Assembly (NCBI GenBank): GCA_024742305.1
Contig: JANSYQ010000004.1
Span: forward strand, 1-64,000
DNA: 64,000 bases
Direction of reading: 5' to 3'
DNA from: a bacterium
Lineage (GTDB): Bacteria; Bacteroidota; Bacteroidia; Flavobacteriales_D; Crocinitomicaceae
Part shown: one piece after another, positions 1 through 64,000 of the stretch
Position numbering within the stretch: the stretch's first letter is position 1
Layout: each line of letters begins with the position of its first letter
Made by a program: the position numbers and the translations under genes
Notes under the pieces: model-generated
What the model was told of the DNA's origin: nothing
Seen by the model: the letters and a program-made list of their open reading frames with translations, nothing else
Databases searched by the model: none

Positions 1-945
1 CCCGATTTCCTACTTTTTGGCTAAACGTAAATAGATTACGGTCTGCTGCACGAGATTAGATTCAAAATCAATGGATTATGGATTTAATTTACATCACCAA
101 ACACCTTAATACGCAGCGGAAATGCGTGAAATACCTTGAAGAGAAACGCTGGAATGGTATTCCAACTTGCCCATATTGTGGAAGTCAGAAAAGCGGAGCC
201 AAAGGTCTCCGTCACAATTGTTTAGATTGCAGAAACTCCTACAGCGTCACGGTTGGAACCGTTTTCGAGAGTACAAATCTCCCTTTAATGAAGTGGTTTA
301 TGGCCATTTCTTTGATTCTGAATGCGAAGAAGGGTATTTCTTCCATGCAACTTTCACGTGATATTTCTGTAAACAAGAACACCGCCTGGTTGCTTCAGAT
401 GAAGATCAGGAATGCCATGGCGAGCAATGCCCCAGATCAACTCGGAGGCATTGTAGAAGCAGACGAGACCTTTGTAGGTGGTAAAACAAAGAAGGGGAAG
501 AAGCGGAGAACGCACGGAGGCCCCCAAAAGCACCAGAAGCCAGTACTAGGTTTTGTTCAACGTCAGGGAAAGGTTATTACAAAAGTTATTGATGCTCCCT
601 TTCGTGAGATCATTATGCCTATTCTCAAGTCCTACGTAACACCTGAAAGTGTTTTGGTAACTGATGGCTCACAAGCTTACTTTCCCGCTAAGAAACATTT
701 TGCCGGACACATGATTATGAGTCATTCAACGGGTATTTACAAACGTGGCATCTATCATACAAACACCATTGAAGGCTACTGGAGTCAGCTAAAACGGGCG
801 ATTATCGGACAGTATCATCAGATCTCAGATGGCTATTTGCAAAATTATTTGGACGAACTCAGTTTTAAGTACAATCATAAGGATAGCAACGATAAGGGAT
901 ATAGCGTTCTAATTAGCCAAATGCTAGGAAATTAGGGGATATCCC
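1..945 (+). mobile_element. IS1595-type insertion sequence, left end cut by window edge
   Basis: A single transposase gene lies between imperfect terminal inverted repeats. Bases 5-24 match the reverse complement of 913-932 at 17 of 20 positions, and the right repeat overlaps the last codons of the transposase. Beyond the right repeat is a short palindrome (ggggatatccc, 935-945); the left repeat begins with ccc at base 1, so the true left tip probably lies just outside the window. The exact right tip and any target duplication cannot be fixed from this sequence. Confidence 0.75.
78..935 (+). CDS. IS1595 family (ISXO2-like) transposase
   Basis: This 285-residue DDE-type transposase moves its own insertion sequence. 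The N-terminal zinc ribbon is visible as CPYC near residues 31-34 and CLDC near 48-51. The catalytic domain follows, with an EADETFVGG motif near residues 127-135, a VTDG motif, and a Lys-rich GGKTKKGKKRR stretch. The C-terminal HTNTIEGYWSQLKR segment is typical of ISXO2-like enzymes and carries the final acidic residue. The length is normal and no frameshift is seen, so the gene may be active. An in-frame alternative start is not obvious; the ATG at 71 is in another frame. The stop codon lies within the right inverted repeat. Confidence 0.93.
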   Translation: MDLIYITKHLNTQRKCVKYLEEKRWNGIPTCPYCGSQKSGAKGLRHNCLDCRNSYSVTVGTVFESTNLPLMKWFMAISLILNAKKGISSMQLSRDISVNKNTAWLLQMKIRNAMASNAPDQLGGIVEADETFVGGKTKKGKKRRTHGGPQKHQKPVLGFVQRQGKVITKVIDAPFREIIMPILKSYVTPESVLVTDGSQAYFPAKKHFAGHMIMSHSTGIYKRGIYHTNTIEGYWSQLKRAIIGQYHQISDGYLQNYLDELSFKYNHKDSNDKGYSVLISQMLGN

Positions 946-1107
946 GTATTGACAACAAAACAATAAAAGCGTAAAATGTCAACAGCGGAAATAACTCACC
1001 GCAGAGAACGATAAAAAAATGCAAAACCATCGCTAGATGAGTTGAAGCAAATAGAACATAAGTAGTTTACGATCACAATGCCGTACTTCGCATCAAACAC
1101 TGAAAAA

Positions 1108-4100
1108 ATGAAAGTCTTTACTCGAATTAGTTTAAGTCTAGTGGGAATTATTGCATCCACGAGTATCTCATTTTCCCAAGTTATTGGAGGAAGAGAAAGT
1201 GGAGAGATGACACCAACAACTGCCAAAGCTGCCGAACTTCATGGCGGATCATTGAAAGGAGATGTAAACCCAATGACGGGGCAATTTAGCTCTAGCGTAG
1301 CATTAGGAACAGTTGCCACTCCGGGTGGATTGATGTACAACCTTTCGCTTGATTATTCGAGTTCATTTAGCATTAGCGCGTCGCAAGCAATGTCGTCAGG
1401 GATACCTTACGGTGAGGGCTGGGGACCCAATTTACCTACTATTTCAGTGGAGGTAGATGCGTTTCATAAATTTCGATGTTCAGAATTAGATTACTTGCCC
1501 ACTGATTCTACGGTTTTGTTCAACGATACTTCGGAGTATTATAATGGCACTGACGAGGGTGATCTATATTGGTTTTCTCCAGTGATAAACATACCGGGAG
1601 TTGTGTCGGGAAGGGCTATTTTCAAATATGTCGATGTAACTGATGATAAGTGTTTGATTTTCGTTTTGAACAAATTTGAAACGGCGGTTGAGGTCAGGTA
1701 TTACGGAAAGAAAGGTTGGGAAGTTAATGTTGCCAATGGAGATACTTATTCATTTAGAACGCACCTTAAAAGTTACAGAGCACCGGATGCGCAGCGTTTG
1801 CTTCACTATAGCCAAACAGACCCAAACACCAATAATGAACAGCGTTCAGCAGTTATTAATTCCGATAGTAGCCTCTACGCTCCATACGGTGCTCAAACGC
1901 AAGCCGTACAAAACGTAATTGAACCAAAACAATCCTTTACCGTTTGGTACTGTGACCGTATTTTTAATGTTGACGCTCCGAAACAAGGTATATACTTCGA
2001 CTACCACAAATATGGAAAGTTCAATTATTTCAAAGAGTATGATCAAGAATATTACGATAACGTAAGAAGTTCCATCTTCGGTGATGTCGAGAGTTTCTCA
2101 AATGAGGTGTATTCGGATGTTCACTTGAATATGGTTTATTCGGCAGTCGATGCAACTCCAGTGGACATTATTGAATTAGGCTACAACACATTTTTACCAG
2201 CCGTTGACGGTCAAACCATTTTGAATATCAATCATCAGGATGTCTATCAAAAGGACGGTTTGTACAATTATACAATTGAAGAGTCTTGGGGCGATAGCAC
2301 CAGTAATTTTGCGGGATGGAATCGCTACAAGCACGGCGCGGATCAAGGGTTTTCAAATGGGTCAGGTGATATAAACTCTGTGAATCCATATATCAGAAAT
2401 GGAAATTATAAAACAACGGCTGTAGGTTCGGTGAATGACGCCGAGTTCGATCATGGATTTTTGGAGAGTAACAGAATTTTGACCAATGGTTATTACGTTC
2501 CCGGTGATATTTATGAGATACGAACAAAAGTGAAACGCGATACAGCCACCTCACTTATTGCGGGAAATGGGACAATTGATATCGCCATTAAAACCGGTAA
2601 TAATGGCAACTTTCCGGGAGTAGCAGGATCGAGCAGCTATCCGAACCATACCACCCCAATGACAGAGAACGACTTCAATACAAGAAAAGGAATTGAAGTA
2701 TTCTCGACCTTTAACTCACCACTTAAATGGCAAATGGGCTACGGACAGGGAAGCGTAATTACGTCAAACTTCTTTGTCATGCCGAATGTACCTAGTACAT
2801 ATCATGGATTTAATATTCAAGTCGGTCCGGGGAACTCAGATATTGATTTTGGAACGGAGTCAACAGTAAACTTAGATATGGCAATTGGAACACCAATTGA
2901 TGTTCGAGAGGCTTACCCATATACTTGGAGTAATGGTAGACAAATTCGAGCAACGGATAGAATTCCTCACAATTTCGGAACGGGACACCCGTGGGCGATG
3001 ATGATTCCAATTTACAACGAAATGGCACTCAACCGATCTTCTCTCACAGGCTCTGCTGCGCCTCCTGAAACCTTGTACAGACATTGGTGGGCTACGAATG
3101 CTTCGGGACTAGTGAATACACCAACAAAGTTTGATGAAACTGTGAAACTGGATAAGGTTGAACTCATTCGTTATTCAAAGAATGCACTGATGCTTGACTC
3201 CGTTGTAGTTTACAAAGTTAGCGGAGAGTTCCGAGGGCTAGAGGATCCGGAAAAACAAGCATGGAACGTTGTTGCCCGTAAGAAGATGGACTATGAGGTT
3301 GACTTGGCACCGTTGATGCGTAATTATGATTATTCACTAGGTGATAGCCTTGAACAAGAAGGCTCCATGCTCCGTAGAATAATTCTTTTGAGCAAAGTTT
3401 CAGAAGTTCCGCTTAATGGTGATTTAACACAGACAGATTTTGGACTAATTGACTCAACTCAGGTTTTGACCACTAGCCTAGATTATGAAAAGTACTTTAA
3501 CACAGCGGGCAACACCAATATGTATTATAACGACACATCGCTTTTCATTCCGTATGCAGAAGGATTGAATCAATACGTTTTGACATCGTATACGGATGCC
3601 TTGGGTGGAATAACAAGAGTTGAATACTACCCGCCGAGTGACAATGCAACTCGACTTCAAAGTCTTTACAGATTTACTGAGTGTAGTTTTACGGCTCAAG
3701 CAAGAGTTACTGAGGCTTTTGGTCGTGACCATGCTTATACTGTATACCCTGCCGTAAGGTTTTTAAGTAAGAATGACGAAGATGATGTACTTCTCAATTC
3801 GTCAAATGTCCTTGTCGGAGGATCGGTTGATCCCAATATCAAAGTGTGGGAGTATGTCTACGAAACGGATGATTTGATGCTCGTTCCAAACAAATTGCAG
3901 CTACCATCAGATTACTTCTCAGGAAGATATTTCAATACCTACGAAGCTGCCTACAAGACTGCTCGTGTTTATGAACCTTTCACTGATACTAACGCCACAG
4001 CAAGAAACTATACCGATTATGAATACTTCGGAGATAGAGCCAGTGACTCATTGTTAACCATTGATGAGTATTTGTACTACGGTAAACCCAAACATATCAA

Positions 4101-7100
4101 GCGTTACTCTTACAATGATGTTCTTGAAGAGGAAACAATATTTGAATACGGTCATACGTTCGCCTTCAAAAATGGATATTTACGTCCGAACCCTATTCGA
4201 GAACGTCTTTGGAATGATCACCCAACGCTACACTCGTACGAGTATGAAGACATACAACAAAATGATTCATTGAATTTGGATATCGTTCTTTACGAATATG
4301 AGTTTGACACTACGACGAATCAATGGTCAATAATTGACAGCACCGTATTTTTAGATGTTACCGGGCCAGCTGCTTATGATTACGTAAACGTACCTTATTT
4401 GAATGGCGTTTACTCCAACCGCGAAATGCCGAAGTTCCTTGGATTCTACTTCTTCGATAGTTTACAAACCCACAATTACGACTTTCAGCTGAACTCCTAC
4501 TTTATCAAAAAAACAGCGGAAATTCACCGAACTTATGAAGATGGCTTGATAAAGGGAACGGGAACTAGCTCTCCTACGATTTCCGTTTCATCCATGCCAG
4601 CAAATGATCCATTTGGAAGTGGCTATGAAAACCCGACAGCGGATGATTCACGAAAAGATGATCCACTGATTGAATCCATTAATCCCGAAGATGAAGAAGC
4701 GACCATGGATGAACTTATTGGAGCATCACCTCTTTCAGATGCCGTTCTCAATGCCGTAGTTACCTCAGATTTGAGCAGTGCAGCTAAATATGCCATTCTT
4801 GATGAACAAGCTGATCTATCCAATGCCATTTGGGATGATGTTTGGGGGAATTTAAGTTCGTTCTCTTCATCCCACGTTGAGCAGCTTGCAGATAGTCAAA
4901 GCTACATGGCAGACACAGTGATTTTAAGCATGATCAACGTCATTGATGAAAGTTCTAGCGCTTCCATGGTTGAGGCTGTTGCGCTGAATAACTCCTATTT
5001 ATCAGGCCAGGTGATTAATGATATGCTGAATTCTGAGATTACCTTTCCGGGAAGTTCGTTTGCCAATATAATTTCAAGACAACCACAACTTCCTGAATAC
5101 GACTTGTTTAACATACTCGCCAATTCGAATACCACAAGTAATAATGTAAACACCATTCTCTCCGGTCAGCTAGTCACGGATACAATGTTCAGGTACATGC
5201 TCAATTCGACCAACTTTACCAACGAGAGCGTAACCAAGGTCATTGAATCAAATGTCAGCTATTACCCAATCGACGCTACATTGATTGATATTATTGATCA
5301 CACGCCTAGTTTCAGTAATGACCAACTTACTCGAATCTTTGCAGAAGCAACCGAGCCGATTGGAAACGAAGTCTATAACAGATTGGTGTTCCATCTAGGA
5401 CCGGCAGTTGCGGATGGAATTGTAGGTGAAGCATCGTTTGATAATAGTCTTTCACAATATTGCTCGAACTCAGTATCCACAGGCAGAACGTACATAGAAA
5501 CACGAACAGATTACGAATATTACGAAGCGGACCACACAGGAAAGGCAGTCGGCAAAGCATACGAGGTACTCATGGGAATGAGAGAGAATTTTGAAGCTGC
5601 AAGCCGATTGCCTTTTACTATCAGCAGTGCCGAGACATATAACCTCACTGGATCAAGCGTGAATGTGAACTCGCTTGAATTAAAACATGAGCCATCTTGG
5701 ATGCCATTCTCGATAACAACATCATCTCCTCATCTTGATGGAGCCTACAATAGAGAAGAGTATTTCTACAACTACGATCTTTTGAATCGTTATGATCGCC
5801 ATTGGTTCAATTATGATTTTGATAATAACACGGCTGACTACACGCCAATTATTGATACGATTGGCGGATATGAACGTATTCTTGTAAGAAATGATCTCTG
5901 GCCAGCATACTATCAAAATGGTCTATATGCCGCCCCGGAAGTACCGAAATTTGATGCGATGACAAGAAACGTAGAAACGGGGAATCGTTCGTTGGCTTTC
6001 CAAAAAACGAATATCTCCAAGAACACACGAGATGATGATCCTAAGTACGCTTCTGAGTACTACTTCTATGAAAAAAACTGGACTGTTCCGGGCTATCCGG
6101 GCGGTGCTCAGTCTGTTGAGTTTGTAGCTGATACTTGTGCTGGAATGATTGGTGGCGATCCGAACGACCCATGCGAAAATTATGTGGATTGTAACGATTG
6201 TTATACGGTCTTCTATAAGCCATTTATGCAATGGGAGGAAATTGTACCGCTTGGTTACTGCGCATGGCATGTACCAAGTATTGGCTATATCGTGTGTCCG
6301 AGCGAACATAATCCATCCGTAGATTTTCCAAATGAAACGGTGACACAAGAACATTGCGGGGTGTATCCGACCATATCTTCCTCTTTACCCTACTCACAGA
6401 CCTTCGATGATATGGTTAAGTTACGCTCTGTGTTCGTTCAGGTAGATGACGATGATCACAGTACTGCACAGGAGTTCTCAGGTTCTAAATTCGATACCAA
6501 GAACTCATATATTGCCGAATTCCACATGGATGATCCAACTGTTCAGTCACCGGATCACTACATGATCCCACCTTCCGATCACTTGAAGGTGCGCGAAGTA
6601 TTAGAAAGGAACCGCTTTGGTCAAGTAGCCCTAGAGGAGAATTCTGTAGGTCTTAAAACCAAGTATCACTACAACGCAACTACATATATTTGGAACTATG
6701 ATCCGAATTGTTCGCTGGCTAATTATACCTCTCGACTGAATGAAGTCATCGGTCTTCCAACGCGCGTTGAAGTAGGACACACAAGAGCCGATTCTCTAGT
6801 AACAGTATTCAATTACACTCCGATTGGACTTGTAAGTAAAACCGTCGATCCGAATGGAAAGTCGACAGAGTATTTCTTCGATGACTACAACAGATTATCG
6901 AAAATTACGGAGCAAGACACTACACGACTTCTAACCGAGTATGCCTACCATTACTGGGATTTGGACACTGCCTCAACCTTTGAGGACAGAACAGACTCTT
7001 CATTTGTTCAAACAAAAATGTATAGCGGTGTAGATAGTACTTTCTATTCCATTACAAAAGCCTTCCTTGATCCGCTCGGAAGAACACAGGGAAGTGTTAT

Positions 7101-10100
7101 TGGTTATACAGAGGATGGCATCAATCACAATGCCATTCATTCAGGATTTGTGAGTTATGATAACCTTGGAAGAGTTATTCAAACAGAGAAGACGTATATA
7201 TCGAATTACGCAGCTTCAACAGTTGGTGATCCAAACATTCCAAAAACATCAGAGTTCAATGGAGTTGTGGAGAAGGTACTTTTTGATAGCGGTTACAAAG
7301 GCAGACCCGAACGCGCTTCGAACTTCGGAGTGGATATTGACAGCAACGAGGTGGTAAGAAACCTATATGACATTGCGAACAACGTCTATGCTTCGTGTGA
7401 ATTGGACTTGAATCTTTTTGAGTTGGAGCTTGTCATGCGTCCGGGGGGAACAGCAAACGTTCGACTTTTTAGAACAGAAACAATTGATCAAGATGGAAAA
7501 CGTGCGATTGCCTATAAAAATGCCCTTGGGCAAGATGTTGCAACACTGCGATATAATGATAATAATGAAAAGATCGTGACACTCTTTGGATATGACAGCT
7601 ATGGTAATTTAACCAAAGTGATCAATCCTGAAAAGCAACAGAGTGACTATACTTATAATCGCCTAGGGCAACTTGTGATTGAAAATACGGTAGATGCTGG
7701 AGCCAAACATTTCATGTACAACAAACAAGGTTTGGTAAGTATTGTACTCGATGATCAAGGAAGGTTTAACCTGAATGGATCGACTCCCAATCCTTTCTAC
7801 AGAGTGATGGAATATGATGATTACGGAAGGCTTGTAAAACAAGGACGATCTGACATTGCCTCAGAAACGCATTCGTTCTACTTGAACAACGACAGTACGT
7901 TGTATGGACCATTGCACTACAAAAATGATTCGTTGCCCAATACACTGGATAATGTCACTTCCGTAGATCGTTACTTCCTCTACAAATTCTCGGATGCTCA
8001 GACGCAAGATTATTTGTACAACTATGACTTGTATAATTCTAGTGTCACTGCTGGATTGGAAGCGGGAGAAATGGATGTCGATTACAGAGAAAAGACTGTT
8101 GTTTATGGCACGCAGCAAGGAACAACGAAACTCGGTCGCGTATCAAGTACGTTAAGTTTTAATAAGAACGATCAAAACATTCAAAGTAATACTTTTGAAT
8201 ATGACGCCATTGGGAATATCTCCAAGCAAACGGTATCGTTCAACGCAGCAGGAACCGTTCTCGGCGCACCTCCTGCAATTACCTCAGTAATTGAGTATCC
8301 TTCCTACAACTATCAAGGATCACTTTTGGAAGAATTGATTGATGTAAATAACGATAACATCGTGGATTTCCATTGCTACATGGATTATGATCCTATGAAT
8401 CGCTTGAAAGGAATCTACGTCGCTGCCGGAGAGGTGGATAGTTTGCAGGACGCAACACTAATTGTTTCGTATAAATACGATGATGTCACAGGAAAAATGA
8501 GTAAGCGCGAACATTCCGTAAAGGACATCACAACGGATGTACTTCATATCGCTAATGAGATCGCCTATCAGTATGACCAAAGGGATCGTTTGACGCGCAT
8601 CACCTCCGGATTATCTCAATTTGGCTTTGGAAATATGTTCGATTACCAAATGAAATACGACGATCAGGTTGTAGATTTTGGCTATCAGAACTTCTCAACG
8701 AGTGTATCGCATGACAACAACTGGAACGGCAATGTAAACGGAGTCAGTGCGACGTATAATTTTGATTTAGCAACCGTATCTAACAACGTTCAAGGATTTG
8801 ACGGTCCATCGGTTTATGGATATGACTACGATGCCATCAACCGTTTAATTGCAGCCGACGGAACAGTAGGCGATTTGTTGGACACAGCGCATTTGAACGA
8901 TAGCTACAAAATTGGAGATGTGGATATTAGTTATGATCGCATTGGTAATATTTTGGAGTTGCAACGCACTTTGAGAAACACAGATCAAGCGCAAGGAGCG
9001 CCTTATACTATTTTGCAAGACTTTAGCTATAGTTATGCCACGGATCAAAACCGTTTGCTTTCGGCTGTGGGAGGAAATGCTGAGACCGCAACCCGCAACT
9101 ACACGTATGATGTCATCGGAAACGTTCTAACGGATGATAACCGAAACATCGTAGGGACAACCTACGGCAGAGGGGCGTATGCTTATGAGCTAAACATAGA
9201 CCCTGATGGCATTCCGTCCAATTCAGACGATGAGACTGTATCCTACCTTTATTCCTCGAATGATTTGAGAATCTATAAAAAACACGTAACTTCATCAGAC
9301 ACACTGGAAGATTATTACCTCATGGATGCATCTGGCAGAACCGTTGCCATATTAAAGACAGGATACACCAACGATGGTTGGGAGTATTATGCCTATGGTG
9401 CAGAGCGCGAGGCAAGAATCAAACCTACTGGCTCACAAACACCGGGCAGTAATGCCAGTGCAACGCTTGATGACAAGCAAATCGGAAAAGATAATGCTAC
9501 CTTCTATGTGAACGATCACCTTGGTAATACACGTATCACGTACACGCCAACAGAGTTCCGATCTACTTCAAATGACACAACTGTTTTAGATACGGATTTC
9601 GCATCCGACACCACAGGCTGGACAACAGTTGGAAGCAGCATTTCTTTTGGAACTGGTAATATGGTGGTAGTTACCGATTCGGGAGCCGTTTCTCCGTATG
9701 CCAATTACGACTTAGGAACGTTAACTGTCGGTGAAACTTACATTCTTTCATTCTACGCTGACCTTGGAACATCCTCCAACCTACAAGTGGACGTCATAGG
9801 TGCTACTTTGAATACCACTACGGTTCAACAAGGGATGAATAATTTGTCCTTTACCTACGACAATGGGTTCTTCGCTCCTGATCTTCGTTTCCAGCTTGCA
9901 GGAGGTTCACAACCGTCTCGCACCTTCACGATTGATGACGTATTTGTTGGTCAAATCTCAGGAGAATATACTAGAAATAGAATTGAACACGTCGCAGATT
10001 ACTTCCCGTATGGGAAAATCTTACGTGAGTTCGTGGAAAGTGATGAAGAACGCTACTTGACAACGCAACATGAAAGGGATACCGAAACAGGCTTGGATTA

Positions 10101-10896
10101 TCGTGGGGCTAGGTATTATGATAGTGATGTTGCGAGGTTTCTGTCGCTAGACCCTAAGTCAGCCGAGTTTTCTTCTTGGAGCCCATTTAATTATGTTTTA
10201 TCAAATCCGGTCATTTTAGTTGACCCTGATGGGAAAGCACCGCAAACTGACTATTACTCTAAATCTGGTGTACTCTTATTAAGAACATTTGATGGAAGCG
10301 ATGATGAGATTACTATTAGTAATGAGTTTAGAGAAGAATTCACAGAATTAGTCAACTGGTCTGAAGACTCACAACTCGATTCGAAAACATGGAACGATAA
10401 CATGAAGGCTGATATACTTGATTTTAGTACAATTGAGAGCATGGAAGGTCTATTGGGGAGTACATCTAGTCAATATTCTCGTCAAGCATTAATTGATTAC
10501 CTTCAAGATAAATCATTCACGAATTATTCGACATTTCTTGGTATTGAAGTTCTTGGTCAGAATTTGAATCCTATTAATCACGCTCCGGCACCAATAGGAA
10601 TAAAAACGAAACTTCCTAAAAGTAGGAGATTACCAAAAGGAAGAGGGAAAGCAGTTGGCGGCACGCTAAAGTTCTCTGAATCAACTGCGGTCAAAACAAC
10701 ACGAGTAACAATTAAAACCTCTTCAGGTGCAAGTGTTAGTAGAACGGTATCAAATCGAACTGAAAACCCTTGGATTCTCTTCAATAGAGAATATGGTCCT
10801 GGACAGTTCACAAAAGAAAAGTACGGAACTTCAGAAAAAGCAGCTGAGGCGAGAAAATATGCCTACGCATACTGGAAGGCAAGTAATGGTTATTAG
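1108..10896 (+). CDS. Giant secreted RHS/YD-repeat protein with variable C-terminal tip
   Basis: The protein is about 3260 residues. I prefer the ATG at 1108 because it opens directly into a signal peptide (MKVFTRISLSLVGIIASTS...SFSQ); an ATG at 1078 would add ten residues before it. The first half is a large beta-rich region. Around 4720-5460 lies an insert of short helical repeats, and around 6130-6360 a Cys-rich patch. YD-type repeats (NYTYDVIGN, YNRLGQL, YDAINRLIAADG) run from about 6.6 to 9.5 kb. A jelly-roll-like insert (9590-9960) interrupts the region before the RHS core motif (GLDYRGARYYDSDVARFLS...NPVILVDPDG) at about 10050-10240. After DPDG comes a tip of about 218 residues of unknown type, ending in a Trp/Tyr/Lys-rich segment. 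In RHS families this tip is often a toxin. The gene immediately downstream fits an immunity role. Confidence 0.92.
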   Translation: MKVFTRISLSLVGIIASTSISFSQVIGGRESGEMTPTTAKAAELHGGSLKGDVNPMTGQFSSSVALGTVATPGGLMYNLSLDYSSSFSISASQAMSSGIPYGEGWGPNLPTISVEVDAFHKFRCSELDYLPTDSTVLFNDTSEYYNGTDEGDLYWFSPVINIPGVVSGRAIFKYVDVTDDKCLIFVLNKFETAVEVRYYGKKGWEVNVANGDTYSFRTHLKSYRAPDAQRLLHYSQTDPNTNNEQRSAVINSDSSLYAPYGAQTQAVQNVIEPKQSFTVWYCDRIFNVDAPKQGIYFDYHKYGKFNYFKEYDQEYYDNVRSSIFGDVESFSNEVYSDVHLNMVYSAVDATPVDIIELGYNTFLPAVDGQTILNINHQDVYQKDGLYNYTIEESWGDSTSNFAGWNRYKHGADQGFSNGSGDINSVNPYIRNGNYKTTAVGSVNDAEFDHGFLESNRILTNGYYVPGDIYEIRTKVKRDTATSLIAGNGTIDIAIKTGNNGNFPGVAGSSSYPNHTTPMTENDFNTRKGIEVFSTFNSPLKWQMGYGQGSVITSNFFVMPNVPSTYHGFNIQVGPGNSDIDFGTESTVNLDMAIGTPIDVREAYPYTWSNGRQIRATDRIPHNFGTGHPWAMMIPIYNEMALNRSSLTGSAAPPETLYRHWWATNASGLVNTPTKFDETVKLDKVELIRYSKNALMLDSVVVYKVSGEFRGLEDPEKQAWNVVARKKMDYEVDLAPLMRNYDYSLGDSLEQEGSMLRRIILLSKVSEVPLNGDLTQTDFGLIDSTQVLTTSLDYEKYFNTAGNTNMYYNDTSLFIPYAEGLNQYVLTSYTDALGGITRVEYYPPSDNATRLQSLYRFTECSFTAQARVTEAFGRDHAYTVYPAVRFLSKNDEDDVLLNSSNVLVGGSVDPNIKVWEYVYETDDLMLVPNKLQLPSDYFSGRYFNTYEAAYKTARVYEPFTDTNATARNYTDYEYFGDRASDSLLTIDEYLYYGKPKHIKRYSYNDVLEEETIFEYGHTFAFKNGYLRPNPIRERLWNDHPTLHSYEYEDIQQNDSLNLDIVLYEYEFDTTTNQWSIIDSTVFLDVTGPAAYDYVNVPYLNGVYSNREMPKFLGFYFFDSLQTHNYDFQLNSYFIKKTAEIHRTYEDGLIKGTGTSSPTISVSSMPANDPFGSGYENPTADDSRKDDPLIESINPEDEEATMDELIGASPLSDAVLNAVVTSDLSSAAKYAILDEQADLSNAIWDDVWGNLSSFSSSHVEQLADSQSYMADTVILSMINVIDESSSASMVEAVALNNSYLSGQVINDMLNSEITFPGSSFANIISRQPQLPEYDLFNILANSNTTSNNVNTILSGQLVTDTMFRYMLNSTNFTNESVTKVIESNVSYYPIDATLIDIIDHTPSFSNDQLTRIFAEATEPIGNEVYNRLVFHLGPAVADGIVGEASFDNSLSQYCSNSVSTGRTYIETRTDYEYYEADHTGKAVGKAYEVLMGMRENFEAASRLPFTISSAETYNLTGSSVNVNSLELKHEPSWMPFSITTSSPHLDGAYNREEYFYNYDLLNRYDRHWFNYDFDNNTADYTPIIDTIGGYERILVRNDLWPAYYQNGLYAAPEVPKFDAMTRNVETGNRSLAFQKTNISKNTRDDDPKYASEYYFYEKNWTVPGYPGGAQSVEFVADTCAGMIGGDPNDPCENYVDCNDCYTVFYKPFMQWEEIVPLGYCAWHVPSIGYIVCPSEHNPSVDFPNETVTQEHCGVYPTISSSLPYSQTFDDMVKLRSVFVQVDDDDHSTAQEFSGSKFDTKNSYIAEFHMDDPTVQSPDHYMIPPSDHLKVREVLERNRFGQVALEENSVGLKTKYHYNATTYIWNYDPNCSLANYTSRLNEVIGLPTRVEVGHTRADSLVTVFNYTPIGLVSKTVDPNGKSTEYFFDDYNRLSKITEQDTTRLLTEYAYHYWDLDTASTFEDRTDSSFVQTKMYSGVDSTFYSITKAFLDPLGRTQGSVIGYTEDGINHNAIHSGFVSYDNLGRVIQTEKTYISNYAASTVGDPNIPKTSEFNGVVEKVLFDSGYKGRPERASNFGVDIDSNEVVRNLYDIANNVYASCELDLNLFELELVMRPGGTANVRLFRTETIDQDGKRAIAYKNALGQDVATLRYNDNNEKIVTLFGYDSYGNLTKVINPEKQQSDYTYNRLGQLVIENTVDAGAKHFMYNKQGLVSIVLDDQGRFNLNGSTPNPFYRVMEYDDYGRLVKQGRSDIASETHSFYLNNDSTLYGPLHYKNDSLPNTLDNVTSVDRYFLYKFSDAQTQDYLYNYDLYNSSVTAGLEAGEMDVDYREKTVVYGTQQGTTKLGRVSSTLSFNKNDQNIQSNTFEYDAIGNISKQTVSFNAAGTVLGAPPAITSVIEYPSYNYQGSLLEELIDVNNDNIVDFHCYMDYDPMNRLKGIYVAAGEVDSLQDATLIVSYKYDDVTGKMSKREHSVKDITTDVLHIANEIAYQYDQRDRLTRITSGLSQFGFGNMFDYQMKYDDQVVDFGYQNFSTSVSHDNNWNGNVNGVSATYNFDLATVSNNVQGFDGPSVYGYDYDAINRLIAADGTVGDLLDTAHLNDSYKIGDVDISYDRIGNILELQRTLRNTDQAQGAPYTILQDFSYSYATDQNRLLSAVGGNAETATRNYTYDVIGNVLTDDNRNIVGTTYGRGAYAYELNIDPDGIPSNSDDETVSYLYSSNDLRIYKKHVTSSDTLEDYYLMDASGRTVAILKTGYTNDGWEYYAYGAEREARIKPTGSQTPGSNASATLDDKQIGKDNATFYVNDHLGNTRITYTPTEFRSTSNDTTVLDTDFASDTTGWTTVGSSISFGTGNMVVVTDSGAVSPYANYDLGTLTVGETYILSFYADLGTSSNLQVDVIGATLNTTTVQQGMNNLSFTYDNGFFAPDLRFQLAGGSQPSRTFTIDDVFVGQISGEYTRNRIEHVADYFPYGKILREFVESDEERYLTTQHERDTETGLDYRGARYYDSDVARFLSLDPKSAEFSSWSPFNYVLSNPVILVDPDGKAPQTDYYSKSGVLLLRTFDGSDDEITISNEFREEFTELVNWSEDSQLDSKTWNDNMKADILDFSTIESMEGLLGSTSSQYSRQALIDYLQDKSFTNYSTFLGIEVLGQNLNPINHAPAPIGIKTKLPKSRRLPKGRGKAVGGTLKFSESTAVKTTRVTIKTSSGASVSRTVSNRTENPWILFNREYGPGQFTKEKYGTSEKAAEARKYAYAYWKASNGY

Positions 10897-10897
10897 T

Positions 10898-11440
10898 ATG
10901 AAAAATAATATCAAAGTAAATCACAGTGACAAAGGGGTATCGGTCGAAATCGAAACGAGAACTAAATCAAATTTTGGAACAATTTCAGCATTAATCTTCT
11001 CGATAATTTCTTTTTCCCTACCAATCTTATTTTTAATAATTGGTGTAATTTACTTTTCTGATTTAATTGGTGTTGGTTTTATTATTACTCTAACAATATT
11101 TTGGGGAACAGCATTTTACATGGGGAAATTGTATCTGTGGAACAAGTTTGGTGTGGAGCACTATTTAATCAGAGGGAATGACATCATTACATACCAAACC
11201 TATGGAGTATTCAAGAGTAAAGAGATGGTTTCAAAGTTTACTGAATTAGAGTTTGAAGCTCACTTAGTCTACCCCGAAATTAATACAAATGAATACGAAA
11301 TTTTAGAGGAAGATTTGGTGTATTTAGTCACATTGGCTGATGGGGCAATAGTATACAAATCAACTATCCCTATCAGTTATTATGACTACTTAAAATGTTT
11401 GAATAGTAAACCAATTAGAATTCTCCAATCTACACATTGA
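10898..11440 (+). CDS. Small two-TM membrane protein, candidate immunity protein for the RHS tip
   Basis: The 180-residue protein is of no recognised family. I start it at the ATG at 10898, one base after the RHS stop codon; an upstream in-frame ATG at 10727 would lie inside the RHS gene. A short polar N-terminus is followed by two closely spaced hydrophobic segments (about residues 27-50 and 54-75) and a soluble C-terminal domain of about 100 residues. The layout resembles PH-like (bPH2) membrane proteins, but I cannot confirm this. Tight coupling to the variable RHS C-terminus suggests an immunity or export-linked role; this is inference from position alone. The local base composition is more AT-rich than the RHS core, as is common for toxin-tip/immunity cassettes. 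Confidence 0.8.
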   Translation: MKNNIKVNHSDKGVSVEIETRTKSNFGTISALIFSIISFSLPILFLIIGVIYFSDLIGVGFIITLTIFWGTAFYMGKLYLWNKFGVEHYLIRGNDIITYQTYGVFKSKEMVSKFTELEFEAHLVYPEINTNEYEILEEDLVYLVTLADGAIVYKSTIPISYYDYLKCLNSKPIRILQSTH

Positions 11441-11511
11441 GCATACCAATAAAGGGTCTTATGTAAGTTTTTATTGCTACACATTAATAAGATTAATACT
11501 TTTCGAAGACT

Positions 11512-11988
11512 TTGAACGTGCAGTATTTCACTAAAAGAGAATATCAAACTTTGTTGCACTACTTAGAGGGTAAAGACTTAAAAAATACTGCCGAAAACAT
11601 GGAAGTAACCCATGCTACGGTCGAATCTTTCAAAAGGTCAGTCCGCACGAAATTAGGTTGTAAAACTGATTACGCGATACCGGCAGCTGTAATTGCGGAG
11701 TTCGGCTTAGATTTCTATTTGAACATCTTTGCAAGCAAGATGGGCAAGTCCATAGTATTCTCCCAGCTTACTGAAAAGGAAGTTAGAATCATTCAGTTTT
11801 TGATGTACGATTTCACCATGGTGGAATTGGAGTCATTGAAGCCATTTGGCTCATCCATCTCGTATTACTCATTACCAAAATTACTGAATAAGGCACAAGT
11901 TGAAAGTTTTCCGGAACTTGTTGCAGTGCTTCTTCAAGCCAATCGAGTCAAGGTCCCTGTAAGGATTGACCTCGCTCGCTCGGCATAA
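11512..11988 (+). CDS. Protein with two LuxR/GerE-type HTH domains, first of a paralogous pair
   Basis: This is a 158-residue likely DNA-binding protein. Residues 6-65 read as a GerE helix-turn-helix (FTKREYQTLLHYLEG... VTHATVESFKRSVRTKLGCK). A second, weaker GerE-like copy starts at LTEKEVRIIQFLMYD near residue 86. There is no receiver or sensor domain. The start is uncertain: the frame opens with TTG at 11512, with GTG at 11518 as an alternative, and no ATG lies upstream. The next gene (12002) has the same two-domain layout and a similar C-terminal ending (VPVRIDL versus IPVSIGL), so the two look like a tandem duplication. They are 13 bases apart and probably cotranscribed. Target genes are unknown; the RHS module is one possibility. 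Confidence 0.78.
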   Translation: MNVQYFTKREYQTLLHYLEGKDLKNTAENMEVTHATVESFKRSVRTKLGCKTDYAIPAAVIAEFGLDFYLNIFASKMGKSIVFSQLTEKEVRIIQFLMYDFTMVELESLKPFGSSISYYSLPKLLNKAQVESFPELVAVLLQANRVKVPVRIDLARSA

Positions 11989-12001
11989 TTAAATACTGAG
12001 G

Positions 12002-12493
12002 ATGGATTTCGCAATTAGAAATGTAAGCCAGTTTGACTTGAAGCCAAAGGAGTTGGAAATCCTCTATTTATCAATGGAGGGAAGATTTATTCAAGACATT
12101 GCTAACCGCTTGGATATTTCGACATTAGCTGCACTGAATCGTCAAGAAGAACTTATGAAGTCGTGGGGCTGTTCCACATTAATAGGTATGGTAGTTGAAA
12201 GCTTCAACCGTGGACACCTGAACGCCTTCAAGGAATTGCATGAAAAGGTAATTCGTGATCACAGACGAAACATCTATTTAAGTGAAACGGAAAGGCGTTA
12301 TTTACAACTAATGGTTTATGATCTCACAATAGAAGAAATTGCCGAGATTCTTAAAAAGAAGGAGCGACGAATGAAAGAAATTCACGTTGGGATCATTCAC
12401 AAATTTGGAATTAGAAATGATATGCAACTATTGGCAATTGCATTGCAGAATAGACTGATTTCGATTCCGGTTAGTATTGGTTTGATAAAGTAG
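12002..12493 (+). CDS. Protein with two LuxR/GerE-type HTH domains, second of a paralogous pair
   Basis: This 163-residue protein is built like its upstream neighbour. The first HTH-like unit starts at LKPKELEILYLSMEGRFIQ near residue 12. The second starts at LSETERRYLQLMVYDLTIEEIAEIL near residue 92 and continues into a recognition-helix-like KKKERRMKEIHVGIIHKFGI. No sensory domain is present. It begins at an ATG 13 bases after the upstream gene. In family terms, GerE domains usually dimerise; two fused copies in one chain could act as a pseudo-dimer, though that is inference. The gene converges on the minus-strand ATPase gene at 12525, with only 31 bases between them and no clear terminator. 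Confidence 0.8.
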   Translation: MDFAIRNVSQFDLKPKELEILYLSMEGRFIQDIANRLDISTLAALNRQEELMKSWGCSTLIGMVVESFNRGHLNAFKELHEKVIRDHRRNIYLSETERRYLQLMVYDLTIEEIAEILKKKERRMKEIHVGIIHKFGIRNDMQLLAIALQNRLISIPVSIGLIK

Positions 12494-12524
12494 GCTTTCA
12501 AAACCCACGAACCCAATTTGAAGA

Positions 12525-13820
12525 TTATAGCGGCAATTTGTCTGCTTTAATCATTCGATCATTGCTTATGGAATAAATGAAGTTCTCGGTATCGTATCTG
12601 CTTTTCTTCATAACTGCAACTCGCTCCCCATCATCATAAACCTGAATATCAATTGTAGCGGTACTATTGAATAAAATGGATGATCCTCCACGAATTTTAC
12701 CATCTGTCGTTTTTTGAAAAATAATGATGAAGTAGGTGTTCGGAAAATCCTGTCTTAAATCTTCAAAATCTGCTGCTTTTTGAGAAATCTTTGAATAGCT
12801 ATCAATGATTAAGCAATCAAAGTTCTCCGCCTCGGTTCTTACATCTTTGAGTGTGCCTTCTTCAAAAGCCTTGAAGTTGTGATTCCCTTGATGTTTGGCG
12901 GCAAACTCTTTGAATTTTGTAGTAAAACCTGATTCCAAGGTGAAATACCCCACACTCAGCCCAAGATCAAGAAATCCATCGCTAAGAGTGAAGCTAAATG
13001 TTGACTTCCCTGCTCCTGAGTCTCCTGTCAACGCAATAGCACACTTATTGCGCTCTAGTCTGCCAAGGAAATGACCAAGCGCACCGTTTAATCGTAAGGA
13101 GTCAAAATTTAAGCTGGCTATCTCAGAGCCAGTATATGCTCTTGCATCGGAAGTTCTGCTCCTTTTTGTAGCACTTTGTTTTTGGGAAGGAATAATTGGA
13201 AGTCTTTCAATATCAATTTGAATGAGTTCCTGATACTCGGTCTCTAGTTCAGAAATCACAGAATTAGATTTGTCAATTCTTGCCTGAATCTTTTCTTGCT
13301 CTTTCGTCTTGAATTTGAATAGACGCATGGCGGAATGATATACACCCTCCTTGCTCAAACTTTCTTGCTCCATACTCATAAGTTTAATTTGTTCTCGAAA
13401 GTTCTCACGATAGCGTTTCATTAAGTTTAGCTTTTCACCCTTTGAACCAAATTTGAATATGTCAAGATAGACTCCGAATTTGTCTTCATTTTCTCGAAAC
13501 TTAAAAAGAAGGAAATTGTAGAGTTCTTGTTTGTTTAAAAGCAAAGCCTCCTTATACTCCTTGATCTCTTGTTTGAGAAATGTCAAACGCTGATCAACCT
13601 CAATCTGTCTCTGTTCTATCTTTTTTCCTTCCTCATCGAGTTTGACTTTCCAATTGTCTAGAACACTTTTCTCAGACTTTAACAATCTCTCCAGTTCAGC
13701 AATACGCCTTGTTATTTTCTTTCTCCTCTTGTAATGCTTTTGCTTACAGTTCTGATTACAGAATAGGGTGTCCTCACGTTTATCTTGGGCTATTGCTTCC
13801 CCACATTGTTTACAGTTCAT
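12525..13820 (-). CDS. Zinc-ribbon, coiled-coil, RecA/DnaB-like ATPase
   Basis: The protein is 431 residues in three parts. Residues 3-25 form a four-Cys zinc ribbon (C3, C6, C21, C25). Residues 36-205 are charged and heptad-like, predicting a long coiled coil. Residues 235-431 are a RecA-type ATPase core, with Walker A GDSGAGKST (266-274), Walker B CLIID (336-340), and a FQKTTDGKIRGGSS loop like those in DnaB/RadA-type ATPases. It lacks the primase-binding and helicase N-terminal domains of DnaB. The combination suggests a DNA- or nucleoprotein-binding ATPase, possibly from a mobile or defence module; the exact role is unknown. It stands alone on the minus strand, divergent from the 14099 gene across a 278-base gap. 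Confidence 0.82.
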   Translation of the reverse strand: MNCKQCGEAIAQDKREDTLFCNQNCKQKHYKRRKKITRRIAELERLLKSEKSVLDNWKVKLDEEGKKIEQRQIEVDQRLTFLKQEIKEYKEALLLNKQELYNFLLFKFRENEDKFGVYLDIFKFGSKGEKLNLMKRYRENFREQIKLMSMEQESLSKEGVYHSAMRLFKFKTKEQEKIQARIDKSNSVISELETEYQELIQIDIERLPIIPSQKQSATKRSRTSDARAYTGSEIASLNFDSLRLNGALGHFLGRLERNKCAIALTGDSGAGKSTFSFTLSDGFLDLGLSVGYFTLESGFTTKFKEFAAKHQGNHNFKAFEEGTLKDVRTEAENFDCLIIDSYSKISQKAADFEDLRQDFPNTYFIIIFQKTTDGKIRGGSSILFNSTATIDIQVYDDGERVAVMKKSRYDTENFIYSISNDRMIKADKLPL

Positions 13821-14098
13821 AATTTATCCTCTCCTTTACATAATACGTTATTATTGATTGAATTATTTTGTTCGAGTTCTTGGAAAAGCCCATGATTTCT
13901 TAAAAATGTTATTGGTGATCTAATTAGAAATTAGTCTTCGCCTGATGATAATTTAGCTCTAAAAGACAGACATTTGAACAGTTAGAATAAATAGTTTCAA
14001 TTATTAACACAAATTAGGTAGTAGCGAATCAAATCGAATAGATTTTCAGTGAGGTAAAGAATCTAATAGGTTAAGATTTATACTACTTTTAATTAATA

Positions 14099-14692
14099 AT
14101 GGATGCATACGATCGAAATACAAATCTTGAGATTATCCGACAGTTGAGAAACTTGGAAAAAGATTCTTTGGATTCTTTTATCGATAACGTGTTGCTGCCA
14201 CTCAAAGAGAAGAACCCTAGTTTTTTAAAAACACTATACAAGGACATAATGTTTACTCTGAATGGTTTGGATGAGGAAGGAGACAACGATTTAGTAATTG
14301 AGGATGGTCATTTAGTTATAGAAAATGGTAGTCTAAAATTGTCCGGCTACCAAACTAGACTTCATGACATAGTGAGGTGGTTGCACATTGAAACCTTGTC
14401 TGAAAATTTTGAAAGATATAACGACATGGAAAAGATTCTCTCACATATAGAGCGATTTCAAAAAGAGCTCAGAGAAGTGGATCATTACACGCCTGAATAT
14501 AAAAAGGAGCTGGAGAAAATCAAGTCTAGTTTGAAAAGAGAGAGGAGAAACAACTATGAAAACGAGAAATACTGGTTTAAAGATGATCTAACTTCCAAAT
14601 TACAGGAAGTTCTTGTTCTCAAACCAAACATCGGTGGTGTCGGAGTTGATATTAAATCATTGATAAGATTAATTAGAACAAGGAAAAGATAG
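14099..14692 (+). CDS. Hypothetical charged helical protein, first gene of a two-gene unit with a HEPN-like protein
   Basis: This 197-residue protein has no family I recognise. It has no signal peptide or membrane segment, so it is probably cytosolic. A helical N-terminus is followed by an unusual acidic stretch with two similar phrases (VIEDGHLVIENGSLKLSG) and then a long Lys/Glu-rich helical region (about residues 100-165). The stop codon is five bases before the next gene, which implies cotranscription and perhaps a joint function. Base composition is AT-rich compared with the core genes, like the rest of this block. It could be a partner or antitoxin-like regulator of the downstream protein; only position supports that. 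Confidence 0.75.
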   Translation: MDAYDRNTNLEIIRQLRNLEKDSLDSFIDNVLLPLKEKNPSFLKTLYKDIMFTLNGLDEEGDNDLVIEDGHLVIENGSLKLSGYQTRLHDIVRWLHIETLSENFERYNDMEKILSHIERFQKELREVDHYTPEYKKELEKIKSSLKRERRNNYENEKYWFKDDLTSKLQEVLVLKPNIGGVGVDIKSLIRLIRTRKR

Positions 14693-14697
14693 AAAAA

Positions 14698-16077
14698 ATG
14701 AGTGACTTTCACTGCTTAGAAATAGAGTTTCCAGAGGTGGATTTCTTTGGAAAGAAAGATTCGAAAGAAACCTTTCACGCTCATCTTTACGCAAATAAAG
14801 AGGAAATAGAATTAAGGTTGTTTTTTAACGAGGAATCCGACTTTAGGCACGCTTTCACGACGTGGTGCGGAAGTGTTGATTGGAACAAATTTGGCTCTTA
14901 TTTAACGGTTAATCTTTCAAAAAATGAGACTAACGACCGTCTGCGAAAAATTGATTTATCAGAATCGAATTTACTTGGTACATCTAGCGGTTCAAACTTT
15001 TACCAGAACGGGAAAAAGTATATTGTCTTAAAAATAGACTTCGTAAAATTTTACTGGAATCCAGTTGACGGAGAAACAAATACAGCTGAATTCTATCTGG
15101 ACGATAAAGGTTTTCGAGTGGTCGAGCAATTCTATTCTTTTCTATCACCGAATGACTGGTATAAAAATGATGGCAATTTTAGCATTGGACGAATGAACGA
15201 TTCACAATTGTACTACGATCTCGGAAACTCTCAATTTCGCCCTGAATTCAATCTAGTTTCCAATGACGGTAAGGAAAACAGAGTCGCAACTATAACGAAA
15301 GAACCAAAAATCCAGTTTCGTTATACGAGCGATATTTCAGAAGGTGAAACATTACTGTATGGAGGTATAGTTCTAATGTTAGCTTCTTTCTATCATCACC
15401 TCGAAATTGATTATGTTCTGCGCAGAATACATTTGCCAGAGCATACAATCACCATAAAGAAACTGGAACAAAAAAATTTTGTTGATAGGAACGGCAATTT
15501 GTGGGGGTTCGGTTTGAATTGGGACTTCAATAAGTTTTTACAATCAAACTGGCAGGAACAGACGCTGAAAAATTTTGAATTGCTTTCGAAAGCAATCAAA
15601 TTATTTAATCAATCACACATTGTCGATGACTATTCAACTTTCTTGATTCGTTACAACATTATTGAAATCTGTGATAAGCAAAAAAGAGAGAACGAAAAGT
15701 TCACCTCCGTTTTAGACGAAAAACAAACTAAAGCGAAACAGAATGAAGCGTTGAATGCACTATTGGAAACAATCTCTCATAAAGATCAAGAGGCGTTTAA
15801 AAAGCGCTGGAATGATATACAGGTACTACTAAAAAACAAGCCAATGCAAAATCAATTGGCTTCGTTCCTAAAAGATCAAAATATAGACCCAACTTCACTG
15901 CCAATAGAGTTAAAAGCGCTGAAAGAACTCAGAAACAATATAATCCATGGAAGTATAGAAAAAGTAAATACCGATGAATTAAGAAAGGCGAACATCCTTC
16001 TATATAGAATCAGCGGAATTCTCATTCTTAACTTAATGGGAATCAGCGATTGGAGTTTAAATACCGAGCTAAGTTGA
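14698..16077 (+). CDS. Large protein with C-terminal HEPN-like RNase motif (ApeA-like layout)
   Basis: The 459-residue protein has an N-terminal beta-rich domain (about residues 1-230) with no family I can name and a helical C-terminal domain. Near the end, ALKELRNNIIHG contains R412-x4-H417, the Rx4-6H signature of HEPN ribonucleases, followed by a hydrophobic helix. A large N-terminal domain plus a C-terminal HEPN resembles ApeA-type anti-phage proteins, which cut RNA when a phage is sensed; that family link is inferred from the motif and size, not proven. It sits five bases after the 197-residue gene. No membrane segments are obvious. It may also be a non-defence HEPN protein. Confidence 0.8.
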   Translation: MSDFHCLEIEFPEVDFFGKKDSKETFHAHLYANKEEIELRLFFNEESDFRHAFTTWCGSVDWNKFGSYLTVNLSKNETNDRLRKIDLSESNLLGTSSGSNFYQNGKKYIVLKIDFVKFYWNPVDGETNTAEFYLDDKGFRVVEQFYSFLSPNDWYKNDGNFSIGRMNDSQLYYDLGNSQFRPEFNLVSNDGKENRVATITKEPKIQFRYTSDISEGETLLYGGIVLMLASFYHHLEIDYVLRRIHLPEHTITIKKLEQKNFVDRNGNLWGFGLNWDFNKFLQSNWQEQTLKNFELLSKAIKLFNQSHIVDDYSTFLIRYNIIEICDKQKRENEKFTSVLDEKQTKAKQNEALNALLETISHKDQEAFKKRWNDIQVLLKNKPMQNQLASFLKDQNIDPTSLPIELKALKELRNNIIHGSIEKVNTDELRKANILLYRISGILILNLMGISDWSLNTELS

Positions 16078-16112
16078 GTAAGGATTGTTTGTGATATAAA
16101 AAATCATGACGT

Positions 16113-16421
16113 ATGAAAGAAATTTACGAGAGAATTACGGAAGCTGCACGAAGAAGTGCTAAGGAACGAGGTACGTTTGTAATTCCTTTGATAGAAGGTT
16201 ACGAAAAAATAGAATTGGATTATTCAACTGGAGGAGCGACACTGTATGGTAAAAGAACTCAAATCATTCAAGACAATGAGGAGATTAATATAACCTTTGA
16301 GTGTAAGGATAAGTGCAAAACTTTTCAGGTAAAACCCGACCTAAACATCATTAATATTGTTTGGACAAAAAACGGCGAGATAATAGAAAGGTTTTCTGAT
16401 TCTTGGGAGGACAAGATGTAA
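16113..16421 (+). CDS. Small hypothetical protein
   Basis: This 102-residue protein has an N-terminal amphipathic helix (MKEIYERITEAARRSAKERG) followed by a beta-rich domain with two Cys close together (CKDKCK). No family is recognised. It begins 35 bases after the HEPN-like gene on the same strand, so it may belong to that transcription unit. No signal peptide or membrane segment is seen. It could be a small regulator or immunity factor, but nothing in the sequence proves this. Confidence 0.65.
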   Translation: MKEIYERITEAARRSAKERGTFVIPLIEGYEKIELDYSTGGATLYGKRTQIIQDNEEINITFECKDKCKTFQVKPDLNIINIVWTKNGEIIERFSDSWEDKM

Positions 16422-16519
16422 AATTGTCTTCTTTCCGAATAGGTCTACAGGCAAGTTCTCGAATGATAATTTGAGTAACAAAAGCAGTATTATTTATTTC
16501 AACTACTAACTCGAAAATA

Positions 16520-17638
16520 TTGGAAAACCAGCAAGTAAATCCAGAACAACTTTCACGCTTCAAATCAATGTTTGAACACAAAAAATGCTTTTATCCTGGT
16601 TGTGAATCGAAAGCAATAATCAAGGCTCACAGTATCCAAGAAAATCGGCATTTAAATTATTTGGCAGATCAAGTAAAAGGACAGAATGAAGTCTATTATT
16701 TGGATGACAACATTGTATTTGATAGAGACGCGAATGGTGCGATTAGTAAGCAGCGAACTCAAAGAATACTGCATCATAGAGGCATAAAAGCTGCATCTAC
16801 TTTTGGTGGGTTCTGTCAAGAACATGACAAAATATTTAAACCGACCATTGAAGATGTTGAATTCAAAGGTGATCTTGAGCAATTGTTTTTTTACACTTAC
16901 AGATGTTATGCTTACTACCTACACAAGAAGTATGAAAGCTATGTTGGACTTAAAAGTGCAGTGAATGAAGCTAGGAATGAAATTAAAGGCACAACCGAAA
17001 TACCAGACTTTTCAAATCTAAAAAGTCATGGTAAAATTGGTTTAGAGTTGAATAATATCCTTAAAGGTTTGGAGAACACTTTGAAAGGTGTTGATGGTTT
17101 GTTCAACGTGTTCATTGAAAAGTCGGAAACTGAGTTATTCGGATTGAAATTGAAGAAGGATAGATTTGATGAGGTAGTTGAGAAAAAAAAGTACTCCGAA
17201 TTTAGATATGCGATACATTCTTTCGATGGTGTAATTCCAGTAGCTGCATCAAGTGTTGTTCACTATATTGATGAATTTCATCAACCAAGTTCCGATAACG
17301 TAGTGTATCCTGCTGAAATAGCGATCACAGTATTTCCTTCACCTGAAAAAAATCAAACCCACATTATTCTTGGTGGATTCGAGGATAACCCAAACTTTGG
17401 TTTGGTGTTTCATAAATTCAATGCTCTGTCAAATTCTAAACGTGAGAAATTCGTTTCAGACCTACTGATACACAGAGGTAGTAATATCTTCATATCTCCG
17501 AGAATGTACAATAAGTTTTCTGATAGCAATAGGTCTGAACTAATTGATCAAAGAGCAAGCAGTTCACAATATGTTGTTGGACTACCTGAAATTAAATTAA
17601 ACCTCTTTGAGTTAATTTATGCTGATAAGTCAGATTGA
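16520..17638 (+). CDS. Cys/His-cluster (HNH-like) protein of unknown function
   Basis: The 372-residue protein carries a likely zinc site: C23-x4-C28, then KAHSIQ with H37, and later GFCQEHD with C99 and H102. This spacing and the AHSIQ and ASTFGGFCQEHDKIF phrases recall a family of uncharacterised HNH-like proteins found in accessory regions, sometimes near defence genes; I cannot name a Pfam family with confidence. The remainder (about 110-372) has a helical middle and a beta-rich C-terminal part without known motifs. The frame opens with TTG at 16520; an ATG at 16568 (residue 17) is a good alternative that keeps the Cys cluster intact. It is 98 bases after the small gene and ends the AT-rich accessory block. 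Confidence 0.78.
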   Translation: MENQQVNPEQLSRFKSMFEHKKCFYPGCESKAIIKAHSIQENRHLNYLADQVKGQNEVYYLDDNIVFDRDANGAISKQRTQRILHHRGIKAASTFGGFCQEHDKIFKPTIEDVEFKGDLEQLFFYTYRCYAYYLHKKYESYVGLKSAVNEARNEIKGTTEIPDFSNLKSHGKIGLELNNILKGLENTLKGVDGLFNVFIEKSETELFGLKLKKDRFDEVVEKKKYSEFRYAIHSFDGVIPVAASSVVHYIDEFHQPSSDNVVYPAEIAITVFPSPEKNQTHIILGGFEDNPNFGLVFHKFNALSNSKREKFVSDLLIHRGSNIFISPRMYNKFSDSNRSELIDQRASSSQYVVGLPEIKLNLFELIYADKSD

Positions 17639-17728
17639 TCTTCCTTTTTAGAGTTGAGTTGTAGCTCTGTGTATAGTGCATTCAACCGCTCCAATTCCTC
17701 AATCACAGAGTTCGATAACAGTCCCCTT

Positions 17729-17852
17729 CTCTCCGCCAAATAAAAGGACAGCCGAAAGGTTGTCCTTTTTTTGTTTGCGGAGATGGGATGAGAACCTAGG
17801 TTCGAAACGGAGCTGTGCCTTCGCGTAGCTTCAGCGAAGCAAGGCGAAGTGG
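17729..17852. repeat. Structured repeat, copy 1 (hairpin plus CTTCGC palindrome)
   Basis: Copy 1 of a direct repeat. It opens with ctctccgcca, contains a hairpin and poly-T (17743-17772), closes with tttgcggagat, and continues into cttcgcg...cgaagcaaggcgaag. The outer ctccgc and gcggag also pair, so the hairpin is nested. The opening ctctccgcca looks like the 3' end of a tRNA-Ser with encoded CCA, but the rest of a tRNA is missing. Confidence 0.8.
17743..17772. terminator. Rho-independent terminator-like hairpin with GAAA loop, copy 1
   Basis: The stem aaaggaca-gcc pairs with ggt-tgtccttt around a GAAA tetraloop, followed by a T run. It lies about 105 bases after the stop of the 16520 gene. 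An A run on the left side means it could act on both strands. Confidence 0.7.
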
Positions 17853-17967
17853 AGTTCATCGACCTGCAGCGTAGCGGAACGGGTCGATAATCCCTCGACT
17901 ATTGTCAAATTAGGATTTGACTAGTCTCAGTCTTCGACTCATTTTAGGCAAATGAGCCTCTTCTCTC

Positions 17968-18091
17968 TCTCCGCCAAATAAAAGGATAACCGAAAGGTTG
18001 TCCTTTTTTTGTTTGCGGAGATGGGATGAGAACCATGATTCGAGCTGTAGCTATGCCTTCGCGAAGCTTCAACGAACCAAGGCGAGGCGGA
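17968..18091. repeat. Structured repeat, copy 2
   Basis: This is a direct copy of the element at 17729, offset by 239 bases. The hairpin core is nearly identical (one change in each outer arm region), while the distal palindrome part has diverged. The conservation of the hairpin over the flanks suggests recent duplication or a constraint on the hairpin. Confidence 0.8.
17982..18012. terminator. Rho-independent terminator-like hairpin with GAAA loop, copy 2
   Basis: The stem aaaggataacc pairs with ggttgtccttt around GAAA, with one weaker pair than copy 1, followed by seven T. It may insulate the toxin-like gene at 18218 from upstream transcription. Confidence 0.65.
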
Positions 18092-18217
18092 GCCCCATCA
18101 AACCAAAATCCCCTTACCCTCAGACCGTGACTTTGCAAATGTTACTATCTCTAACCCAAATTCCTTATATTACATCCCAGTTAACCATGGTGTATATCAA
18201 CAATTTCACTGAATTTA

Positions 18218-19294
18218 ATGATTGCTTCAAAACAATATAAAATGCGCGAGAATGCGTCCGTGAATGGAGCTTCTTTTGCATCGAGCTCAACGCAACAGAG
18301 GAAAGAGGCAAATGGCAGTAGTGGTATATTGAACGATCAGAGGTCGTTAGCCGCCGATCAACGATTGCTCCAAAAATCCATGCAATCTACTTCTAGCCAA
18401 GGCACAGCAATTCAAATGGCTCCTTGGTCGACTGGAGCGCTTGATGGGAAACAAACAGATGTTGATTGGCAAACGGCTACCTTGGAAGGGGATACTGTAG
18501 GCGTAAAAATGAAGGCGACGGTTCTCGGACCGGATCATAAACAAGGCTCCGCACCAAAGTCAAGTGCGCAACCGAATTTAATGGCAGGACTGCCCACAGA
18601 CCCTAATCTACCTAACAAGGATAAATTCATCAGAGGACATTTGCTCAATGATAATCTCGGGGGAGAAGGGCTAGATTACAACCTGTTCCCAATAACGGCG
18701 AATGCGAACAAGCAGCATCACGATTTAATCGAAAAAACGGTCAAAGACTGGGTGAACAGAGATAGAATGTGGGTGCAGTACTCGGTCAATGTAATGAATA
18801 CCTCAGATCCTTATGATAGCGGGTTCCAATGTCAGGCGCAAATTTTAGATCCAACCGATTTAAAACCGAAGGGTGCAAGTGTTTCTGCTACCATTTATTC
18901 GAAGTTAAGTCATAAAATGAACGCTTACAACGAATACGATGAAAGTATAGATGCGCCCACTTTTGATTCAGAGACGGAGGCGCGAAACCACAGTGTCCTA
19001 CTATCTTCCGCAAAACGATTGAAAAGTTTGAAAATTGAAGGGACAAACATGGATGTCCTAGAATCACTTGCTTATTTGTTTGACCAATACCCATCCGAAA
19101 CGAAGCAGTCACTGCTTAATTTGAAGGGAGTGGGAACAACAACGGTCAACGTTCTTATGGATATCTGCGAAGACGAAATTCCAAATGAGATTAGTGAGAC
19201 AGACTTGGCCGCCTTCAAGAGATTAGAGAAAAGTTATGGTGATTTATTGGCTTATGTAACGCAGCAGTTTTTTGAGTTGGAATCCGATTACTAG
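18218..19294 (+). CDS. DNA/RNA non-specific endonuclease-like toxin with injection-system-cargo-like N-terminus
   Basis: The 358-residue protein likely degrades nucleic acid. The core motif is FIRGHLLNDNLGG (R139, G140, H141) followed by DYNLFPITANANKQHH with N155, which matches the RGH...NL.P.T..N layout of the DNA/RNA non-specific endonuclease (Endonuclea_NS_2) group; H141 would be the general base. The first 70 residues are low-complexity and contain ILNDQRSLAADQRLLQKSMQ, similar to the NRPEAxAQRKLQ-type N-terminal motif of cargo from extracellular contractile injection systems. The C-terminal 150 residues are helical and unassigned. An ATG at 18242 is an alternative start. No injection-system structural gene or clear immunity gene is next to it. 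Nuclease fold is fairly sure; the delivery route is inference. Confidence 0.78.
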   Translation: MIASKQYKMRENASVNGASFASSSTQQRKEANGSSGILNDQRSLAADQRLLQKSMQSTSSQGTAIQMAPWSTGALDGKQTDVDWQTATLEGDTVGVKMKATVLGPDHKQGSAPKSSAQPNLMAGLPTDPNLPNKDKFIRGHLLNDNLGGEGLDYNLFPITANANKQHHDLIEKTVKDWVNRDRMWVQYSVNVMNTSDPYDSGFQCQAQILDPTDLKPKGASVSATIYSKLSHKMNAYNEYDESIDAPTFDSETEARNHSVLLSSAKRLKSLKIEGTNMDVLESLAYLFDQYPSETKQSLLNLKGVGTTTVNVLMDICEDEIPNEISETDLAAFKRLEKSYGDLLAYVTQQFFELESDY

Positions 19295-19599
19295 TATCAC
19301 GGGAGTATGATCTTATCACTTATTTTATTCACGCTCCTTTTACAAGTTATTCACATGAGCTAGTAGGATTAATTCCGTCATTTTTTGCGCATTATGCCCC
19401 AAATTCGCCGTAAATCGGTCAAAATTGGAGACAAATTCCTTCTTTTTTTACCCACTTTAAATCCCAGTTATTACCGTTAAATTCCTTGAAACTACGGTTG
19501 ATACAATGATAACAACACTACGTCCGTTGTGTGAAATAAATTTTATTAAATTTGGCTAGATTTTAAACTTAGAATACGATTAAATTAACTTTTACAAAC
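19295..19599. other. Gene-free stretch upstream of exbB with promoter
   Basis: These 305 bases are AT-rich with no convincing gene. The distal end holds the exbB promoter (19526-19554). No strong terminator was found after the nuclease gene. Confidence 0.6.
19526..19554 (+). promoter_or_regulatory. Bacteroidota-type promoter for the exbB operon
   Basis: The -7 box TAAATTTG (19547-19554) matches TAnnTTTG exactly, with GTTG (19526-19529) 17 bases upstream as a -33 element. It predicts a leader of roughly 40 bases before the exbB ATG. Confidence 0.6.
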
Positions 19600-20445
19600 A
19601 TGAAAAAAGTAATTAGTTCACTAGCCTTTGCTGCGGCACTCACATTTGGATTTACCGGAGCAGTTTACGCTCAAACGGATGACGTAGAAGCACCGGATTC
19701 AACTGAAATGGTTGATGATTCAACTGCTGAAGAAGCAGGAAATGAAGCGTCAGAAGCGGCTTCTCAAGTTACAGACGGTGATGACAAAGCAGTTGAAGAA
19801 GAGCCAGAATTGGGAATCATCGCAACAATTAAGCAAAAATTCATCCAAGGAGATCCCGTATGGATGTCTCCAGTATTGATCTGTTTGATTCTTGGATTGG
19901 CGCTTTCTATCGAGCGTATCGTTTATTTGAACCTTTCCACAATCAACACAAAACGTTTCTTGGATGAAGTAGAAACAGCTTTGAAAAACGGTGGTGTTGA
20001 CGCAGCGAAAGATGTTTGTCGTAACACACGTGGACCAATTGCTTCCATATTCTATCAAGGACTCGATCGAGCCGACGAAGGAATTGACGTCGTTGAGAAA
20101 TCCGTAGTTTCTTACGGTGGAGTTCAGATGGGACTTTTGGAAAAAGGATTGTCATGGTTATCATTGTTCATCGCTCTTGCACCAATGCTCGGGTTCTTGG
20201 GAACGGTAATCGGTATGATCTTCGCCTTCGATCAAATTGTAAAAGACGGACAGGTATCACCAATTACAGTAGCAGGTGGTATTCAGGTATCCCTTTTGAC
20301 AACAGTATTTGGTTTGATCGCAGCGATCGTATTGCAAGTATTCTACAACTACATCGTTTCTAAAGTAGACGGTTTAGTAAATGATATGGAAGACGCATCT
20401 ATCTCATTGATTGATATGATGTTGAAGCACAAGGCAAACGCCTAA
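19600..20445 (+). CDS. exbB: ExbB/TolQ/MotA family proton-channel protein
   Basis: This inner-membrane proton-channel protein energises TonB-dependent transport with ExbD. The 281-residue sequence has an N-terminal hydrophobic segment ending in VYAQ that looks like a signal peptide, an acidic periplasmic stretch (about 26-70), a first membrane helix (about 90-110), a cytoplasmic loop, and two further helices with LAPMLGFLGTVIGMIFAFDQI (about 190-215) and GGIQVSLLTTVFGLIAAI, the family hallmark. The extra acidic N-terminal segment is common in Bacteroidota copies. It heads a four-gene operon with an unknown membrane protein and two ExbD proteins. TolQ or gliding-type roles cannot be excluded from sequence alone. 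Confidence 0.93.
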   Translation: MKKVISSLAFAAALTFGFTGAVYAQTDDVEAPDSTEMVDDSTAEEAGNEASEAASQVTDGDDKAVEEEPELGIIATIKQKFIQGDPVWMSPVLICLILGLALSIERIVYLNLSTINTKRFLDEVETALKNGGVDAAKDVCRNTRGPIASIFYQGLDRADEGIDVVEKSVVSYGGVQMGLLEKGLSWLSLFIALAPMLGFLGTVIGMIFAFDQIVKDGQVSPITVAGGIQVSLLTTVFGLIAAIVLQVFYNYIVSKVDGLVNDMEDASISLIDMMLKHKANA

Positions 20446-20483
20446 TCCTATCAGAGTTAGAAACTTGAAAAAAAGACGAAAAA

Positions 20484-20963
20484 ATGGATAACAAAAAATT
20501 TGATCTGGCAATGAATGCCATCAAGTACGTGATTGGAGCCATCGGAGCCATCGCATGTATTTGGGTGCTTTCAACCAGCCCGGGATCAGAAGCTACAGAA
20601 GTAGTGAAAGATCAATACGCGGATTCACCTCAAATGGGATTGGCCATTAACTATACAGTGATAATTATCGTTGCTGCTATTGCAGGTGTTCTGTTGTTCT
20701 TCTTGTACCAATTGATCACAAATACAAAGAAAACAGCGATGTCTATTATTGGAATTGTGGCTGCTTTCGTGCTGTATTTGGTGCTTCGATTGATCGGAAC
20801 CTCAGATACGAACCAAAGCCTCGGTTTGAAAGAAAACTACCATGTAGGTGATGCGACATTGGACGCAACCACAGCCGGACTTTGGGTGGTAATCATCGGA
20901 ATCGTTTTAGGAATTCTTTTGGCGATTCTTGGACCTTTCCTTCTTGGGAAATACAGAAAATAA
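20484..20963 (+). CDS. Small membrane protein of the ExbB-ExbD operon
   Basis: The protein has 159 residues and four predicted membrane helices (about residues 14-30, 57-78, 88-106 and 131-153). No catalytic motif is visible. A protein of this type is regularly found between ExbB and ExbD in Bacteroidota, which suggests a structural or accessory role in the complex; the function is not established. It starts 38 bases after exbB and ends six bases before the first exbD. Confidence 0.85.
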   Translation: MDNKKFDLAMNAIKYVIGAIGAIACIWVLSTSPGSEATEVVKDQYADSPQMGLAINYTVIIIVAAIAGVLLFFLYQLITNTKKTAMSIIGIVAAFVLYLVLRLIGTSDTNQSLGLKENYHVGDATLDATTAGLWVVIIGIVLGILLAILGPFLLGKYRK

Positions 20964-20969
20964 ACACTT

Positions 20970-21761
20970 ATGGCGAAGAGAGATATACCGGAAATTAACG
21001 CAGGATCGATGGCGGACATCGCCTTCCTACTTCTTATTTTCTTCCTTGTAACAACTACAATGGAGAAGGATACGGCATACATTCGCTACATCCCGCAGAA
21101 GTTGGATTCTCCGATTCCTCCTCCGGAAATTGAGCAACGTAATATCTTCGAGATTCGAGCAAATGCTGCGAACAGATTGATGATTCGTGGTAAAATTATT
21201 GAGAATCCAGATGATATTTCGGAGCGCGTACTCGAGTTTTATCGAATGAACAGAAATTTGACCGCTTCTCAAACAGCCGCGTATATTAAGAATCCAAGTT
21301 ACAAGGGGATTGATTTCCCGTTTTACAGTCGCGTAACTATGGACGAGGTGAAGCGAAAGATCAACGAGAATCTTGATGAGTTGGACAAAGCTGAGGCGGA
21401 AGAGAAGGACGATTTCATTACCTTCTACGATAAAATGGTAAAGAACTGGCAGAAGAAGGAACAAGCGCTCAAAACACTCAAAGTGAATGAATTGATCGAG
21501 ATTCACCCGCAGGCACACATTCGTGTAGTGGTGCAGCAAAAAACAGAATACCGACTTTTTGCGAAAATTCACTCTGAAATACAAGAAGCCTTGGTGGAAC
21601 TAAGAAACGAAGCTGCTGAGAAGTACTTCGGTGAAAGCTATTCCAAAATGCGCAAGCGTTTGGATCAGGACAAAGAAGACAAGAAGGGCGATGGTAAGAA
21701 GATCAAAGCTCTCGAAGTTTTGTATCCTGAAAGCATCATTGAGGTGAAACCGAAAGGTTAA
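20970..21761 (+). CDS. exbD: ExbD/TolR-type transport protein, long form
   Basis: ExbD-family protein, 263 residues against about 140 in E. coli. The N-terminus is the usual cytoplasmic lead with EINAGSMADIAFLLLIFFLVTTTM, which includes the conserved Asp (about D17) in the single membrane helix that carries protons. The rest is periplasmic and contains an insertion (about residues 80-160) with PFYSRVTMDEVKRKI and a later LRNEAAEKYFGESYSKMRKRL helix ending in LEVLYPESI. These inserted parts are echoed in the lipoprotein at 45825. It is followed 27 bases later by a second ExbD. Confidence 0.93.
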   Translation: MAKRDIPEINAGSMADIAFLLLIFFLVTTTMEKDTAYIRYIPQKLDSPIPPPEIEQRNIFEIRANAANRLMIRGKIIENPDDISERVLEFYRMNRNLTASQTAAYIKNPSYKGIDFPFYSRVTMDEVKRKINENLDELDKAEAEEKDDFITFYDKMVKNWQKKEQALKTLKVNELIEIHPQAHIRVVVQQKTEYRLFAKIHSEIQEALVELRNEAAEKYFGESYSKMRKRLDQDKEDKKGDGKKIKALEVLYPESIIEVKPKG

Positions 21762-21788
21762 TCGCCCCTCACAACAAAAACAGGTAAG

Positions 21789-22301
21789 ATGTCAAAGTTT
21801 AGAAAAGAAAATAAAAAAGGAGCACCTGGGGTTAATACCTCCTCACTCCCGGATATCGTATTTATGTTGTTGTTCTTCTTCATGGTTGCAACGACAACGA
21901 AAGAATCGGATCCAACGGTGGAGGTAACACGACCGGAAGGGGTTAGCGCAACGGATTTAACACCGTACAAGCAACGTTCCGAAATTGATTTCCTATACAT
22001 CGGTGAGCCGCGTAACTCGAAACGTGCAGCTGATTTTAAATTAGGACACGCATTGTTCCTTGATAACGTAGCGCAACCGCAACCGGGAGAGCTATACTCA
22101 ACGAACAGCATTGCTTCTTGGAAACAAGATAAGTGGAACTCGAAGCCGCCAAACATGAACGAGCCGATTTCCAACGTAATTACTTGTATCAAAGCCGATA
22201 AGGGAGTTCCAACCATTCTCATCTTTGATATTCGCGAAGCATTGCAAGAGATTGACGCCTTGAAAATAGCTTATGCTGTAGAGGATAAGTCAGCCTATTA
22301 A
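21789..22301 (+). CDS. exbD: ExbD/TolR-type transport protein, short form
   Basis: This is the second ExbD-family protein of the operon, 170 residues. The N-terminus has the typical VNTSSLPDIVFMLLFFFMVATTT membrane helix with the conserved Asp. The periplasmic part is shorter than in the preceding gene and lacks the long insertion. Two different ExbDs next to one ExbB is a common Bacteroidota arrangement and suggests a mixed ExbD dimer in the motor. A strong terminator follows 17 bases after the stop codon. Confidence 0.93.
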   Translation: MSKFRKENKKGAPGVNTSSLPDIVFMLLFFFMVATTTKESDPTVEVTRPEGVSATDLTPYKQRSEIDFLYIGEPRNSKRAADFKLGHALFLDNVAQPQPGELYSTNSIASWKQDKWNSKPPNMNEPISNVITCIKADKGVPTILIFDIREALQEIDALKIAYAVEDKSAY

Positions 22302-22317
22302 TCATATCTAAGTTTAT

Positions 22318-22361
22318 AAAAGCCCCGCATCTCGACACCGCTCGATGATCGGGGCTTTTTT
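22318..22361 (+). terminator. Terminator of the exbB-exbD operon, loop built from a REP-like repeat
   Basis: AAAAGCCCCG (22318-22327) pairs perfectly with CGGGGCTTTT (22350-22359), followed by a T run. The 22-base loop is catctcgac...ctcgatgat, itself partly palindromic and similar to the dispersed repeat at 22516 and 48706. Confidence 0.9.
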
Positions 22362-22428
22362 GTTTAATGCCTCGAGCAATATTTATACTTTGATGCCGTA
22401 CAATCTTTGGAAGAATAATTGATCCACA

Positions 22429-22454
22429 GTACCTTTCGGCTCCGCTCAGGGTAC
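22429..22454. repeat. Short palindromic element
   Basis: The sequence gtaccttt...agggtac forms an imperfect hairpin. It belongs to the palindromic clutter between the exbD operon and the next gene. Confidence 0.45.
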
Positions 22455-22515
22455 TTTAGTCCCAAGGAACAAATTAAATACTGAGGTCATCAAGCTTGCG
22501 TTGCATTGATCGAGA

Positions 22516-22537
22516 GGTCATCGAGCCTGTCGAGATG
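22516..22537 (+). repeat. REP-like dispersed repeat overlapping a candidate start codon
   Basis: The 22-base element ggtcatcgag...gtcgagatg is found again, in reverse complement, at 48706-48727 with one mismatch. A diverged half-copy (aggtcatcaagcttg) lies just upstream at 22484-22498. The last three bases of this copy are the ATG at 22535. Confidence 0.75.
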
Positions 22538-23608
22538 CCGTATTTCATTCCAAACAACTCCATCCAACCGTACTTCCAAATGAATCTCTCCCCAATTTTC
22601 AAGTTACGCGAAGAAGCAACACCTGCTTTGATTGATTTGCTAGAGTCGGTGACCTTAGGAACGAATGGTGCCCATTACCGTCATTTAGATACGCGGGAAC
22701 GAATTCGTATAGCGGACAGTCCATTGCACCTGACTATTGAGCGAAATGGTCGTGCCTACGGAAACATCACGTTCTGTCGTAGAGAGAAAACATGGTACGT
22801 GCGCTATTTCGCATTTGACACCTTAGTACAAGGATCCGGAAGGAAGAAATCGCAGGGAAAAACGGGGAAATTAAAACAAGAGCTACAGCAGTTTTTTGAT
22901 GACATACTTGACTCTAAGCAGCAATCCGATGAAGTGAATTCTTTTTATGCCTACATCGATCCCAACAACGAGAAAAGTCTTTGGATGAGCGAGAATTTTG
23001 GGTTTGAAACGAAAGCAACGATAGCTACACAAACGTTTAGTCGAACCAAATGGAACAAGCGTACCAAAGTGGAAAGACACAACAACTGGCATGGGGTAGT
23101 AGAATTGACACGCAGCGCCTACGGCAATCATCAGTACTATTTTGAACATCACCTGAAACAAGGTCCATTTTATATTTTAAAAGACAATGACGGAGAGGTG
23201 ATCGCCTGTGCAAAAGCAACCAAAGCCACATGGGCAATAGAAAGACTTCCGGGTAAAATGGGTGGCTGGCTACCGAAAGTGATTCCTTTTATTCCGAGCT
23301 TGCGAAAGATCATTCGACCGAACAAACATACGTTCCTTGTTCCAGAAGCTGTAGTTGTAAAGGGAGATAATCCTGCGATTTTGAAGGAACTCTTCGAAGG
23401 AATTCTCACTCTTGAAAAGGAGCATTTACTGCTTTGGTGGGTCGATGAAACACTTCCTCTGTACCAATCGGCCAAAAATAACGTCCGATGGGGCATCTTG
23501 CATCGCTTGATCGGTGTAAACAAAGCGAACCTTGTTGTTCGTCATAATAACAAGTTTGAATACGACAAATCAGTTCCGGCCTACACCTGCGGATTTGATT
23601 TTGTGTAA
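22535..23608 (+). CDS. GNAT-like acyltransferase, probably two tandem domains
   Basis: The frame encodes about 357 residues from the ATG at 22535. That ATG is the last three bases of a REP-like repeat, so the ATG at 22580 (MNLSPIF) may be the true start; an upstream TTG at 22496 is unlikely. The layout suggests a GNAT domain in the N-terminal half, with a beta-strand-rich core and a YAYIDPNNEKSLWMSENFGFE segment typical of the GNAT C-terminal part, then a second GNAT-like half. No acetyl-CoA loop can be identified with certainty. Such proteins transfer acyl groups to amines; the substrate is unknown. It ends nine bases before pth. Confidence 0.72.
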   Translation: MPYFIPNNSIQPYFQMNLSPIFKLREEATPALIDLLESVTLGTNGAHYRHLDTRERIRIADSPLHLTIERNGRAYGNITFCRREKTWYVRYFAFDTLVQGSGRKKSQGKTGKLKQELQQFFDDILDSKQQSDEVNSFYAYIDPNNEKSLWMSENFGFETKATIATQTFSRTKWNKRTKVERHNNWHGVVELTRSAYGNHQYYFEHHLKQGPFYILKDNDGEVIACAKATKATWAIERLPGKMGGWLPKVIPFIPSLRKIIRPNKHTFLVPEAVVVKGDNPAILKELFEGILTLEKEHLLLWWVDETLPLYQSAKNNVRWGILHRLIGVNKANLVVRHNNKFEYDKSVPAYTCGFDFV

Positions 23609-23613
23609 TTTTG
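23606..23613 (+). promoter_or_regulatory. -7 box for pth
   Basis: TAATTTTG fits TAnnTTTG and overlaps the stop codon of the upstream gene. The pth ATG is only five bases downstream, implying a nearly leaderless transcript. No convincing -33 element was found. Confidence 0.4.
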
Positions 23614-23617
23614 CCAC

Positions 23618-24181
23618 ATGAAATACTTGATTGTTGGTTTAGGAAATCCGGGGGCGAAGTACGAAAATACCCGTCACAATATTGGATTTAAAGTCGTGGA
23701 ATCGTTTGCAAAAGAGTTTGATGGGACTTTTTCCCTTGATAAGCAAGCGGAAGTTGCGACGGTGAAATTCAAGGGGCGAACCATAATCTTAATCAAGCCG
23801 ACAACCTTCATGAACCTTTCGGGTAAAGCCGTCAATTACTGGATGCAGCTGGAGAAAATTTCTATTGAAAACATTCTTGTGATTACCGATGATATAGCCT
23901 TGCCTTTTGGGACATTGCGAATGCGGGGAAAAGGGTCTGATGGCGGACATAACGGTCTTAAGGACATACAAGCGACATTGAATTCTCAGCAGTACGCCCG
24001 ATTGCGATTTGGTGTGGGAAGCGACTTCCACAAGGGAAGACAAGTAGATTACGTGCTTGGCGAATGGAACTCTGAGGAAAACGACAAAATGGAAGAGCGG
24101 ATCAATACGGCTAAAGAATTCATCAAGGGATTCACAACTATTGGCTTGCAGCGCACCATGTCGAATTGGAATAATAAATAA
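23618..24181 (+). CDS. pth: Peptidyl-tRNA hydrolase
   Basis: Pth cleaves peptides from prematurely released peptidyl-tRNA and recycles the tRNA in the cytosol. The 187 residues are the standard length. The N-terminal MKYLIVGLGNPGAKYENTRHNIGF includes the catalytic His (H20) and the tRNA-contacting Asn residues. The central TDDIALPFGTLRMRGKGSDGGHNGLKDI carries the conserved Asp and the GGHNGL motif. It is a core essential gene and the call is secure. It begins nine bases after the GNAT-like gene and is followed by a short spacer with palindromic repeats, then asnS. Confidence 0.97.
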   Translation: MKYLIVGLGNPGAKYENTRHNIGFKVVESFAKEFDGTFSLDKQAEVATVKFKGRTIILIKPTTFMNLSGKAVNYWMQLEKISIENILVITDDIALPFGTLRMRGKGSDGGHNGLKDIQATLNSQQYARLRFGVGSDFHKGRQVDYVLGEWNSEENDKMEERINTAKEFIKGFTTIGLQRTMSNWNNK

Positions 24182-24202
24182 CTGAATAGAGCAAAGAGCA
24201 TA

Positions 24203-24220
24203 GCTTTCGCGAAGCAAAGC
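24203..24220. repeat. CTTCGC-type short palindrome
   Basis: The palindrome gctttcgcgaagc followed by aaagc matches elements at about 17817, 18054, 62409 and 62453. It lies 22 bases after the pth stop and may fold as a small hairpin. Confidence 0.6.
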
Positions 24221-24302
24221 GGAGTCGAGATACAGGCTAGGTCATCCACGATTATTCATTATTACTGATTCAATATTCTTTATTTCATCCTTGCATATTC
24301 TG

Positions 24303-24310
24303 TATATTTG
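24303..24310 (+). promoter_or_regulatory. -7 box for asnS
   Basis: TATATTTG matches TAnnTTTG exactly, 18 bases before the asnS ATG at 24329. No clear -33 element was found. Confidence 0.45.
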
Positions 24311-24328
24311 AAATCTCAATTTTTAAAA

Positions 24329-25768
24329 ATGGAAAGAACGAAAATTATCGATGTTTTGCGCAGTGACGCAACAGGTGGCGAGGTCCTTGTGAAAGGATGG
24401 GTACGATCGTTTAGAGCCAATCGTTTTATAGCATTGAACGATGGTTCGACGATTAAAAATATTCAAGCCGTTGTGGATTTCGAGAATTTCGATGATGCCA
24501 TTTTAAAGAAAATATCAACGGGGGCGGCATTAGCTGTTTCAGGGACCTTGGTAGAATCACAAGGTTCCGGACAAGCGGTAGAAATTCAGGTGAAATCTAT
24601 CGACGTTCTTGGAGAGGCTGACCCAGAAGAATTACGTAAAACGGTGATGCAACCCAAGCAACACAGTTTGGAGTTTTTGCGTGAGCAAGCACACCTTCGT
24701 TTCAGAACCAATACTTTTGGGGCGGTTTTCCGTATTCGTCATGCAGTAGCATTTGCCATTCACAAGTTTTTCAACGACCGCGGATTCTTTTATCTGCATA
24801 CACCTATCATTACTGGATCGGATGCGGAAGGAGCTGGGGAAATGTTCCGAGTATCAACACTTGACCCTATCAACCCGCCTCTTACCGAAGATGGAAATGT
24901 TGATTACAAACAAGATTTCTTCGGAAAACAAGTCAACCTTACGGTATCCGGACAATTGGAAGCAGAGCTTGGGGCGATGGCGCTCGGGCAGGTTTACACA
25001 TTCGGACCGACATTCCGTGCAGAGAACTCCAACACATCACGTCACCTTGCTGAATTTTGGATGATCGAACCAGAAGTAGCTTTCAACAACCTTAAAGACA
25101 ATATGGACCTCACCGAGGATTTCCTGAAGTTCATTGCAGAGTACGTGTTGACCAACTGTGCCGATGACTTGGAATTCTTGCATGAGCGCGAGGTGAAGGC
25201 CGATTCTCAAAAACCAACGGCAGAACGTAACGAAATGAATTTGATCGATCGATTGAAATTTGTGGTTGATAATGAGTTCAAACGACTAACCTACACCGAG
25301 GCAATCGAAGTTTTGAAACGATCCAAGCCCTACAAAAAAGGAAAATTCCAGTACGATGTGGAATGGGGTATCGATTTACAAAGCGAGCACGAACGTTACC
25401 TCGTTGAGAAAGAATTCAAATGTCCAGTAATTTTAACGGATTATCCAGCAGAAATCAAGGCGTTCTACATGCGTCAAAATGATGATGGAAAAACGGTAGC
25501 TGCCATGGATGTTTTGTTCCCTGGAATCGGAGAAATTGTTGGTGGTTCACAGCGTGAGGAACGCTTGGACGTTCTCAGAAAAAAATGTGCTGATTTCAAT
25601 ATTCCGGAAGAAGAGTTGGACTGGTATTTAGATACGCGTCGCTTCGGTACAGCAGAGCACGCAGGCTTCGGACTAGGGTTTGAACGCATGGTAATGTTTG
25701 TAACAGGAATGACCAATATTCGCGACGTAATTCCGTTCCCAAGAACACCTCAAAACGCAGAATTTTAA
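24329..25768 (+). CDS. asnS: Asparaginyl-tRNA synthetase
   Basis: AsnS charges tRNA-Asn with asparagine in the cytosol. The protein is 479 residues from the ATG at 24329; an upstream in-frame TTG at 24308 is ignored because the -7 box overlaps it. The N-terminal OB-fold (anticodon binding) has [20 protein letters not shown]. The class II core has motif 2 ([25 protein letters not shown]) and motif 3 at the C-terminus ([29 protein letters not shown]). The [16 protein letters not shown] sequence is characteristic of AsnRS rather than AspRS or LysRS. The gene is monocistronic or precedes rpoN with a 56-base gap. Confidence 0.97.
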
Positions 25769-25824
25769 TAGAACGGCACGGTTTTAGTAAAAAATAAAGT
25801 ACCTTTTAATCCGCGATTTAATTT

Positions 25825-27261
25825 ATGGCACTCAAACAGACACTTGCACACAAGTTGGAGCAAAGACTCTCTCCACAGCAGATTCAGCTAATGAAACTGT
25901 TGCAGGTGCCTACTATGGAACTTGATCAGCGTATCAAACAGGAAATTGAAGAAAATCCGGCGCTGGAAGAAGGTTCTGATCGTGATGAAGAGGAATTTGA
26001 AGGGAACGAAGAGCAGGAAATCCGAGAAGACGAAGACTTTGATATTGGCGACTATCTCTCAGATGATGCCGATTACAAAACGCGCGTTTCGAACAAAGGA
26101 AAAGACGATGAGGAAAAAGTGATTCCGCTCTCAGGAGATCAAACTTTTCAGGAGCGAATGACGGAGCAATTGCACTTGCTCGATTTGGACGAAACCGAGT
26201 TCATGATTGCCGTGACCATTATTGGAAACCTCGATGAATCCGGGTACTTAAATCGTGAAATTGAAGCGATCGTAGACGATTTGGCATTTTCTTCCAATGT
26301 TTCTACCACAGAAGAACAAGTAGAGCACGTGCTGAACATCATTCAAGAGCTCGACCCTGCCGGAGTAGGGGCTAGAGATTTGCAAGAATGTTTGTTGTTG
26401 CAGATTCAACGAAAGCAAAACGGCGATATCACCAAGTATACCGCACTCAAAATATTAGAGGATCACTTTGAGGAATTCACCAAGAAGCACTATTCGAAGA
26501 TTTTAAAGAAACTAGAAATCGACGATGAAGATTTGAAAGAAGCGATTGCCGAAATCGTGAAATTGAATCCAAAACCGGGAGGCTCCATGAAGGAAGCATC
26601 CGGTAATTTTCAGCAGATAATCCCGGATTTCATCATTACCGAAAACGAAGGTCGATTAAACCTTACTTTGAATGGTAGAAACGCTCCAGAACTTCGCGTT
26701 AGCGGTGATTACAAAAACATGCTTAAAAAGTATGCGGAAGGAGCAGTGAATTCAAAATCAGACAAAGAAGCCTTAACGTTTGTCAAGCAAAAACTAGACG
26801 GCGCCAAATGGTTTATTGATGCGATTAAACAACGTCAGAACACGCTTTTACTGACCATGGACGCCATCATGAACTACCAAAAGAGTTTCTTTCTAACCGG
26901 CGATGAAACGAACATGAAACCGATGATCTTGAAGGATATCGCCGAACAAGTGAACTTGGATATTTCTACGATTTCTCGCGTCGCGAACAGCAAGTACGTT
27001 CAAACCGACCATGGAATTTTCTCTTTAAAATTCTTCTTCTCAGAATCACTTTCAACCGATTCGGGAGAAGAAGTATCAACACGAGAAGTAAAGAAGATTT
27101 TAAGCGAAGCCGTTGAAGGAGAAAACAAAAGAAAGCCGCTTACCGATGAGAAATTGGCGAACCTTCTGAAAGAAAAAGGCTACAATATCGCTCGACGAAC
27201 AGTAGCGAAATATAGAGAACAACTTAATATCCCCGTAGCGCGATTGCGCAAAGAACTCTAA
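25825..27261 (+). CDS. rpoN: RNA polymerase sigma-54 factor
   Basis: RpoN directs RNA polymerase to -24/-12 promoters and needs an AAA+ activator. At 478 residues it has the normal size. Region I is the Gln/Leu-rich start (LAHKLEQRLSPQQIQLMKLLQVPTMEL), followed by an acidic region II (about 50-95), the core-binding domain, and the HTH. The C-terminal RpoN box ARRTVAKYREQLNIP is intact near residues 454-468. Many Bacteroidota carry a single rpoN. The stop codon overlaps the ATG of the next gene by one base, implying translational coupling. Confidence 0.96.
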   Translation: MALKQTLAHKLEQRLSPQQIQLMKLLQVPTMELDQRIKQEIEENPALEEGSDRDEEEFEGNEEQEIREDEDFDIGDYLSDDADYKTRVSNKGKDDEEKVIPLSGDQTFQERMTEQLHLLDLDETEFMIAVTIIGNLDESGYLNREIEAIVDDLAFSSNVSTTEEQVEHVLNIIQELDPAGVGARDLQECLLLQIQRKQNGDITKYTALKILEDHFEEFTKKHYSKILKKLEIDDEDLKEAIAEIVKLNPKPGGSMKEASGNFQQIIPDFIITENEGRLNLTLNGRNAPELRVSGDYKNMLKKYAEGAVNSKSDKEALTFVKQKLDGAKWFIDAIKQRQNTLLLTMDAIMNYQKSFFLTGDETNMKPMILKDIAEQVNLDISTISRVANSKYVQTDHGIFSLKFFFSESLSTDSGEEVSTREVKKILSEAVEGENKRKPLTDEKLANLLKEKGYNIARRTVAKYREQLNIPVARLRKEL

Positions 27262-27914
27262 TGGAAGTATTCTCAAAAATTGCATCTTGGGTTTTCCTAC
27301 CGTTATTTATGCCGGTATACGCAATGGCGGCTGTCATGTTTATCCCATCCGGTCATGCCTTCGAAGAAATGCAGTTTTATTGCATGTACACCATTGATAT
27401 CGAGTGGAAACTCATCACCTTGGCGTATTACTTTGCCTTCACGACTGTGTTTCCTGGAGCGGCATTTTTAGTGATGTACAAATCGGGAATTGTTTCTACC
27501 CCTGAGATGGACGACCGAAAGGAGCGCTGGCTTCCCATGGCCACCACCATTCTTTTCACAGGATTGCTGTACTTCTTTATGGCACGCATTTTTGAGCGAG
27601 TCGAAGACGATATCCCAAAATACATTGAAAACCTCGCACTAGCAGGAATTCTTGTCTCGCTTTGTTTTGTTCCGCTCAACCGTTGGAGAAAAGTTAGTGT
27701 TCATGCTGCCGGAGCTGGAATCTTCACTGGATTCTTACTCGCGTACTTGGCACAGCACATGTATTTTTCCATTTGGTTAGCACCTCTAGCATTAGTCGTT
27801 TCTGGAACGGTTATGACGGCTAGATTATACCTTGAAAAACACTCGTTAACGGAGGTCTCCGTGGGGTGGAGCGTAGGAACTTTTGTTACCTTTGCGGTAA
27901 ATTATTGGTGGTAA
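27261..27914 (+). CDS. PAP2-like multi-pass membrane protein
   Basis: This 217-residue integral membrane protein has five to six hydrophobic segments. The order of features (a DDRKERW loop, an SVHAAGAGIF segment, and ARLYLEKHSLTEVSVGWSVG) resembles the phosphatase motifs of the PAP2 superfamily, but the usual PSGH and SRxxxxxHxxxD residues are altered, so catalysis is doubtful. It overlaps rpoN by one base. It may be a divergent lipid-phosphate phosphatase or a non-catalytic homologue; the family assignment is moderate. Confidence 0.75.
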   Translation: MEVFSKIASWVFLPLFMPVYAMAAVMFIPSGHAFEEMQFYCMYTIDIEWKLITLAYYFAFTTVFPGAAFLVMYKSGIVSTPEMDDRKERWLPMATTILFTGLLYFFMARIFERVEDDIPKYIENLALAGILVSLCFVPLNRWRKVSVHAAGAGIFTGFLLAYLAQHMYFSIWLAPLALVVSGTVMTARLYLEKHSLTEVSVGWSVGTFVTFAVNYWW

Positions 27915-27922
27915 CATATCGT

Positions 27923-27939
27923 TGGCAAGAATTTTGCCA
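27923..27939. promoter_or_regulatory. Palindrome upstream of the M48 protease gene
   Basis: TGGCAA-GAATT-TTGCCA is a perfect six-base inverted repeat, 22 bases before the protease ATG. It could be an operator or chance; no second copy was seen. Confidence 0.35.
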
Positions 27940-27960
27940 TTTACTGTACAAATCAAACAA

Positions 27961-28797
27961 ATGAAAAAGAACATTCTCCCGATTGTTGCAATGCTCGCAA
28001 TTCTATTCTCCTGCGGACTTGTCAACGAAAAAAACAAAGGAAAAGGATTCAATCTTTTTACCGTAGAAGATGATAAAGCGCTTGGAGCTCAAGTAGCAGC
28101 AGAAATTGATGCGGATACAGAAAATTTCCCATTGCTGGACTCAGTAAAGTACAAAGAGGTGTACGATTACATTTACGAGGTTCGCGATAACATTTTGAAT
28201 TCCGGCGAAGTAGATTATAAAGATGAGTTTGAGTGGCGCTTGCGAATCATTCATGATGATAGCACGCTAAATGCCTTTTGTACACCGGGCGGATATATTT
28301 ACATCTACACCGGAATCCTTAAGTTTTTGGAGTCGGAAGATGAATTTGCTGGCGTATTGGGACATGAAATCGGACACGCGGATATGCGCCATTCCACGCG
28401 ACAAATGACAAAAATGTTCGGAGTACAAGTGCTAGTGAGCATCATTGCCGGAAACCGCGAAATGTTGGGACAAGTGACATCGGCACTGGTAAACCTTAGT
28501 TTTTCAAGAGCGCACGAGAACGAGGCAGATGAACGTTCTGTTAAATATTTGTGTCCAACAGAATACAACGCTGCGGGAGGAGCCGGCTTTTTTGAGAAGT
28601 TGCAAGCAATGGGCGGAGAAACACCACCAGAGTTCTTGAGTACACACCCTAGTCCGGACGGGCGAATTGAGAAATTCAACGAGCACAAAGAGACCCTGCA
28701 ATGTACCGGAGAGGAAACCTTTAAAACACGTTATCAGGAAATGGTAGCGAAGCTTCCAACGCAGCCTTCGGGTACTCCGCGTTCAGGAAGACACTGA
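27961..28797 (+). CDS. M48 family metalloprotease, lipoprotein
   Basis: This is a predicted zinc protease of 278 residues, likely in the periplasm. I use the ATG at 27961 because it opens a lipoprotein signal (KKNILPIVAMLAILFSC, Cys about residue 18); an in-frame TTG at 27922 lies earlier. The HEXXH motif is GHEIGHADMRHSTRQM, with the third zinc ligand probably the Glu in AHENEADERSVKYL downstream. This layout is close to BepA/YfgC-type and Loi-type periplasmic M48 proteins that remove misfolded outer-membrane proteins; the TPR domain of BepA is absent. It is preceded by a palindrome and followed by a LacI-type regulator. Confidence 0.92.
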   Translation: MKKNILPIVAMLAILFSCGLVNEKNKGKGFNLFTVEDDKALGAQVAAEIDADTENFPLLDSVKYKEVYDYIYEVRDNILNSGEVDYKDEFEWRLRIIHDDSTLNAFCTPGGYIYIYTGILKFLESEDEFAGVLGHEIGHADMRHSTRQMTKMFGVQVLVSIIAGNREMLGQVTSALVNLSFSRAHENEADERSVKYLCPTEYNAAGGAGFFEKLQAMGGETPPEFLSTHPSPDGRIEKFNEHKETLQCTGEETFKTRYQEMVAKLPTQPSGTPRSGRH

Positions 28798-28846
28798 TTT
28801 TCAGGAAATATTTGTAAATTAAAGGTCGTATACTACCTACAAGGAC

Positions 28847-29839
28847 ATGAAAACCAAAAGAACTTCCCTAAATGACATTGCCAAGGCGCTCAATGTGTCA
28901 AAAGCAACCGTTTCATTCGTATTAAATGGAAAGGGAGATCAATTCAACATCAGCAAGGAAAAGCAGCGGCTGATCAAGGAGAAAGCAAAAGAACTGTCCT
29001 ATGTTCCGAATTTCTTCGCCAAAAGTTTGCGTCAAGGGGAAACCAAAACCATTGGTTTGGTATTGCCTGATATTTCCAATCCGTTCTATGCGGAGATTTG
29101 CAAAACCATTCAGGAGAAACTGTATGCAACCGGATATAATACCTTCATCGTCAATACGAACGACGATGTAGAATTGGAGAAGGTGCTTATGCGTGAGTTG
29201 ATTCAGCGATCTATTGACGGGATGATTATCGCACCAAGCAATAATATCAAGCAGTTGATTCCTATTCTTTTGGAGACGCACATTCCGGTTGTCTTTACAG
29301 ATCGTCCGGGAGACGAAAACGCCGATTTTGTCGGAGTAGACAATCGCGCGGAGTCGGAAAAGCTGATCCGTTCCTTCACAAGAAAACCAAAACGCTTGTC
29401 GGCACTGGTTCCATACCCTGAAAATGTTTCCACCATTCAAGAACGCATTGAGGGAACGAAAGAGGCTTGTGAAGCGGATGGAATCGACTACAATTACGTA
29501 GATCTTCCGGAAGACCAAGAATCGGTAAATAAGCTCATTCAACAAGAGTTGGACGCTGGGACGGATTCTTTCATCGCACTCAATAACAAATGTACCTTAC
29601 GAGCGCTCTCAGCCTTAAATAAGGCCGGAGTGAAAATTCCGGATGACGTCCGTTTGATTTCATTTGATGACAGTGAAGCCTTCCCTTATATGAATCCTCC
29701 GATTTCGGCATTGCGCCAACCTATCGTTCAAATTGGTCTGCAAACAGTAGATCGCATGTACGAGCGCTTGAAGAAATCGAAGTCACCAGGCGAGCACTTC
29801 ATTTTGGATTGCGACTTCCAAGCGAGAGGATCGCACTAG
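28847..29839 (+). CDS. LacI family transcriptional regulator
   Basis: This 330-residue repressor-type regulator starts with the LacI helix-turn-helix and hinge (TSLNDIAKALNVSKATVSFVLNGKG, residues 6-30, then a hinge region near FFAKSLRQG). Residues 60-330 are a periplasmic-binding-like effector domain (TIGLVLPDISNPFYAEICKTI, GMIIAPSN, VVFTDRPG, GVDNR). The ligand is probably a sugar or derivative, but no adjacent sugar gene confirms this. It stands alone, so the target operon is unknown. Confidence 0.94.
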   Translation: MKTKRTSLNDIAKALNVSKATVSFVLNGKGDQFNISKEKQRLIKEKAKELSYVPNFFAKSLRQGETKTIGLVLPDISNPFYAEICKTIQEKLYATGYNTFIVNTNDDVELEKVLMRELIQRSIDGMIIAPSNNIKQLIPILLETHIPVVFTDRPGDENADFVGVDNRAESEKLIRSFTRKPKRLSALVPYPENVSTIQERIEGTKEACEADGIDYNYVDLPEDQESVNKLIQQELDAGTDSFIALNNKCTLRALSALNKAGVKIPDDVRLISFDDSEAFPYMNPPISALRQPIVQIGLQTVDRMYERLKKSKSPGEHFILDCDFQARGSH

Positions 29840-29924
29840 GCATATCTAGTAGCAAATATTTTTTGAATAGTTTGTTCCTTTTCAACGGTTTATCGTTACA
29901 CTTATAGGATCAAATCAACATACT

Positions 29925-31598
29925 ATGCGCACTATTCAACTCATTGTATTCTGTCTGCTACCGTTTGTATTCTACGCTCAATGGGACGAAGCTTCCATCA
30001 TTGATTACTTCGAACTTCAAAAAAAGAAATCCAAAATGGGATTGATAGAATTCGAATCGGAGAAAGTAGTTTTTCCGATGGGAAAGGATTTTATCTACCT
30101 GTCAGATTATTCAAACGCCCTATTGAAAGTGAAGGGAGAAGATATTGAAGTCTATACGTTTATTGATAATACCCTTCGCCTCGTTCACACCGCTCAAACG
30201 AAAACACTGCTTTCATTTTCGAGCTTTCAGGATGAATATGCGCGTGAGACATCGACCTATCGAATCATTGAAATTGGCGACTCAATAATTGATGCAAAAG
30301 ACGGTAAAAAACCAACGTATTTTGTGCCGAGATACTATCATGTCGACTCTCAGTTGGGGGTGGAGATAGTTGGCGATCGATTATTTGTGCAAGATCGTTT
30401 ATTAGAAGGCAGACCGGGGGGAACTCCGATTATTGATGAAGATCCTGAATCTCCGAATTTCGGTGAGAACTTGATTGTGACAGACTCGGTAACTGGCATG
30501 CAATCCTTTGTTTATGAGCCGCCAACGCCACCCAAATCGTCATCGGGAATTTTTAACAGGAAATTTTTTGATTGGGAAGTACCAACAATGCATTACGGCG
30601 TTATTCCTAGCTACGATTTCGGCCATGTGATTATCTCGAAAAATGAGGGTGATGGATATCCATACGCGACCTATTATGATGCCTACGATAAAAATCATGA
30701 TCAAAGAGCCGTTGCATTTTCAGAAGACGAATTAACGGAAAATCCTCAGCTGCTCAAGTACTTGGTGCCACATTATAACTGTGATTCCATCGCGCCATTT
30801 AGCGAAATTGAGTTAGAGAAACCCTTTCAAGAGCGCTTTTCTGCAGTGCGTTTTTATGACGGTCCGAAGGTAGGTGTCTTTGATTGGAAAGGTGATATTT
30901 TGATGGAACCGCAGGATGTACATATTCCTGTCGATTTCATTTCCTCTTGCTCCATAGGAATTAACGATAATCAAATTTGGTTGAATGCTCCATTTTTATC
31001 AGAAAAACAGCAGTTTAAAAAGGGCGATAAGTTCCATTTGGTTGTGAGGTATGCTCGTTATCCTCACGAAGGATTTTACGCATTAAACTGGGAATCAACA
31101 AGTGAAAATATAGAACGATTTTTTAGCAAAGCGGAATATAAAGATGCGGTTGAAGTAGACTCTAATTTGCTTGGAGAGTATGCATTCGAAGATTTGACTG
31201 AATTTGACGCGCACTGTGTAATACAGAATCTTGGTGAAGACATTCTTTTGGTGAATTACCTTCAGTTTAATCTTCTTGGTTCTGCTCCATTGATTGATGA
31301 GGATCCTAACTCACCGAATTTCGGAGATTACTTAATTGAAACCGATTCAGTGACTGGAAATGAGATGTTCGTGTATGAATATGTTCACCGTTTTGCTCAG
31401 CGGTCGGGCGTATTTGACCTTAACAGTCACTCATGGTTAATCCCTCCTCACTATTATTTTGTTGAAGCAATAGAAGATTCCTTCGTAACGCATACAGCCA
31501 ATAGTAAATGGGAAACAGACGTTCAAACAACGTTGGACCGGGAAGGAAATGTAATCTCGGTCGAAGAAGTTGAGCCCGAATGGAACTTCGAAGATTGA
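29925..31598 (+). CDS. Secreted protein with WG-like repeats and an internal duplication
   Basis: The 557-residue protein has an N-terminal signal peptide (about 19 residues, ending YAQ) and is probably periplasmic or cell-surface; no T9SS sorting domain was recognised. The repeats KVGVFDWKGDILMEP, SGIFNRKFFDWEVP and SGVFDLNSHSWLIP resemble WG beta-repeats. A distinctive block reading IIDEDPESPNFGENLIVTDS near residues 167-186 returns as LIDEDPNSPNFGDYLIETDS near residues 456-475, so the protein has an internal duplication with a conserved acidic motif that could bind a metal. No enzyme motif is seen. Function unknown. Confidence 0.82.
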   Translation: MRTIQLIVFCLLPFVFYAQWDEASIIDYFELQKKKSKMGLIEFESEKVVFPMGKDFIYLSDYSNALLKVKGEDIEVYTFIDNTLRLVHTAQTKTLLSFSSFQDEYARETSTYRIIEIGDSIIDAKDGKKPTYFVPRYYHVDSQLGVEIVGDRLFVQDRLLEGRPGGTPIIDEDPESPNFGENLIVTDSVTGMQSFVYEPPTPPKSSSGIFNRKFFDWEVPTMHYGVIPSYDFGHVIISKNEGDGYPYATYYDAYDKNHDQRAVAFSEDELTENPQLLKYLVPHYNCDSIAPFSEIELEKPFQERFSAVRFYDGPKVGVFDWKGDILMEPQDVHIPVDFISSCSIGINDNQIWLNAPFLSEKQQFKKGDKFHLVVRYARYPHEGFYALNWESTSENIERFFSKAEYKDAVEVDSNLLGEYAFEDLTEFDAHCVIQNLGEDILLVNYLQFNLLGSAPLIDEDPNSPNFGDYLIETDSVTGNEMFVYEYVHRFAQRSGVFDLNSHSWLIPPHYYFVEAIEDSFVTHTANSKWETDVQTTLDREGNVISVEEVEPEWNFED

Positions 31599-31601
31599 TG
31601 A

Positions 31602-33626
31602 CTAGCGCACCATTATCGACTCAACCTCCTTCAATCCGTTCGTTCCAGTCACCAATACTTGATATAGTCCTGCCGCTAAATGCGATGTTTCAAATTGAAT
31701 CAAATCTTCCGAAACTACTGCATAGAGAATTTGTCCCATGTTGTTGATCAACTGCACTTTGGCAGGTTGATTGGTCTTTACGAAGACGGTTGTTCCTTCT
31801 TGATATACTGACTGTAGCATTGAAGCTTTCGCACAGCTCTTACTCGAAATCAAATCGGAATTCTCAAAGCTTCCGTTCATATCAACAGCTTTCAAACGGT
31901 AGTAACGGGTGTTCGCATCGCTCGAGGAAACACGGGCTTGATACATTTTGTCGGTAGTAGAGTTACCCGTAGCTTGGACGGAAGTTTCAGGATAGAAAAT
32001 ATATCCATCGTAGGTATACTCTAAGACGAAGTGACTAACATTTTGCTCGGAGCTTGTGATCCAAGTGAAAACTTCATCTGTTCCATTGCACTCAGAGGTG
32101 AAAGAAGCCAAATCTACTGGAAGAATTACTACGGTGCTTGGGCAGAAATACTGTTGGTTGTTTAAGCCTCCTGTAGCGGAAGTCGCACCCCAATACACCA
32201 GGTTTTGTCCACCGAATACATTGTTTACAATATCATCGGTATAGGTCAATCTCAGTACACCGTCAAAATAAACGCTTAAGGTCATGGCGCTCGCATCCCA
32301 TTCGATTGTTACTTCGTACGTACCACCATCGTCAATATTTCCCATGTTTGTTTTGGCGCAAACCGGACCAGCGGCTGGAGCTGCATTTTGATGATTACCA
32401 TCCACTTCAATCGCAATGTGGTCACACGCCATATCATACAAGTGCGTTGGATTGTCGTTATCGTAGGTATCAAATTCAATTGCAAGCGCATTAGATAGTC
32501 CACCTGCTCCTAATTGTCCACCGTCGTTTCCACAGGCGGTAGAGGCACTCGGCTGGAAAGTAAAAGTGTTTCCATCTGCACCGTTTATGTTGTTTCCAAA
32601 GTAATAGTCCAAAGTAAGGCTGAAATCTGAGGCAAAGTCAATTTGAGAACCACTCCAAGCGCAGCCTGTTTGATTGTTCACCGCTGCAGTCAACTGAATA
32701 CAGTCTTCACCGCCGACCGTGATGTTCGTCGCATTACCGTTCAAGGTCCAACAATCGTCTGTAAGTACTGTCACGGATTGTGTTGATGACGAGCCACAGA
32801 TCGTATATTCAACCGTGTAAGAGGTGCCCGCTGTTCCATTAGTAATGGTTCCAGTGGAAGTATTTATTTGTGCACCATCTCCCGGTGCCGGGTTGAAAGC
32901 AAATGTTCCGCCAGCATCTCCAGTTACCGTGGCTGATGCTCCTCCACATATTTCAGCTAGTGAAAAAGTGGCATTTCCTGAATTTGAGAGGGTAACAGAT
33001 TGATTGGTGGTACTACAGTTAACGGTGTAATCAACATTGTACGTGGCACCGGCAGTTCCGTTTGAAATGGCTCCTGTGTTTGGGTCGATGGTAGCAGCGT
33101 CCATTGGTGCTGGATTGAAAGAAAAAGTACCGCCCGTGTCTCCAGTAATATTGGCTGTTGCAGAAACGCAATTGGTAGCTGAAAGCGTAAATGCCGAGTT
33201 ACCTGAAAGTGATCCAGCTGTTACGTTGTAAGCCATTGTGGCATTGAATGTACCGTCAAGATTACAGAAATATTCGGTAATCAAAACGTAGACAGTACCA
33301 GTAAATGTGGCTTGCCAAGAAACATCCGACTGCAGTCCGCAATTGTCATCATTGTATGCTAATTCAGTAGTACCGTTGGTTTGAAGAATGGTGATTTGTG
33401 TGTCCCAGGTTGAGGTTCCACCATTGTTACAAAAATTGAAATTATAGGTATCTCCACAATTCACATTAATCACCCAATAATCTCCGTTGGAAGTACTTAC
33501 CGTTTGATATCCAGCGGTCGGGGTTAGGTTCCCAGCGTTGACTTCGTTTCCATCAAAAGGACAAGCGATCAATGCTGTTGTAATGAATATTGCAGCGAGA
33601 GATGCCAATAGCTTTGCAGTAGGCAT
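31602..33626 (-). CDS. T9SS-secreted protein with L-type lectin-like domain
   Basis: This 674-residue exported protein has a signal peptide (MPTAKLLASLAAIFITTALIA) and a C-terminal T9SS type A sorting-like domain (GLYQVLVTGTNGLKEVESIMVR). The N-terminal part includes a CUB/PPC-like beta domain with Cys pairs and two or three PKD-like or GTAGxxYxVxYT repeats (about residues 130-285). Residues 300-500 form a legume-type L-type lectin domain (SGSQIDFASDFSLTLDYYFG, NALAIEFDTYDND, MTLSVYFDGVLRLTY), implying sugar binding. A -7-like box (33655-33662) and a cluster of palindromes lie upstream. It would be moved across the outer membrane and anchored or released. Confidence 0.9.
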   Translation of the reverse strand: MPTAKLLASLAAIFITTALIACPFDGNEVNAGNLTPTAGYQTVSTSNGDYWVINVNCGDTYNFNFCNNGGTSTWDTQITILQTNGTTELAYNDDNCGLQSDVSWQATFTGTVYVLITEYFCNLDGTFNATMAYNVTAGSLSGNSAFTLSATNCVSATANITGDTGGTFSFNPAPMDAATIDPNTGAISNGTAGATYNVDYTVNCSTTNQSVTLSNSGNATFSLAEICGGASATVTGDAGGTFAFNPAPGDGAQINTSTGTITNGTAGTSYTVEYTICGSSSTQSVTVLTDDCWTLNGNATNITVGGEDCIQLTAAVNNQTGCAWSGSQIDFASDFSLTLDYYFGNNINGADGNTFTFQPSASTACGNDGGQLGAGGLSNALAIEFDTYDNDNPTHLYDMACDHIAIEVDGNHQNAAPAAGPVCAKTNMGNIDDGGTYEVTIEWDASAMTLSVYFDGVLRLTYTDDIVNNVFGGQNLVYWGATSATGGLNNQQYFCPSTVVILPVDLASFTSECNGTDEVFTWITSSEQNVSHFVLEYTYDGYIFYPETSVQATGNSTTDKMYQARVSSSDANTRYYRLKAVDMNGSFENSDLISSKSCAKASMLQSVYQEGTTVFVKTNQPAKVQLINNMGQILYAVVSEDLIQFETSHLAAGLYQVLVTGTNGLKEVESIMVR

Positions 33627-33654
33627 GATTTTATAGTTTTCAAGTTAGCTGCGG

Positions 33655-33662
33655 CGAAAATA
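33655..33662 (-). promoter_or_regulatory. -7-like box for the lectin gene
   Basis: On the minus strand the sequence is TATTTTCG, one mismatch from TAnnTTTG, about 30 bases before the lectin ATG. Palindromes at 33737-33785 lie 75-125 bases further upstream. Confidence 0.4.
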
Positions 33663-33736
33663 CAAGGCTAAACCCTTATGAATCAAGTGAAATTACCCCT
33701 TCTTTTAGCTACTATTGCGATCTAACTAAACCGATT

Positions 33737-33754
33737 AACTAAAAGGATTTAGTT
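33737..33754. promoter_or_regulatory. Operator-like palindrome, site 2 of a cluster
   Basis: AACTAAA-AGGA-TTTAGTT is a perfect inverted repeat of seven-base arms. It shares the core CTAAAnGGATTTAG with the site at 33764 and a half-site at 33724-33734. Confidence 0.6.
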
Positions 33755-33763
33755 GGTAAATGG

Positions 33764-33785
33764 TTTACTAAACGGATTTAGTAAA
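33764..33785. promoter_or_regulatory. Operator-like palindrome, site 3 of a cluster
   Basis: TTTACTAAA-CGGA-TTTAGTAAA is a perfect inverted repeat of nine-base arms with the same core as the 33737 site. Centres are 29 bases apart. Confidence 0.65.
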
Positions 33786-33804
33786 TTAAAAACATTGTAT
33801 TGCT

Positions 33805-33840
33805 AAAAGAAAAAATCCGGACAATTGTGCCCGGATCTTT
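33805..33840 (-). terminator. Rho-independent terminator for the hydrolase operon
   Basis: Read on the minus strand, GATCCGGG-cacaattgt-CCGGATTTTTT gives a GC stem, a short loop and a T run. It lies 20-50 bases after the hydrolase stop at 33861. Confidence 0.85.
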
Positions 33841-33860
33841 CTCTCTAGCTATGATAACTA

Positions 33861-35246
33861 CTACCGCAGTACTATTTGTTGAATATACGTTGCTTGATTT
33901 TCTGACGTAATTTCCAGAAGATACACTCCGGCATTGAGTTGAGGAGCAACTATATTTTCGCCTTGGGTCAAACTTCCTAGCAGCAGTCGTTTTCCTTGTG
34001 AATTATGAAGAGAATAGGTGCCTTCCTTTTGCATCTCTATCGTAAAAATGCCTTCAGAAGGATTGGGATATACATGAATTTGCGAAGTGAATAACTCTGA
34101 AGTTCCAACAAGCGTGAAGGCTATACAGGCGGAAGTATCAATACATGTACTGCTACCAATTTGAACCGCGTAATTTCCATCTTGAGTTGGTACAAAATCT
34201 TGACCGGTCTCTCCTTGGATTACCGCATAGTTGTTGTCGCAGTCCAACCATTGATAATCGGTGTTGACTTGCATAGCAGTGAGCGTAGCGCCATTTGTTA
34301 CAACGCCATTATCATACGATGGAAACCCTGAAGAGCATGACGATTGATAGCTAACATCTCCATCTAGGGGCAAATCTGTAGTGAATACATCCGCCTCAGG
34401 ACACATCGTTTTCAAATACAGGTTCAACCATGGTAATACATATCGGAACATAATGTCTTGCTGTTCTTGTCGTGTAATGGTAATGTTTCCACCAGACGAC
34501 GCTTCTCCGAAATCACAGTTGAAATTGGAATTAGCATAGTAGCAGTGTCCGCCTCCTAAAATGTTGACAAAGTACTTACATGTTGAGTTGAGGTTGTCGT
34601 AAATAGGAGTGTGATGCGATGCAGCAGGTGTAACGGCATCTTCATCAGCGGAGAAAATTAAAGCAGGAACATTAATGTTCGTCGCCGCTTGAATGGCAGA
34701 AGGTGTGGTTTCGGCAGGGGCTAATCCAATGATCGTGGTAACGTTGGTATTGTTTTCAGCGGCAATCATCGTTGCTCCACCACCCATAGAATGACCCATA
34801 ACGGCAGTTTTACTCAAAATCTGATTATAAAACAGACTTGTAGGATCAGAACTCAGCAATTGTACTTCATCCGCTAAAAGCGCTAGATCCATTCCAAATT
34901 CGTCGTGTGAGGGAGAGAGTCCGCCTTCTGTTCTAGGAAACGCTACAATAAATCCTTCCGGAACAAGCGTTTCCCAAATATTCGCATAGGCGTCCCAAAC
35001 CATGGCAAAACCATGTCCAAAGACAATCACTGGATATTCACCAATAGCCACATTGACATCGGTACCAGCTACGTCTGCCGGATAATAAATCTCAGTTTGA
35101 ATCTGTCGTCCCGGACCGCCGCCGGAGCCGAATCCACCCGTTCGATTAGGGTCATTAAATGTGATGGTCGTATGACCGATTTCAAAAGGTTGTGCCACTG
35201 CAATAAAAGTGAGGCTATGAAGAAGTGCAGTTAGAACGTGTTTCAT
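33861..35246 (-). CDS. T9SS-secreted alpha/beta hydrolase of the cutinase/PETase-like layout
   Basis: This 461-residue exported serine hydrolase has a signal peptide ending about residue 19 (IAVAQ) and a C-terminal T9SS sorting domain with VYPNPSEGIFTIEMQ near residue 385. The catalytic serine is S153 in GHSMGGG; D203 in SADEDAVTP and H234 in GGGHCYY complete the expected triad. The run DEDAVTPAASHHTPIYDNLN aligns well with the corresponding segment of PETase-type cutinases. Sequence similarity does not prove polyester activity; dienelactone-hydrolase or lipase roles remain possible. It is downstream of a TetR gene (five-base gap) in what looks like an operon, and ends at a clear terminator. 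Confidence 0.9.
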   Translation of the reverse strand: MKHVLTALLHSLTFIAVAQPFEIGHTTITFNDPNRTGGFGSGGGPGRQIQTEIYYPADVAGTDVNVAIGEYPVIVFGHGFAMVWDAYANIWETLVPEGFIVAFPRTEGGLSPSHDEFGMDLALLADEVQLLSSDPTSLFYNQILSKTAVMGHSMGGGATMIAAENNTNVTTIIGLAPAETTPSAIQAATNINVPALIFSADEDAVTPAASHHTPIYDNLNSTCKYFVNILGGGHCYYANSNFNCDFGEASSGGNITITRQEQQDIMFRYVLPWLNLYLKTMCPEADVFTTDLPLDGDVSYQSSCSSGFPSYDNGVVTNGATLTAMQVNTDYQWLDCDNNYAVIQGETGQDFVPTQDGNYAVQIGSSTCIDTSACIAFTLVGTSELFTSQIHVYPNPSEGIFTIEMQKEGTYSLHNSQGKRLLLGSLTQGENIVAPQLNAGVYLLEITSENQATYIQQIVLR

Positions 35247-35251
35247 TTTAG

Positions 35252-35830
35252 TTAGTTTGAGGGAATTACACCGAAAAGAACGTAGTTAACGAAGGCTTCT
35301 CGGTTGACATTATGAGCTTGCATTTGATCGGTGACAAACATTTGAATTTCCAGCCCTTTCAGGCTTTGCATGAGTAACTGTGCCGAAAAGCGCGTGTCGG
35401 AAATAGTAATTTGCTCCTGATCTTGAAGGTTTTCGAGTATTTCGCGAAGGAATTCAACTTCTCTTTCATCGCATTTCTGTCTATTGGCATCAACGATGGG
35501 CATCAGTTGAAAGAACTCACTTTTTAGAAAATGGTAGCGTTTACTGACTTTCTCCATCAGATCCAAACGCATATTTACGTAGGCGAATAATTGTGCACGC
35601 GGCGTGGATGCTTTTTGAGTCTCCGTCATAAGTTTTTGAAGGAAGTCATCTGCCTCGGAACGCACCAATGCAGCGAAAATTTCTTCTTTTCCACTGAAGT
35701 AGTAGTACACAGCAGATTTCACATTGCCCATAGATTGAGCAATATCTGAGAGCGTAGTCTTTTGATATCCAAATCGTTCGAAGAGCTCTTTCGAGTGCTG
35801 CATGATGCTGGTTTTCTTAGAATCTGCCAC
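35252..35830 (-). CDS. TetR family regulator of the hydrolase operon
   Basis: The regulator is 192 residues if it starts at the GTG at 35830. A longer frame begins at another GTG at 35899, but that would put a perfect palindromic operator (35839-35869) inside the coding region and add a non-TetR-like hydrophobic lead. The N-terminal HTH is clear (LFERFGYQKTTLSDIAQSMGNVKSAVYYYFSGKEEIFAAL). The C-terminal ligand domain is helical and undefined. It is five bases upstream of the secreted hydrolase and probably controls it and itself. The inducer is unknown. Confidence 0.9.
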   Translation of the reverse strand: MADSKKTSIMQHSKELFERFGYQKTTLSDIAQSMGNVKSAVYYYFSGKEEIFAALVRSEADDFLQKLMTETQKASTPRAQLFAYVNMRLDLMEKVSKRYHFLKSEFFQLMPIVDANRQKCDEREVEFLREILENLQDQEQITISDTRFSAQLLMQSLKGLEIQMFVTDQMQAHNVNREAFVNYVLFGVIPSN

Positions 35831-35838
35831 TTTTTTAC

Positions 35839-35869
35839 TTTTTGAACAAATGATTGAATTGTTCAAAAA
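35839..35869. promoter_or_regulatory. TetR operator: perfect 11-base inverted repeat
   Basis: TTTTTGAACAA and TTGTTCAAAAA flank a nine-base spacer. The palindrome lies nine bases upstream of the chosen GTG start of the TetR gene, where a self-repressing TetR would bind. It supports the shorter start. Confidence 0.8.
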
Positions 35870-35978
35870 TAGAAATTCAAAAGAATAGAAAAGTGCCACT
35901 ACTGAATAATGAACACTTTTGAGTTTGGCTGTTAAAATTTTAGAAACCTAAAATAATCAGATAATACGCTATCTCGTC

Positions 35979-38900
35979 TTATTGAACTTTTACTAATGGA
36001 ATTTGAGCGCTCCCCTCTTGAAATTCAATGATAATGGTGTAAACACCAGGCTCTCCTTCAATAGCTGTAACAATTTTATCAGAATTAATGTCCAATTCCT
36101 GTACAATCCTACCAAGGTGGTCGCTCACGTGAATCGATGCAACTTCTTGAGCTTTCGGAAGAATTAGAGTAAAGGAATAATCCGTTGGATTTGGATAGAG
36201 TCTAATCCCGGCATGGGTGTATGCGGAAATACCTAAGTCGTAGCAGTAGTCAATCAAAACGGTGTCTCTTATAATACAGTTGTCGTCGTCGACTAACTCG
36301 ATTGTTACTTCGTTCAACCCTTGTTGTAAATTGCTACCTGAGAACTGATTAGTTGTTGCAGTTCCATTTAAATAGTAAGATTCTGAAACATAGAAGGAAC
36401 TATTAATAGAAAGTGACATCGAATCGTTACACCCCAACAGAATCAAGGAGTCTAAATTTGGTTTTTGAATGATGTTTTTAAATACAACAACGTTGGATGA
36501 ATTATTGCACCCGTTACTGTCAATATAAGATACCGTAAAATAGTTAGAACCGTTAGAGAGATTGTTTGCTGTGACAGTATCTGATACGTTAACCCCACCT
36601 TGTGTCCATACAGGTGAAGAGAAGTTCATTGTATCGAATTCTAAAATGACTGTTGAGTCACAGTACATGTTGTAGAAGGTCGTAATTGGAGCATCTATGG
36701 GAGGAGTGCTTATCACCTGAGATGCTGCTGAGTTTGCACAACCGTTTGAATCAATATAGGAAATGATTAAATTATTAGTTCCGAATGGTGTGTTCGTGGT
36801 ATTGAATTCATTGACGACCGAAATGCCATTCAATTCGAAATCAACACTTGAATATAAGTTAGAATCTACAGGAATAATAAGCGTATCGCTACATGTAAAG
36901 GCATAGCTACTTGCAAAATTCGAGGCAAGTGGTAATAAGACATTTATACTCACAGTATCTACATATTGACAACCATTTTGGAAACTAACCAAAAACGGGA
37001 TATCTTGGACACCAGCTGTTGAGGTGAAGAAGTCAAGAGAATCGTTTGGTATAGTTGCGTTATCCCAGTATACTTCTGCCATGCTATTGACAATTATAGT
37101 TTGCCCTGTGTTAATACACATATCTGCATTGTACATCAGATTGTAGTTTGTAGTCGGGTGTGAAAGAATGTGAACTGTATCTGCGAACGGAACTGAAAAA
37201 ATGAGTTCACAAACATTAGTGTTTGAAGGAGGATAAAGCACCAGCGGTGATAGGTCATTTTGACTGTCGCTGTTAATTAACATTCCATCTGCATAGAAAT
37301 CATAGGCAACGGAGTCTACACCTAGAGCGTTACTAAAGTAAAAAATGATTGAGTCACTCATGCAGTCGTACAATGTATCCGGTAGCTGAATGTAACTGCA
37401 TATTTGAGGGGACGCACAGTTGTCACTTAGTACAATAGATTGGGATTCCGGTATTACGTAGGTGCTTTGGTGATCGCTAATAACAAGCGTATCAGGAGTT
37501 GGATTGTTACTGTAGAATGAAGGGTCGTTATTGTTGATTAGCACTCGTAGGTTTCCGCACGATTCTACAGCGGTTTGAACTCCTAGTTTTGAGGGGCCGC
37601 CCGATGCATCGCTCTCAAAAAATCGCCCATCAATCATGGATCCATCTTGATTGAACCTAAAGATATAAACGTCCTTTGCTTGAGAGTGTTGATTTACTTG
37701 GTCATAGTTATGGATGTATCCCGATTGTTCAGGAAATTCTGCCACTTCGCCAATCATATAATGGCTATCATTATGCGTAAAAGCCATATTAGCGTGTGAC
37801 TTACCCGTTACAACTAATTCATTACTTCCTGGGATGATATCGAGATCATTTACCCAAGAAAACTTACCAATATTAATCCAGTTTTTTTGGAAAGCGCTGT
37901 CAATTTGAAATAGAATTGTAGCTCCGGAATTCGCAATGGTACTATCAAGTATAATTACAGAATTTTGACTTCCGAGAGGCGATAAATTATTATTCCAATC
38001 AGAATAAGAGTATGTTGTATTTCCTTCTATATCTGTAGCAACATTTAGGTATTGAAAGTGATCTTCCATGTGTTCAACATGAGAAGCCAGTAAAGTGAAG
38101 TCAGTAAATTGATCTGCAGTAGTATATTTGGCGGCAAAAACCCCATAGACCCCAGAGGGAAGTGTTAATTGAGAGACAGTTTGCGATTGATAATACATTT
38201 GTTGTCTATACATGCCGGTAACCAGTATTTTACCGTCGGGTAACTTTCTTAATTGAGGAGATAATTGTGCTCCCGATGAACCATTACCATTGAAGTTAAA
38301 AGCAGGAGAAGTATACAAAGAGAAGGCATTCGAAGCACCTACAGACAGACTAATATCTTGGATATTCCCTTGTGGATCAATCGTTAGAACTTGGAATGTT
38401 CCTGAAGCGCATGCCGCAAAATGTATTTGATTTCCGTCGATGAGTATATCTGTGATTCGATGGGCAGCGGTTACGTTAATGTAATCACTAAGCGGTTTTG
38501 CCCAAAGCATATTGCCAGTAGTGCCGTCTAGTTTTACGATAAAACTCATGTAGTCACTAGGCAGCATGCTATTAGTTATAAGTTCTTGATTATATGAGCT
38601 GTAAACGGAAATCCAGTAGGAGCAGTAGACATCGCCATTATAATCAACTGCAATATCCTGAATTATTATGGCTTGGTGTCCAGTGTTTGTATATTGAGTC
38701 CCTCCTCCCTTAGTCCACAGTAAAACTCCGTTCGTATCACGTTTATTAATTACATACGATGCGAGAAAACCATTTAAAAGGATTGCGTCTACAACACCTA
38801 CTTCGTAGACATTCCCTTGAGGATCGTACTGAACGTCTAAAATATTTACAAACTTATCAGAAGGGTGTGTTAGACAAGTATCCTTGATGTCAATTGGTAG

Positions 38901-40967
38901 TGGATCACAAATTCTTACATTTTCCGACCACTGTGCGTCACATCCGGGGAAAGCTTCTTCATGAAGTTCAATTGTGAAAATACCTGTTGTATCTCCAAAT
39001 ATGATAGGGACCGTATCCGTGATATTGTAAAGATTCAAACTGTTTGATGGCTCGGACCAAACGCGACTGGCTAACGGAAAGGCGTTCAGAATAGCTAAAG
39101 TATCATTGCGGTATTGTGCCTCGGATTCTAGGAAAAAAATAGCCAAATCGTGCACCGATACTACCTCACCGATTGGGATAATGAGGTTAGGGCAAGCAAT
39201 ATTATCGGTGATAGAAATCGAATACGAACTTGTGTCGTTACCATATTGATTTCCAAGACCAAAATCCCACATAGCGCCGTAGGCTGAAATTGTATCTCCC
39301 GGATTACCTGAGAAAGTTTGCATTGTGTAAGTCGATCCTCCTGAATGCCAAAGCAATTCGTAGGTATGTGTTGATACAAGGTCAGTAAATTGAAACTCTG
39401 GGTACTCACCCATGCAAACGACTGAGTCGATGGATATCAATTGATAGTCTTGTGTAAAGTCACCTAGAACATTTATAGGAATGGTCGTGGTGTCAATCGA
39501 GATACCACAATTCTGCACCTGTGTCACTATAACTGTAAATACTGTACTTTCTTCGATGTTGGGAATAGTTTGAAAAAAAGAAGTTCCAGATGATACGGGG
39601 TCTGGACCTTGAATTAATGTTGAATCCAACCAGTACTCAACAGTGGCATTCGACATATCACCGTTTACGTAAGATGCAGTCAGATTCACGTTATAACCAT
39701 AACATGGGGTCGGATTGGAGACATTTACATCGTAAGTAGGTGGAGGTGTTAAACCATTCACCGTGTAATTTACAATATTCGTTTCGCTGTTACTACCTAC
39801 CCATAGAGTTAGCTCTAAGGGATAACTTCCTCCTATAGAAGGTGCGGTGAAAGACGCGGATGCCGAATTAGAAACAATGCTTCCATCAAAGACCCACTCA
39901 ATTGAGTCCGCATAGTCGTAAGGAGTCGATATCGAAATGGTCTGTCCAAAGCAGACGGGAGCATTAGTTTCTATTTCAGCTGGTAAAAACAATGAGCTAG
40001 TTCCAGTAAAAGTAATTCGTGAAACTGCTCCTGAACTTCCAACTGCTAAGCCATAGCTGCTTCCGAACTCTACGTCATTAATCGTTGCACCTTGTAAATT
40101 TTCGGTATAGACAAACGCATTATTGCTACTCTGATCAATGTTGTAGAAATTATTTTCATCGTAAGTAAAATATTGACCGTTATTCAAGTCGAAGCACTTC
40201 TTTCGAAACGTTCCATCGTATAAGGGCGTATTGACAATTGTGCTGCTGATGACATTGTAAGATGGGTCGAGTGCAATGTAGGCGTCTTGCGTGTTGTTGG
40301 TTTGAGTAATTAGCCAGTTTCCATTTTGATTGGTTACTTGTTCATTGACTCCTCCATAAAAAGGCACAGACTGAAGAGTCCATGTGAGCCCGGCATCTGA
40401 AGAACGATAGAACCCAGCAGGTGTATTCAACAAAACGTCATTCGTAGTCGTGTTGTATTGAACCTCAATATTTTGTCCTGCAACGACAGGTACAAATGAC
40501 CAGCTTACTCCATTGTTAGTTGACCTGTACACTCCTCCTTTTGCAGCGATTATTATAGTGCCACTCACTTCAATAATTTGGCTGAATAAATTATTGCTTT
40601 GATTGGCTGTTTCCAACGTATTAGTCCAAGTCAACCCTCCGTCATTCGTTACTATTGCTTTGGATTTTAGGTTTAGAAAATCCTCTCCAATTAAGACGTA
40701 AGTTTGGTTGTCAATAATAACGGCATCTGTAAATTCGTAAACAGTCCAAGGAACTCCTTCCGTTCCCAAATCCATTTCCGTCCATGTAAACCCTTCGTCG
40801 ATAGATTTGCTCACTTGACCACCACCGATAATTGCAATATTGTTTGCCTCACTTATCTCCGAAAATGCAAATGAACCTGTAATTGATTGCGTTATATTTT
40901 GAAAATTTTGAGCACTTGTGGAAAACGAGAAAAAAAGAGTTGCAACAAGAAGAATTCGATAGATCAT
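35979..40967 (-). CDS. Giant T9SS-secreted protein with Asp-box propeller and Ig/PKD-like repeats
   Basis: This 1662-residue exported protein has a signal peptide (MIYRILLVATLFFSFSTSAQ). Residues about 30-310 hold several Asp-box/BNR-like motifs (STNNGVSWSF, SSDAGLTWTL, TNDGGLTWTN, SIDEGFTWTE), forming a Ycf48/sialidase-like beta-propeller. A long middle section has Ig/PKD-like beta repeats and a second propeller-like region with SBBP-type phrases (SYVINKRDTNGVLLWTKGGG). The C-terminus has repeated SYIDSNGC-type units and a T9SS sorting domain (RLYPNPTDYSFTLILP...). It is probably a large surface protein in adhesion or matrix binding. No catalytic residues are evident. Confidence 0.9.
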   Translation of the reverse strand: MIYRILLVATLFFSFSTSAQNFQNITQSITGSFAFSEISEANNIAIIGGGQVSKSIDEGFTWTEMDLGTEGVPWTVYEFTDAVIIDNQTYVLIGEDFLNLKSKAIVTNDGGLTWTNTLETANQSNNLFSQIIEVSGTIIIAAKGGVYRSTNNGVSWSFVPVVAGQNIEVQYNTTTNDVLLNTPAGFYRSSDAGLTWTLQSVPFYGGVNEQVTNQNGNWLITQTNNTQDAYIALDPSYNVISSTIVNTPLYDGTFRKKCFDLNNGQYFTYDENNFYNIDQSSNNAFVYTENLQGATINDVEFGSSYGLAVGSSGAVSRITFTGTSSLFLPAEIETNAPVCFGQTISISTPYDYADSIEWVFDGSIVSNSASASFTAPSIGGSYPLELTLWVGSNSETNIVNYTVNGLTPPPTYDVNVSNPTPCYGYNVNLTASYVNGDMSNATVEYWLDSTLIQGPDPVSSGTSFFQTIPNIEESTVFTVIVTQVQNCGISIDTTTIPINVLGDFTQDYQLISIDSVVCMGEYPEFQFTDLVSTHTYELLWHSGGSTYTMQTFSGNPGDTISAYGAMWDFGLGNQYGNDTSSYSISITDNIACPNLIIPIGEVVSVHDLAIFFLESEAQYRNDTLAILNAFPLASRVWSEPSNSLNLYNITDTVPIIFGDTTGIFTIELHEEAFPGCDAQWSENVRICDPLPIDIKDTCLTHPSDKFVNILDVQYDPQGNVYEVGVVDAILLNGFLASYVINKRDTNGVLLWTKGGGTQYTNTGHQAIIIQDIAVDYNGDVYCSYWISVYSSYNQELITNSMLPSDYMSFIVKLDGTTGNMLWAKPLSDYINVTAAHRITDILIDGNQIHFAACASGTFQVLTIDPQGNIQDISLSVGASNAFSLYTSPAFNFNGNGSSGAQLSPQLRKLPDGKILVTGMYRQQMYYQSQTVSQLTLPSGVYGVFAAKYTTADQFTDFTLLASHVEHMEDHFQYLNVATDIEGNTTYSYSDWNNNLSPLGSQNSVIILDSTIANSGATILFQIDSAFQKNWINIGKFSWVNDLDIIPGSNELVVTGKSHANMAFTHNDSHYMIGEVAEFPEQSGYIHNYDQVNQHSQAKDVYIFRFNQDGSMIDGRFFESDASGGPSKLGVQTAVESCGNLRVLINNNDPSFYSNNPTPDTLVISDHQSTYVIPESQSIVLSDNCASPQICSYIQLPDTLYDCMSDSIIFYFSNALGVDSVAYDFYADGMLINSDSQNDLSPLVLYPPSNTNVCELIFSVPFADTVHILSHPTTNYNLMYNADMCINTGQTIIVNSMAEVYWDNATIPNDSLDFFTSTAGVQDIPFLVSFQNGCQYVDTVSINVLLPLASNFASSYAFTCSDTLIIPVDSNLYSSVDFELNGISVVNEFNTTNTPFGTNNLIISYIDSNGCANSAASQVISTPPIDAPITTFYNMYCDSTVILEFDTMNFSSPVWTQGGVNVSDTVTANNLSNGSNYFTVSYIDSNGCNNSSNVVVFKNIIQKPNLDSLILLGCNDSMSLSINSSFYVSESYYLNGTATTNQFSGSNLQQGLNEVTIELVDDDNCIIRDTVLIDYCYDLGISAYTHAGIRLYPNPTDYSFTLILPKAQEVASIHVSDHLGRIVQELDINSDKIVTAIEGEPGVYTIIIEFQEGSAQIPLVKVQ

Positions 40968-41103
40968 ACAGAATATTAAGGTTTACTAAGTTAAGGATTC
41001 TATGTTTTACATGAAAATGAGCTAATGTTTGAGGGCAGCCAACATTTTGACTTTCCGCCGGGGTACAGCCGTATTGTTTCGTACATTTAACAAAACTATC
41101 TCT

Positions 41104-42219
41104 ATGAAAATCGGAATAATAGCGGCGTTTTTGTTCATTGTGTCGCCAACGGTATTTGCTCAAAATCTCGTTATCGATGGCGGCTTGGAGGATACGCTCA
41201 AATGTCCGCAATCCATCGGGCGCTTTTATCACTGGTCGAATACCAATGAACGGTACACAACGCATTGGCGATCTACAACGCCCGCCTCACCCGACTATCA
41301 CAATCAATGCGGGTATTCATCCTTTCAACCGAATACAGGTCGCGGATATGCTGGGTTGCTGTATTACGATCCATCGGAAGTTCGGGAATATATTACGGCG
41401 CTTTTGAGTGACACCTTGATTGCGGGTGAAAAGTACCATTTGGAGTATTACGTTGCTTTGAATGGCAATAGCACTTTAGCAGTTGATGAAGTTCAAGTAC
41501 ATTTTTCAGCGGGGGTTCCACTGAGTACAACATTTCCTCCGCCATATCCGTATGCTTTGACACCTCATTTACAAGCTGCATCGGCTCCAACGAGCACCTC
41601 GTATCAACTTATTTCGGGTTGTTACACAGCAACTGGTGGTGAGGACGCCATTACCTTTGGAAACTTTTATGATAATGCGAGCACCACTACCACCACCGTT
41701 TCATCCACTGGTTCGGTAAACTCGTACTACTTCCTAGATGATGTCAAACTGATACACTTGTACGCTAATGCCACGGGAAATGGTCCCAGCTTAGCCGCTG
41801 ACACTATTTCTGGTGCTTCTTACCAGTGGATCAATTGTGAGGGGAATACACCCATTTCCGGAGCGATAAGTGAAACCTATCAAGCAACCACTTCGGGCGA
41901 TTACGCTGTAATAGTAACGCTGGGAGAGTGCTCGGATACTTCTTCATGCGTAAATGTGGATTTTTCCTCACTGCCTGAATTGAGTGAAACGTCGGTTTCT
42001 GTATACCCAAATCCAGCTACTGAGAAACTTCAGGTTTCGTGGTCAGGTGAGGTCAATAAGATTCAACTAGTCGACTTAAGCGGTCGTATTGTATGGGAAA
42101 GTGCATCCACTTCCGGACAAAACCTTGAAATTGATGTAAGCAAATTGGCAAAGGGAGTGTATGAATTGCACTTGCTCAACGATCGTTCCTTCGTTACCAA
42201 GAAAGTGGTCAAAAAGTAA
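41104..42219 (+). CDS. T9SS-secreted protein with jelly-roll-like N-terminal domain
   Basis: The protein is 371 residues from the ATG at 41104, which opens a clear signal peptide (MKIGIIAAFLFIVSPTVFAQ); the longer frame from 41029 lacks one. The first domain (GGLEDTLKCPQSIGRFYHWSN...GRGYAGLLYY) is of a type found in Bacteroidota beside OmpA-like proteins and looks like a carbohydrate-binding sandwich. Then comes an Ig-like segment (GASYQWINCEGNTPISGA) and a T9SS sorting domain with VSVYPNPATEKLQVSW near the end. It is followed six bases later by a DoxX-like gene. Confidence 0.9.
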   Translation: MKIGIIAAFLFIVSPTVFAQNLVIDGGLEDTLKCPQSIGRFYHWSNTNERYTTHWRSTTPASPDYHNQCGYSSFQPNTGRGYAGLLYYDPSEVREYITALLSDTLIAGEKYHLEYYVALNGNSTLAVDEVQVHFSAGVPLSTTFPPPYPYALTPHLQAASAPTSTSYQLISGCYTATGGEDAITFGNFYDNASTTTTTVSSTGSVNSYYFLDDVKLIHLYANATGNGPSLAADTISGASYQWINCEGNTPISGAISETYQATTSGDYAVIVTLGECSDTSSCVNVDFSSLPELSETSVSVYPNPATEKLQVSWSGEVNKIQLVDLSGRIVWESASTSGQNLEIDVSKLAKGVYELHLLNDRSFVTKKVVKK

Positions 42220-42225
42220 GAAGTC

Positions 42226-42594
42226 ATGAAAAAAGTGCTTCCCGTTGTATTTGCGGTGATTTTGTTTGCGGGCGGTCTTGCGCACTTTCTCGTGCCGGAA
42301 TTATACAATCCACTGATTCCTGATTTTCTACCAGCACTGGCTTCAAACATTTTTGCGGGACTGTGCGAATTGGTTGTTGGACTGTTGCTAGTCATACCAA
42401 AATATCGCTCGCTCGGAGGCTTGGGCTTTGCTTTGTTGATGATCGGTTTTCTACCGCTGCACGTTTGGGAACTTTTTCGAGATGATCCAATGATACAGCC
42501 CTTTGCGGCAGCTTTGGTTGGAGCGGTAGCGCAGGTAGTTTTGATTTATCTAGGGTGGAGAATTTACTTGGTGAATAAGAAAAGTAACCGCTGA
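42226..42594 (+). CDS. DoxX-like small membrane protein
   Basis: The 122-residue protein has four predicted membrane helices. FAGGLAHFLVPELYNPLIPDFLP and a second ASNIFAGLCELVVGLLLVIP pattern resemble the DoxX/DoxD-like family. Family members have been linked to oxidative stress and thiosulfate oxidation, but a role here is not indicated. It starts six bases after the T9SS gene, so it may share a transcript. Confidence 0.85.
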   Translation: MKKVLPVVFAVILFAGGLAHFLVPELYNPLIPDFLPALASNIFAGLCELVVGLLLVIPKYRSLGGLGFALLMIGFLPLHVWELFRDDPMIQPFAAALVGAVAQVVLIYLGWRIYLVNKKSNR

Positions 42595-42656
42595 CCGTCG
42601 CGTAAAACTTGTCGATACTTTAAGTCGATTACTGCAAATTCGTGAAGTCCAAATAT

Positions 42657-43331
42657 TTAATCCTTAATCAATCTCACAGACATTCCATACAAACTATGGT
42701 CGTACCAAGTAGTTACGGAGTGATCATAAATATCAAAATGATACAAGTAAATTTGATCAATTTCAGGATTCGTTGGGGTTGAACTCCAAAACTGAGTTAA
42801 TTTTCCTACTCCGTCCCATTCACTAGAAAGGTAACCAGCAGGAATCGCATTAAAACCACTAGAGTTGGTGCCAGGTTTTTCCCAATACTCTTTGGACTGC
42901 ATTGGTCTAAGTGCTGTTTTAGAATCTCCCAAACTTTTCCAAATAGCATTCCATTCATCATCACTCGGCACGTGATACCCTTCCGGGGCAAAACCTCTTC
43001 CGTCGGTTATAGCAAATCCGTTGTAAACTATTCCGTAGGGCGAACTCTTGTCGAAATTTACATAAGCAGCGCAACCTTTCATTTTATTATTGTACACCTC
43101 CCATTCATCTACAGAGGCTGCCACGGGAATTGGATCACCGTTTCTATACGTAAGTCCATCGTAGTTCTTGTCAGTGATTTTGAAGCCAGCAATCTCAACG
43201 GTTGAAAATGAGTTGTTGGGGGATTTCTCCTTTTGCTCATTTTTTTCTCCATTTGCATCATCCTCACCAGTACTACACGAAAACAATACGATCGAAGCGA
43301 AGCAAATCAATATAAAAGGTAGCTGTTTCAT
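42657..43331 (-). CDS. FISUMP-domain lipoprotein
   Basis: A 224-residue lipoprotein: signal ends at VLFSC (Cys about 19), followed by a short charged spacer. The rest resembles the Fibrobacter succinogenes major paralogous domain: AASVDEWEVYNNKMKGCAAYVNF, then GYHVPSDDEWNAIWKSLG, then SGFNAIPAGYLSS, WSSTPTNPE and a C-terminal GMSVRLIKD. This fold is related to formylglycine-generating-type domains but usually non-catalytic and cell-surface. Located ten bases downstream of lysS on the same strand, possibly cotranscribed by read-through. Confidence 0.88.
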   Translation of the reverse strand: MKQLPFILICFASIVLFSCSTGEDDANGEKNEQKEKSPNNSFSTVEIAGFKITDKNYDGLTYRNGDPIPVAASVDEWEVYNNKMKGCAAYVNFDKSSPYGIVYNGFAITDGRGFAPEGYHVPSDDEWNAIWKSLGDSKTALRPMQSKEYWEKPGTNSSGFNAIPAGYLSSEWDGVGKLTQFWSSTPTNPEIDQIYLYHFDIYDHSVTTWYDHSLYGMSVRLIKD

Positions 43332-43340
43332 CCTATTGGC

Positions 43341-45053
43341 TTATTCAACCAAATCCACTAAAAGCGAATCCTCGGTCTTTGTTACTTTTGTCAATCCGTG
43401 CTTGGCCAAACCTTTGATGGATTTGTCCCATTGTTTGTTGGATAACCCGGCCGCTTCTTTCAAAGCGTTGAGGTCCATCGTTTTTTCTTTGGAAAGAATG
43501 TCGAAGATAATCTGCTCGTTTTCTGTCAGCTCAGGACCTTTCGCACCCCAAACTTCCGGCTTCATCTGTGGGAAGAACAATACCTCCTGAATCGCTGGGT
43601 TGTTGGTCAAGAACATGATCAAACGATCCATTCCAATCCCCAAACCAGAAGTTGGTGGCATTCCGTATTCTAGCGCACGAAGGAAATCTTGATCAATAGT
43701 TCCTGTCGCTTCATCGTCTCCTTTTTCCGCCAAACGTACTTGTTCTTCGAAGCGCTCGCGTTGATCTATAGGATCGTTCAACTCTGAATACGCATTGGCA
43801 ATCTCTTTACCACAGACCATCAACTCAAATCGTTCCGTCAGTTCCGGATTCTCTCGGTGTTCTTTACATAATGGCGACATCTCTTTTGGGTAGTCGGTGA
43901 TGAAGGTCGGCTGGATGTAATTCCCTTCACACTTCTCTCCAAAAATCTCGTCGATCAACTTTCCTTTACCCATGGTTTCATCCACGTCGATGCCCATGTC
44001 TTTGCACGCTGCAAAAAGTTCCGCTTCCGATTTTCCGTTGATGTCAAACCCGGTGAATTCCAAAATAGAATCGCGCATGGTAACACGTTTGTAAGGTGCT
44101 TTGAAGTCAATTTTATGCTCTCCGAAAGTACATTCTGTTGTACCGTTCACTTCTTTCGCACAGTGCTCCAAAAGGCTTTCCGTGAACTCCATCATCCAGT
44201 TGTAATCCTTGTAAGCAACGTAGATTTCCATCGCTGTAAACTCCGGGTTATGCGTGCGATCCATACCTTCGTTTCTGAAGTTTTTGGAGAACTCGTAGAC
44301 GCCTTCAAATCCACCAACTATCAATCGCTTCAAGTACAATTCGTTAGCGATACGCATGTACAAAGGAATATCTAACGCATTGTGGTGCGTAACAAACGGT
44401 CGCGCTGCTGCTCCACCTGCAATGGATTGCAAAACGGGAGTTTCCACTTCCATGTAGCCGGCCTCATTAAAAAAGTTTCGCATGGCAGTAAACAACTTGG
44501 TACGCTTAACGAAAATTTCTTTCACGTGTGGATTTACGGTCAAGTCAACATAGCGCTGACGGTAACGCAATTCCGGATCTGTAAAAGCATCGTGCACGTT
44601 TCCTTCGGCGTCCGTTTTTGGCAATGGAAGCGGCTTCAGGGCTTTGCTCAACAACGTAAATTCCTTCACGGAAACCGTAGTTTCACCTACTTGCGTTTTA
44701 AAAACGGTTCCTTTTACTCCGATAAAATCGCCTAGGTCCAGGAGTCGTTTGAAGACATCGTTGTAAAGAGTTTTGTCCTCACCTGGACAAATTTCGTCTC
44801 GATTGAAATACACTTGAATACGTCCCTCAGCGTCTTGCAACTCGCCAAAAGAAGCCTTTCCTTGTACCTTTCGTCGCATCAATCGCCCAGCAATCACAAC
44901 TTCTTCACCTTCCTTGAAGTTCTTCTTGATGTCGGCAGATTTATGCGTTACCGGATACAGAGCTGCGGGATACGGATTGATTCCCATAGCTCTCAGTTTG
45001 TCCAAAGTTTCGCGTCTTTGGATTTCCTGATCTGAAAGTTCTAATGCACTCAT
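43341..45053 (-). CDS. lysS: Lysyl-tRNA synthetase (class II)
   Basis: LysS charges tRNA-Lys in the cytosol. I use the ATG at 45053 ([24 protein letters not shown]), since a -7 box at 45075-45082 rules out the longer frame from 45077. The N-terminal OB-fold anticodon-binding domain includes [32 protein letters not shown]. The class II core includes motif 2 ([20 protein letters not shown]) and motif 3 ([19 protein letters not shown]). A C-terminal extension of about 75 residues after motif 3 ([28 protein letters not shown]) looks like a small helical HTH-like appendix and is common in Bacteroidota LysS. Confidence 0.97.
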
Positions 45054-45074
45054 ATCGACAATTTTTTGAAGAAG

Positions 45075-45082
45075 CAAAGATA
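45075..45082 (-). promoter_or_regulatory. -7 box for lysS
   Basis: On the minus strand TATCTTTG matches TAnnTTTG exactly, about 22 bases before the ATG at 45053. Confidence 0.5.
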
Positions 45083-45248
45083 AGGAATAAGTAATGATGA
45101 ATGTGGAATTATGAATGAGGAATTAACGCCAATATGCGTGCTGAGACGCTAGTGGTATGCAGCGCACATTGATCGGACCAGAAATGTGGATCTTTTCGAA
45201 AATGCATTTCGGCATCGTTCAATGCGCTATTGATGGTTTTATTCTAAC

Positions 45249-45256
45249 TATCTTTG
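45249..45256 (+). promoter_or_regulatory. -7 box for hemJ
   Basis: TATCTTTG matches TAnnTTTG exactly. The ATG at 45261 begins four bases later, so the transcript would start at or within the first codon (leaderless). Confidence 0.5.
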
Positions 45257-45260
45257 CAGC

Positions 45261-45809
45261 ATGTGGCTAGAGTATTACCCAACTTTTAAAGCATTGCACA
45301 TCATTTTTGTGGTGAGTTGGTTTGCGGGCTTGTTTTACATCGTACGTTTGTTCATTTATCACACGGAGGCGCAAACACGAGAAGGAGAGGCTAAAAAGAT
45401 ACTCTCGGATCAGTTTGAAATTATGGAGAAACGGCTTTGGTGGATCATCACGACGCCAGCCATGATTTTGACGATTGTAACAGCTACGTTGATGCTCATT
45501 AGTGTTCCAGCATGGCTTGAGCAAGGTTGGATGCACATCAAACTTTCCTTCGTTTTCATTTTACTGATCTATCATTTCGTTTGTCAGAAAATCATGATGG
45601 ATATGAAAAAAGGTCAATTCAAATGGAAATCGAACGGATTACGTATTTGGAATGAAGTAGCGACACTCGTTTTGGTAGCCATTGCATTCCTTGTTACCAT
45701 GCGCGGCTCATTGAATTGGATCAAAGGAACCGTTGGTTTTTTTGCCGTTGCTATTGGATTGATGATCGCGATTAAAATGTACAAAAGATCGCGCTCGAAA
45801 TCTCAGTAG
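45261..45809 (+). CDS. hemJ: Protoporphyrinogen IX oxidase, HemJ type
   Basis: HemJ oxidises protoporphyrinogen IX to protoporphyrin IX in the inner membrane, the penultimate step of heme synthesis. The 182-residue protein has about four membrane helices. The N-terminal FKALHIIFVVSWFAGLFYIVRLFIYH has the conserved His (about H13) and the ALHIIxVVSWFAGLFY signature, and a Lys-rich WMHIKLSFVFILLIYHF carries the second conserved region. It is transcribed divergently from lysS. Confidence 0.92.
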   Translation: MWLEYYPTFKALHIIFVVSWFAGLFYIVRLFIYHTEAQTREGEAKKILSDQFEIMEKRLWWIITTPAMILTIVTATLMLISVPAWLEQGWMHIKLSFVFILLIYHFVCQKIMMDMKKGQFKWKSNGLRIWNEVATLVLVAIAFLVTMRGSLNWIKGTVGFFAVAIGLMIAIKMYKRSRSKSQ

Positions 45810-45824
45810 CCGATTCAGTTCGCC

Positions 45825-46691
45825 TTATTTTTCAAGGATTTCTTCCGTAACAATTTCCTCTCTCGGAGGAGCAGGCATTTTGGGTGGTTCCGGAAGTTTT
45901 ACTTCTTCTAGTTCAGATGCTTTTAACCCTAAAAAATAAGCAGGATACATCTCTTGGAGAAAGAGCAGTTGTTTCGCTGATTCGGAATTTGTTGCCGCCT
46001 TACTTCGGATCAAATCATAACCTTTACCAAATTTTTCTTGTGCTAGTTCGTCGCGCATTTTAAATAGGTTTTTAGCCAAATGATCTTCTAACTCTGTAAC
46101 TTTTTCTTTTGTGACTTCATCTGAATAAACATAACGAATCAAGGAAAGTGGGTTAAGGAATGGGAGGCTATTGTCGTCCACGGCATCAAAAGCCTTGATA
46201 CTTCGCGCATGTCGCTGTAAGTAAATACCTGCCTTCATTTCCTTTTCAGCCATTTTTTTCAGCTGTTCAATGTAGCTAGCATATGAATCACGCGTAAATC
46301 GCTGAAAGTATGGGTAGTTTCCACCAGAATGATTGTCATTTTTCTTCCTCCAAGAAGTTTCTGTATTGGTGAGTTCTCTGTTCGCATTGAAGAAGAGATT
46401 CATTTCATCTTTTAATGTTTTCCAGTCAGCTTTTTCTCCTTCGATCATCAAGGAACCATCTGACTTCATCTCAATTTCCAGTATCATCCGATCGTACAAA
46501 AGGATATCCTTGTCGGAACGCAACGCCATGGGATAGTCATTTTTGGATTCAGTGATTATGTGTCGAAAGTCCTCATGAACTGGAACAATTTTGTCCTTAC
46601 CTTTTGGTGGAATGGACTCATTTTCAGATTTACTAACGCAAGAAGCTAGAGCGATCACAAATAGAGCTAGGAAAGAAAAATAAAGCTTCAT
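45825..46691 (-). CDS. Lipoprotein resembling a detached ExbD periplasmic domain
   Basis: The protein is 288 residues with a lipoprotein signal (MKLYFSFLALFVIALASC, Cys 18). The mature part matches the long ExbD at 20970 in an ordered series of blocks: LMIEGEKADWKTLKDEMNLFF...NRELT versus LMIRGKI...EFYRMNRNLT; PYFQRFTRDSYASYIEQL versus PFYSRVTMDEVKRKINEN; MRDELAQEKFGKGYDLIRS versus LRNEAAEKYFGESYSKMRK; and QEMYPAYF versus EVLYPESI. The ExbD membrane helix and its proton-carrying Asp are absent. A Pro-rich C-terminal tail (LPEPPKMPAPPREE) may span or contact the envelope. No enzyme motif is seen. The similarity is by eye; an accessory role with ExbB/ExbD or TonB is inference. Confidence 0.85.
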   Translation of the reverse strand: MKLYFSFLALFVIALASCVSKSENESIPPKGKDKIVPVHEDFRHIITESKNDYPMALRSDKDILLYDRMILEIEMKSDGSLMIEGEKADWKTLKDEMNLFFNANRELTNTETSWRKKNDNHSGGNYPYFQRFTRDSYASYIEQLKKMAEKEMKAGIYLQRHARSIKAFDAVDDNSLPFLNPLSLIRYVYSDEVTKEKVTELEDHLAKNLFKMRDELAQEKFGKGYDLIRSKAATNSESAKQLLFLQEMYPAYFLGLKASELEEVKLPEPPKMPAPPREEIVTEEILEK

Positions 46692-46696
46692 AACAC

Positions 46697-48442
46697 TTAT
46701 GATTTATACGTGTCTATAAAGATGCGAATGTTTCTCAATTCGAAGGTTTCTTTTCCTTGATTCCAGATGTAAATTTTCACTTTTTCGAAATCGTTGAAGT
46801 GATCAGGAATCTGTCCGCTGAAAGAAATGGGCGCCCACTCGTTAACCCCTTCCAAACGATCGTTGAAGAGCGGTATAGCGTGGTAATGAGTAAAATCGGA
46901 ATCCTTGTCCGTTGCATGAATCACAAGGGAAACATTCTGTAAGGGTTTCTTCGATTTTTTGTCCATCCAAACTCGGAAATAGAGCCGTTCATTCGTTCTG
47001 TTTCTTGGAGTTTCGTAATTCACTTCGTGAATGAACTCATCAGTTTTATCAACGCGAATAGTTTTCGTCTCCCAAGACAAAATTTCCTCGTGTACTTTTT
47101 CTCCAAATGGAACTACGGAATGCGGATAGCGCCATCGGTCGTGGTTTTCCTCTTGCCAAAAAGCAAGACTGGCAAAGTAGCTACTGGCCGTAAATCGTTG
47201 ATCGATCATCGCTCCTGAACTGTAGTTCTGATGTCTGATCCACCCCATCAAAAAGAAAATGCAGAGTGAATACCATAAAAATCTTGTTCTAAATTGTCCC
47301 ACGTAAAGGAGTGGAATCAACAACATAAAAGTATGTTCCGTGAAAGGTCTATTGCCAAAACTGGTTTCATAATCCCAACACCACCAAGAGGAAATAACCC
47401 ATGTATTTACTAGAAAATAGACCCACCAACTAAAAAAGAGAAACGTGTTTTTTCGCAGCAGCCAAAAGGAAGCAACTGCAGATACCAGCATTATCGGGGT
47501 ATGCAAGAAAAGTCCGTTTCGAAAGCTGAATAAATTTTCCAAGAACGCGGGTTGCAAGAAGTTGAATCCTTCTCCCGAGTACGACCAGTTGATCCAGTGT
47601 CCTGACTGCCATTTCCATAGAAAGAACTGCAAGGAAAAAACAACCAAAAAACCACCTATTGCGATTAGAAATAGACGCGCTTTTCTTTCAAATAAACGAG
47701 AAACTGTGTCCTTGAATTCTGCATAACCCTTGAACAGCAAAGGAACAGCCAAAAGAATTAAAATATTCGTCGGACGCACTAATGCAATCAGACCCAAGGT
47801 TAATCCTGCAATCAACACATACTTCCAGTGAAGCCAATCGCGATATTTGAGAATTGCGTACGCAAACAAAGAGAAAAGGAAAAAACTGTAATGGTGTGAT
47901 AAGCCGAGTGAAAACGTATTATATACCAATAACGTAGAGCATAGGTAAATAGCCATCACCAGCCATTGAGACTGATCCTTTAGCCATGGAAAACGCAATT
48001 GAATGCAGCGGTGAAAAAGCCAAACACCCAGCAAGGTGTAAAACAAACTTCCTAGTAAAAATGCCAATTCAAAAGGCTCGGAATAACCATCAACCGGAGC
48101 ACCAGAGATAACCGCCGCTATGCATCCTGCTCCAAAAAAAGGCGATTGCAAAACAGCAATTCCCGGGAAGTACTTGTTGAATACGCGCCCCTCTCTGTTT
48201 TGGTACAAATAATACTGATTGAAATTGGGCTGTGCGTTGCGTGTTTCCGCCTCCAACGATGCTTCAAAAGTAGGATCGTTGTACATAAATAACGCTGGCA
48301 AATACGCATAATACCCGCGACCATCAGAGCGAATGACATTTTTGAACTCTCCATCCAATAAATTGTTGTCCACCGTGACAAACGCCAAGAACAGCGAAAA
48401 CCAAAACAAAGGGTTTTTCAATATGGGCAGAAAGCGTTTCAT
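46697..48442 (-). CDS. Large multi-pass membrane protein, glycosyltransferase-like (GT-C)
   Basis: The 581-residue protein has about ten to eleven predicted membrane helices and a C-terminal periplasmic beta-rich domain of roughly 140 residues. The N-terminal luminal segment has an acidic pair in LLDGEFKNVIRSDGRGYYAYLPALF, where GT-C enzymes keep their catalytic Asp; D38 is a candidate. Such enzymes use polyprenyl-phosphate sugars at the membrane. The target is unknown, and the family call is moderate. It ends six bases upstream of the ExbD-like lipoprotein on the same strand, so the two may be cotranscribed. Confidence 0.78.
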   Translation of the reverse strand: MKRFLPILKNPLFWFSLFLAFVTVDNNLLDGEFKNVIRSDGRGYYAYLPALFMYNDPTFEASLEAETRNAQPNFNQYYLYQNREGRVFNKYFPGIAVLQSPFFGAGCIAAVISGAPVDGYSEPFELAFLLGSLFYTLLGVWLFHRCIQLRFPWLKDQSQWLVMAIYLCSTLLVYNTFSLGLSHHYSFFLFSLFAYAILKYRDWLHWKYVLIAGLTLGLIALVRPTNILILLAVPLLFKGYAEFKDTVSRLFERKARLFLIAIGGFLVVFSLQFFLWKWQSGHWINWSYSGEGFNFLQPAFLENLFSFRNGLFLHTPIMLVSAVASFWLLRKNTFLFFSWWVYFLVNTWVISSWWCWDYETSFGNRPFTEHTFMLLIPLLYVGQFRTRFLWYSLCIFFLMGWIRHQNYSSGAMIDQRFTASSYFASLAFWQEENHDRWRYPHSVVPFGEKVHEEILSWETKTIRVDKTDEFIHEVNYETPRNRTNERLYFRVWMDKKSKKPLQNVSLVIHATDKDSDFTHYHAIPLFNDRLEGVNEWAPISFSGQIPDHFNDFEKVKIYIWNQGKETFELRNIRIFIDTYKS

Positions 48443-48800
48443 TCGTGGATGCTAATTTAAAACAATTGAAACGACACTGCTCCTTGCAGATCAGAAAGAG
48501 AGGAGACTGAAACAATAGCATCGAGCGAAGCCAAGATGTGATAGAATCTTATACACTCCCAATGCACCGACTGAATAAAAATTAAATCCGATGCGGATAA
48601 AATCAGTTTCCCCTTTTGGAACGCTTTCGCCAAAAGCTTCAGCGATGGCGCAGGGGCGACCAAGGGGTAGGATTTGGGAATTCATCATTCCTAAGGTATA
48701 ACTCACATCTCGACAAGCTCGATGACCGTTATTCTAAATTCATTATTTCTTATTCATCCTTCCTTATTACTTATATTTATCCACCAAACAATAATTTCCC
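48443..48800. other. Gene-free stretch between divergent genes, with a REP-like repeat
   Basis: These 358 bases separate the membrane-protein gene and the crotonase gene. They hold a copy of the REP-like repeat (48706-48727) and overlapping minus-strand frames (about 48457-48706) that look unusually protein-like but lack a good start or neighbour support. Confidence 0.55.
48706..48727 (-). repeat. REP-like dispersed repeat, second copy
   Basis: This is the reverse complement of the element at 22516-22537 with one mismatch. It lies about 75 bases upstream of the crotonase ATG. Confidence 0.75.
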
Positions 48801-49577
48801 ATGTACAACACGATACTTACAGAAACAAACGGTCATATTCAACGAATTACTATCAACCGTCCGAATCAGTTGAACGCGCTTAATAAGGAGACGATTGGTG
48901 AATTGCACGAGGCTTTAAAAGCTGCGGACGCAGATGCCAATATTGGTGTGATTATTTTGACTGGATCGGGTGAGAAATCATTTGTAGCTGGTGCAGACAT
49001 CAAGGAGTTTGCTGATTTTTCCGTTCCACAGGGAGGCGAATTGGCTTCAAAAGGACAAGAATTGCTATTCAGTTTCGTTGAGAATTTATCGACACCGGTA
49101 ATTGCGGCAGTAAACGGCTTTGCTCTTGGTGGTGGACTGGAGTTAGCAATGTGTTCGCACATTCGCGTCGCTTCGTCTAATGCTCGAATGGGATTGCCGG
49201 AAGTGAGTTTGGGTGTAATTCCGGGATATGGTGGAACGCAGCGATTGGCGCAATTGGTTGGTCGTGGAAAAGCGAATGAAATGGTTTTTACCGCCGGAAT
49301 GATCAAAGCGGATGAAGCTCTGACATGGGGCTTGGTGAACTATGTAGTAGAGCCGGAAGAATTGATGGCAAAAGCAGAAGAAATTGCAGGTAAAATTCTC
49401 AACAATTCGGGTACAGCGATTGCATCGGCGATTCGAGCAGTAAATGCCAATTTCCAAGACGGTGTCAATGGATACGAAGTAGAAATTGAGGAGTTTGCGA
49501 AGTGCTTCGGTACTGCAGATTTCAAAGAAGGAACCACGGCGTTTCTTGAGAAACGTAAGCCTAATTTCAGAGGATAA
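48801..49577 (+). CDS. Enoyl-CoA hydratase/isomerase (crotonase family)
   Basis: This 258-residue cytosolic enzyme probably hydrates enoyl-CoA in fatty-acid or amino-acid degradation. The crotonase fold is clear: RPNQLNALNKETIGEL, SGEKSFVAGADIKEF (oxyanion-hole region), and VNGFALGGGLELAMCSHIRVAS. The glutamates needed for hydratase activity are present in GLPEVSLGVIPGYGGTQRL. That combination fits a 3-hydroxybutyryl-CoA dehydratase or enoyl-CoA hydratase; exact substrate cannot be set. It ends three bases before the flippase gene. Confidence 0.93.
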   Translation: MYNTILTETNGHIQRITINRPNQLNALNKETIGELHEALKAADADANIGVIILTGSGEKSFVAGADIKEFADFSVPQGGELASKGQELLFSFVENLSTPVIAAVNGFALGGGLELAMCSHIRVASSNARMGLPEVSLGVIPGYGGTQRLAQLVGRGKANEMVFTAGMIKADEALTWGLVNYVVEPEELMAKAEEIAGKILNNSGTAIASAIRAVNANFQDGVNGYEVEIEEFAKCFGTADFKEGTTAFLEKRKPNFRG

Positions 49578-49580
49578 AAT

Positions 49581-51044
49581 TTGAGCAACCCCTTAAAGAG
49601 TTTAGTCGGTCAAACGGCCATTTATGGTTTACCTACAATTGTGGGTAGGCTGCTAAACTATTTTCTTGTTCCGCTGTATACGAACAAAATGCCACCTGAG
49701 GATTATGGTGTTTTATCCATTTTGTACGGTTGGGTAGCATTTCTGATCATTCTTCTTCCTCTCGGAATGGAGACCGCTTTCTTTCGCTACATCAATCAAA
49801 AAGAGAACAAAGATGAGGTATTTCGCAATAGCTTCATCACGGTAGTAGGCTTCAGTAGTTTATTCTTTCTTTTAGTACTTCTTTTCAGTCAGAGTATTTC
49901 TAATTTAATTGGCTTTCCAGATCATCCGGAGTTCATTATTTCGCTTGCTTTGATTGTAACGATTGATGCCATTACCGCCCTTCCTATGGCGAAGCTACGT
50001 GCAGAGAACAATGCCAAGCGCTTCTCCGTTATTCACTTTTTGGCAATTGTCGTTAATATTGGACTCAATTTCATCATCATCTTTGCTTTGTACGATAAAA
50101 ATGATCCGATGAGCGCAATCTTTTACATTTTGATTGCAAACGTTTTAGCCTCAAGTGTTAAGGTAATCGGCACGTACAAGGAATTCATTGCTGTTAAATG
50201 GAAGTACAATAAAGAATTAGCGAAAGAAATGCTGAGGTATTCATTTCCATTAGTTATCGCTGGTTTTGCCGGAATAATTAATGAGACGTTGGATCGTGTA
50301 ATCATGAGCCCAAGGCTAATTGCAGGTGGAATGTCAGAAACGAAAGCGTTGGCACAGGTCGGAATTTATAGTGCTTGTTATAAGCTCGCAATGATTGTAA
50401 CTATCTTTTTGCAGGCATATCGATACGCTGCGGAACCTTTTTTCTTCTCACAAGCAAAAAATAAGGATAGGAACAAGGTGTATGTTAAGGTGATGAACTA
50501 CTTCGTTGCGGCAGTTTGTCTTGTGTTTTTGGGGGTAACTTTGAACATTGATATTTTCAAGCACTTCATACGTAATGATGCGTATTGGACAGGTTTGGGG
50601 GTCGTCCCGATCTTACTAATTGCCAATGTGTTTTTAGGAATTTACATCAATCAATCCATTTGGTATAAGCTAAGTGGACAAACGAAATTCGGCGCGTACA
50701 TTGCTATTGGGGGTGCCACCATTACCATTCTGATTAATGTAATTTTTATTCCAATTTATGAGTATTGGGCCGCTGCGTGGGCAACATTAATCGTGTACGC
50801 TGTACAAATGGTAGCATCCTACCTACTTGGGCAGAAATATTATCCAATTCGATACAACCTCAGAAAGTTTGGGTTGTACTTTGGCGTAGCCGTTCTGTTT
50901 TACCTAATTACCGCGCTGATCAACATGGATCCTGGTGAATGGACCTTCCGCAAATTCTTGTTCCATAACTTGTTGATTTTGGGTTACGTTGGAATGGTTT
51001 GGTTTATCGAAAAACCCCAAAAAATCACAACTAACGTTAGATAG
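49581..51044 (+). CDS. Polysaccharide flippase (MOP superfamily, Wzx-like)
   Basis: The protein is a 487-residue multi-pass transporter with about 12 to 14 predicted helices. The N-terminus reads GQTAIYGLPTIVGRLLNYFLVPLYTNKMPPEDYGVLSILYGWVAFL, typical of O-antigen/lipid-linked oligosaccharide flippases. It begins at a TTG at 49581 preceded by aggataaaat; no ATG in frame lies near. It starts a cluster of envelope genes conserved in Flavobacteriia (flippase, dut, nucleotidyltransferase, TPR, DUF4292, M23). Substrate unknown. Confidence 0.93.
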   Translation: MSNPLKSLVGQTAIYGLPTIVGRLLNYFLVPLYTNKMPPEDYGVLSILYGWVAFLIILLPLGMETAFFRYINQKENKDEVFRNSFITVVGFSSLFFLLVLLFSQSISNLIGFPDHPEFIISLALIVTIDAITALPMAKLRAENNAKRFSVIHFLAIVVNIGLNFIIIFALYDKNDPMSAIFYILIANVLASSVKVIGTYKEFIAVKWKYNKELAKEMLRYSFPLVIAGFAGIINETLDRVIMSPRLIAGGMSETKALAQVGIYSACYKLAMIVTIFLQAYRYAAEPFFFSQAKNKDRNKVYVKVMNYFVAAVCLVFLGVTLNIDIFKHFIRNDAYWTGLGVVPILLIANVFLGIYINQSIWYKLSGQTKFGAYIAIGGATITILINVIFIPIYEYWAAAWATLIVYAVQMVASYLLGQKYYPIRYNLRKFGLYFGVAVLFYLITALINMDPGEWTFRKFLFHNLLILGYVGMVWFIEKPQKITTNVR

Positions 51045-51089
51045 TTAGTAACTAGCCCTTTTCCCTTCTTTTTCACGCATCGCTTTTCT

Positions 51090-51097
51090 TATTTTTG
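51090..51097 (+). promoter_or_regulatory. -7 box for dut
   Basis: TATTTTTG matches TAnnTTTG, 20 bases before the dut ATG at 51117. Confidence 0.45.
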
Positions 51098-51116
51098 AGA
51101 GAATAAGTAAATCAGA

Positions 51117-51551
51117 ATGAGAGTTAGAATCGTAAATAAGTCAAAACATGGACTTCCGTTGTACGAATCGGTTGCTGCAGCTGGATTGGATGTTCGGGCA
51201 AACATTGATGATGCAATTGAATTAAATCCCGGCAGCAGAGCTTTGGTAAAAACTGGACTATTTATTGAAATTCCAATAGGATATGAATGTCAGGTGCGCC
51301 CTCGTAGCGGATTGGCGTTGAAAAAAGGAATTTCAGTTCTTAATTCCCCTGGAACTATCGACGCCGACTATCGCGGAGAGGTAGGCGTGATTCTGATCAA
51401 TCATTCCGAAGAAACATTTGTCGTAGAAGATGGAGAGCGCATAGCACAGCTGGTGTTTGCTCCCGTTGTTCAGGCAGTTTGGGATGAAGTAGATGAACTT
51501 TCAGAAACAAAAAGAGGCGCAGATGGCTTTGGAAGCACTGGCGTGAAATAA
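51117..51551 (+). CDS. dut: dUTP diphosphatase
   Basis: Dut cleaves dUTP to dUMP and pyrophosphate, limiting uracil in DNA and feeding dTMP synthesis. The 144 residues match the trimeric dUTPase family. The five motifs are visible: [10 protein letters not shown] (motif 1), [12 protein letters not shown] (motif 2), [17 protein letters not shown] (motif 3), [11 protein letters not shown] (motif 4), and the C-terminal [10 protein letters not shown] (motif 5). Confidence 0.97.
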
Positions 51552-51557
51552 AAATGA

Positions 51558-51662
51558 CGGTTTGATTGCTCGACTGTTTGACCGCTGGACTATTCGATGT
51601 AAGACAACCCCAACAGTCAAAAAATCAATTAGTCAAGTCAACAAGTCAAACAACAGACAGTG
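51558..51662. repeat. Imperfect inverted repeat built from short tandem units
   Basis: A left arm rich in gactgtttgac-type units and a right arm rich in agtcaagtcaac-type units are roughly reverse complements. They could form a long imperfect hairpin between dut and the nucleotidyltransferase, acting as terminator-like or mobile palindrome. No T run follows. Confidence 0.5.
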
Positions 51663-51678
51663 AAAACGGATTAAACAA

Positions 51679-52698
51679 ATGAAAATCATAGTACCGATGG
51701 CAGGCCGAGGAAGCCGCCTCAGACCACATACATTAACAGTTCCCAAACCTCTAGTTCCTGTAGCTGGACAACCGATTGTGCATCGACTAGTGAAAGATAT
51801 TGCCGAAGTGGTAAAATCGCCTATCGAGGAAGTTGCCTTCGTTTTGGGAGATCCTGCATTTTTTGGAGAGGACGTAGTCGAAAGTCTGACAGAACTCGCC
51901 GAAGGATTGGGAGCAAAAGCATCAATTTACCGTCAGGATGAACCTTTAGGAACAGGACATGCCATCATGTGCGCGAAAGAATCGTTGTCCGGTCCAGCGG
52001 TGATTGCTTACGCCGATACGCTGATTCAAGCTGAATTTGATTTGGATCCTCAAGCCGATGCGGTCATTTGGACAAAGCAAGTCGATAATCCTTCTGCCTA
52101 CGGCGTTGTGCAATTAAACGAACGCGATGAAATCACCGAATTGGTGGAAAAACCGCAAGAGTTTGTGAGCGATCAAGCCGTCATTGGAATTTACTATTTT
52201 AAAGAGGTGCAAGTGCTTAAAGATGCGCTACAACACGTGTTAGACAACGATATCATCAATGGAGGTGAATATCAAATTAACGACGGTATTAAACGCATGA
52301 TGGCACACGGAAAAGTCTTCAAAACAGGAACTGTAGAGCAGTGGATGGATTGCGGAAATAAGAAAGTAACCGTTCAAACCAACGCACAAGTTCTCGATAA
52401 TGAAGCAGCCAAAGGAATGAACACTATAGCTGAGTCGGTTGTACTCAACAATGCAACGATTATTCCTCCGTGTTTCATCGGTGAAAATGTACAATTGACT
52501 AATGCAGTGGTCGGTCCGCACGTATCGCTAGGAGCGAATACCGTTATAGAAAATAGCGTGGTGCGGAATTCCATCGTTCAGCACGAAACAAAAATTACGA
52601 ACACGGTAATCGCAGACTCCATGATCGGATCCAAAGTGCAATACAATGGTTTGGCGCGAGATTTGAGCCTTGGAGACTATACAAGTATTGATGAATAA
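51679..52698 (+). CDS. Sugar-phosphate nucleotidyltransferase (NTP_transferase fold)
   Basis: This 339-residue enzyme likely makes NDP-sugars for polysaccharide synthesis. The N-terminal signature is intact: IVPMAGRGSRLRPHTLTVPKPLVPVAGQPIVHRLV. The active-site region GTGHAIMCAKESL and YADTLIQAEFDLD follow, then NGGEYQINDGI. After about residue 230 a left-handed beta-helix-like stretch (AKGMNTIAESVVLNNATIIPPCFIGENVQLTNAVVGPHVSL) is typical of RmlA/GlmU-type proteins. Whether the sugar is glucose-1-P, mannose-1-P or other cannot be told. The end overlaps the next gene by eight bases. Confidence 0.92.
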   Translation: MKIIVPMAGRGSRLRPHTLTVPKPLVPVAGQPIVHRLVKDIAEVVKSPIEEVAFVLGDPAFFGEDVVESLTELAEGLGAKASIYRQDEPLGTGHAIMCAKESLSGPAVIAYADTLIQAEFDLDPQADAVIWTKQVDNPSAYGVVQLNERDEITELVEKPQEFVSDQAVIGIYYFKEVQVLKDALQHVLDNDIINGGEYQINDGIKRMMAHGKVFKTGTVEQWMDCGNKKVTVQTNAQVLDNEAAKGMNTIAESVVLNNATIIPPCFIGENVQLTNAVVGPHVSLGANTVIENSVVRNSIVQHETKITNTVIADSMIGSKVQYNGLARDLSLGDYTSIDE

Positions 52699-54406
52699 AT
52701 TATTCTACATAGCATTCGCCAGTTTTTTGCTGGCTTCCTGTAAAGCGCCCTCGGGTGCCATTCAAAAATCGGATGCAGTTGTTTCCGCAAAGGATTACCC
52801 CTATATCGAGTCGTTCCACAAAGGACTTCAATACAAAGTTCAGGGACGTACAGAAGAAGCTATTACCGAACTGGAAAAATGCCTAGCGCTTCGTACAGAT
52901 GACGATGCTGTTTATTACGCACTTTCCAAATTAGAATTGGAGCGTGGGAATCCTGACGCATCACAGAACTACATTCAAAAAGCGCATGAAATCGATCCGG
53001 AGAACATTTGGTACATCGAGGAATTGGCTTACATGTACTTCGAAAAACAAGACTTTGAGCAATCCGCGAAACAATTCAAAAAATTGGTGGACAAAGAACC
53101 TCGAAATATTGATTGGCAATATGCTTATTCTGAGGCGTTGACTCGAAATGGACAGAATAAGGAAGCGCTTGAAGTCTTTAACACAATGGAGGCACAAGTG
53201 GGGAAACATCCGCATTTTGCCTTGCAGCGTTATGCCGTTTTGATGCAATCAGGAGATAAATCAGGGGCAGAGGAAGTGCTTTTGAAGGGAAAAGAAGAAT
53301 TTCCTACCGATGCAAACATCATTGGAGCGTTGGTGGACCATTACTATCAGGTTCAGCAGAATGATAAAGCAGAAATGTTTCTCATGGAACTGGTAGAGGC
53401 CGATCCCGAGAATGGAAGAGCTCACTTAGCACTGGCGGATATTTATCAGCGAAAAAACGAAATGGACAAGGCGTATAATGCCCTGAAAATGGCAGTAGAG
53501 TCGCCGAATTTAGACATTGATACCAAAATGAGGGTACTTATCAATATTCAAGAACAAAGCTCGAACGTTCCAAAAGAAATGTACCCAATTGTTGAAGCAT
53601 TTGTCGCTGCAAATCCTGAAAGTGCCAAAGCACATTCCGTTTATGGCGATTATCTCTTGGTGGCTGAGCGAAACGACGAAGCATTGGACGCCTACCTGAA
53701 AGCTGTAGAATTGGATGGAAGTAAGTTGCCTTTGTGGAACCAAGTCATGGTGATGCAGTATGAGAAAGAGGACTTCGAGGGACTCTACCAATCGAGTAAA
53801 GAGTGCTTGGAACTGTTCCCAACGGCTTCCACTGTTTATCTTCTACATGGAATAAGTGCCAATAACACCGAACGATTTGATGATGCCGTGAACATGCTCT
53901 CGCTTGGTATGGAAATGGTCGTTAATGACGCACCGTTGAAGGCCGAGATGTACGGTCAGTTGGGAGAAGCATATTTCGGTAGAGGAGAAGTAAGTGCCGC
54001 CATCGACAACTATAAAAAGGCACTAGAGTTGGACAATAACAACTACTCCATCAAGAACAATTATGCACGCAGATTGGCAATGCTCAACCGTGATTTAGAT
54101 TTGGCGCAATCCCTTTCGGATCAAGTGAGCAAGGTGTATCCGGATGAGCCTATCTTCGTTGATACCAAAGGCATGATTCTGTTCAGTAGAGGGAAATTTG
54201 AAGAAGCAGAAGAGGTCTTCGGTAAAGCCATGTTTCTAGCGCCGAAAAACCCAATTATCTTGGAACATCTAGCAGATGCACAGGCGAAAAATGGAAACAA
54301 AGAAGGAGCGGTTCAAAATTGGAAACTCGCAAAAGAATATGGATCGAAGTCCAAAACGATAGACAGAAAAATTGCAGATAAGAAATACTATGCACCTGAG
54401 ATTTAA
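52691..54406 (+). CDS. TPR-repeat lipoprotein
   Basis: The protein is 571 residues with a lipoprotein signal (MNKLFYIAFASFLLASC) from the ATG at 52691; an upstream frame from 52670 lacks it. Many TPR units run from about residue 40 to 550 (YYALSKLELERGNPDASQNYIQKAHEIDPEN, GEAYFGRGEVSAAIDNYKKALELDNNN). Periplasmic TPR scaffolds often organise envelope complexes. It overlaps the previous gene by eight bases and the next by 17, so the three are translationally linked. Its function with the M23 and DUF4292 proteins is unknown. Confidence 0.92.
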   Translation: MNKLFYIAFASFLLASCKAPSGAIQKSDAVVSAKDYPYIESFHKGLQYKVQGRTEEAITELEKCLALRTDDDAVYYALSKLELERGNPDASQNYIQKAHEIDPENIWYIEELAYMYFEKQDFEQSAKQFKKLVDKEPRNIDWQYAYSEALTRNGQNKEALEVFNTMEAQVGKHPHFALQRYAVLMQSGDKSGAEEVLLKGKEEFPTDANIIGALVDHYYQVQQNDKAEMFLMELVEADPENGRAHLALADIYQRKNEMDKAYNALKMAVESPNLDIDTKMRVLINIQEQSSNVPKEMYPIVEAFVAANPESAKAHSVYGDYLLVAERNDEALDAYLKAVELDGSKLPLWNQVMVMQYEKEDFEGLYQSSKECLELFPTASTVYLLHGISANNTERFDDAVNMLSLGMEMVVNDAPLKAEMYGQLGEAYFGRGEVSAAIDNYKKALELDNNNYSIKNNYARRLAMLNRDLDLAQSLSDQVSKVYPDEPIFVDTKGMILFSRGKFEEAEEVFGKAMFLAPKNPIILEHLADAQAKNGNKEGAVQNWKLAKEYGSKSKTIDRKIADKKYYAPEI

Positions 54407-55193
54407 AATAGGAGTTGTAGCATTGGGGATGTTGATTTTGGCATCCTGTAAAACCACAGATGAAATTGAAATATCTGAGCAAGGTGCCGTTGCGAGTGAA
54501 GAGTTGGTGTTTGCCTTGGATTCATTGTCTGGGAATACCTTCGAGTCGTACTATTCGAAAATCGCCACCAGTTACAAAGATTCATCCCGGAGTTTTTCGT
54601 TCAAAACATCCACCTGGATGATCTCGGATAGTGTTTCTAATTTCTTGATCACCTTTGCTAAATTCCCCGTGGTAAGTGCGTTAGTGACCAACGATTCCGT
54701 TACGATCGTGAACCGTCGGTCAAAGTGTTATCAGTATGCAAGCCTCGATGTGCTCAGTGAACAATTTGGAACAGAGCTGAGTTTGGACAACCTTCAAGAC
54801 ATCTTATTGGGCATCCCAACCAATTTTGATAAAGAGAAAACCTACTATCAAAACACAGAGAATGGATTGACGCTCTGCACGCATGGATTGAAGGACATCG
54901 AAAAAATTGAACTAGAGAATTCGGATGAAATTGTCACGTATTACACACTTGATGACAACCTCAAAGAGTTAAAGGAAATGACCTTGGTAAGCTTCAAGGA
55001 TACCACAGAGATTAACTTGGTATACAATGAGCGCGAACTAGTAAATGGTTTCAATTCACCGAAATTAGTCACGGTGCGAATAACACGGCCGGGACAATCC
55101 ATGAGCGTTGAACTCGATTACACAAAAATTCGAGCGAACGAACCTGAAGAAATTCAATTCGTAATTCCAGAGAGCTATGGCGAATGTAACTAA
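54390..55193 (+). CDS. DUF4292-type lipoprotein
   Basis: This 267-residue lipoprotein uses the ATG at 54390, which begins MHLRFKIGVVALGMLILASC; an ATG at 54372 would add six residues. The mature part is an alpha/beta domain with LolA-like strand patterning (SFSFKTSTWMISDSVSNFLITFAKFPV, IRITRPGQSMSVELDY). It fits the DUF4292 family, found beside M23 peptidases in Bacteroidota; the function is unproven. It overlaps the TPR gene and the M23 gene by 17 bases each, indicating coupling. Confidence 0.88.
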   Translation: MHLRFKIGVVALGMLILASCKTTDEIEISEQGAVASEELVFALDSLSGNTFESYYSKIATSYKDSSRSFSFKTSTWMISDSVSNFLITFAKFPVVSALVTNDSVTIVNRRSKCYQYASLDVLSEQFGTELSLDNLQDILLGIPTNFDKEKTYYQNTENGLTLCTHGLKDIEKIELENSDEIVTYYTLDDNLKELKEMTLVSFKDTTEINLVYNERELVNGFNSPKLVTVRITRPGQSMSVELDYTKIRANEPEEIQFVIPESYGECN

Positions 55194-56457
55194 GATTATC
55201 GTGTTTCTTTTGTTGGGCGTTGGTGCAGTTCATGCGCAAGACTCAAGTGATAAACTAAAAAAGGAACAACAACGGTTGGAGAGTAAAATCGCCAATACAA
55301 AAATGCTCCTAAAGAAAACGCAGAGCAACAAAGACGCTTCTTTCAATGAACTACAGGTAATTGAAAATCAGATTTACTATCGATCTCAATTACTGAAAAA
55401 TTACGACAATCAAATTCGCGGTGCCGAACTAAAAGTCGAACAGAAAACCGAGCAAATTGAGGCCTACGGAGAGAAGATTGAGCGCTTGAAGGCACAATAC
55501 AAAAAGCTCATTCTATACGCTTACAAGAATCGAAATAAATACGGCCGAATGATGTTCATCTTTGCGGCGAAATCCTACCATGAGGCCATCAAAAGAAACA
55601 ACTACCTGAAACGAGTGGCAGAAATTCAGGAGAATCAATTCATTGCCATTGCTCAACATCAAGAATTAATCCAAGAGGAAATCAAGCAAATTGATGAGGA
55701 AAAACAACGAAAACTAGCGGTAGTTGCCGACAAGAAAAAGGAGCGCGCCGCTATTGAGGAAGATCGAAAACGACAAGAAGCCATCTACCGTGAATTCAAG
55801 GAAGAAGAAGATGCGATTTTGGCAAAATTGAAGAAGGAAGAACGTGACCGTGAAGTTTTGCGTCAAAGAATTGCTGCTGCCATTCAACGTGAAATTGCAG
55901 AAGCCGAAGCACGTAGAAAAGCAGCCGAAGCCAAAAACGCAGCGAAGAATACGGCGAGTACTTCCACGAAGTCTACCACAACAACTAAAGCCACACCAAG
56001 TTTTGAAGCAACGAAGGAATCTGCAGCGCTGAGTGCTAATTTTGAAGGGAACCGAGGGAAACTGCCTTGGCCGGTGGAGAAGGGAACAGTGACCGAGAAA
56101 TTCGGTAAGAATCCACACCCAACTTTGAAGAATGTAACTACGAATAACCGCGGAATAGACATAAGTGCTCCTAAGAATGCGCAAGTACGTGCTGTTTTTG
56201 AAGGCGAAGTCACCAGTGTATTGAACATTCCGGGTGCTGGAAAGGTGGTCATCATCAAACATGGCGATTACCGAACGGTGTACAGCAACTTGCAAGATAC
56301 CTACGTTACTGTTGGGCAGAAAGTCTCCACCAAAAAGGTTATTGGATCGCTTTTATCGAAGAAAGATCAAAGTATTTCCGTAGCGCATTTTGAGATTCAC
56401 AAAGTCGTTGGAAGCAATGTGACGTGTTTGAATCCGTCGCTATGGGTACACCAATAA
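55177..56457 (+). CDS. M23 metallopeptidase-domain protein, EnvC-like
   Basis: This 426-residue exported protein has a signal peptide (MANVTKIIVFLLLGVGAVHAQ). Residues 30-260 are a long coiled coil rich in Lys, Glu and Gln. A low-complexity Ala/Thr linker leads to a C-terminal LytM/M23 domain (residues about 295-426: GTVTEKFGKNPHPTLKNVTTNNRGIDISAPKNAQVRAVFEGEVTS). The LytM zinc motifs are degenerate: NNRGIDI replaces the usual HxGxD and HFEIHK partly replaces HLHF. So it is probably a non-catalytic EnvC-type activator of a cell-wall amidase during division. Confidence 0.9.
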   Translation: MANVTKIIVFLLLGVGAVHAQDSSDKLKKEQQRLESKIANTKMLLKKTQSNKDASFNELQVIENQIYYRSQLLKNYDNQIRGAELKVEQKTEQIEAYGEKIERLKAQYKKLILYAYKNRNKYGRMMFIFAAKSYHEAIKRNNYLKRVAEIQENQFIAIAQHQELIQEEIKQIDEEKQRKLAVVADKKKERAAIEEDRKRQEAIYREFKEEEDAILAKLKKEERDREVLRQRIAAAIQREIAEAEARRKAAEAKNAAKNTASTSTKSTTTTKATPSFEATKESAALSANFEGNRGKLPWPVEKGTVTEKFGKNPHPTLKNVTTNNRGIDISAPKNAQVRAVFEGEVTSVLNIPGAGKVVIIKHGDYRTVYSNLQDTYVTVGQKVSTKKVIGSLLSKKDQSISVAHFEIHKVVGSNVTCLNPSLWVHQ

Positions 56458-56502
56458 TTGTAGTGAGAGTGTGAGTGCGGAGTGTGAGAGAGGAACCTTT
56501 GG

Positions 56503-57282
56503 TTAAATCAACTCAACTTTTGAAGTGTAATTATCGAAGTTGAGAAAGAATATTGTTCCTGTTAAGGAGTCCAAATTGATATTCGTTCCTTCACCCGTAA
56601 GCAAAAGATTCCCCTTTTCATCATAGAGTTCATAGCGTGTTTCTGTAGTGAATTCAATCTCGCGGTTCCCTTGAACTAGCTTCCATGAAACAGGATCTGG
56701 TGAGCCCTGAGCGGTAAAATTACTCGAATAAGCCTTCATACCAATCGGGTTTTCGGTCACAATACGAAAGGTATTTACTCCGCTGTGTTTTTCATTATTG
56801 ATGTCCGCGGTGTAGTATCCTTCAGCGTCTGGACCTTGAATTTCAACATCCACCTTTACCCATTTGTTCCAGCGGTATTGTTCAATACGGAAGGCATAAT
56901 CTTCAGGGTATTCTTTCTTCCATTTCAAAATTCCACCCTTAATGGAACCCGAATTGATGCGGGACGATTCATTGGTGAAGGCATCCATGTTCATCACCTT
57001 TGGGGTGCACCCTTCCGTGTAAGTTAACCGAACAAATAGTGGATCTCCCTTTTTCAGTCCGAAAACCGTGAGATCAATTTCGAAAATATCACTTGAGTTC
57101 ACCAACTTCTGTTCTTTACCGTTTACTTCAACTTTGGTGATGCATCGCGATTCACCATCTGAGATAACCGGGTTTTGAACAAAGATATTTTTGCCTTGGT
57201 AAGTACCTTCAATTGTAACTCCGGGTTGAGAGAACCCAACAAAAGCGGAAAATAATAAAAGGCTAAGAATGAGGTATTTCAT
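56503..57282 (-). CDS. Secreted protein of unknown function
   Basis: This 259-residue protein has a signal peptide ending FVGFSQ and is beta-rich throughout, with a pair of Cys residues (SRCITKV and EGCTPK). No family was recognised and no T9SS sorting domain is apparent. It is convergent with the M23 gene and lies 40 bases from the Fic gene, which ends on the same strand. A periplasmic or outer-membrane-associated role is likely from the signal alone. Confidence 0.75.
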   Translation of the reverse strand: MKYLILSLLLFSAFVGFSQPGVTIEGTYQGKNIFVQNPVISDGESRCITKVEVNGKEQKLVNSSDIFEIDLTVFGLKKGDPLFVRLTYTEGCTPKVMNMDAFTNESSRINSGSIKGGILKWKKEYPEDYAFRIEQYRWNKWVKVDVEIQGPDAEGYYTADINNEKHSGVNTFRIVTENPIGMKAYSSNFTAQGSPDPVSWKLVQGNREIEFTTETRYELYDEKGNLLLTGEGTNINLDSLTGTIFFLNFDNYTSKVELI

Positions 57283-57322
57283 AGAGTGAAGATATGTAAA
57301 ATGTTGTCATCCACATTCTTGC

Positions 57323-58447
57323 CTACCTAAATAAATCTAGATATTCCGTGAATACATATAACTTACCTCGTTTGGCGCCAGTAATTTCTTTGATGATCTT
57401 CAATGTTTCCAATTCGCCAATAAGTTTATAAACGGATGGCATGGATAGATTTGTTATTTCTTTCGCTTTATTTGCGTCAATCATGGGCCGGGTGAATAAA
57501 TAGTTTGTAAGCATCATTGCATTACTCGCTCTGCTTCCCATTGTTTGGATTTTTAATTCTACCTCCTTTTGAAGTTTCATAATCTGATCGAAGGTGTTAA
57601 TTCCATTCTTAGCAGTTTCTATTATTCCCACCAAGAAAAACTTGAACCATTGTTTAATATCATTAAGATTTCTCACACGCATTAGGTTCTCATAGTAAAG
57701 TTGTCTATTTCTTTCAAAAAAATCAGATAGATACAGTATTGGCATTTTTAGAATTCCCTTCTCTACCAAGTAAAGTGTTATCATGAGCCGACCGACTCTG
57801 CCATTTCCATCAAGGAATGGGTGAATTGTTTCAAATTGATAATGAATCAAAGCGATTTTAAGTAAATCAGGAAAATGAAGTTCTTGGTTATGGGCAAACT
57901 TTTCTAGATCGCTCATTAAACTTGATATTTCAGAGTGAATTGGTGGGATGAAAATTGCGTCATTGATGGATGCTCCGCCTATCCAGTTTTGACTAGTTCT
58001 ATATTCACCCGGCAACTTATTTTCTCCTCTAACACCTCGCATAAGTGTTTTATGAGATTCTTTTATCAATCGAGATGAAAATGGGAGCGTATTGAGTTGT
58101 TCGATTGCCTCGTTCAATGCTGCAATGTAGTTCTGAACTTCCTCCCAGTCTTCTCTCTTCTCCTCTTTAACATCTTCTTTATCTAGTAGAGCCTCTTCAA
58201 TATTGGTTTTAGTCCCTTCTATTTTGCTAGATTGTGTGGCTTCCTTTAAGACGTGCATACTGATGAAAAGATCAATATTTGGTATGTATTCAGAGTACAT
58301 ATCTAATCTACCGATTTGTCTATCTGCTTGTCCAAGGAGGTTGATTATCTCCATATCGTCTATTAGCCATGGCCGATTTATTTTTTCCGGTTGGAAACAT
58401 TTGTACGTGCCCTGACTTATATATATCCCTGATTTATATTTCTTCAT
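57323..58447 (-). CDS. Fic domain protein with N-terminal inhibitory helix and C-terminal HTH
   Basis: This is a 374-residue Fic protein, which usually transfers AMP from ATP to target proteins. I use the ATG at 58447; a TTG at 58453 is the alternative. The Fic motif HPFLDGNGRVGRLM is complete (about residues 209-222). The inhibitory motif SSKIEG (S-x-x-x-E-G, about residues 73-78) lies N-terminal, as in class II Fic proteins that hold themselves inactive. A winged-HTH-like C-terminus (about 320-374, MIDANKAKEITNLSMPSVYKLIGELETLKIIKEI) suggests DNA binding and perhaps autoregulation. No antitoxin gene is adjacent, consistent with intramolecular inhibition. Confidence 0.94.
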   Translation of the reverse strand: MKKYKSGIYISQGTYKCFQPEKINRPWLIDDMEIINLLGQADRQIGRLDMYSEYIPNIDLFISMHVLKEATQSSKIEGTKTNIEEALLDKEDVKEEKREDWEEVQNYIAALNEAIEQLNTLPFSSRLIKESHKTLMRGVRGENKLPGEYRTSQNWIGGASINDAIFIPPIHSEISSLMSDLEKFAHNQELHFPDLLKIALIHYQFETIHPFLDGNGRVGRLMITLYLVEKGILKMPILYLSDFFERNRQLYYENLMRVRNLNDIKQWFKFFLVGIIETAKNGINTFDQIMKLQKEVELKIQTMGSRASNAMMLTNYLFTRPMIDANKAKEITNLSMPSVYKLIGELETLKIIKEITGAKRGKLYVFTEYLDLFR

Positions 58448-58586
58448 AGTCAATTTTCTTAATCAAATCTAATCCTTATTTAAGAAAATGACAAAAAAGT
58501 TAAATAGTGGACTCAGTTATTTCAATAAAATATAATAACCTTAATTAACTTGAAGCTTATTTAAAATGAAATATAATATCTGAAAA

Positions 58587-60026
58587 TCAAGTTAATACCT
58601 CTTCTTTCTTCTTCAACTGCGCTTCCAAAACGATGAATATCGCGCAGAAGGTCCAAATAGGAACGGCGGCTTTGTCCGTATCAAGATAGTTGTTCAGAAT
58701 TCCATGAACGAAGTACGTAACTAGGGACATGATCATCGCCAAAATGATGGTGCGCATGCGCTTGTCTTCCTCGGGCCATGCATAATACAACGTAATCGAC
58801 TTGTAGAAAATGGCAGCTACAATGGCGAACATCGCAAGCATCCCCAACAATCCCATTTCAGAAAGTGGACCAAGATATTCACTGTGTGCATTTCCCATAT
58901 CGCCATTCGTTGTGGAGATAATGGTGGTGTTTTCCGGTTCTTGAAAACGCGCGTATTCAAAGGCATACGTTCCCGGACCGAATCCAAAAACGGGGCGTTC
59001 CTTAAACATTTCAATCGCACACGCCCAACGATTCAATCGCTCTAGGTTTGAAGCATCGGTAGTTACATTGGTAGCACTTTGCAATCGCTCCCCAAATTCC
59101 TCGGTAGTGTGTTCTTGTTTGTTGCGCTCCAACTCAATTTGAATGCTGTCCCAGGACATGTAGAGAAAGAAAGCGCCGATTAATGCAAGTCCTGCAAGAA
59201 TGGAAAACTTAATTCGAAGCTTGATTACGATAAGTACCATTATAGCCGCAACAACGCTCAACCAAGCAGCTCGGGTGTAGGAGAAGTACAGCCCGATCAG
59301 AGTGATAACCATTAAGGCAATCAAGGTAGTTTGAACCAAGACATTGTGCTTTTTGGAAAAATAGAGTCCAAAAATGAGCGGTGTAATGAATGCCACCGTT
59401 GCACCGTAGATGGTATGATCTTTAAAAAACGGCCACATAACCCAGTGACCTTCTTCTTCTCCAAATCCGTAGCTTGCATGAACCACAACAGTGTAGCAAA
59501 TCGCGACGATCATGGCGATGCAAAAGAGGTACAGAAAAGTTTCGATGTTTTTTCTTCTTCGGTAAATCAGAGGGCCGAATAGTAAAAGCGGAACAATGAA
59601 CCACAATTTTGCCAACAAGAATTTGAAGGAAGTCACGGGGTCCGTGCTTGTTATAGAAGTAACGAAGATCCAAAAAAGGAAAAATCCAACGGCCCAAACG
59701 ATGGGATGGCGCCAAACATACCGGGGAATGATGGCTTTACGCATCTCCATCATGAGTAGGAGAATCATCAGTCCGAAAAGCAGCGGCTCAGTAGGAATAA
59801 ACAATCCAAACCCTTCTGCATATTCCTCAATATTGATGGAAAGTGGTGCTAAAAAACCGAGTGCCAAAAAGGTGAATTCGGTGCGATAAATCGCAAAGTA
59901 AATGCCCAGTAGACCAATGGGTGCCAGCACGAAATAAGATTGATCTACCCATATCAGATAGCCTGCCAACGCCGCATAGAGAAGACTGAAGGCAACAACC
60001 CAAATATTCGTCCGCAATGATTGCAC
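58587..60026 (-). CDS. O-antigen ligase/polymerase family protein (Wzy_C)
   Basis: The 479-residue protein has about 11 to 12 membrane helices and a periplasmic loop near residues 300-390 with RPVFGFGPGTYAFEYARFQ and HSEYLGPLSEMGLLGMLAMFAIVAA. The YTRAAWLSVVAAIMVLI and NAHSEYLGPLSE phrases are characteristic of WaaL/Wzy-type proteins that join or polymerise lipid-linked polysaccharides. It starts directly after the Wzz-type gene (no gap), so they form a polymerase/length-control pair. Confidence 0.9.
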   Translation of the reverse strand: MQSLRTNIWVVAFSLLYAALAGYLIWVDQSYFVLAPIGLLGIYFAIYRTEFTFLALGFLAPLSINIEEYAEGFGLFIPTEPLLFGLMILLLMMEMRKAIIPRYVWRHPIVWAVGFFLFWIFVTSITSTDPVTSFKFLLAKLWFIVPLLLFGPLIYRRRKNIETFLYLFCIAMIVAICYTVVVHASYGFGEEEGHWVMWPFFKDHTIYGATVAFITPLIFGLYFSKKHNVLVQTTLIALMVITLIGLYFSYTRAAWLSVVAAIMVLIVIKLRIKFSILAGLALIGAFFLYMSWDSIQIELERNKQEHTTEEFGERLQSATNVTTDASNLERLNRWACAIEMFKERPVFGFGPGTYAFEYARFQEPENTTIISTTNGDMGNAHSEYLGPLSEMGLLGMLAMFAIVAAIFYKSITLYYAWPEEDKRMRTIILAMIMSLVTYFVHGILNNYLDTDKAAVPIWTFCAIFIVLEAQLKKKEEVLT

Positions 60027-61010
60027 TTAGGCTATTTTTCGAAGTTCTTTGATTCGGTCGATGATCAGAAGGGTAAACACGATGAACACGAATGCGCCTA
60101 GCGTCGCCAATAACACAATGATCATGCGTTTTGGTTTGTCTTTCTTATCAGCCGGAACTGCCGGTTCAACGACAAATTTATGGTTGAAATCTGTATTGGC
60201 ATCTGACTCTGATTGTTCGTAGGAATCCTCGAATTTGGTCAACTTGATAATACGTTCGTCGCGCTGCGTTTGAAGTCCGTCATAGGTAGCTCCAAACTTC
60301 GAGTTAATTTCGATACGCTCCTTGTAATATGCTCGATCTTCCGCATTTTTTGCCTCGTTGTAAGCACGGAACAAGTTCGCTCGACCCTCAATTGGAACCA
60401 CGCCCATTTCGGATAGACTGTCCAATTGAGCCTGAAGATTGCGTTTTTCTTCTTCAAGCATGTTTTTCTTTCGCTTGTTAATTTCGAAGGCAGGAATAGT
60501 ACGCTCGCGAACCATTTCGTTCTTCACGGTGTCAATCAAGTCAACAATTTTATTTGCTATCGTAGCGGCTTGCTCGGCGTCTTTGTCCCAAACATCAATT
60601 TGAATGGAGCCATAACGCGTTCGTGTAAACTGAATGTGATCGTCGTAGGCTTTCCCTAGTTTGTACTGCTTGTTTGGGTCGTCTTTATCGATACCGTAGT
60701 GCTCCATTAGGTCGAATTGTTGAACAATTCTGTTTCGAATCCGCGATGATGTAAGAATTTGCACCAACTGCTCGGCTTGTTCCTCTTCACCGAAGTCCAT
60801 TGCTGCCGCTTTCGCGTTACGCTGCTCAGAGAAAGATACCGTACTGGTAGCCGCTGGGAAGACAACCGCCGTAGACTTAAACTTTGGGGTTAGCAAAAGG
60901 GAGATTACAATAGACGCTGCAAAAGCAATGAACGTCCCGATGATAATGATTTTACGTTTTTTCCAAATGAACACCAAGAGGTTTTGGCGTTCTTGTTCCA
61001 ATTCGTTCAC
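60027..61010 (-). CDS. Wzz-type polysaccharide chain-length/transport protein
   Basis: This 327-residue inner-membrane protein has two membrane helices, one near the N-terminus (about residues 17-36, IIIIGTFIAFAASIVISLLL) and one near the C-terminus (about 295-315). Between them is a periplasmic domain with a coiled-coil stretch (ERTIPAFEINKRKKNMLEEEKRNLQAQLDSL). The Wzz family sets chain length or forms part of export machinery. No tyrosine kinase domain follows, so it is the short, non-kinase form. It is immediately upstream of the O-antigen polymerase/ligase gene. Confidence 0.9.
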   Translation of the reverse strand: MNELEQERQNLLVFIWKKRKIIIIGTFIAFAASIVISLLLTPKFKSTAVVFPAATSTVSFSEQRNAKAAAMDFGEEEQAEQLVQILTSSRIRNRIVQQFDLMEHYGIDKDDPNKQYKLGKAYDDHIQFTRTRYGSIQIDVWDKDAEQAATIANKIVDLIDTVKNEMVRERTIPAFEINKRKKNMLEEEKRNLQAQLDSLSEMGVVPIEGRANLFRAYNEAKNAEDRAYYKERIEINSKFGATYDGLQTQRDERIIKLTKFEDSYEQSESDANTDFNHKFVVEPAVPADKKDKPKRMIIVLLATLGAFVFIVFTLLIIDRIKELRKIA

Positions 61011-61031
61011 TCTATTCGATTTTTAGTAGCG

Positions 61032-61039
61032 CGAAGATA
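61032..61039 (-). promoter_or_regulatory. -7-like box for the Wzz-ligase operon
   Basis: On the minus strand TATCTTCG is one mismatch from TAnnTTTG, 21 bases before the Wzz-type ATG. Confidence 0.4.
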
Positions 61040-61225
61040 CAGTTTCTTTGTTCTTCGTGGTTTGTTTTTAGTTTTCCTTTCCTTGATTTGCACTTTGAAA
61101 AGCACCTACAAGTGAAGTAGCCATCTTATTAACGCAGAAATATGGTTTTATTATATCGATTCGAAACAATTTCAAGCATCTCGACTGATTTCCGTCTGCG
61201 TAGCCTTTCATTCCCTCATTTTCCG

Positions 61226-61233
61226 TATACTTG
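61226..61233 (+). promoter_or_regulatory. -7-like box for the methyltransferase gene
   Basis: TATACTTG is one mismatch from TAnnTTTG, 18 bases before the ATG at 61252. The purine run aaaaaaaggac just before the ATG is one of the few Shine-Dalgarno-like sites in the window. Confidence 0.4.
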
Positions 61234-61251
61234 CACCGCAAAAAAAGGACA

Positions 61252-62106
61252 ATGATCAAAACGTTGTATCGTTTCGTTTCCGGGAGATTTCAAAATGTTT
61301 TTTTGGATTACAAGGTGGATTTCAAACCTCGGTTTGGACATGGGAATGGTGATGCACACCCACAATTGTTGGATATCGTTGAAGCACAACGCACCACGTA
61401 TGCAGATCATCTCAATTCTTTTTTGAAGTACAAGGAAGTCTACTTCGATATCAGCAAAGCAGATCAGGAATCGGATGAAAACCAACCGGGTTGGAACAAT
61501 GATTTCCTTCCAGGAATGGACATAGTTGCGATGTACGGACTCTTACGTGAGTTGAATCCGAAGCAGTACATTGAAATTGGATCTGGAAACTCCACCAAGG
61601 TTGCTAGAAAGGCGATCAAAGAAGGAGGATTGGATACGAAAATTACTTCGATTGATCCATATCCACGAGCGCAAATTGATGCTTTAGCAGACAAGGTGGT
61701 GCGTCAACCCATTGAGGACTTGAACGATTACAGTGATATTGCAAATTTGGAGGCCGGTGATGTTTTGTTCATTGACAACAGCCATCGTTGTTTACCAAAC
61801 TCGGATGTAACCGTTTGCTTTTTAGAATTACTTCCTCAATTGAAAAAGGGCGTGATTGTTCACGTACATGATATCTACATTCCATACGATTATCCACAGT
61901 TCATGTGCGATCGAGCCTACTCAGAGCAATACGTATTGGCCGCCTTTTTATTAGCGAATCCGAAGAAGTATCGCCCTATTTTGCCAAACTACTTCATTAG
62001 TGAAGATGCTGAATTGAAGAAAATCTTGGCACCGGTTTGGGAGCATGAAAACTTGCAAGGAGTAGAGCAACACGGTGGTTCGTTTTGGTTTGAGGTTGCT
62101 GAGTAG
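61252..62106 (+). CDS. Class I SAM-dependent methyltransferase
   Basis: The protein is 284 residues from the ATG at 61252; a TTG at 61231 is too close to the promoter box. The SAM-binding motif is YIEIGSGNSTKVARKAIKEGG (about residues 103-123), with an acidic SIDPYPRAQID after the second strand and DVLFIDNSHRCLPNSDV carrying the acidic metal/catalytic region seen in Methyltransf_24-type enzymes. It may act on a sugar or lipid of the surface polysaccharide, given its neighbours, but the substrate is unknown. Confidence 0.88.
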   Translation: MIKTLYRFVSGRFQNVFLDYKVDFKPRFGHGNGDAHPQLLDIVEAQRTTYADHLNSFLKYKEVYFDISKADQESDENQPGWNNDFLPGMDIVAMYGLLRELNPKQYIEIGSGNSTKVARKAIKEGGLDTKITSIDPYPRAQIDALADKVVRQPIEDLNDYSDIANLEAGDVLFIDNSHRCLPNSDVTVCFLELLPQLKKGVIVHVHDIYIPYDYPQFMCDRAYSEQYVLAAFLLANPKKYRPILPNYFISEDAELKKILAPVWEHENLQGVEQHGGSFWFEVAE

Positions 62107-62241
62107 GGAAAAGATCAATAGATAAAAGAGAATGCTTCGACGTGTTCAGCAACCGTAAAAGTTGAAAGACACGTTTTTTCGTCATCGGTCAGCGAGGAAG
62201 TTAGTAGAATCCTTCGCGGTTTGAATGTTGGTTTTTTATTC

Positions 62242-62338
62242 ACCGCAATAACGCAAGAGGCGCAAGCTGTTGGTTTATTGAATTAATTGGCGGACGCTAG
62301 ATTATAACACGGTCATAATCTCTTGCGATCTTCGCGGT
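62242..62338. repeat. Imperfect inverted repeat, about 97 bases
   Basis: The left arm (accgcaataacgcaagag, 62242-62259) matches the reverse complement of 62320-62338 (accgcgaagatcgcaagag) with few differences. A third fragment (cttcgcggtt) lies at 62212. It may be the remains of a small mobile palindrome. Confidence 0.55.
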
Positions 62339-62408
62339 TGGTTCACAATAATGGCCATCTAACTAGTGTTCTGTCACCCTAATAATCCCATTCTATCTCG
62401 TCAGGCTT

Positions 62409-62466
62409 GCTTTCGCGAAGCTCCATCGCCGCAATGCTAGCTATGAAGGAGAAGCTTCAGCGAAGC
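62409..62466. repeat. Two CTTCGC-type short palindromes
   Basis: gctttcgcgaagc (62409-62421) and gcttcagcgaagc (62453-62466) are each near-perfect palindromes, about 30 bases apart. The same units are seen at 17817, 18054 and 24203. Confidence 0.6.
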
Positions 62467-62527
62467 AAAGCTCGATAACCAAGGGGATAGGGCGTTTTCA
62501 AACAAAAGAGTCATGCATTCTGAAATG

Positions 62528-63961
62528 CTACACTTCTCTCTTAAACACTCGGAAGAGATTTTTCAAGTCAATGATTCTGAATAAGAACATGGACCCAAGT
62601 GAAGCTGCAAGAATAGCAAAGAAGGACAATAAGCTATCTGCACGGAGGAAATGACAAATGCCTACCAAGCCTACGACATAAAGTACAAAGAGTAGAGCCT
62701 CCTTTAAGGAAACGGATACCTTCAACACGCGAATGCTATAAATGAACTGAAGCCCAGAAATAGCAGATTGCGTAATCACGGTAGCAATCGCGGCTCCTGT
62801 CGCTCCGTATTTGGGAATCAGAAATGAATTCATTCCAATATTTACCGCTACGCCGATGGCAGAAACAGTATTCAAAAAACGCATGTCTCCTCTTGCCGTT
62901 AGCAGTGTACCATACAGGATAGTTGAACACATTCCGATAAAGCTAAACATCAGTAACTGGAAGGGAAGGATACTTTCATCAATGTTTTTGCTGTAGATAA
63001 GTTTCAAAATAAACTCTCCATTGTAATAGCTGACAACCCCGAGTAGAAAGGATCCACCAATTAGCAACTTTCCGGAGGTCTTGAGAAGTGGACGGACATC
63101 CTCCATTTTTTGAAACATTCTAGAGAAAATGGGCAATAGAAGTGTGGCAAAAATCATGGCGAACTGGAAAAATGCATTTACTAAACGGAAGCCCATGGCA
63201 TAATACCCCGCTTCTTCCTTTCCATTTACGTGAAATCGTTCCACCATTACAGAGTCCACTCGCGTGTAAATCATCATCAAGAAAATCAACAAAGCATACG
63301 GGAAGCTTTGACGTACAATGCTATAAGAGAACGCTGGTTGTACTTTGAGTTTGGGAACTCCGAACTTGACGAAAAGAAGAATAACCGCCACAATAAAAGT
63401 GAGCAGGTAGCAAGCCGTTTGAATCCAAATGAACCATTCAATCTGAAAGGGTTGATTGGTTACCGGAAGATAGATCAATGCCCCACAAAAAATAATAAGT
63501 AAAAAGCGATCGAGGACACTAATGATAGCGTCGGTCTTGAAGAGCAAGGAGCCACCAAAATAACTACGCGTGTAGGCAATTAGGGCAACAATGAATTGGT
63601 TGAAAACAAGGAAACTGAGCAAATACAGCTCATAAGCATCCCATTGTAGGGCAATCGCTACGGCATACGATATAATCGCGTAAATGATAAACAACAAGAA
63701 TCGGAAGCCAAGAACCCGACCCAAGTATTTGCTTGCCATTTGCGGATGCTGTGCAACGTTTTTCGTAGTGAAATTGTTGATCCCAAAATCCAGCAGAATG
63801 TTGAAGAAGAAGGAAAAGTTGAGTAAGGCAAAGTAGATCCCGTAATCTTCCGCCGGTACTCTATTCTGAACCGCAGCGTCAATTCCAAAAATGGCCAAAG
63901 GCTTCACAAGAAGGTTCAAGAGAACCATTAAAGCCAAATTGGAAATGAACTTTTTTTGCAT
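62528..63961 (-). CDS. Polysaccharide flippase (MOP superfamily, Wzx-like), second copy
   Basis: The 477-residue transporter has about 12 to 14 predicted membrane helices. It begins FISNLALMVLLNLLVKPLAIFGIDAAVQNRVPAEDYGIYFALLNFSFFFNILLDFGINNFTTKNVAQ, as in lipid-linked oligosaccharide flippases. It differs clearly from the flippase at 49581 and is not a duplicate. Its upstream neighbour lies outside the window. Together with the Wzz, O-antigen ligase and methyltransferase genes it marks an envelope polysaccharide region. Confidence 0.92.
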   Translation of the reverse strand: MQKKFISNLALMVLLNLLVKPLAIFGIDAAVQNRVPAEDYGIYFALLNFSFFFNILLDFGINNFTTKNVAQHPQMASKYLGRVLGFRFLLFIIYAIISYAVAIALQWDAYELYLLSFLVFNQFIVALIAYTRSYFGGSLLFKTDAIISVLDRFLLIIFCGALIYLPVTNQPFQIEWFIWIQTACYLLTFIVAVILLFVKFGVPKLKVQPAFSYSIVRQSFPYALLIFLMMIYTRVDSVMVERFHVNGKEEAGYYAMGFRLVNAFFQFAMIFATLLLPIFSRMFQKMEDVRPLLKTSGKLLIGGSFLLGVVSYYNGEFILKLIYSKNIDESILPFQLLMFSFIGMCSTILYGTLLTARGDMRFLNTVSAIGVAVNIGMNSFLIPKYGATGAAIATVITQSAISGLQFIYSIRVLKVSVSLKEALLFVLYVVGLVGICHFLRADSLLSFFAILAASLGSMFLFRIIDLKNLFRVFKREV

Positions 63962-64000
63962 GTATTTTGCGCGTTTCGGCTGTAGGTTGATACGGAGAGG

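Follow-up and report, generated by a model that had tools for sequence, protein, structure and literature searches.

A putative lipoprotein encoded in a Crocinitomicaceae genome is, by its sequence, a derivative of ExbD and not an ExbD. ExbD is a membrane-embedded stator, and its periplasmic dimer switch gates outer membrane uptake. The lipoprotein, here termed type A, carries an ExbD-like periplasmic domain behind a lipobox, and with moderate confidence we read it as a lipid-anchored partner or competitor of the ExbD periplasmic dimer. It was found in the window, that is, the whole stretch of 64,000 nucleotides analysed, from a genome designated G000 (other G numbers denote the compared genomes). 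The gene and its parts are as follows.

45825..46691, minus strand: type A ExbD-domain lipoprotein, 288 aa (open reading frame with ATG start; ExbD homology; orthologues)
46638..46691, minus strand: signal peptide and lipobox (residues 1-18, LASC, Cys18), from the translation by eye; lipidation putative
45906..46502, minus strand: ExbD-like periplasmic domain, residues 64-262 (hhalign, Foldseek, VIA-align)
46317..46382, minus strand: 22-residue loop, residues 104-125, equal in length to that of the ExbD of the same genome
46182..46292, minus strand: inserted helical hairpin, helices 134-148 and 152-170 in the predicted model
45828..45905, minus strand: proline- and acid-rich C-terminal tail, residues 263-288; ExbD1 has no such tail

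The type A gene does not adjoin exbB. The exb operon lies ~24 kb away and consists of ExbB, a 159-aa protein, ExbD1 and ExbD2, an arrangement kept in G000, G007 and G013.

19600..20445, plus strand: ExbB (PF01618, 91.6 bits)
20484..20963, plus strand: 159-aa membrane protein between exbB and exbD1
20970..21761, plus strand: long ExbD (ExbD1), 263 aa (PF02472, 46.5 bits)
21000..21062, plus strand: ExbD1 membrane helix with Asp16 (translation; helix 11-29 in the model)
21075..21095, plus strand: ExbD1 juxtamembrane segment AYIRYIP, probably at the position of the enterobacterial NIBS strand
21789..22301, plus strand: second ExbD (ExbD2), 170 aa (PF02472, 33.0 bits, residues 8-59 only)

The only Pfam match of the 159-aa membrane protein was DUF4064, below threshold.

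The first-pass annotation had suggested that an ExbD periplasmic domain was here recast as a lipoprotein, and this was borne out by the sequence, the profile comparison and the predicted fold. The blocks that it had noted as shared with the long ExbD at 20970 occur in the same order in both proteins: SLMIEGEKADWKTLKDEMNLFFNANRELT in the lipoprotein and RLMIRGKIIENPDDISERVLEFYRMNRNLT in ExbD, PYFQRFT and PFYSRVT, MRDELAQEKFGKGY and LRNEAAEKYFGESY, and EMYP and VLYP. The lipoprotein has no counterpart of the ExbD segment SMADIAFLLLIFFLV with Asp16; in place of the helix it begins MKLYFSFLALFVIALASC, a signal peptide and lipobox by eye. A plain ExbD paralogue was thus ruled out, the helix and Asp being missing. 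The lipobox was recognized by eye in all three type A proteins, as LASC here and as LTSC and LSSC in the two orthologues.

BLASTP aligned the type A lipoprotein to ExbD1 at 50.8 bits (E 5e-12, 26% identity, 175 aa). A chance match was ruled out by randomising residues 21-288 of the lipoprotein: the best scores were 26.2 bits among 3000 full shuffles and 29.3 bits among 3000 shuffles within 10-residue blocks. Used as a query against its own genome, the lipoprotein matched ExbD1 (E 5e-10) and the product of a gene on a different contig (E 8e-6). The profile-profile comparison proposed earlier was run with three type A proteins against seven ExbD1 proteins, and hhalign gave 99.0% and E 4.3e-18 over 195 columns, spanning ExbD columns 53-263. 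Pfam and NCBIfam assigned no family above cut-off to the type A lipoprotein; in Pfam no family was matched at E up to 1, an OmpA-like peptidoglycan-binding domain included, and the gathering score of PF02472 was not reached. Sequence searches against solved structures yielded no useful match. The ExbD signature TxYxLFAKIxSE is absent from type A, and its hairpin segment has 52 residues, nine fewer than the 61 in ExbD1.

Foldseek and VIA-align searches with the type A model returned ExbD and TolR as best matches, and solved ExbD domains occupied Foldseek ranks 1 to 5. With the ExbD1 model, ExbD chains appeared at ranks 1-4 and 11; compared with the lipoprotein, it matched four of the same five ExbD chains with weaker scores and 8PEK with a better one. 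The type A and ExbD1 models share their main elements in the same order rather than showing different folds, and they are not fully independent, because both were built on the same four sequences. From residue 266 on, pLDDT in the type A model was <50. These predicted structures support an ExbD periplasmic fold in the lipoprotein. Neither outcome that the first-pass annotation had named as refuting its reading, a lack of profile score or a difference in fold, came about.

A profile built from the domains of ExbD1 and of the lipoproteins matched 111 of 240 Crocinitomicaceae genomes (a family that includes Fluviicola in the NCBI taxonomy). Most of the extra matches other than the main ExbDs were read, the exceptions being G079, G080, G098, G099:C84 and G145. 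Exported ExbD-domain proteins in this family have at least three architectures, types A, B and C, and the genome of the window encodes two further such proteins besides type A. Type A was found in three of the 240 genomes (G000, G007 and G013); its reading frame is open in all three, with ~50% identity and a conserved lipobox and locus.

Type B proteins have a lipobox, a leader of ~70-80 residues, a domain with the hairpin, and often a proline-rich tail, which in six of the eight full-length proteins is similar to the type A tail. They were found in nine genomes and are full length in eight (G000, G005, G006, G011, G024, G028, G152 and G175). Contig ends cut a second copy in G005 and the one in G019; a broken remnant occurs in G013 (G013:C2) and a C-terminal fragment in G011. 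The type B profile matched ExbD1 at 99.9% (hhalign, E 2e-36), and the core signature TxYxLFAKI is lost in types A and B alike. The type B lipoprotein of the window's own genome (G000:C48:46527-47189; L003 1492-2382, minus strand) is 38% identical to ExbD1 over 206 columns.

In type C proteins an extra N-terminal domain of ~150 residues precedes the ExbD part. Seven genomes carry an intact type C gene (G000, G010, G028, G037, G074, G078 and G143), and that of G013 (G013:C10) is interrupted by an in-frame stop. In the G010 and G037 proteins no lipobox was recognized by eye, and both resemble plain secreted proteins. Six type C proteins matched ExbD1 at 99.1% (hhalign, E 5e-19), starting at the juxtamembrane segment; the ExbD part of the G037, G074 and G143 proteins rests on this joint alignment, not on individual tests. 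The type C lipoprotein of G000 (G000:C7; L066 4127-5038, plus strand) combines the extra N-terminal domain with the juxtamembrane segment of ExbD, LEKDTSYIRSIPKK. The type B and type C genes that were read lie elsewhere than the type A locus.

A single-sequence search found the type C N-terminal domain in 13 of the 240 family genomes, in some cases without an ExbD domain. Among the latter whose ends were read, three proteins, from G005, G011 and G024, end in YIR.[IM]PKK, the ExbD juxtamembrane sequence; these endings count as one event because the proteins are orthologues. They are short lipoproteins (L138, L139 and L141; G011:C151, G024:C82 and G005:C9) that stop a few residues past this segment. 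A weaker R.IP match stands at the end of the proteins of G040, G041, G042 and G096, and seven other N-domain proteins (G028:C167, two in G043, and one each in G079, G135, G292 and G300) had no juxtamembrane match at the end. The frame of the G029 protein stops before the position of the segment. Minimal lipoproteins of ~165-173 aa (L237 and L238 in G140, L239 in G099) align with the type C profile in its ExbD-like part; against the ExbD1 profile their match was weak (hhalign, 31%, E 5e-4), and we regard them tentatively as relatives of the ExbD domain.

Several other matches were set aside. Those in G008, G074, G097 and G153 are ordinary second or third ExbDs, the one in G146 is a repeat protein without the look of an ExbD, and a weak match of the type A search (G020:C59) is a large, unrelated-looking protein. 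The extra matches in G167 and G174 are partial. Outside the family, one type C-like protein was found in another family of the order (G257), and the 11 type B profile matches that were read (10 genomes, a minority of the matches) proved to be ordinary ExbDs.

The type A gene lies between two membrane protein genes.

46697..48442, minus strand: polytopic membrane protein, 581 aa, 5 bases upstream of the lipoprotein gene
45261..45809, plus strand: UPF0093 membrane protein, convergent neighbour of the lipoprotein gene

This gene order is kept in G007 and G013, with a gap between the 581-aa and lipoprotein genes of 5 bases in G007 and 2 bases in G013, whose 581-aa gene is broken by the end of a contig. 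The two genes are probably transcribed together. No Pfam family above cut-off was found for the 581-aa protein, which has five matches in G000. Among 12 loci of its family read in the genus, the lipoprotein gene is present in two (G000 and G007); in four (G002, G012, G019 and G028) it is absent and the 581-aa and UPF0093 genes share 4 bases, and the remaining six have other neighbours. Since the same neighbours occur without a lipoprotein gene between them, type A appears to have been gained in a single lineage, most likely in an ancestor of the three related Fluviicola-like genomes. The most likely route would be the replacement of the start and the proton-carrying helix in a copy of the local exbD1 by a lipoprotein signal peptide.

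Phylogenetic trees suggest that such derivation occurred more than once. In a tree of 66 domains, the type C protein of G078 falls within the ExbDs from its own genus (support 100/80), the type B protein of G000 (B_G000) groups with the ExbDs of G000 and G013 (96/81), and a single clade (100/96) unites seven other type B proteins. The starred branches of this tree force at least three changes between ExbD and other labels. In freely searched trees, type A is placed by itself at the end of a very long branch. In topology tests on a reduced set of 48 rows, a tree joining type A, B_G000 and the ExbDs of G000, G007 and G013 stood at +5.1 log-likelihood units relative to the free search (p-AU 0.779); a clade of types A and B was not rejected (p 0.225), nor was one of type A with all long-loop ExbDs and three type B proteins (p 0.235). 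Type B as one clade was likewise not rejected on the non-hairpin columns (p 0.131; 0.311 in a second test). The ExbD of its own genome ranked 3, 8 and 2 of 52 for the three type A proteins, which is weak tracking. These placements of types A and B are uncertain given the long branches. The leader does not support a single origin of type B, because B_G000 scored 9.0 bits against the leader profile of the other type B proteins, below the best of 2000 shuffles (9.2).

Type B proteins resemble the ExbD of their own genome, most strongly in the loop and hairpin. Within ExbD, conservation is lowest in these two parts, whose mean identities in eight genomes are 0.38 and 0.40, compared to 0.44 to 0.67 elsewhere. 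Type B hairpins have an identity of 0.34 to the own-genome ExbD versus 0.24 to others. When the assignment of the eight type B proteins to genomes was permuted, the own-genome similarity of loop and hairpin gave p 5/40320 and the rest of the domain, tracking less strongly, 153/40320; the segments were divided after the alignment had been seen, and the genomes are related. The hairpin p did not exceed 9/5040 when any one genome was dropped. When each cluster was represented by a single genome, in two choices, the true pairing was the best of 120 (2 and 5 of 120 for the rest of the domain). The loop class (~22 or 10 residues) also agreed with the own-genome ExbD in seven of the eight type B proteins, B_G011 being the one that differs, as well as in all three type A and both long type C proteins.

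Hairpin and remaining columns were compared in topology tests on 40 of 67 rows, with B_G011 left out and 63 hairpin columns kept. The hairpin alone rejected a type B clade (seven type B rows, AU p 0.024), while the non-hairpin columns, which did not reject such a clade (p 0.311), rejected the grouping of B_G028 with ExbD_G028 (p 5e-5) and that of B_G006 with ExbD_G006 and ExbD_G019 (p 0.012). Recent gene conversion was rejected as the cause of the hairpin similarity: hairpin third codon positions agreed at 0.28-0.49 in five pairs of lipoprotein and own ExbD, and at 0.30 and 0.38 in two ExbD-ExbD pairs. Agreement was clearly raised in one place only: at the C-terminus of the type C protein of G078 (L075 4263-5405, plus strand), third positions agreed at 0.67 and 17 of 23 shared residues had the same codon as in its own ExbD; this segment is possibly a patch of gene conversion. 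Lineage signal is stronger in variable columns, so that some of the pattern could stem from gene exchange or from repeated derivation, with no contact involved. The comparisons are strong evidence for a linkage of some kind between type B and ExbD, and stop short of proving contact.

We propose that the type A product would be a lipid-anchored periplasmic protein acting on the Ton motor via the ExbD periplasmic domain. It probably resides in the outer membrane, the usual default for lipoproteins in Bacteroidota. Pairing of the lipoprotein with ExbD, with the helical hairpin as the contact, ranks as most likely; next comes occupation of a ligand that ExbD also binds, such as the TonB D-box strand (D-box: PMC12215075) or peptidoglycan. 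Being a lipoprotein without a proton path, it would act by tethering or buffering the dimer switch of ExbD or by restraining it. Binding to ExbB, also raised in the first-pass annotation, is unlikely, since ExbD enters the ExbB pore with the very helix that is missing here. Indirect support for a link with ExbD or an ExbD partner comes from the co-variation of type B hairpins with ExbD and from three short type C relatives that end in the juxtamembrane segment. Type A itself may have drifted to another job, as it has lost the ExbD signature and nine hairpin residues.

According to one structural study, the periplasmic dimer of ExbD is closed by an intermolecular strand (NIBS) made up of residues 44-49, which follow the helix; a TonB segment takes the place of NIBS, and peptidoglycan loosens the ExbD dimer (PMC10771500). 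In TolR, a strand-swapped dimer hides peptidoglycan binding (PMC4646322). The YIRxIPKK segment would, from its position, correspond to the NIBS strand. More speculatively, Crocinitomicaceae may have a 'shadow ExbD' family, lipid-anchored and repeatedly renewed from the local exbD, that controls the Ton motor from the periplasm; its long forms would pair via the hairpin, and its short type C forms would offer YIRxIPKK, competing with the ExbD strand and TonB.

A less probable reading, which nevertheless deserves weight, is that the lipoprotein binds the TonB strand, peptidoglycan or another periplasmic factor and not ExbD, serving as a decoy or as a Pal-like tether between outer membrane and cell wall. 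Both domains would therefore follow the same changing partner, and a common partner explains the co-variation with ExbD as well as direct contact does. Binding of peptidoglycan by TolR and ExbD domains in some states (PMC4646322, PMC10771500) fits this reading. However, co-variation is highest in the inserted hairpin and not in the strand region at which TonB binds in E. coli ExbD, and the core signature is lost in types A and B.

Pairing with ExbD also has to be weighed against an improbable reading in which a duplicated ExbD domain was taken into an unrelated envelope task, for example with the 581-aa protein, and has no role in the Ton system. The operon-like arrangement with the 581-aa gene, the fast divergence and the loss of core signatures are in keeping with it. 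Yet homologues of the 581-aa protein, paralogues included, occur in 30 of 34 genus genomes versus three of 34 for type A, the type B and C genes read sit away from the 581-aa locus, and type B hairpins co-vary with ExbD. That the lipoproteins are decaying, functionless ExbD copies is very improbable: the patchy distribution and the broken copies (G013:C2, the G011 fragment and G013:C10) would agree with this, but the conservation of type A in its three genomes and the open frames of eight full-length, divergent type B proteins argue against it.

Compared with known systems, type A resembles ExbD and TolR (PF02472) in the order of strands and helices, in homology over ~195 columns, and in the long loop and hairpin of its lineage's ExbD1. 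It differs in lacking the membrane helix and the proton-carrying Asp, in having a lipobox instead, an extra N-terminal linker and a proline-rich tail, in lying outside the exbB operon, and in falling below Pfam recognition. The likeness to Pal, the outer membrane lipoprotein of the Tol-Pal system, is one of analogy: type A, too, would be anchored by lipid in the periplasm and could act on a proton-driven motor of the envelope. Unlike Pal, it has no OmpA family match in Pfam, and its domain derives from a stator subunit of the motor itself. ExbD/TolR parts have also been shuffled in vWA proteins with a TolR/ExbD-like pore helix (PMC12204202); those keep the pore helix with another periplasmic domain, whereas type A keeps the periplasmic domain and loses the pore helix.

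No earlier description of an ExbD-domain lipoprotein was found in full-text searches of a literature collection without most subscription papers. We know of no such Ton-motor regulator or tether from any model system. If the proposed reading is true, a family of lipid-anchored ExbD dimer domains, made more than once and partly tracking the local ExbD, would point to such a regulator or tether. The other half-copies in some relatives hint at an unknown layer of control over the proton-driven motor that powers uptake across the outer membrane. Since the family points to particular surfaces, namely the co-varying hairpin and the copied juxtamembrane segment, it would offer a direct handle on what the ExbD periplasmic domain touches. 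Elsewhere in the window, at 42657-43331 on the minus strand, another lipoprotein-like product carries the Fibrobacter succinogenes major domain (PF09603), and its gene adjoins a lysyl-tRNA synthetase-like gene.
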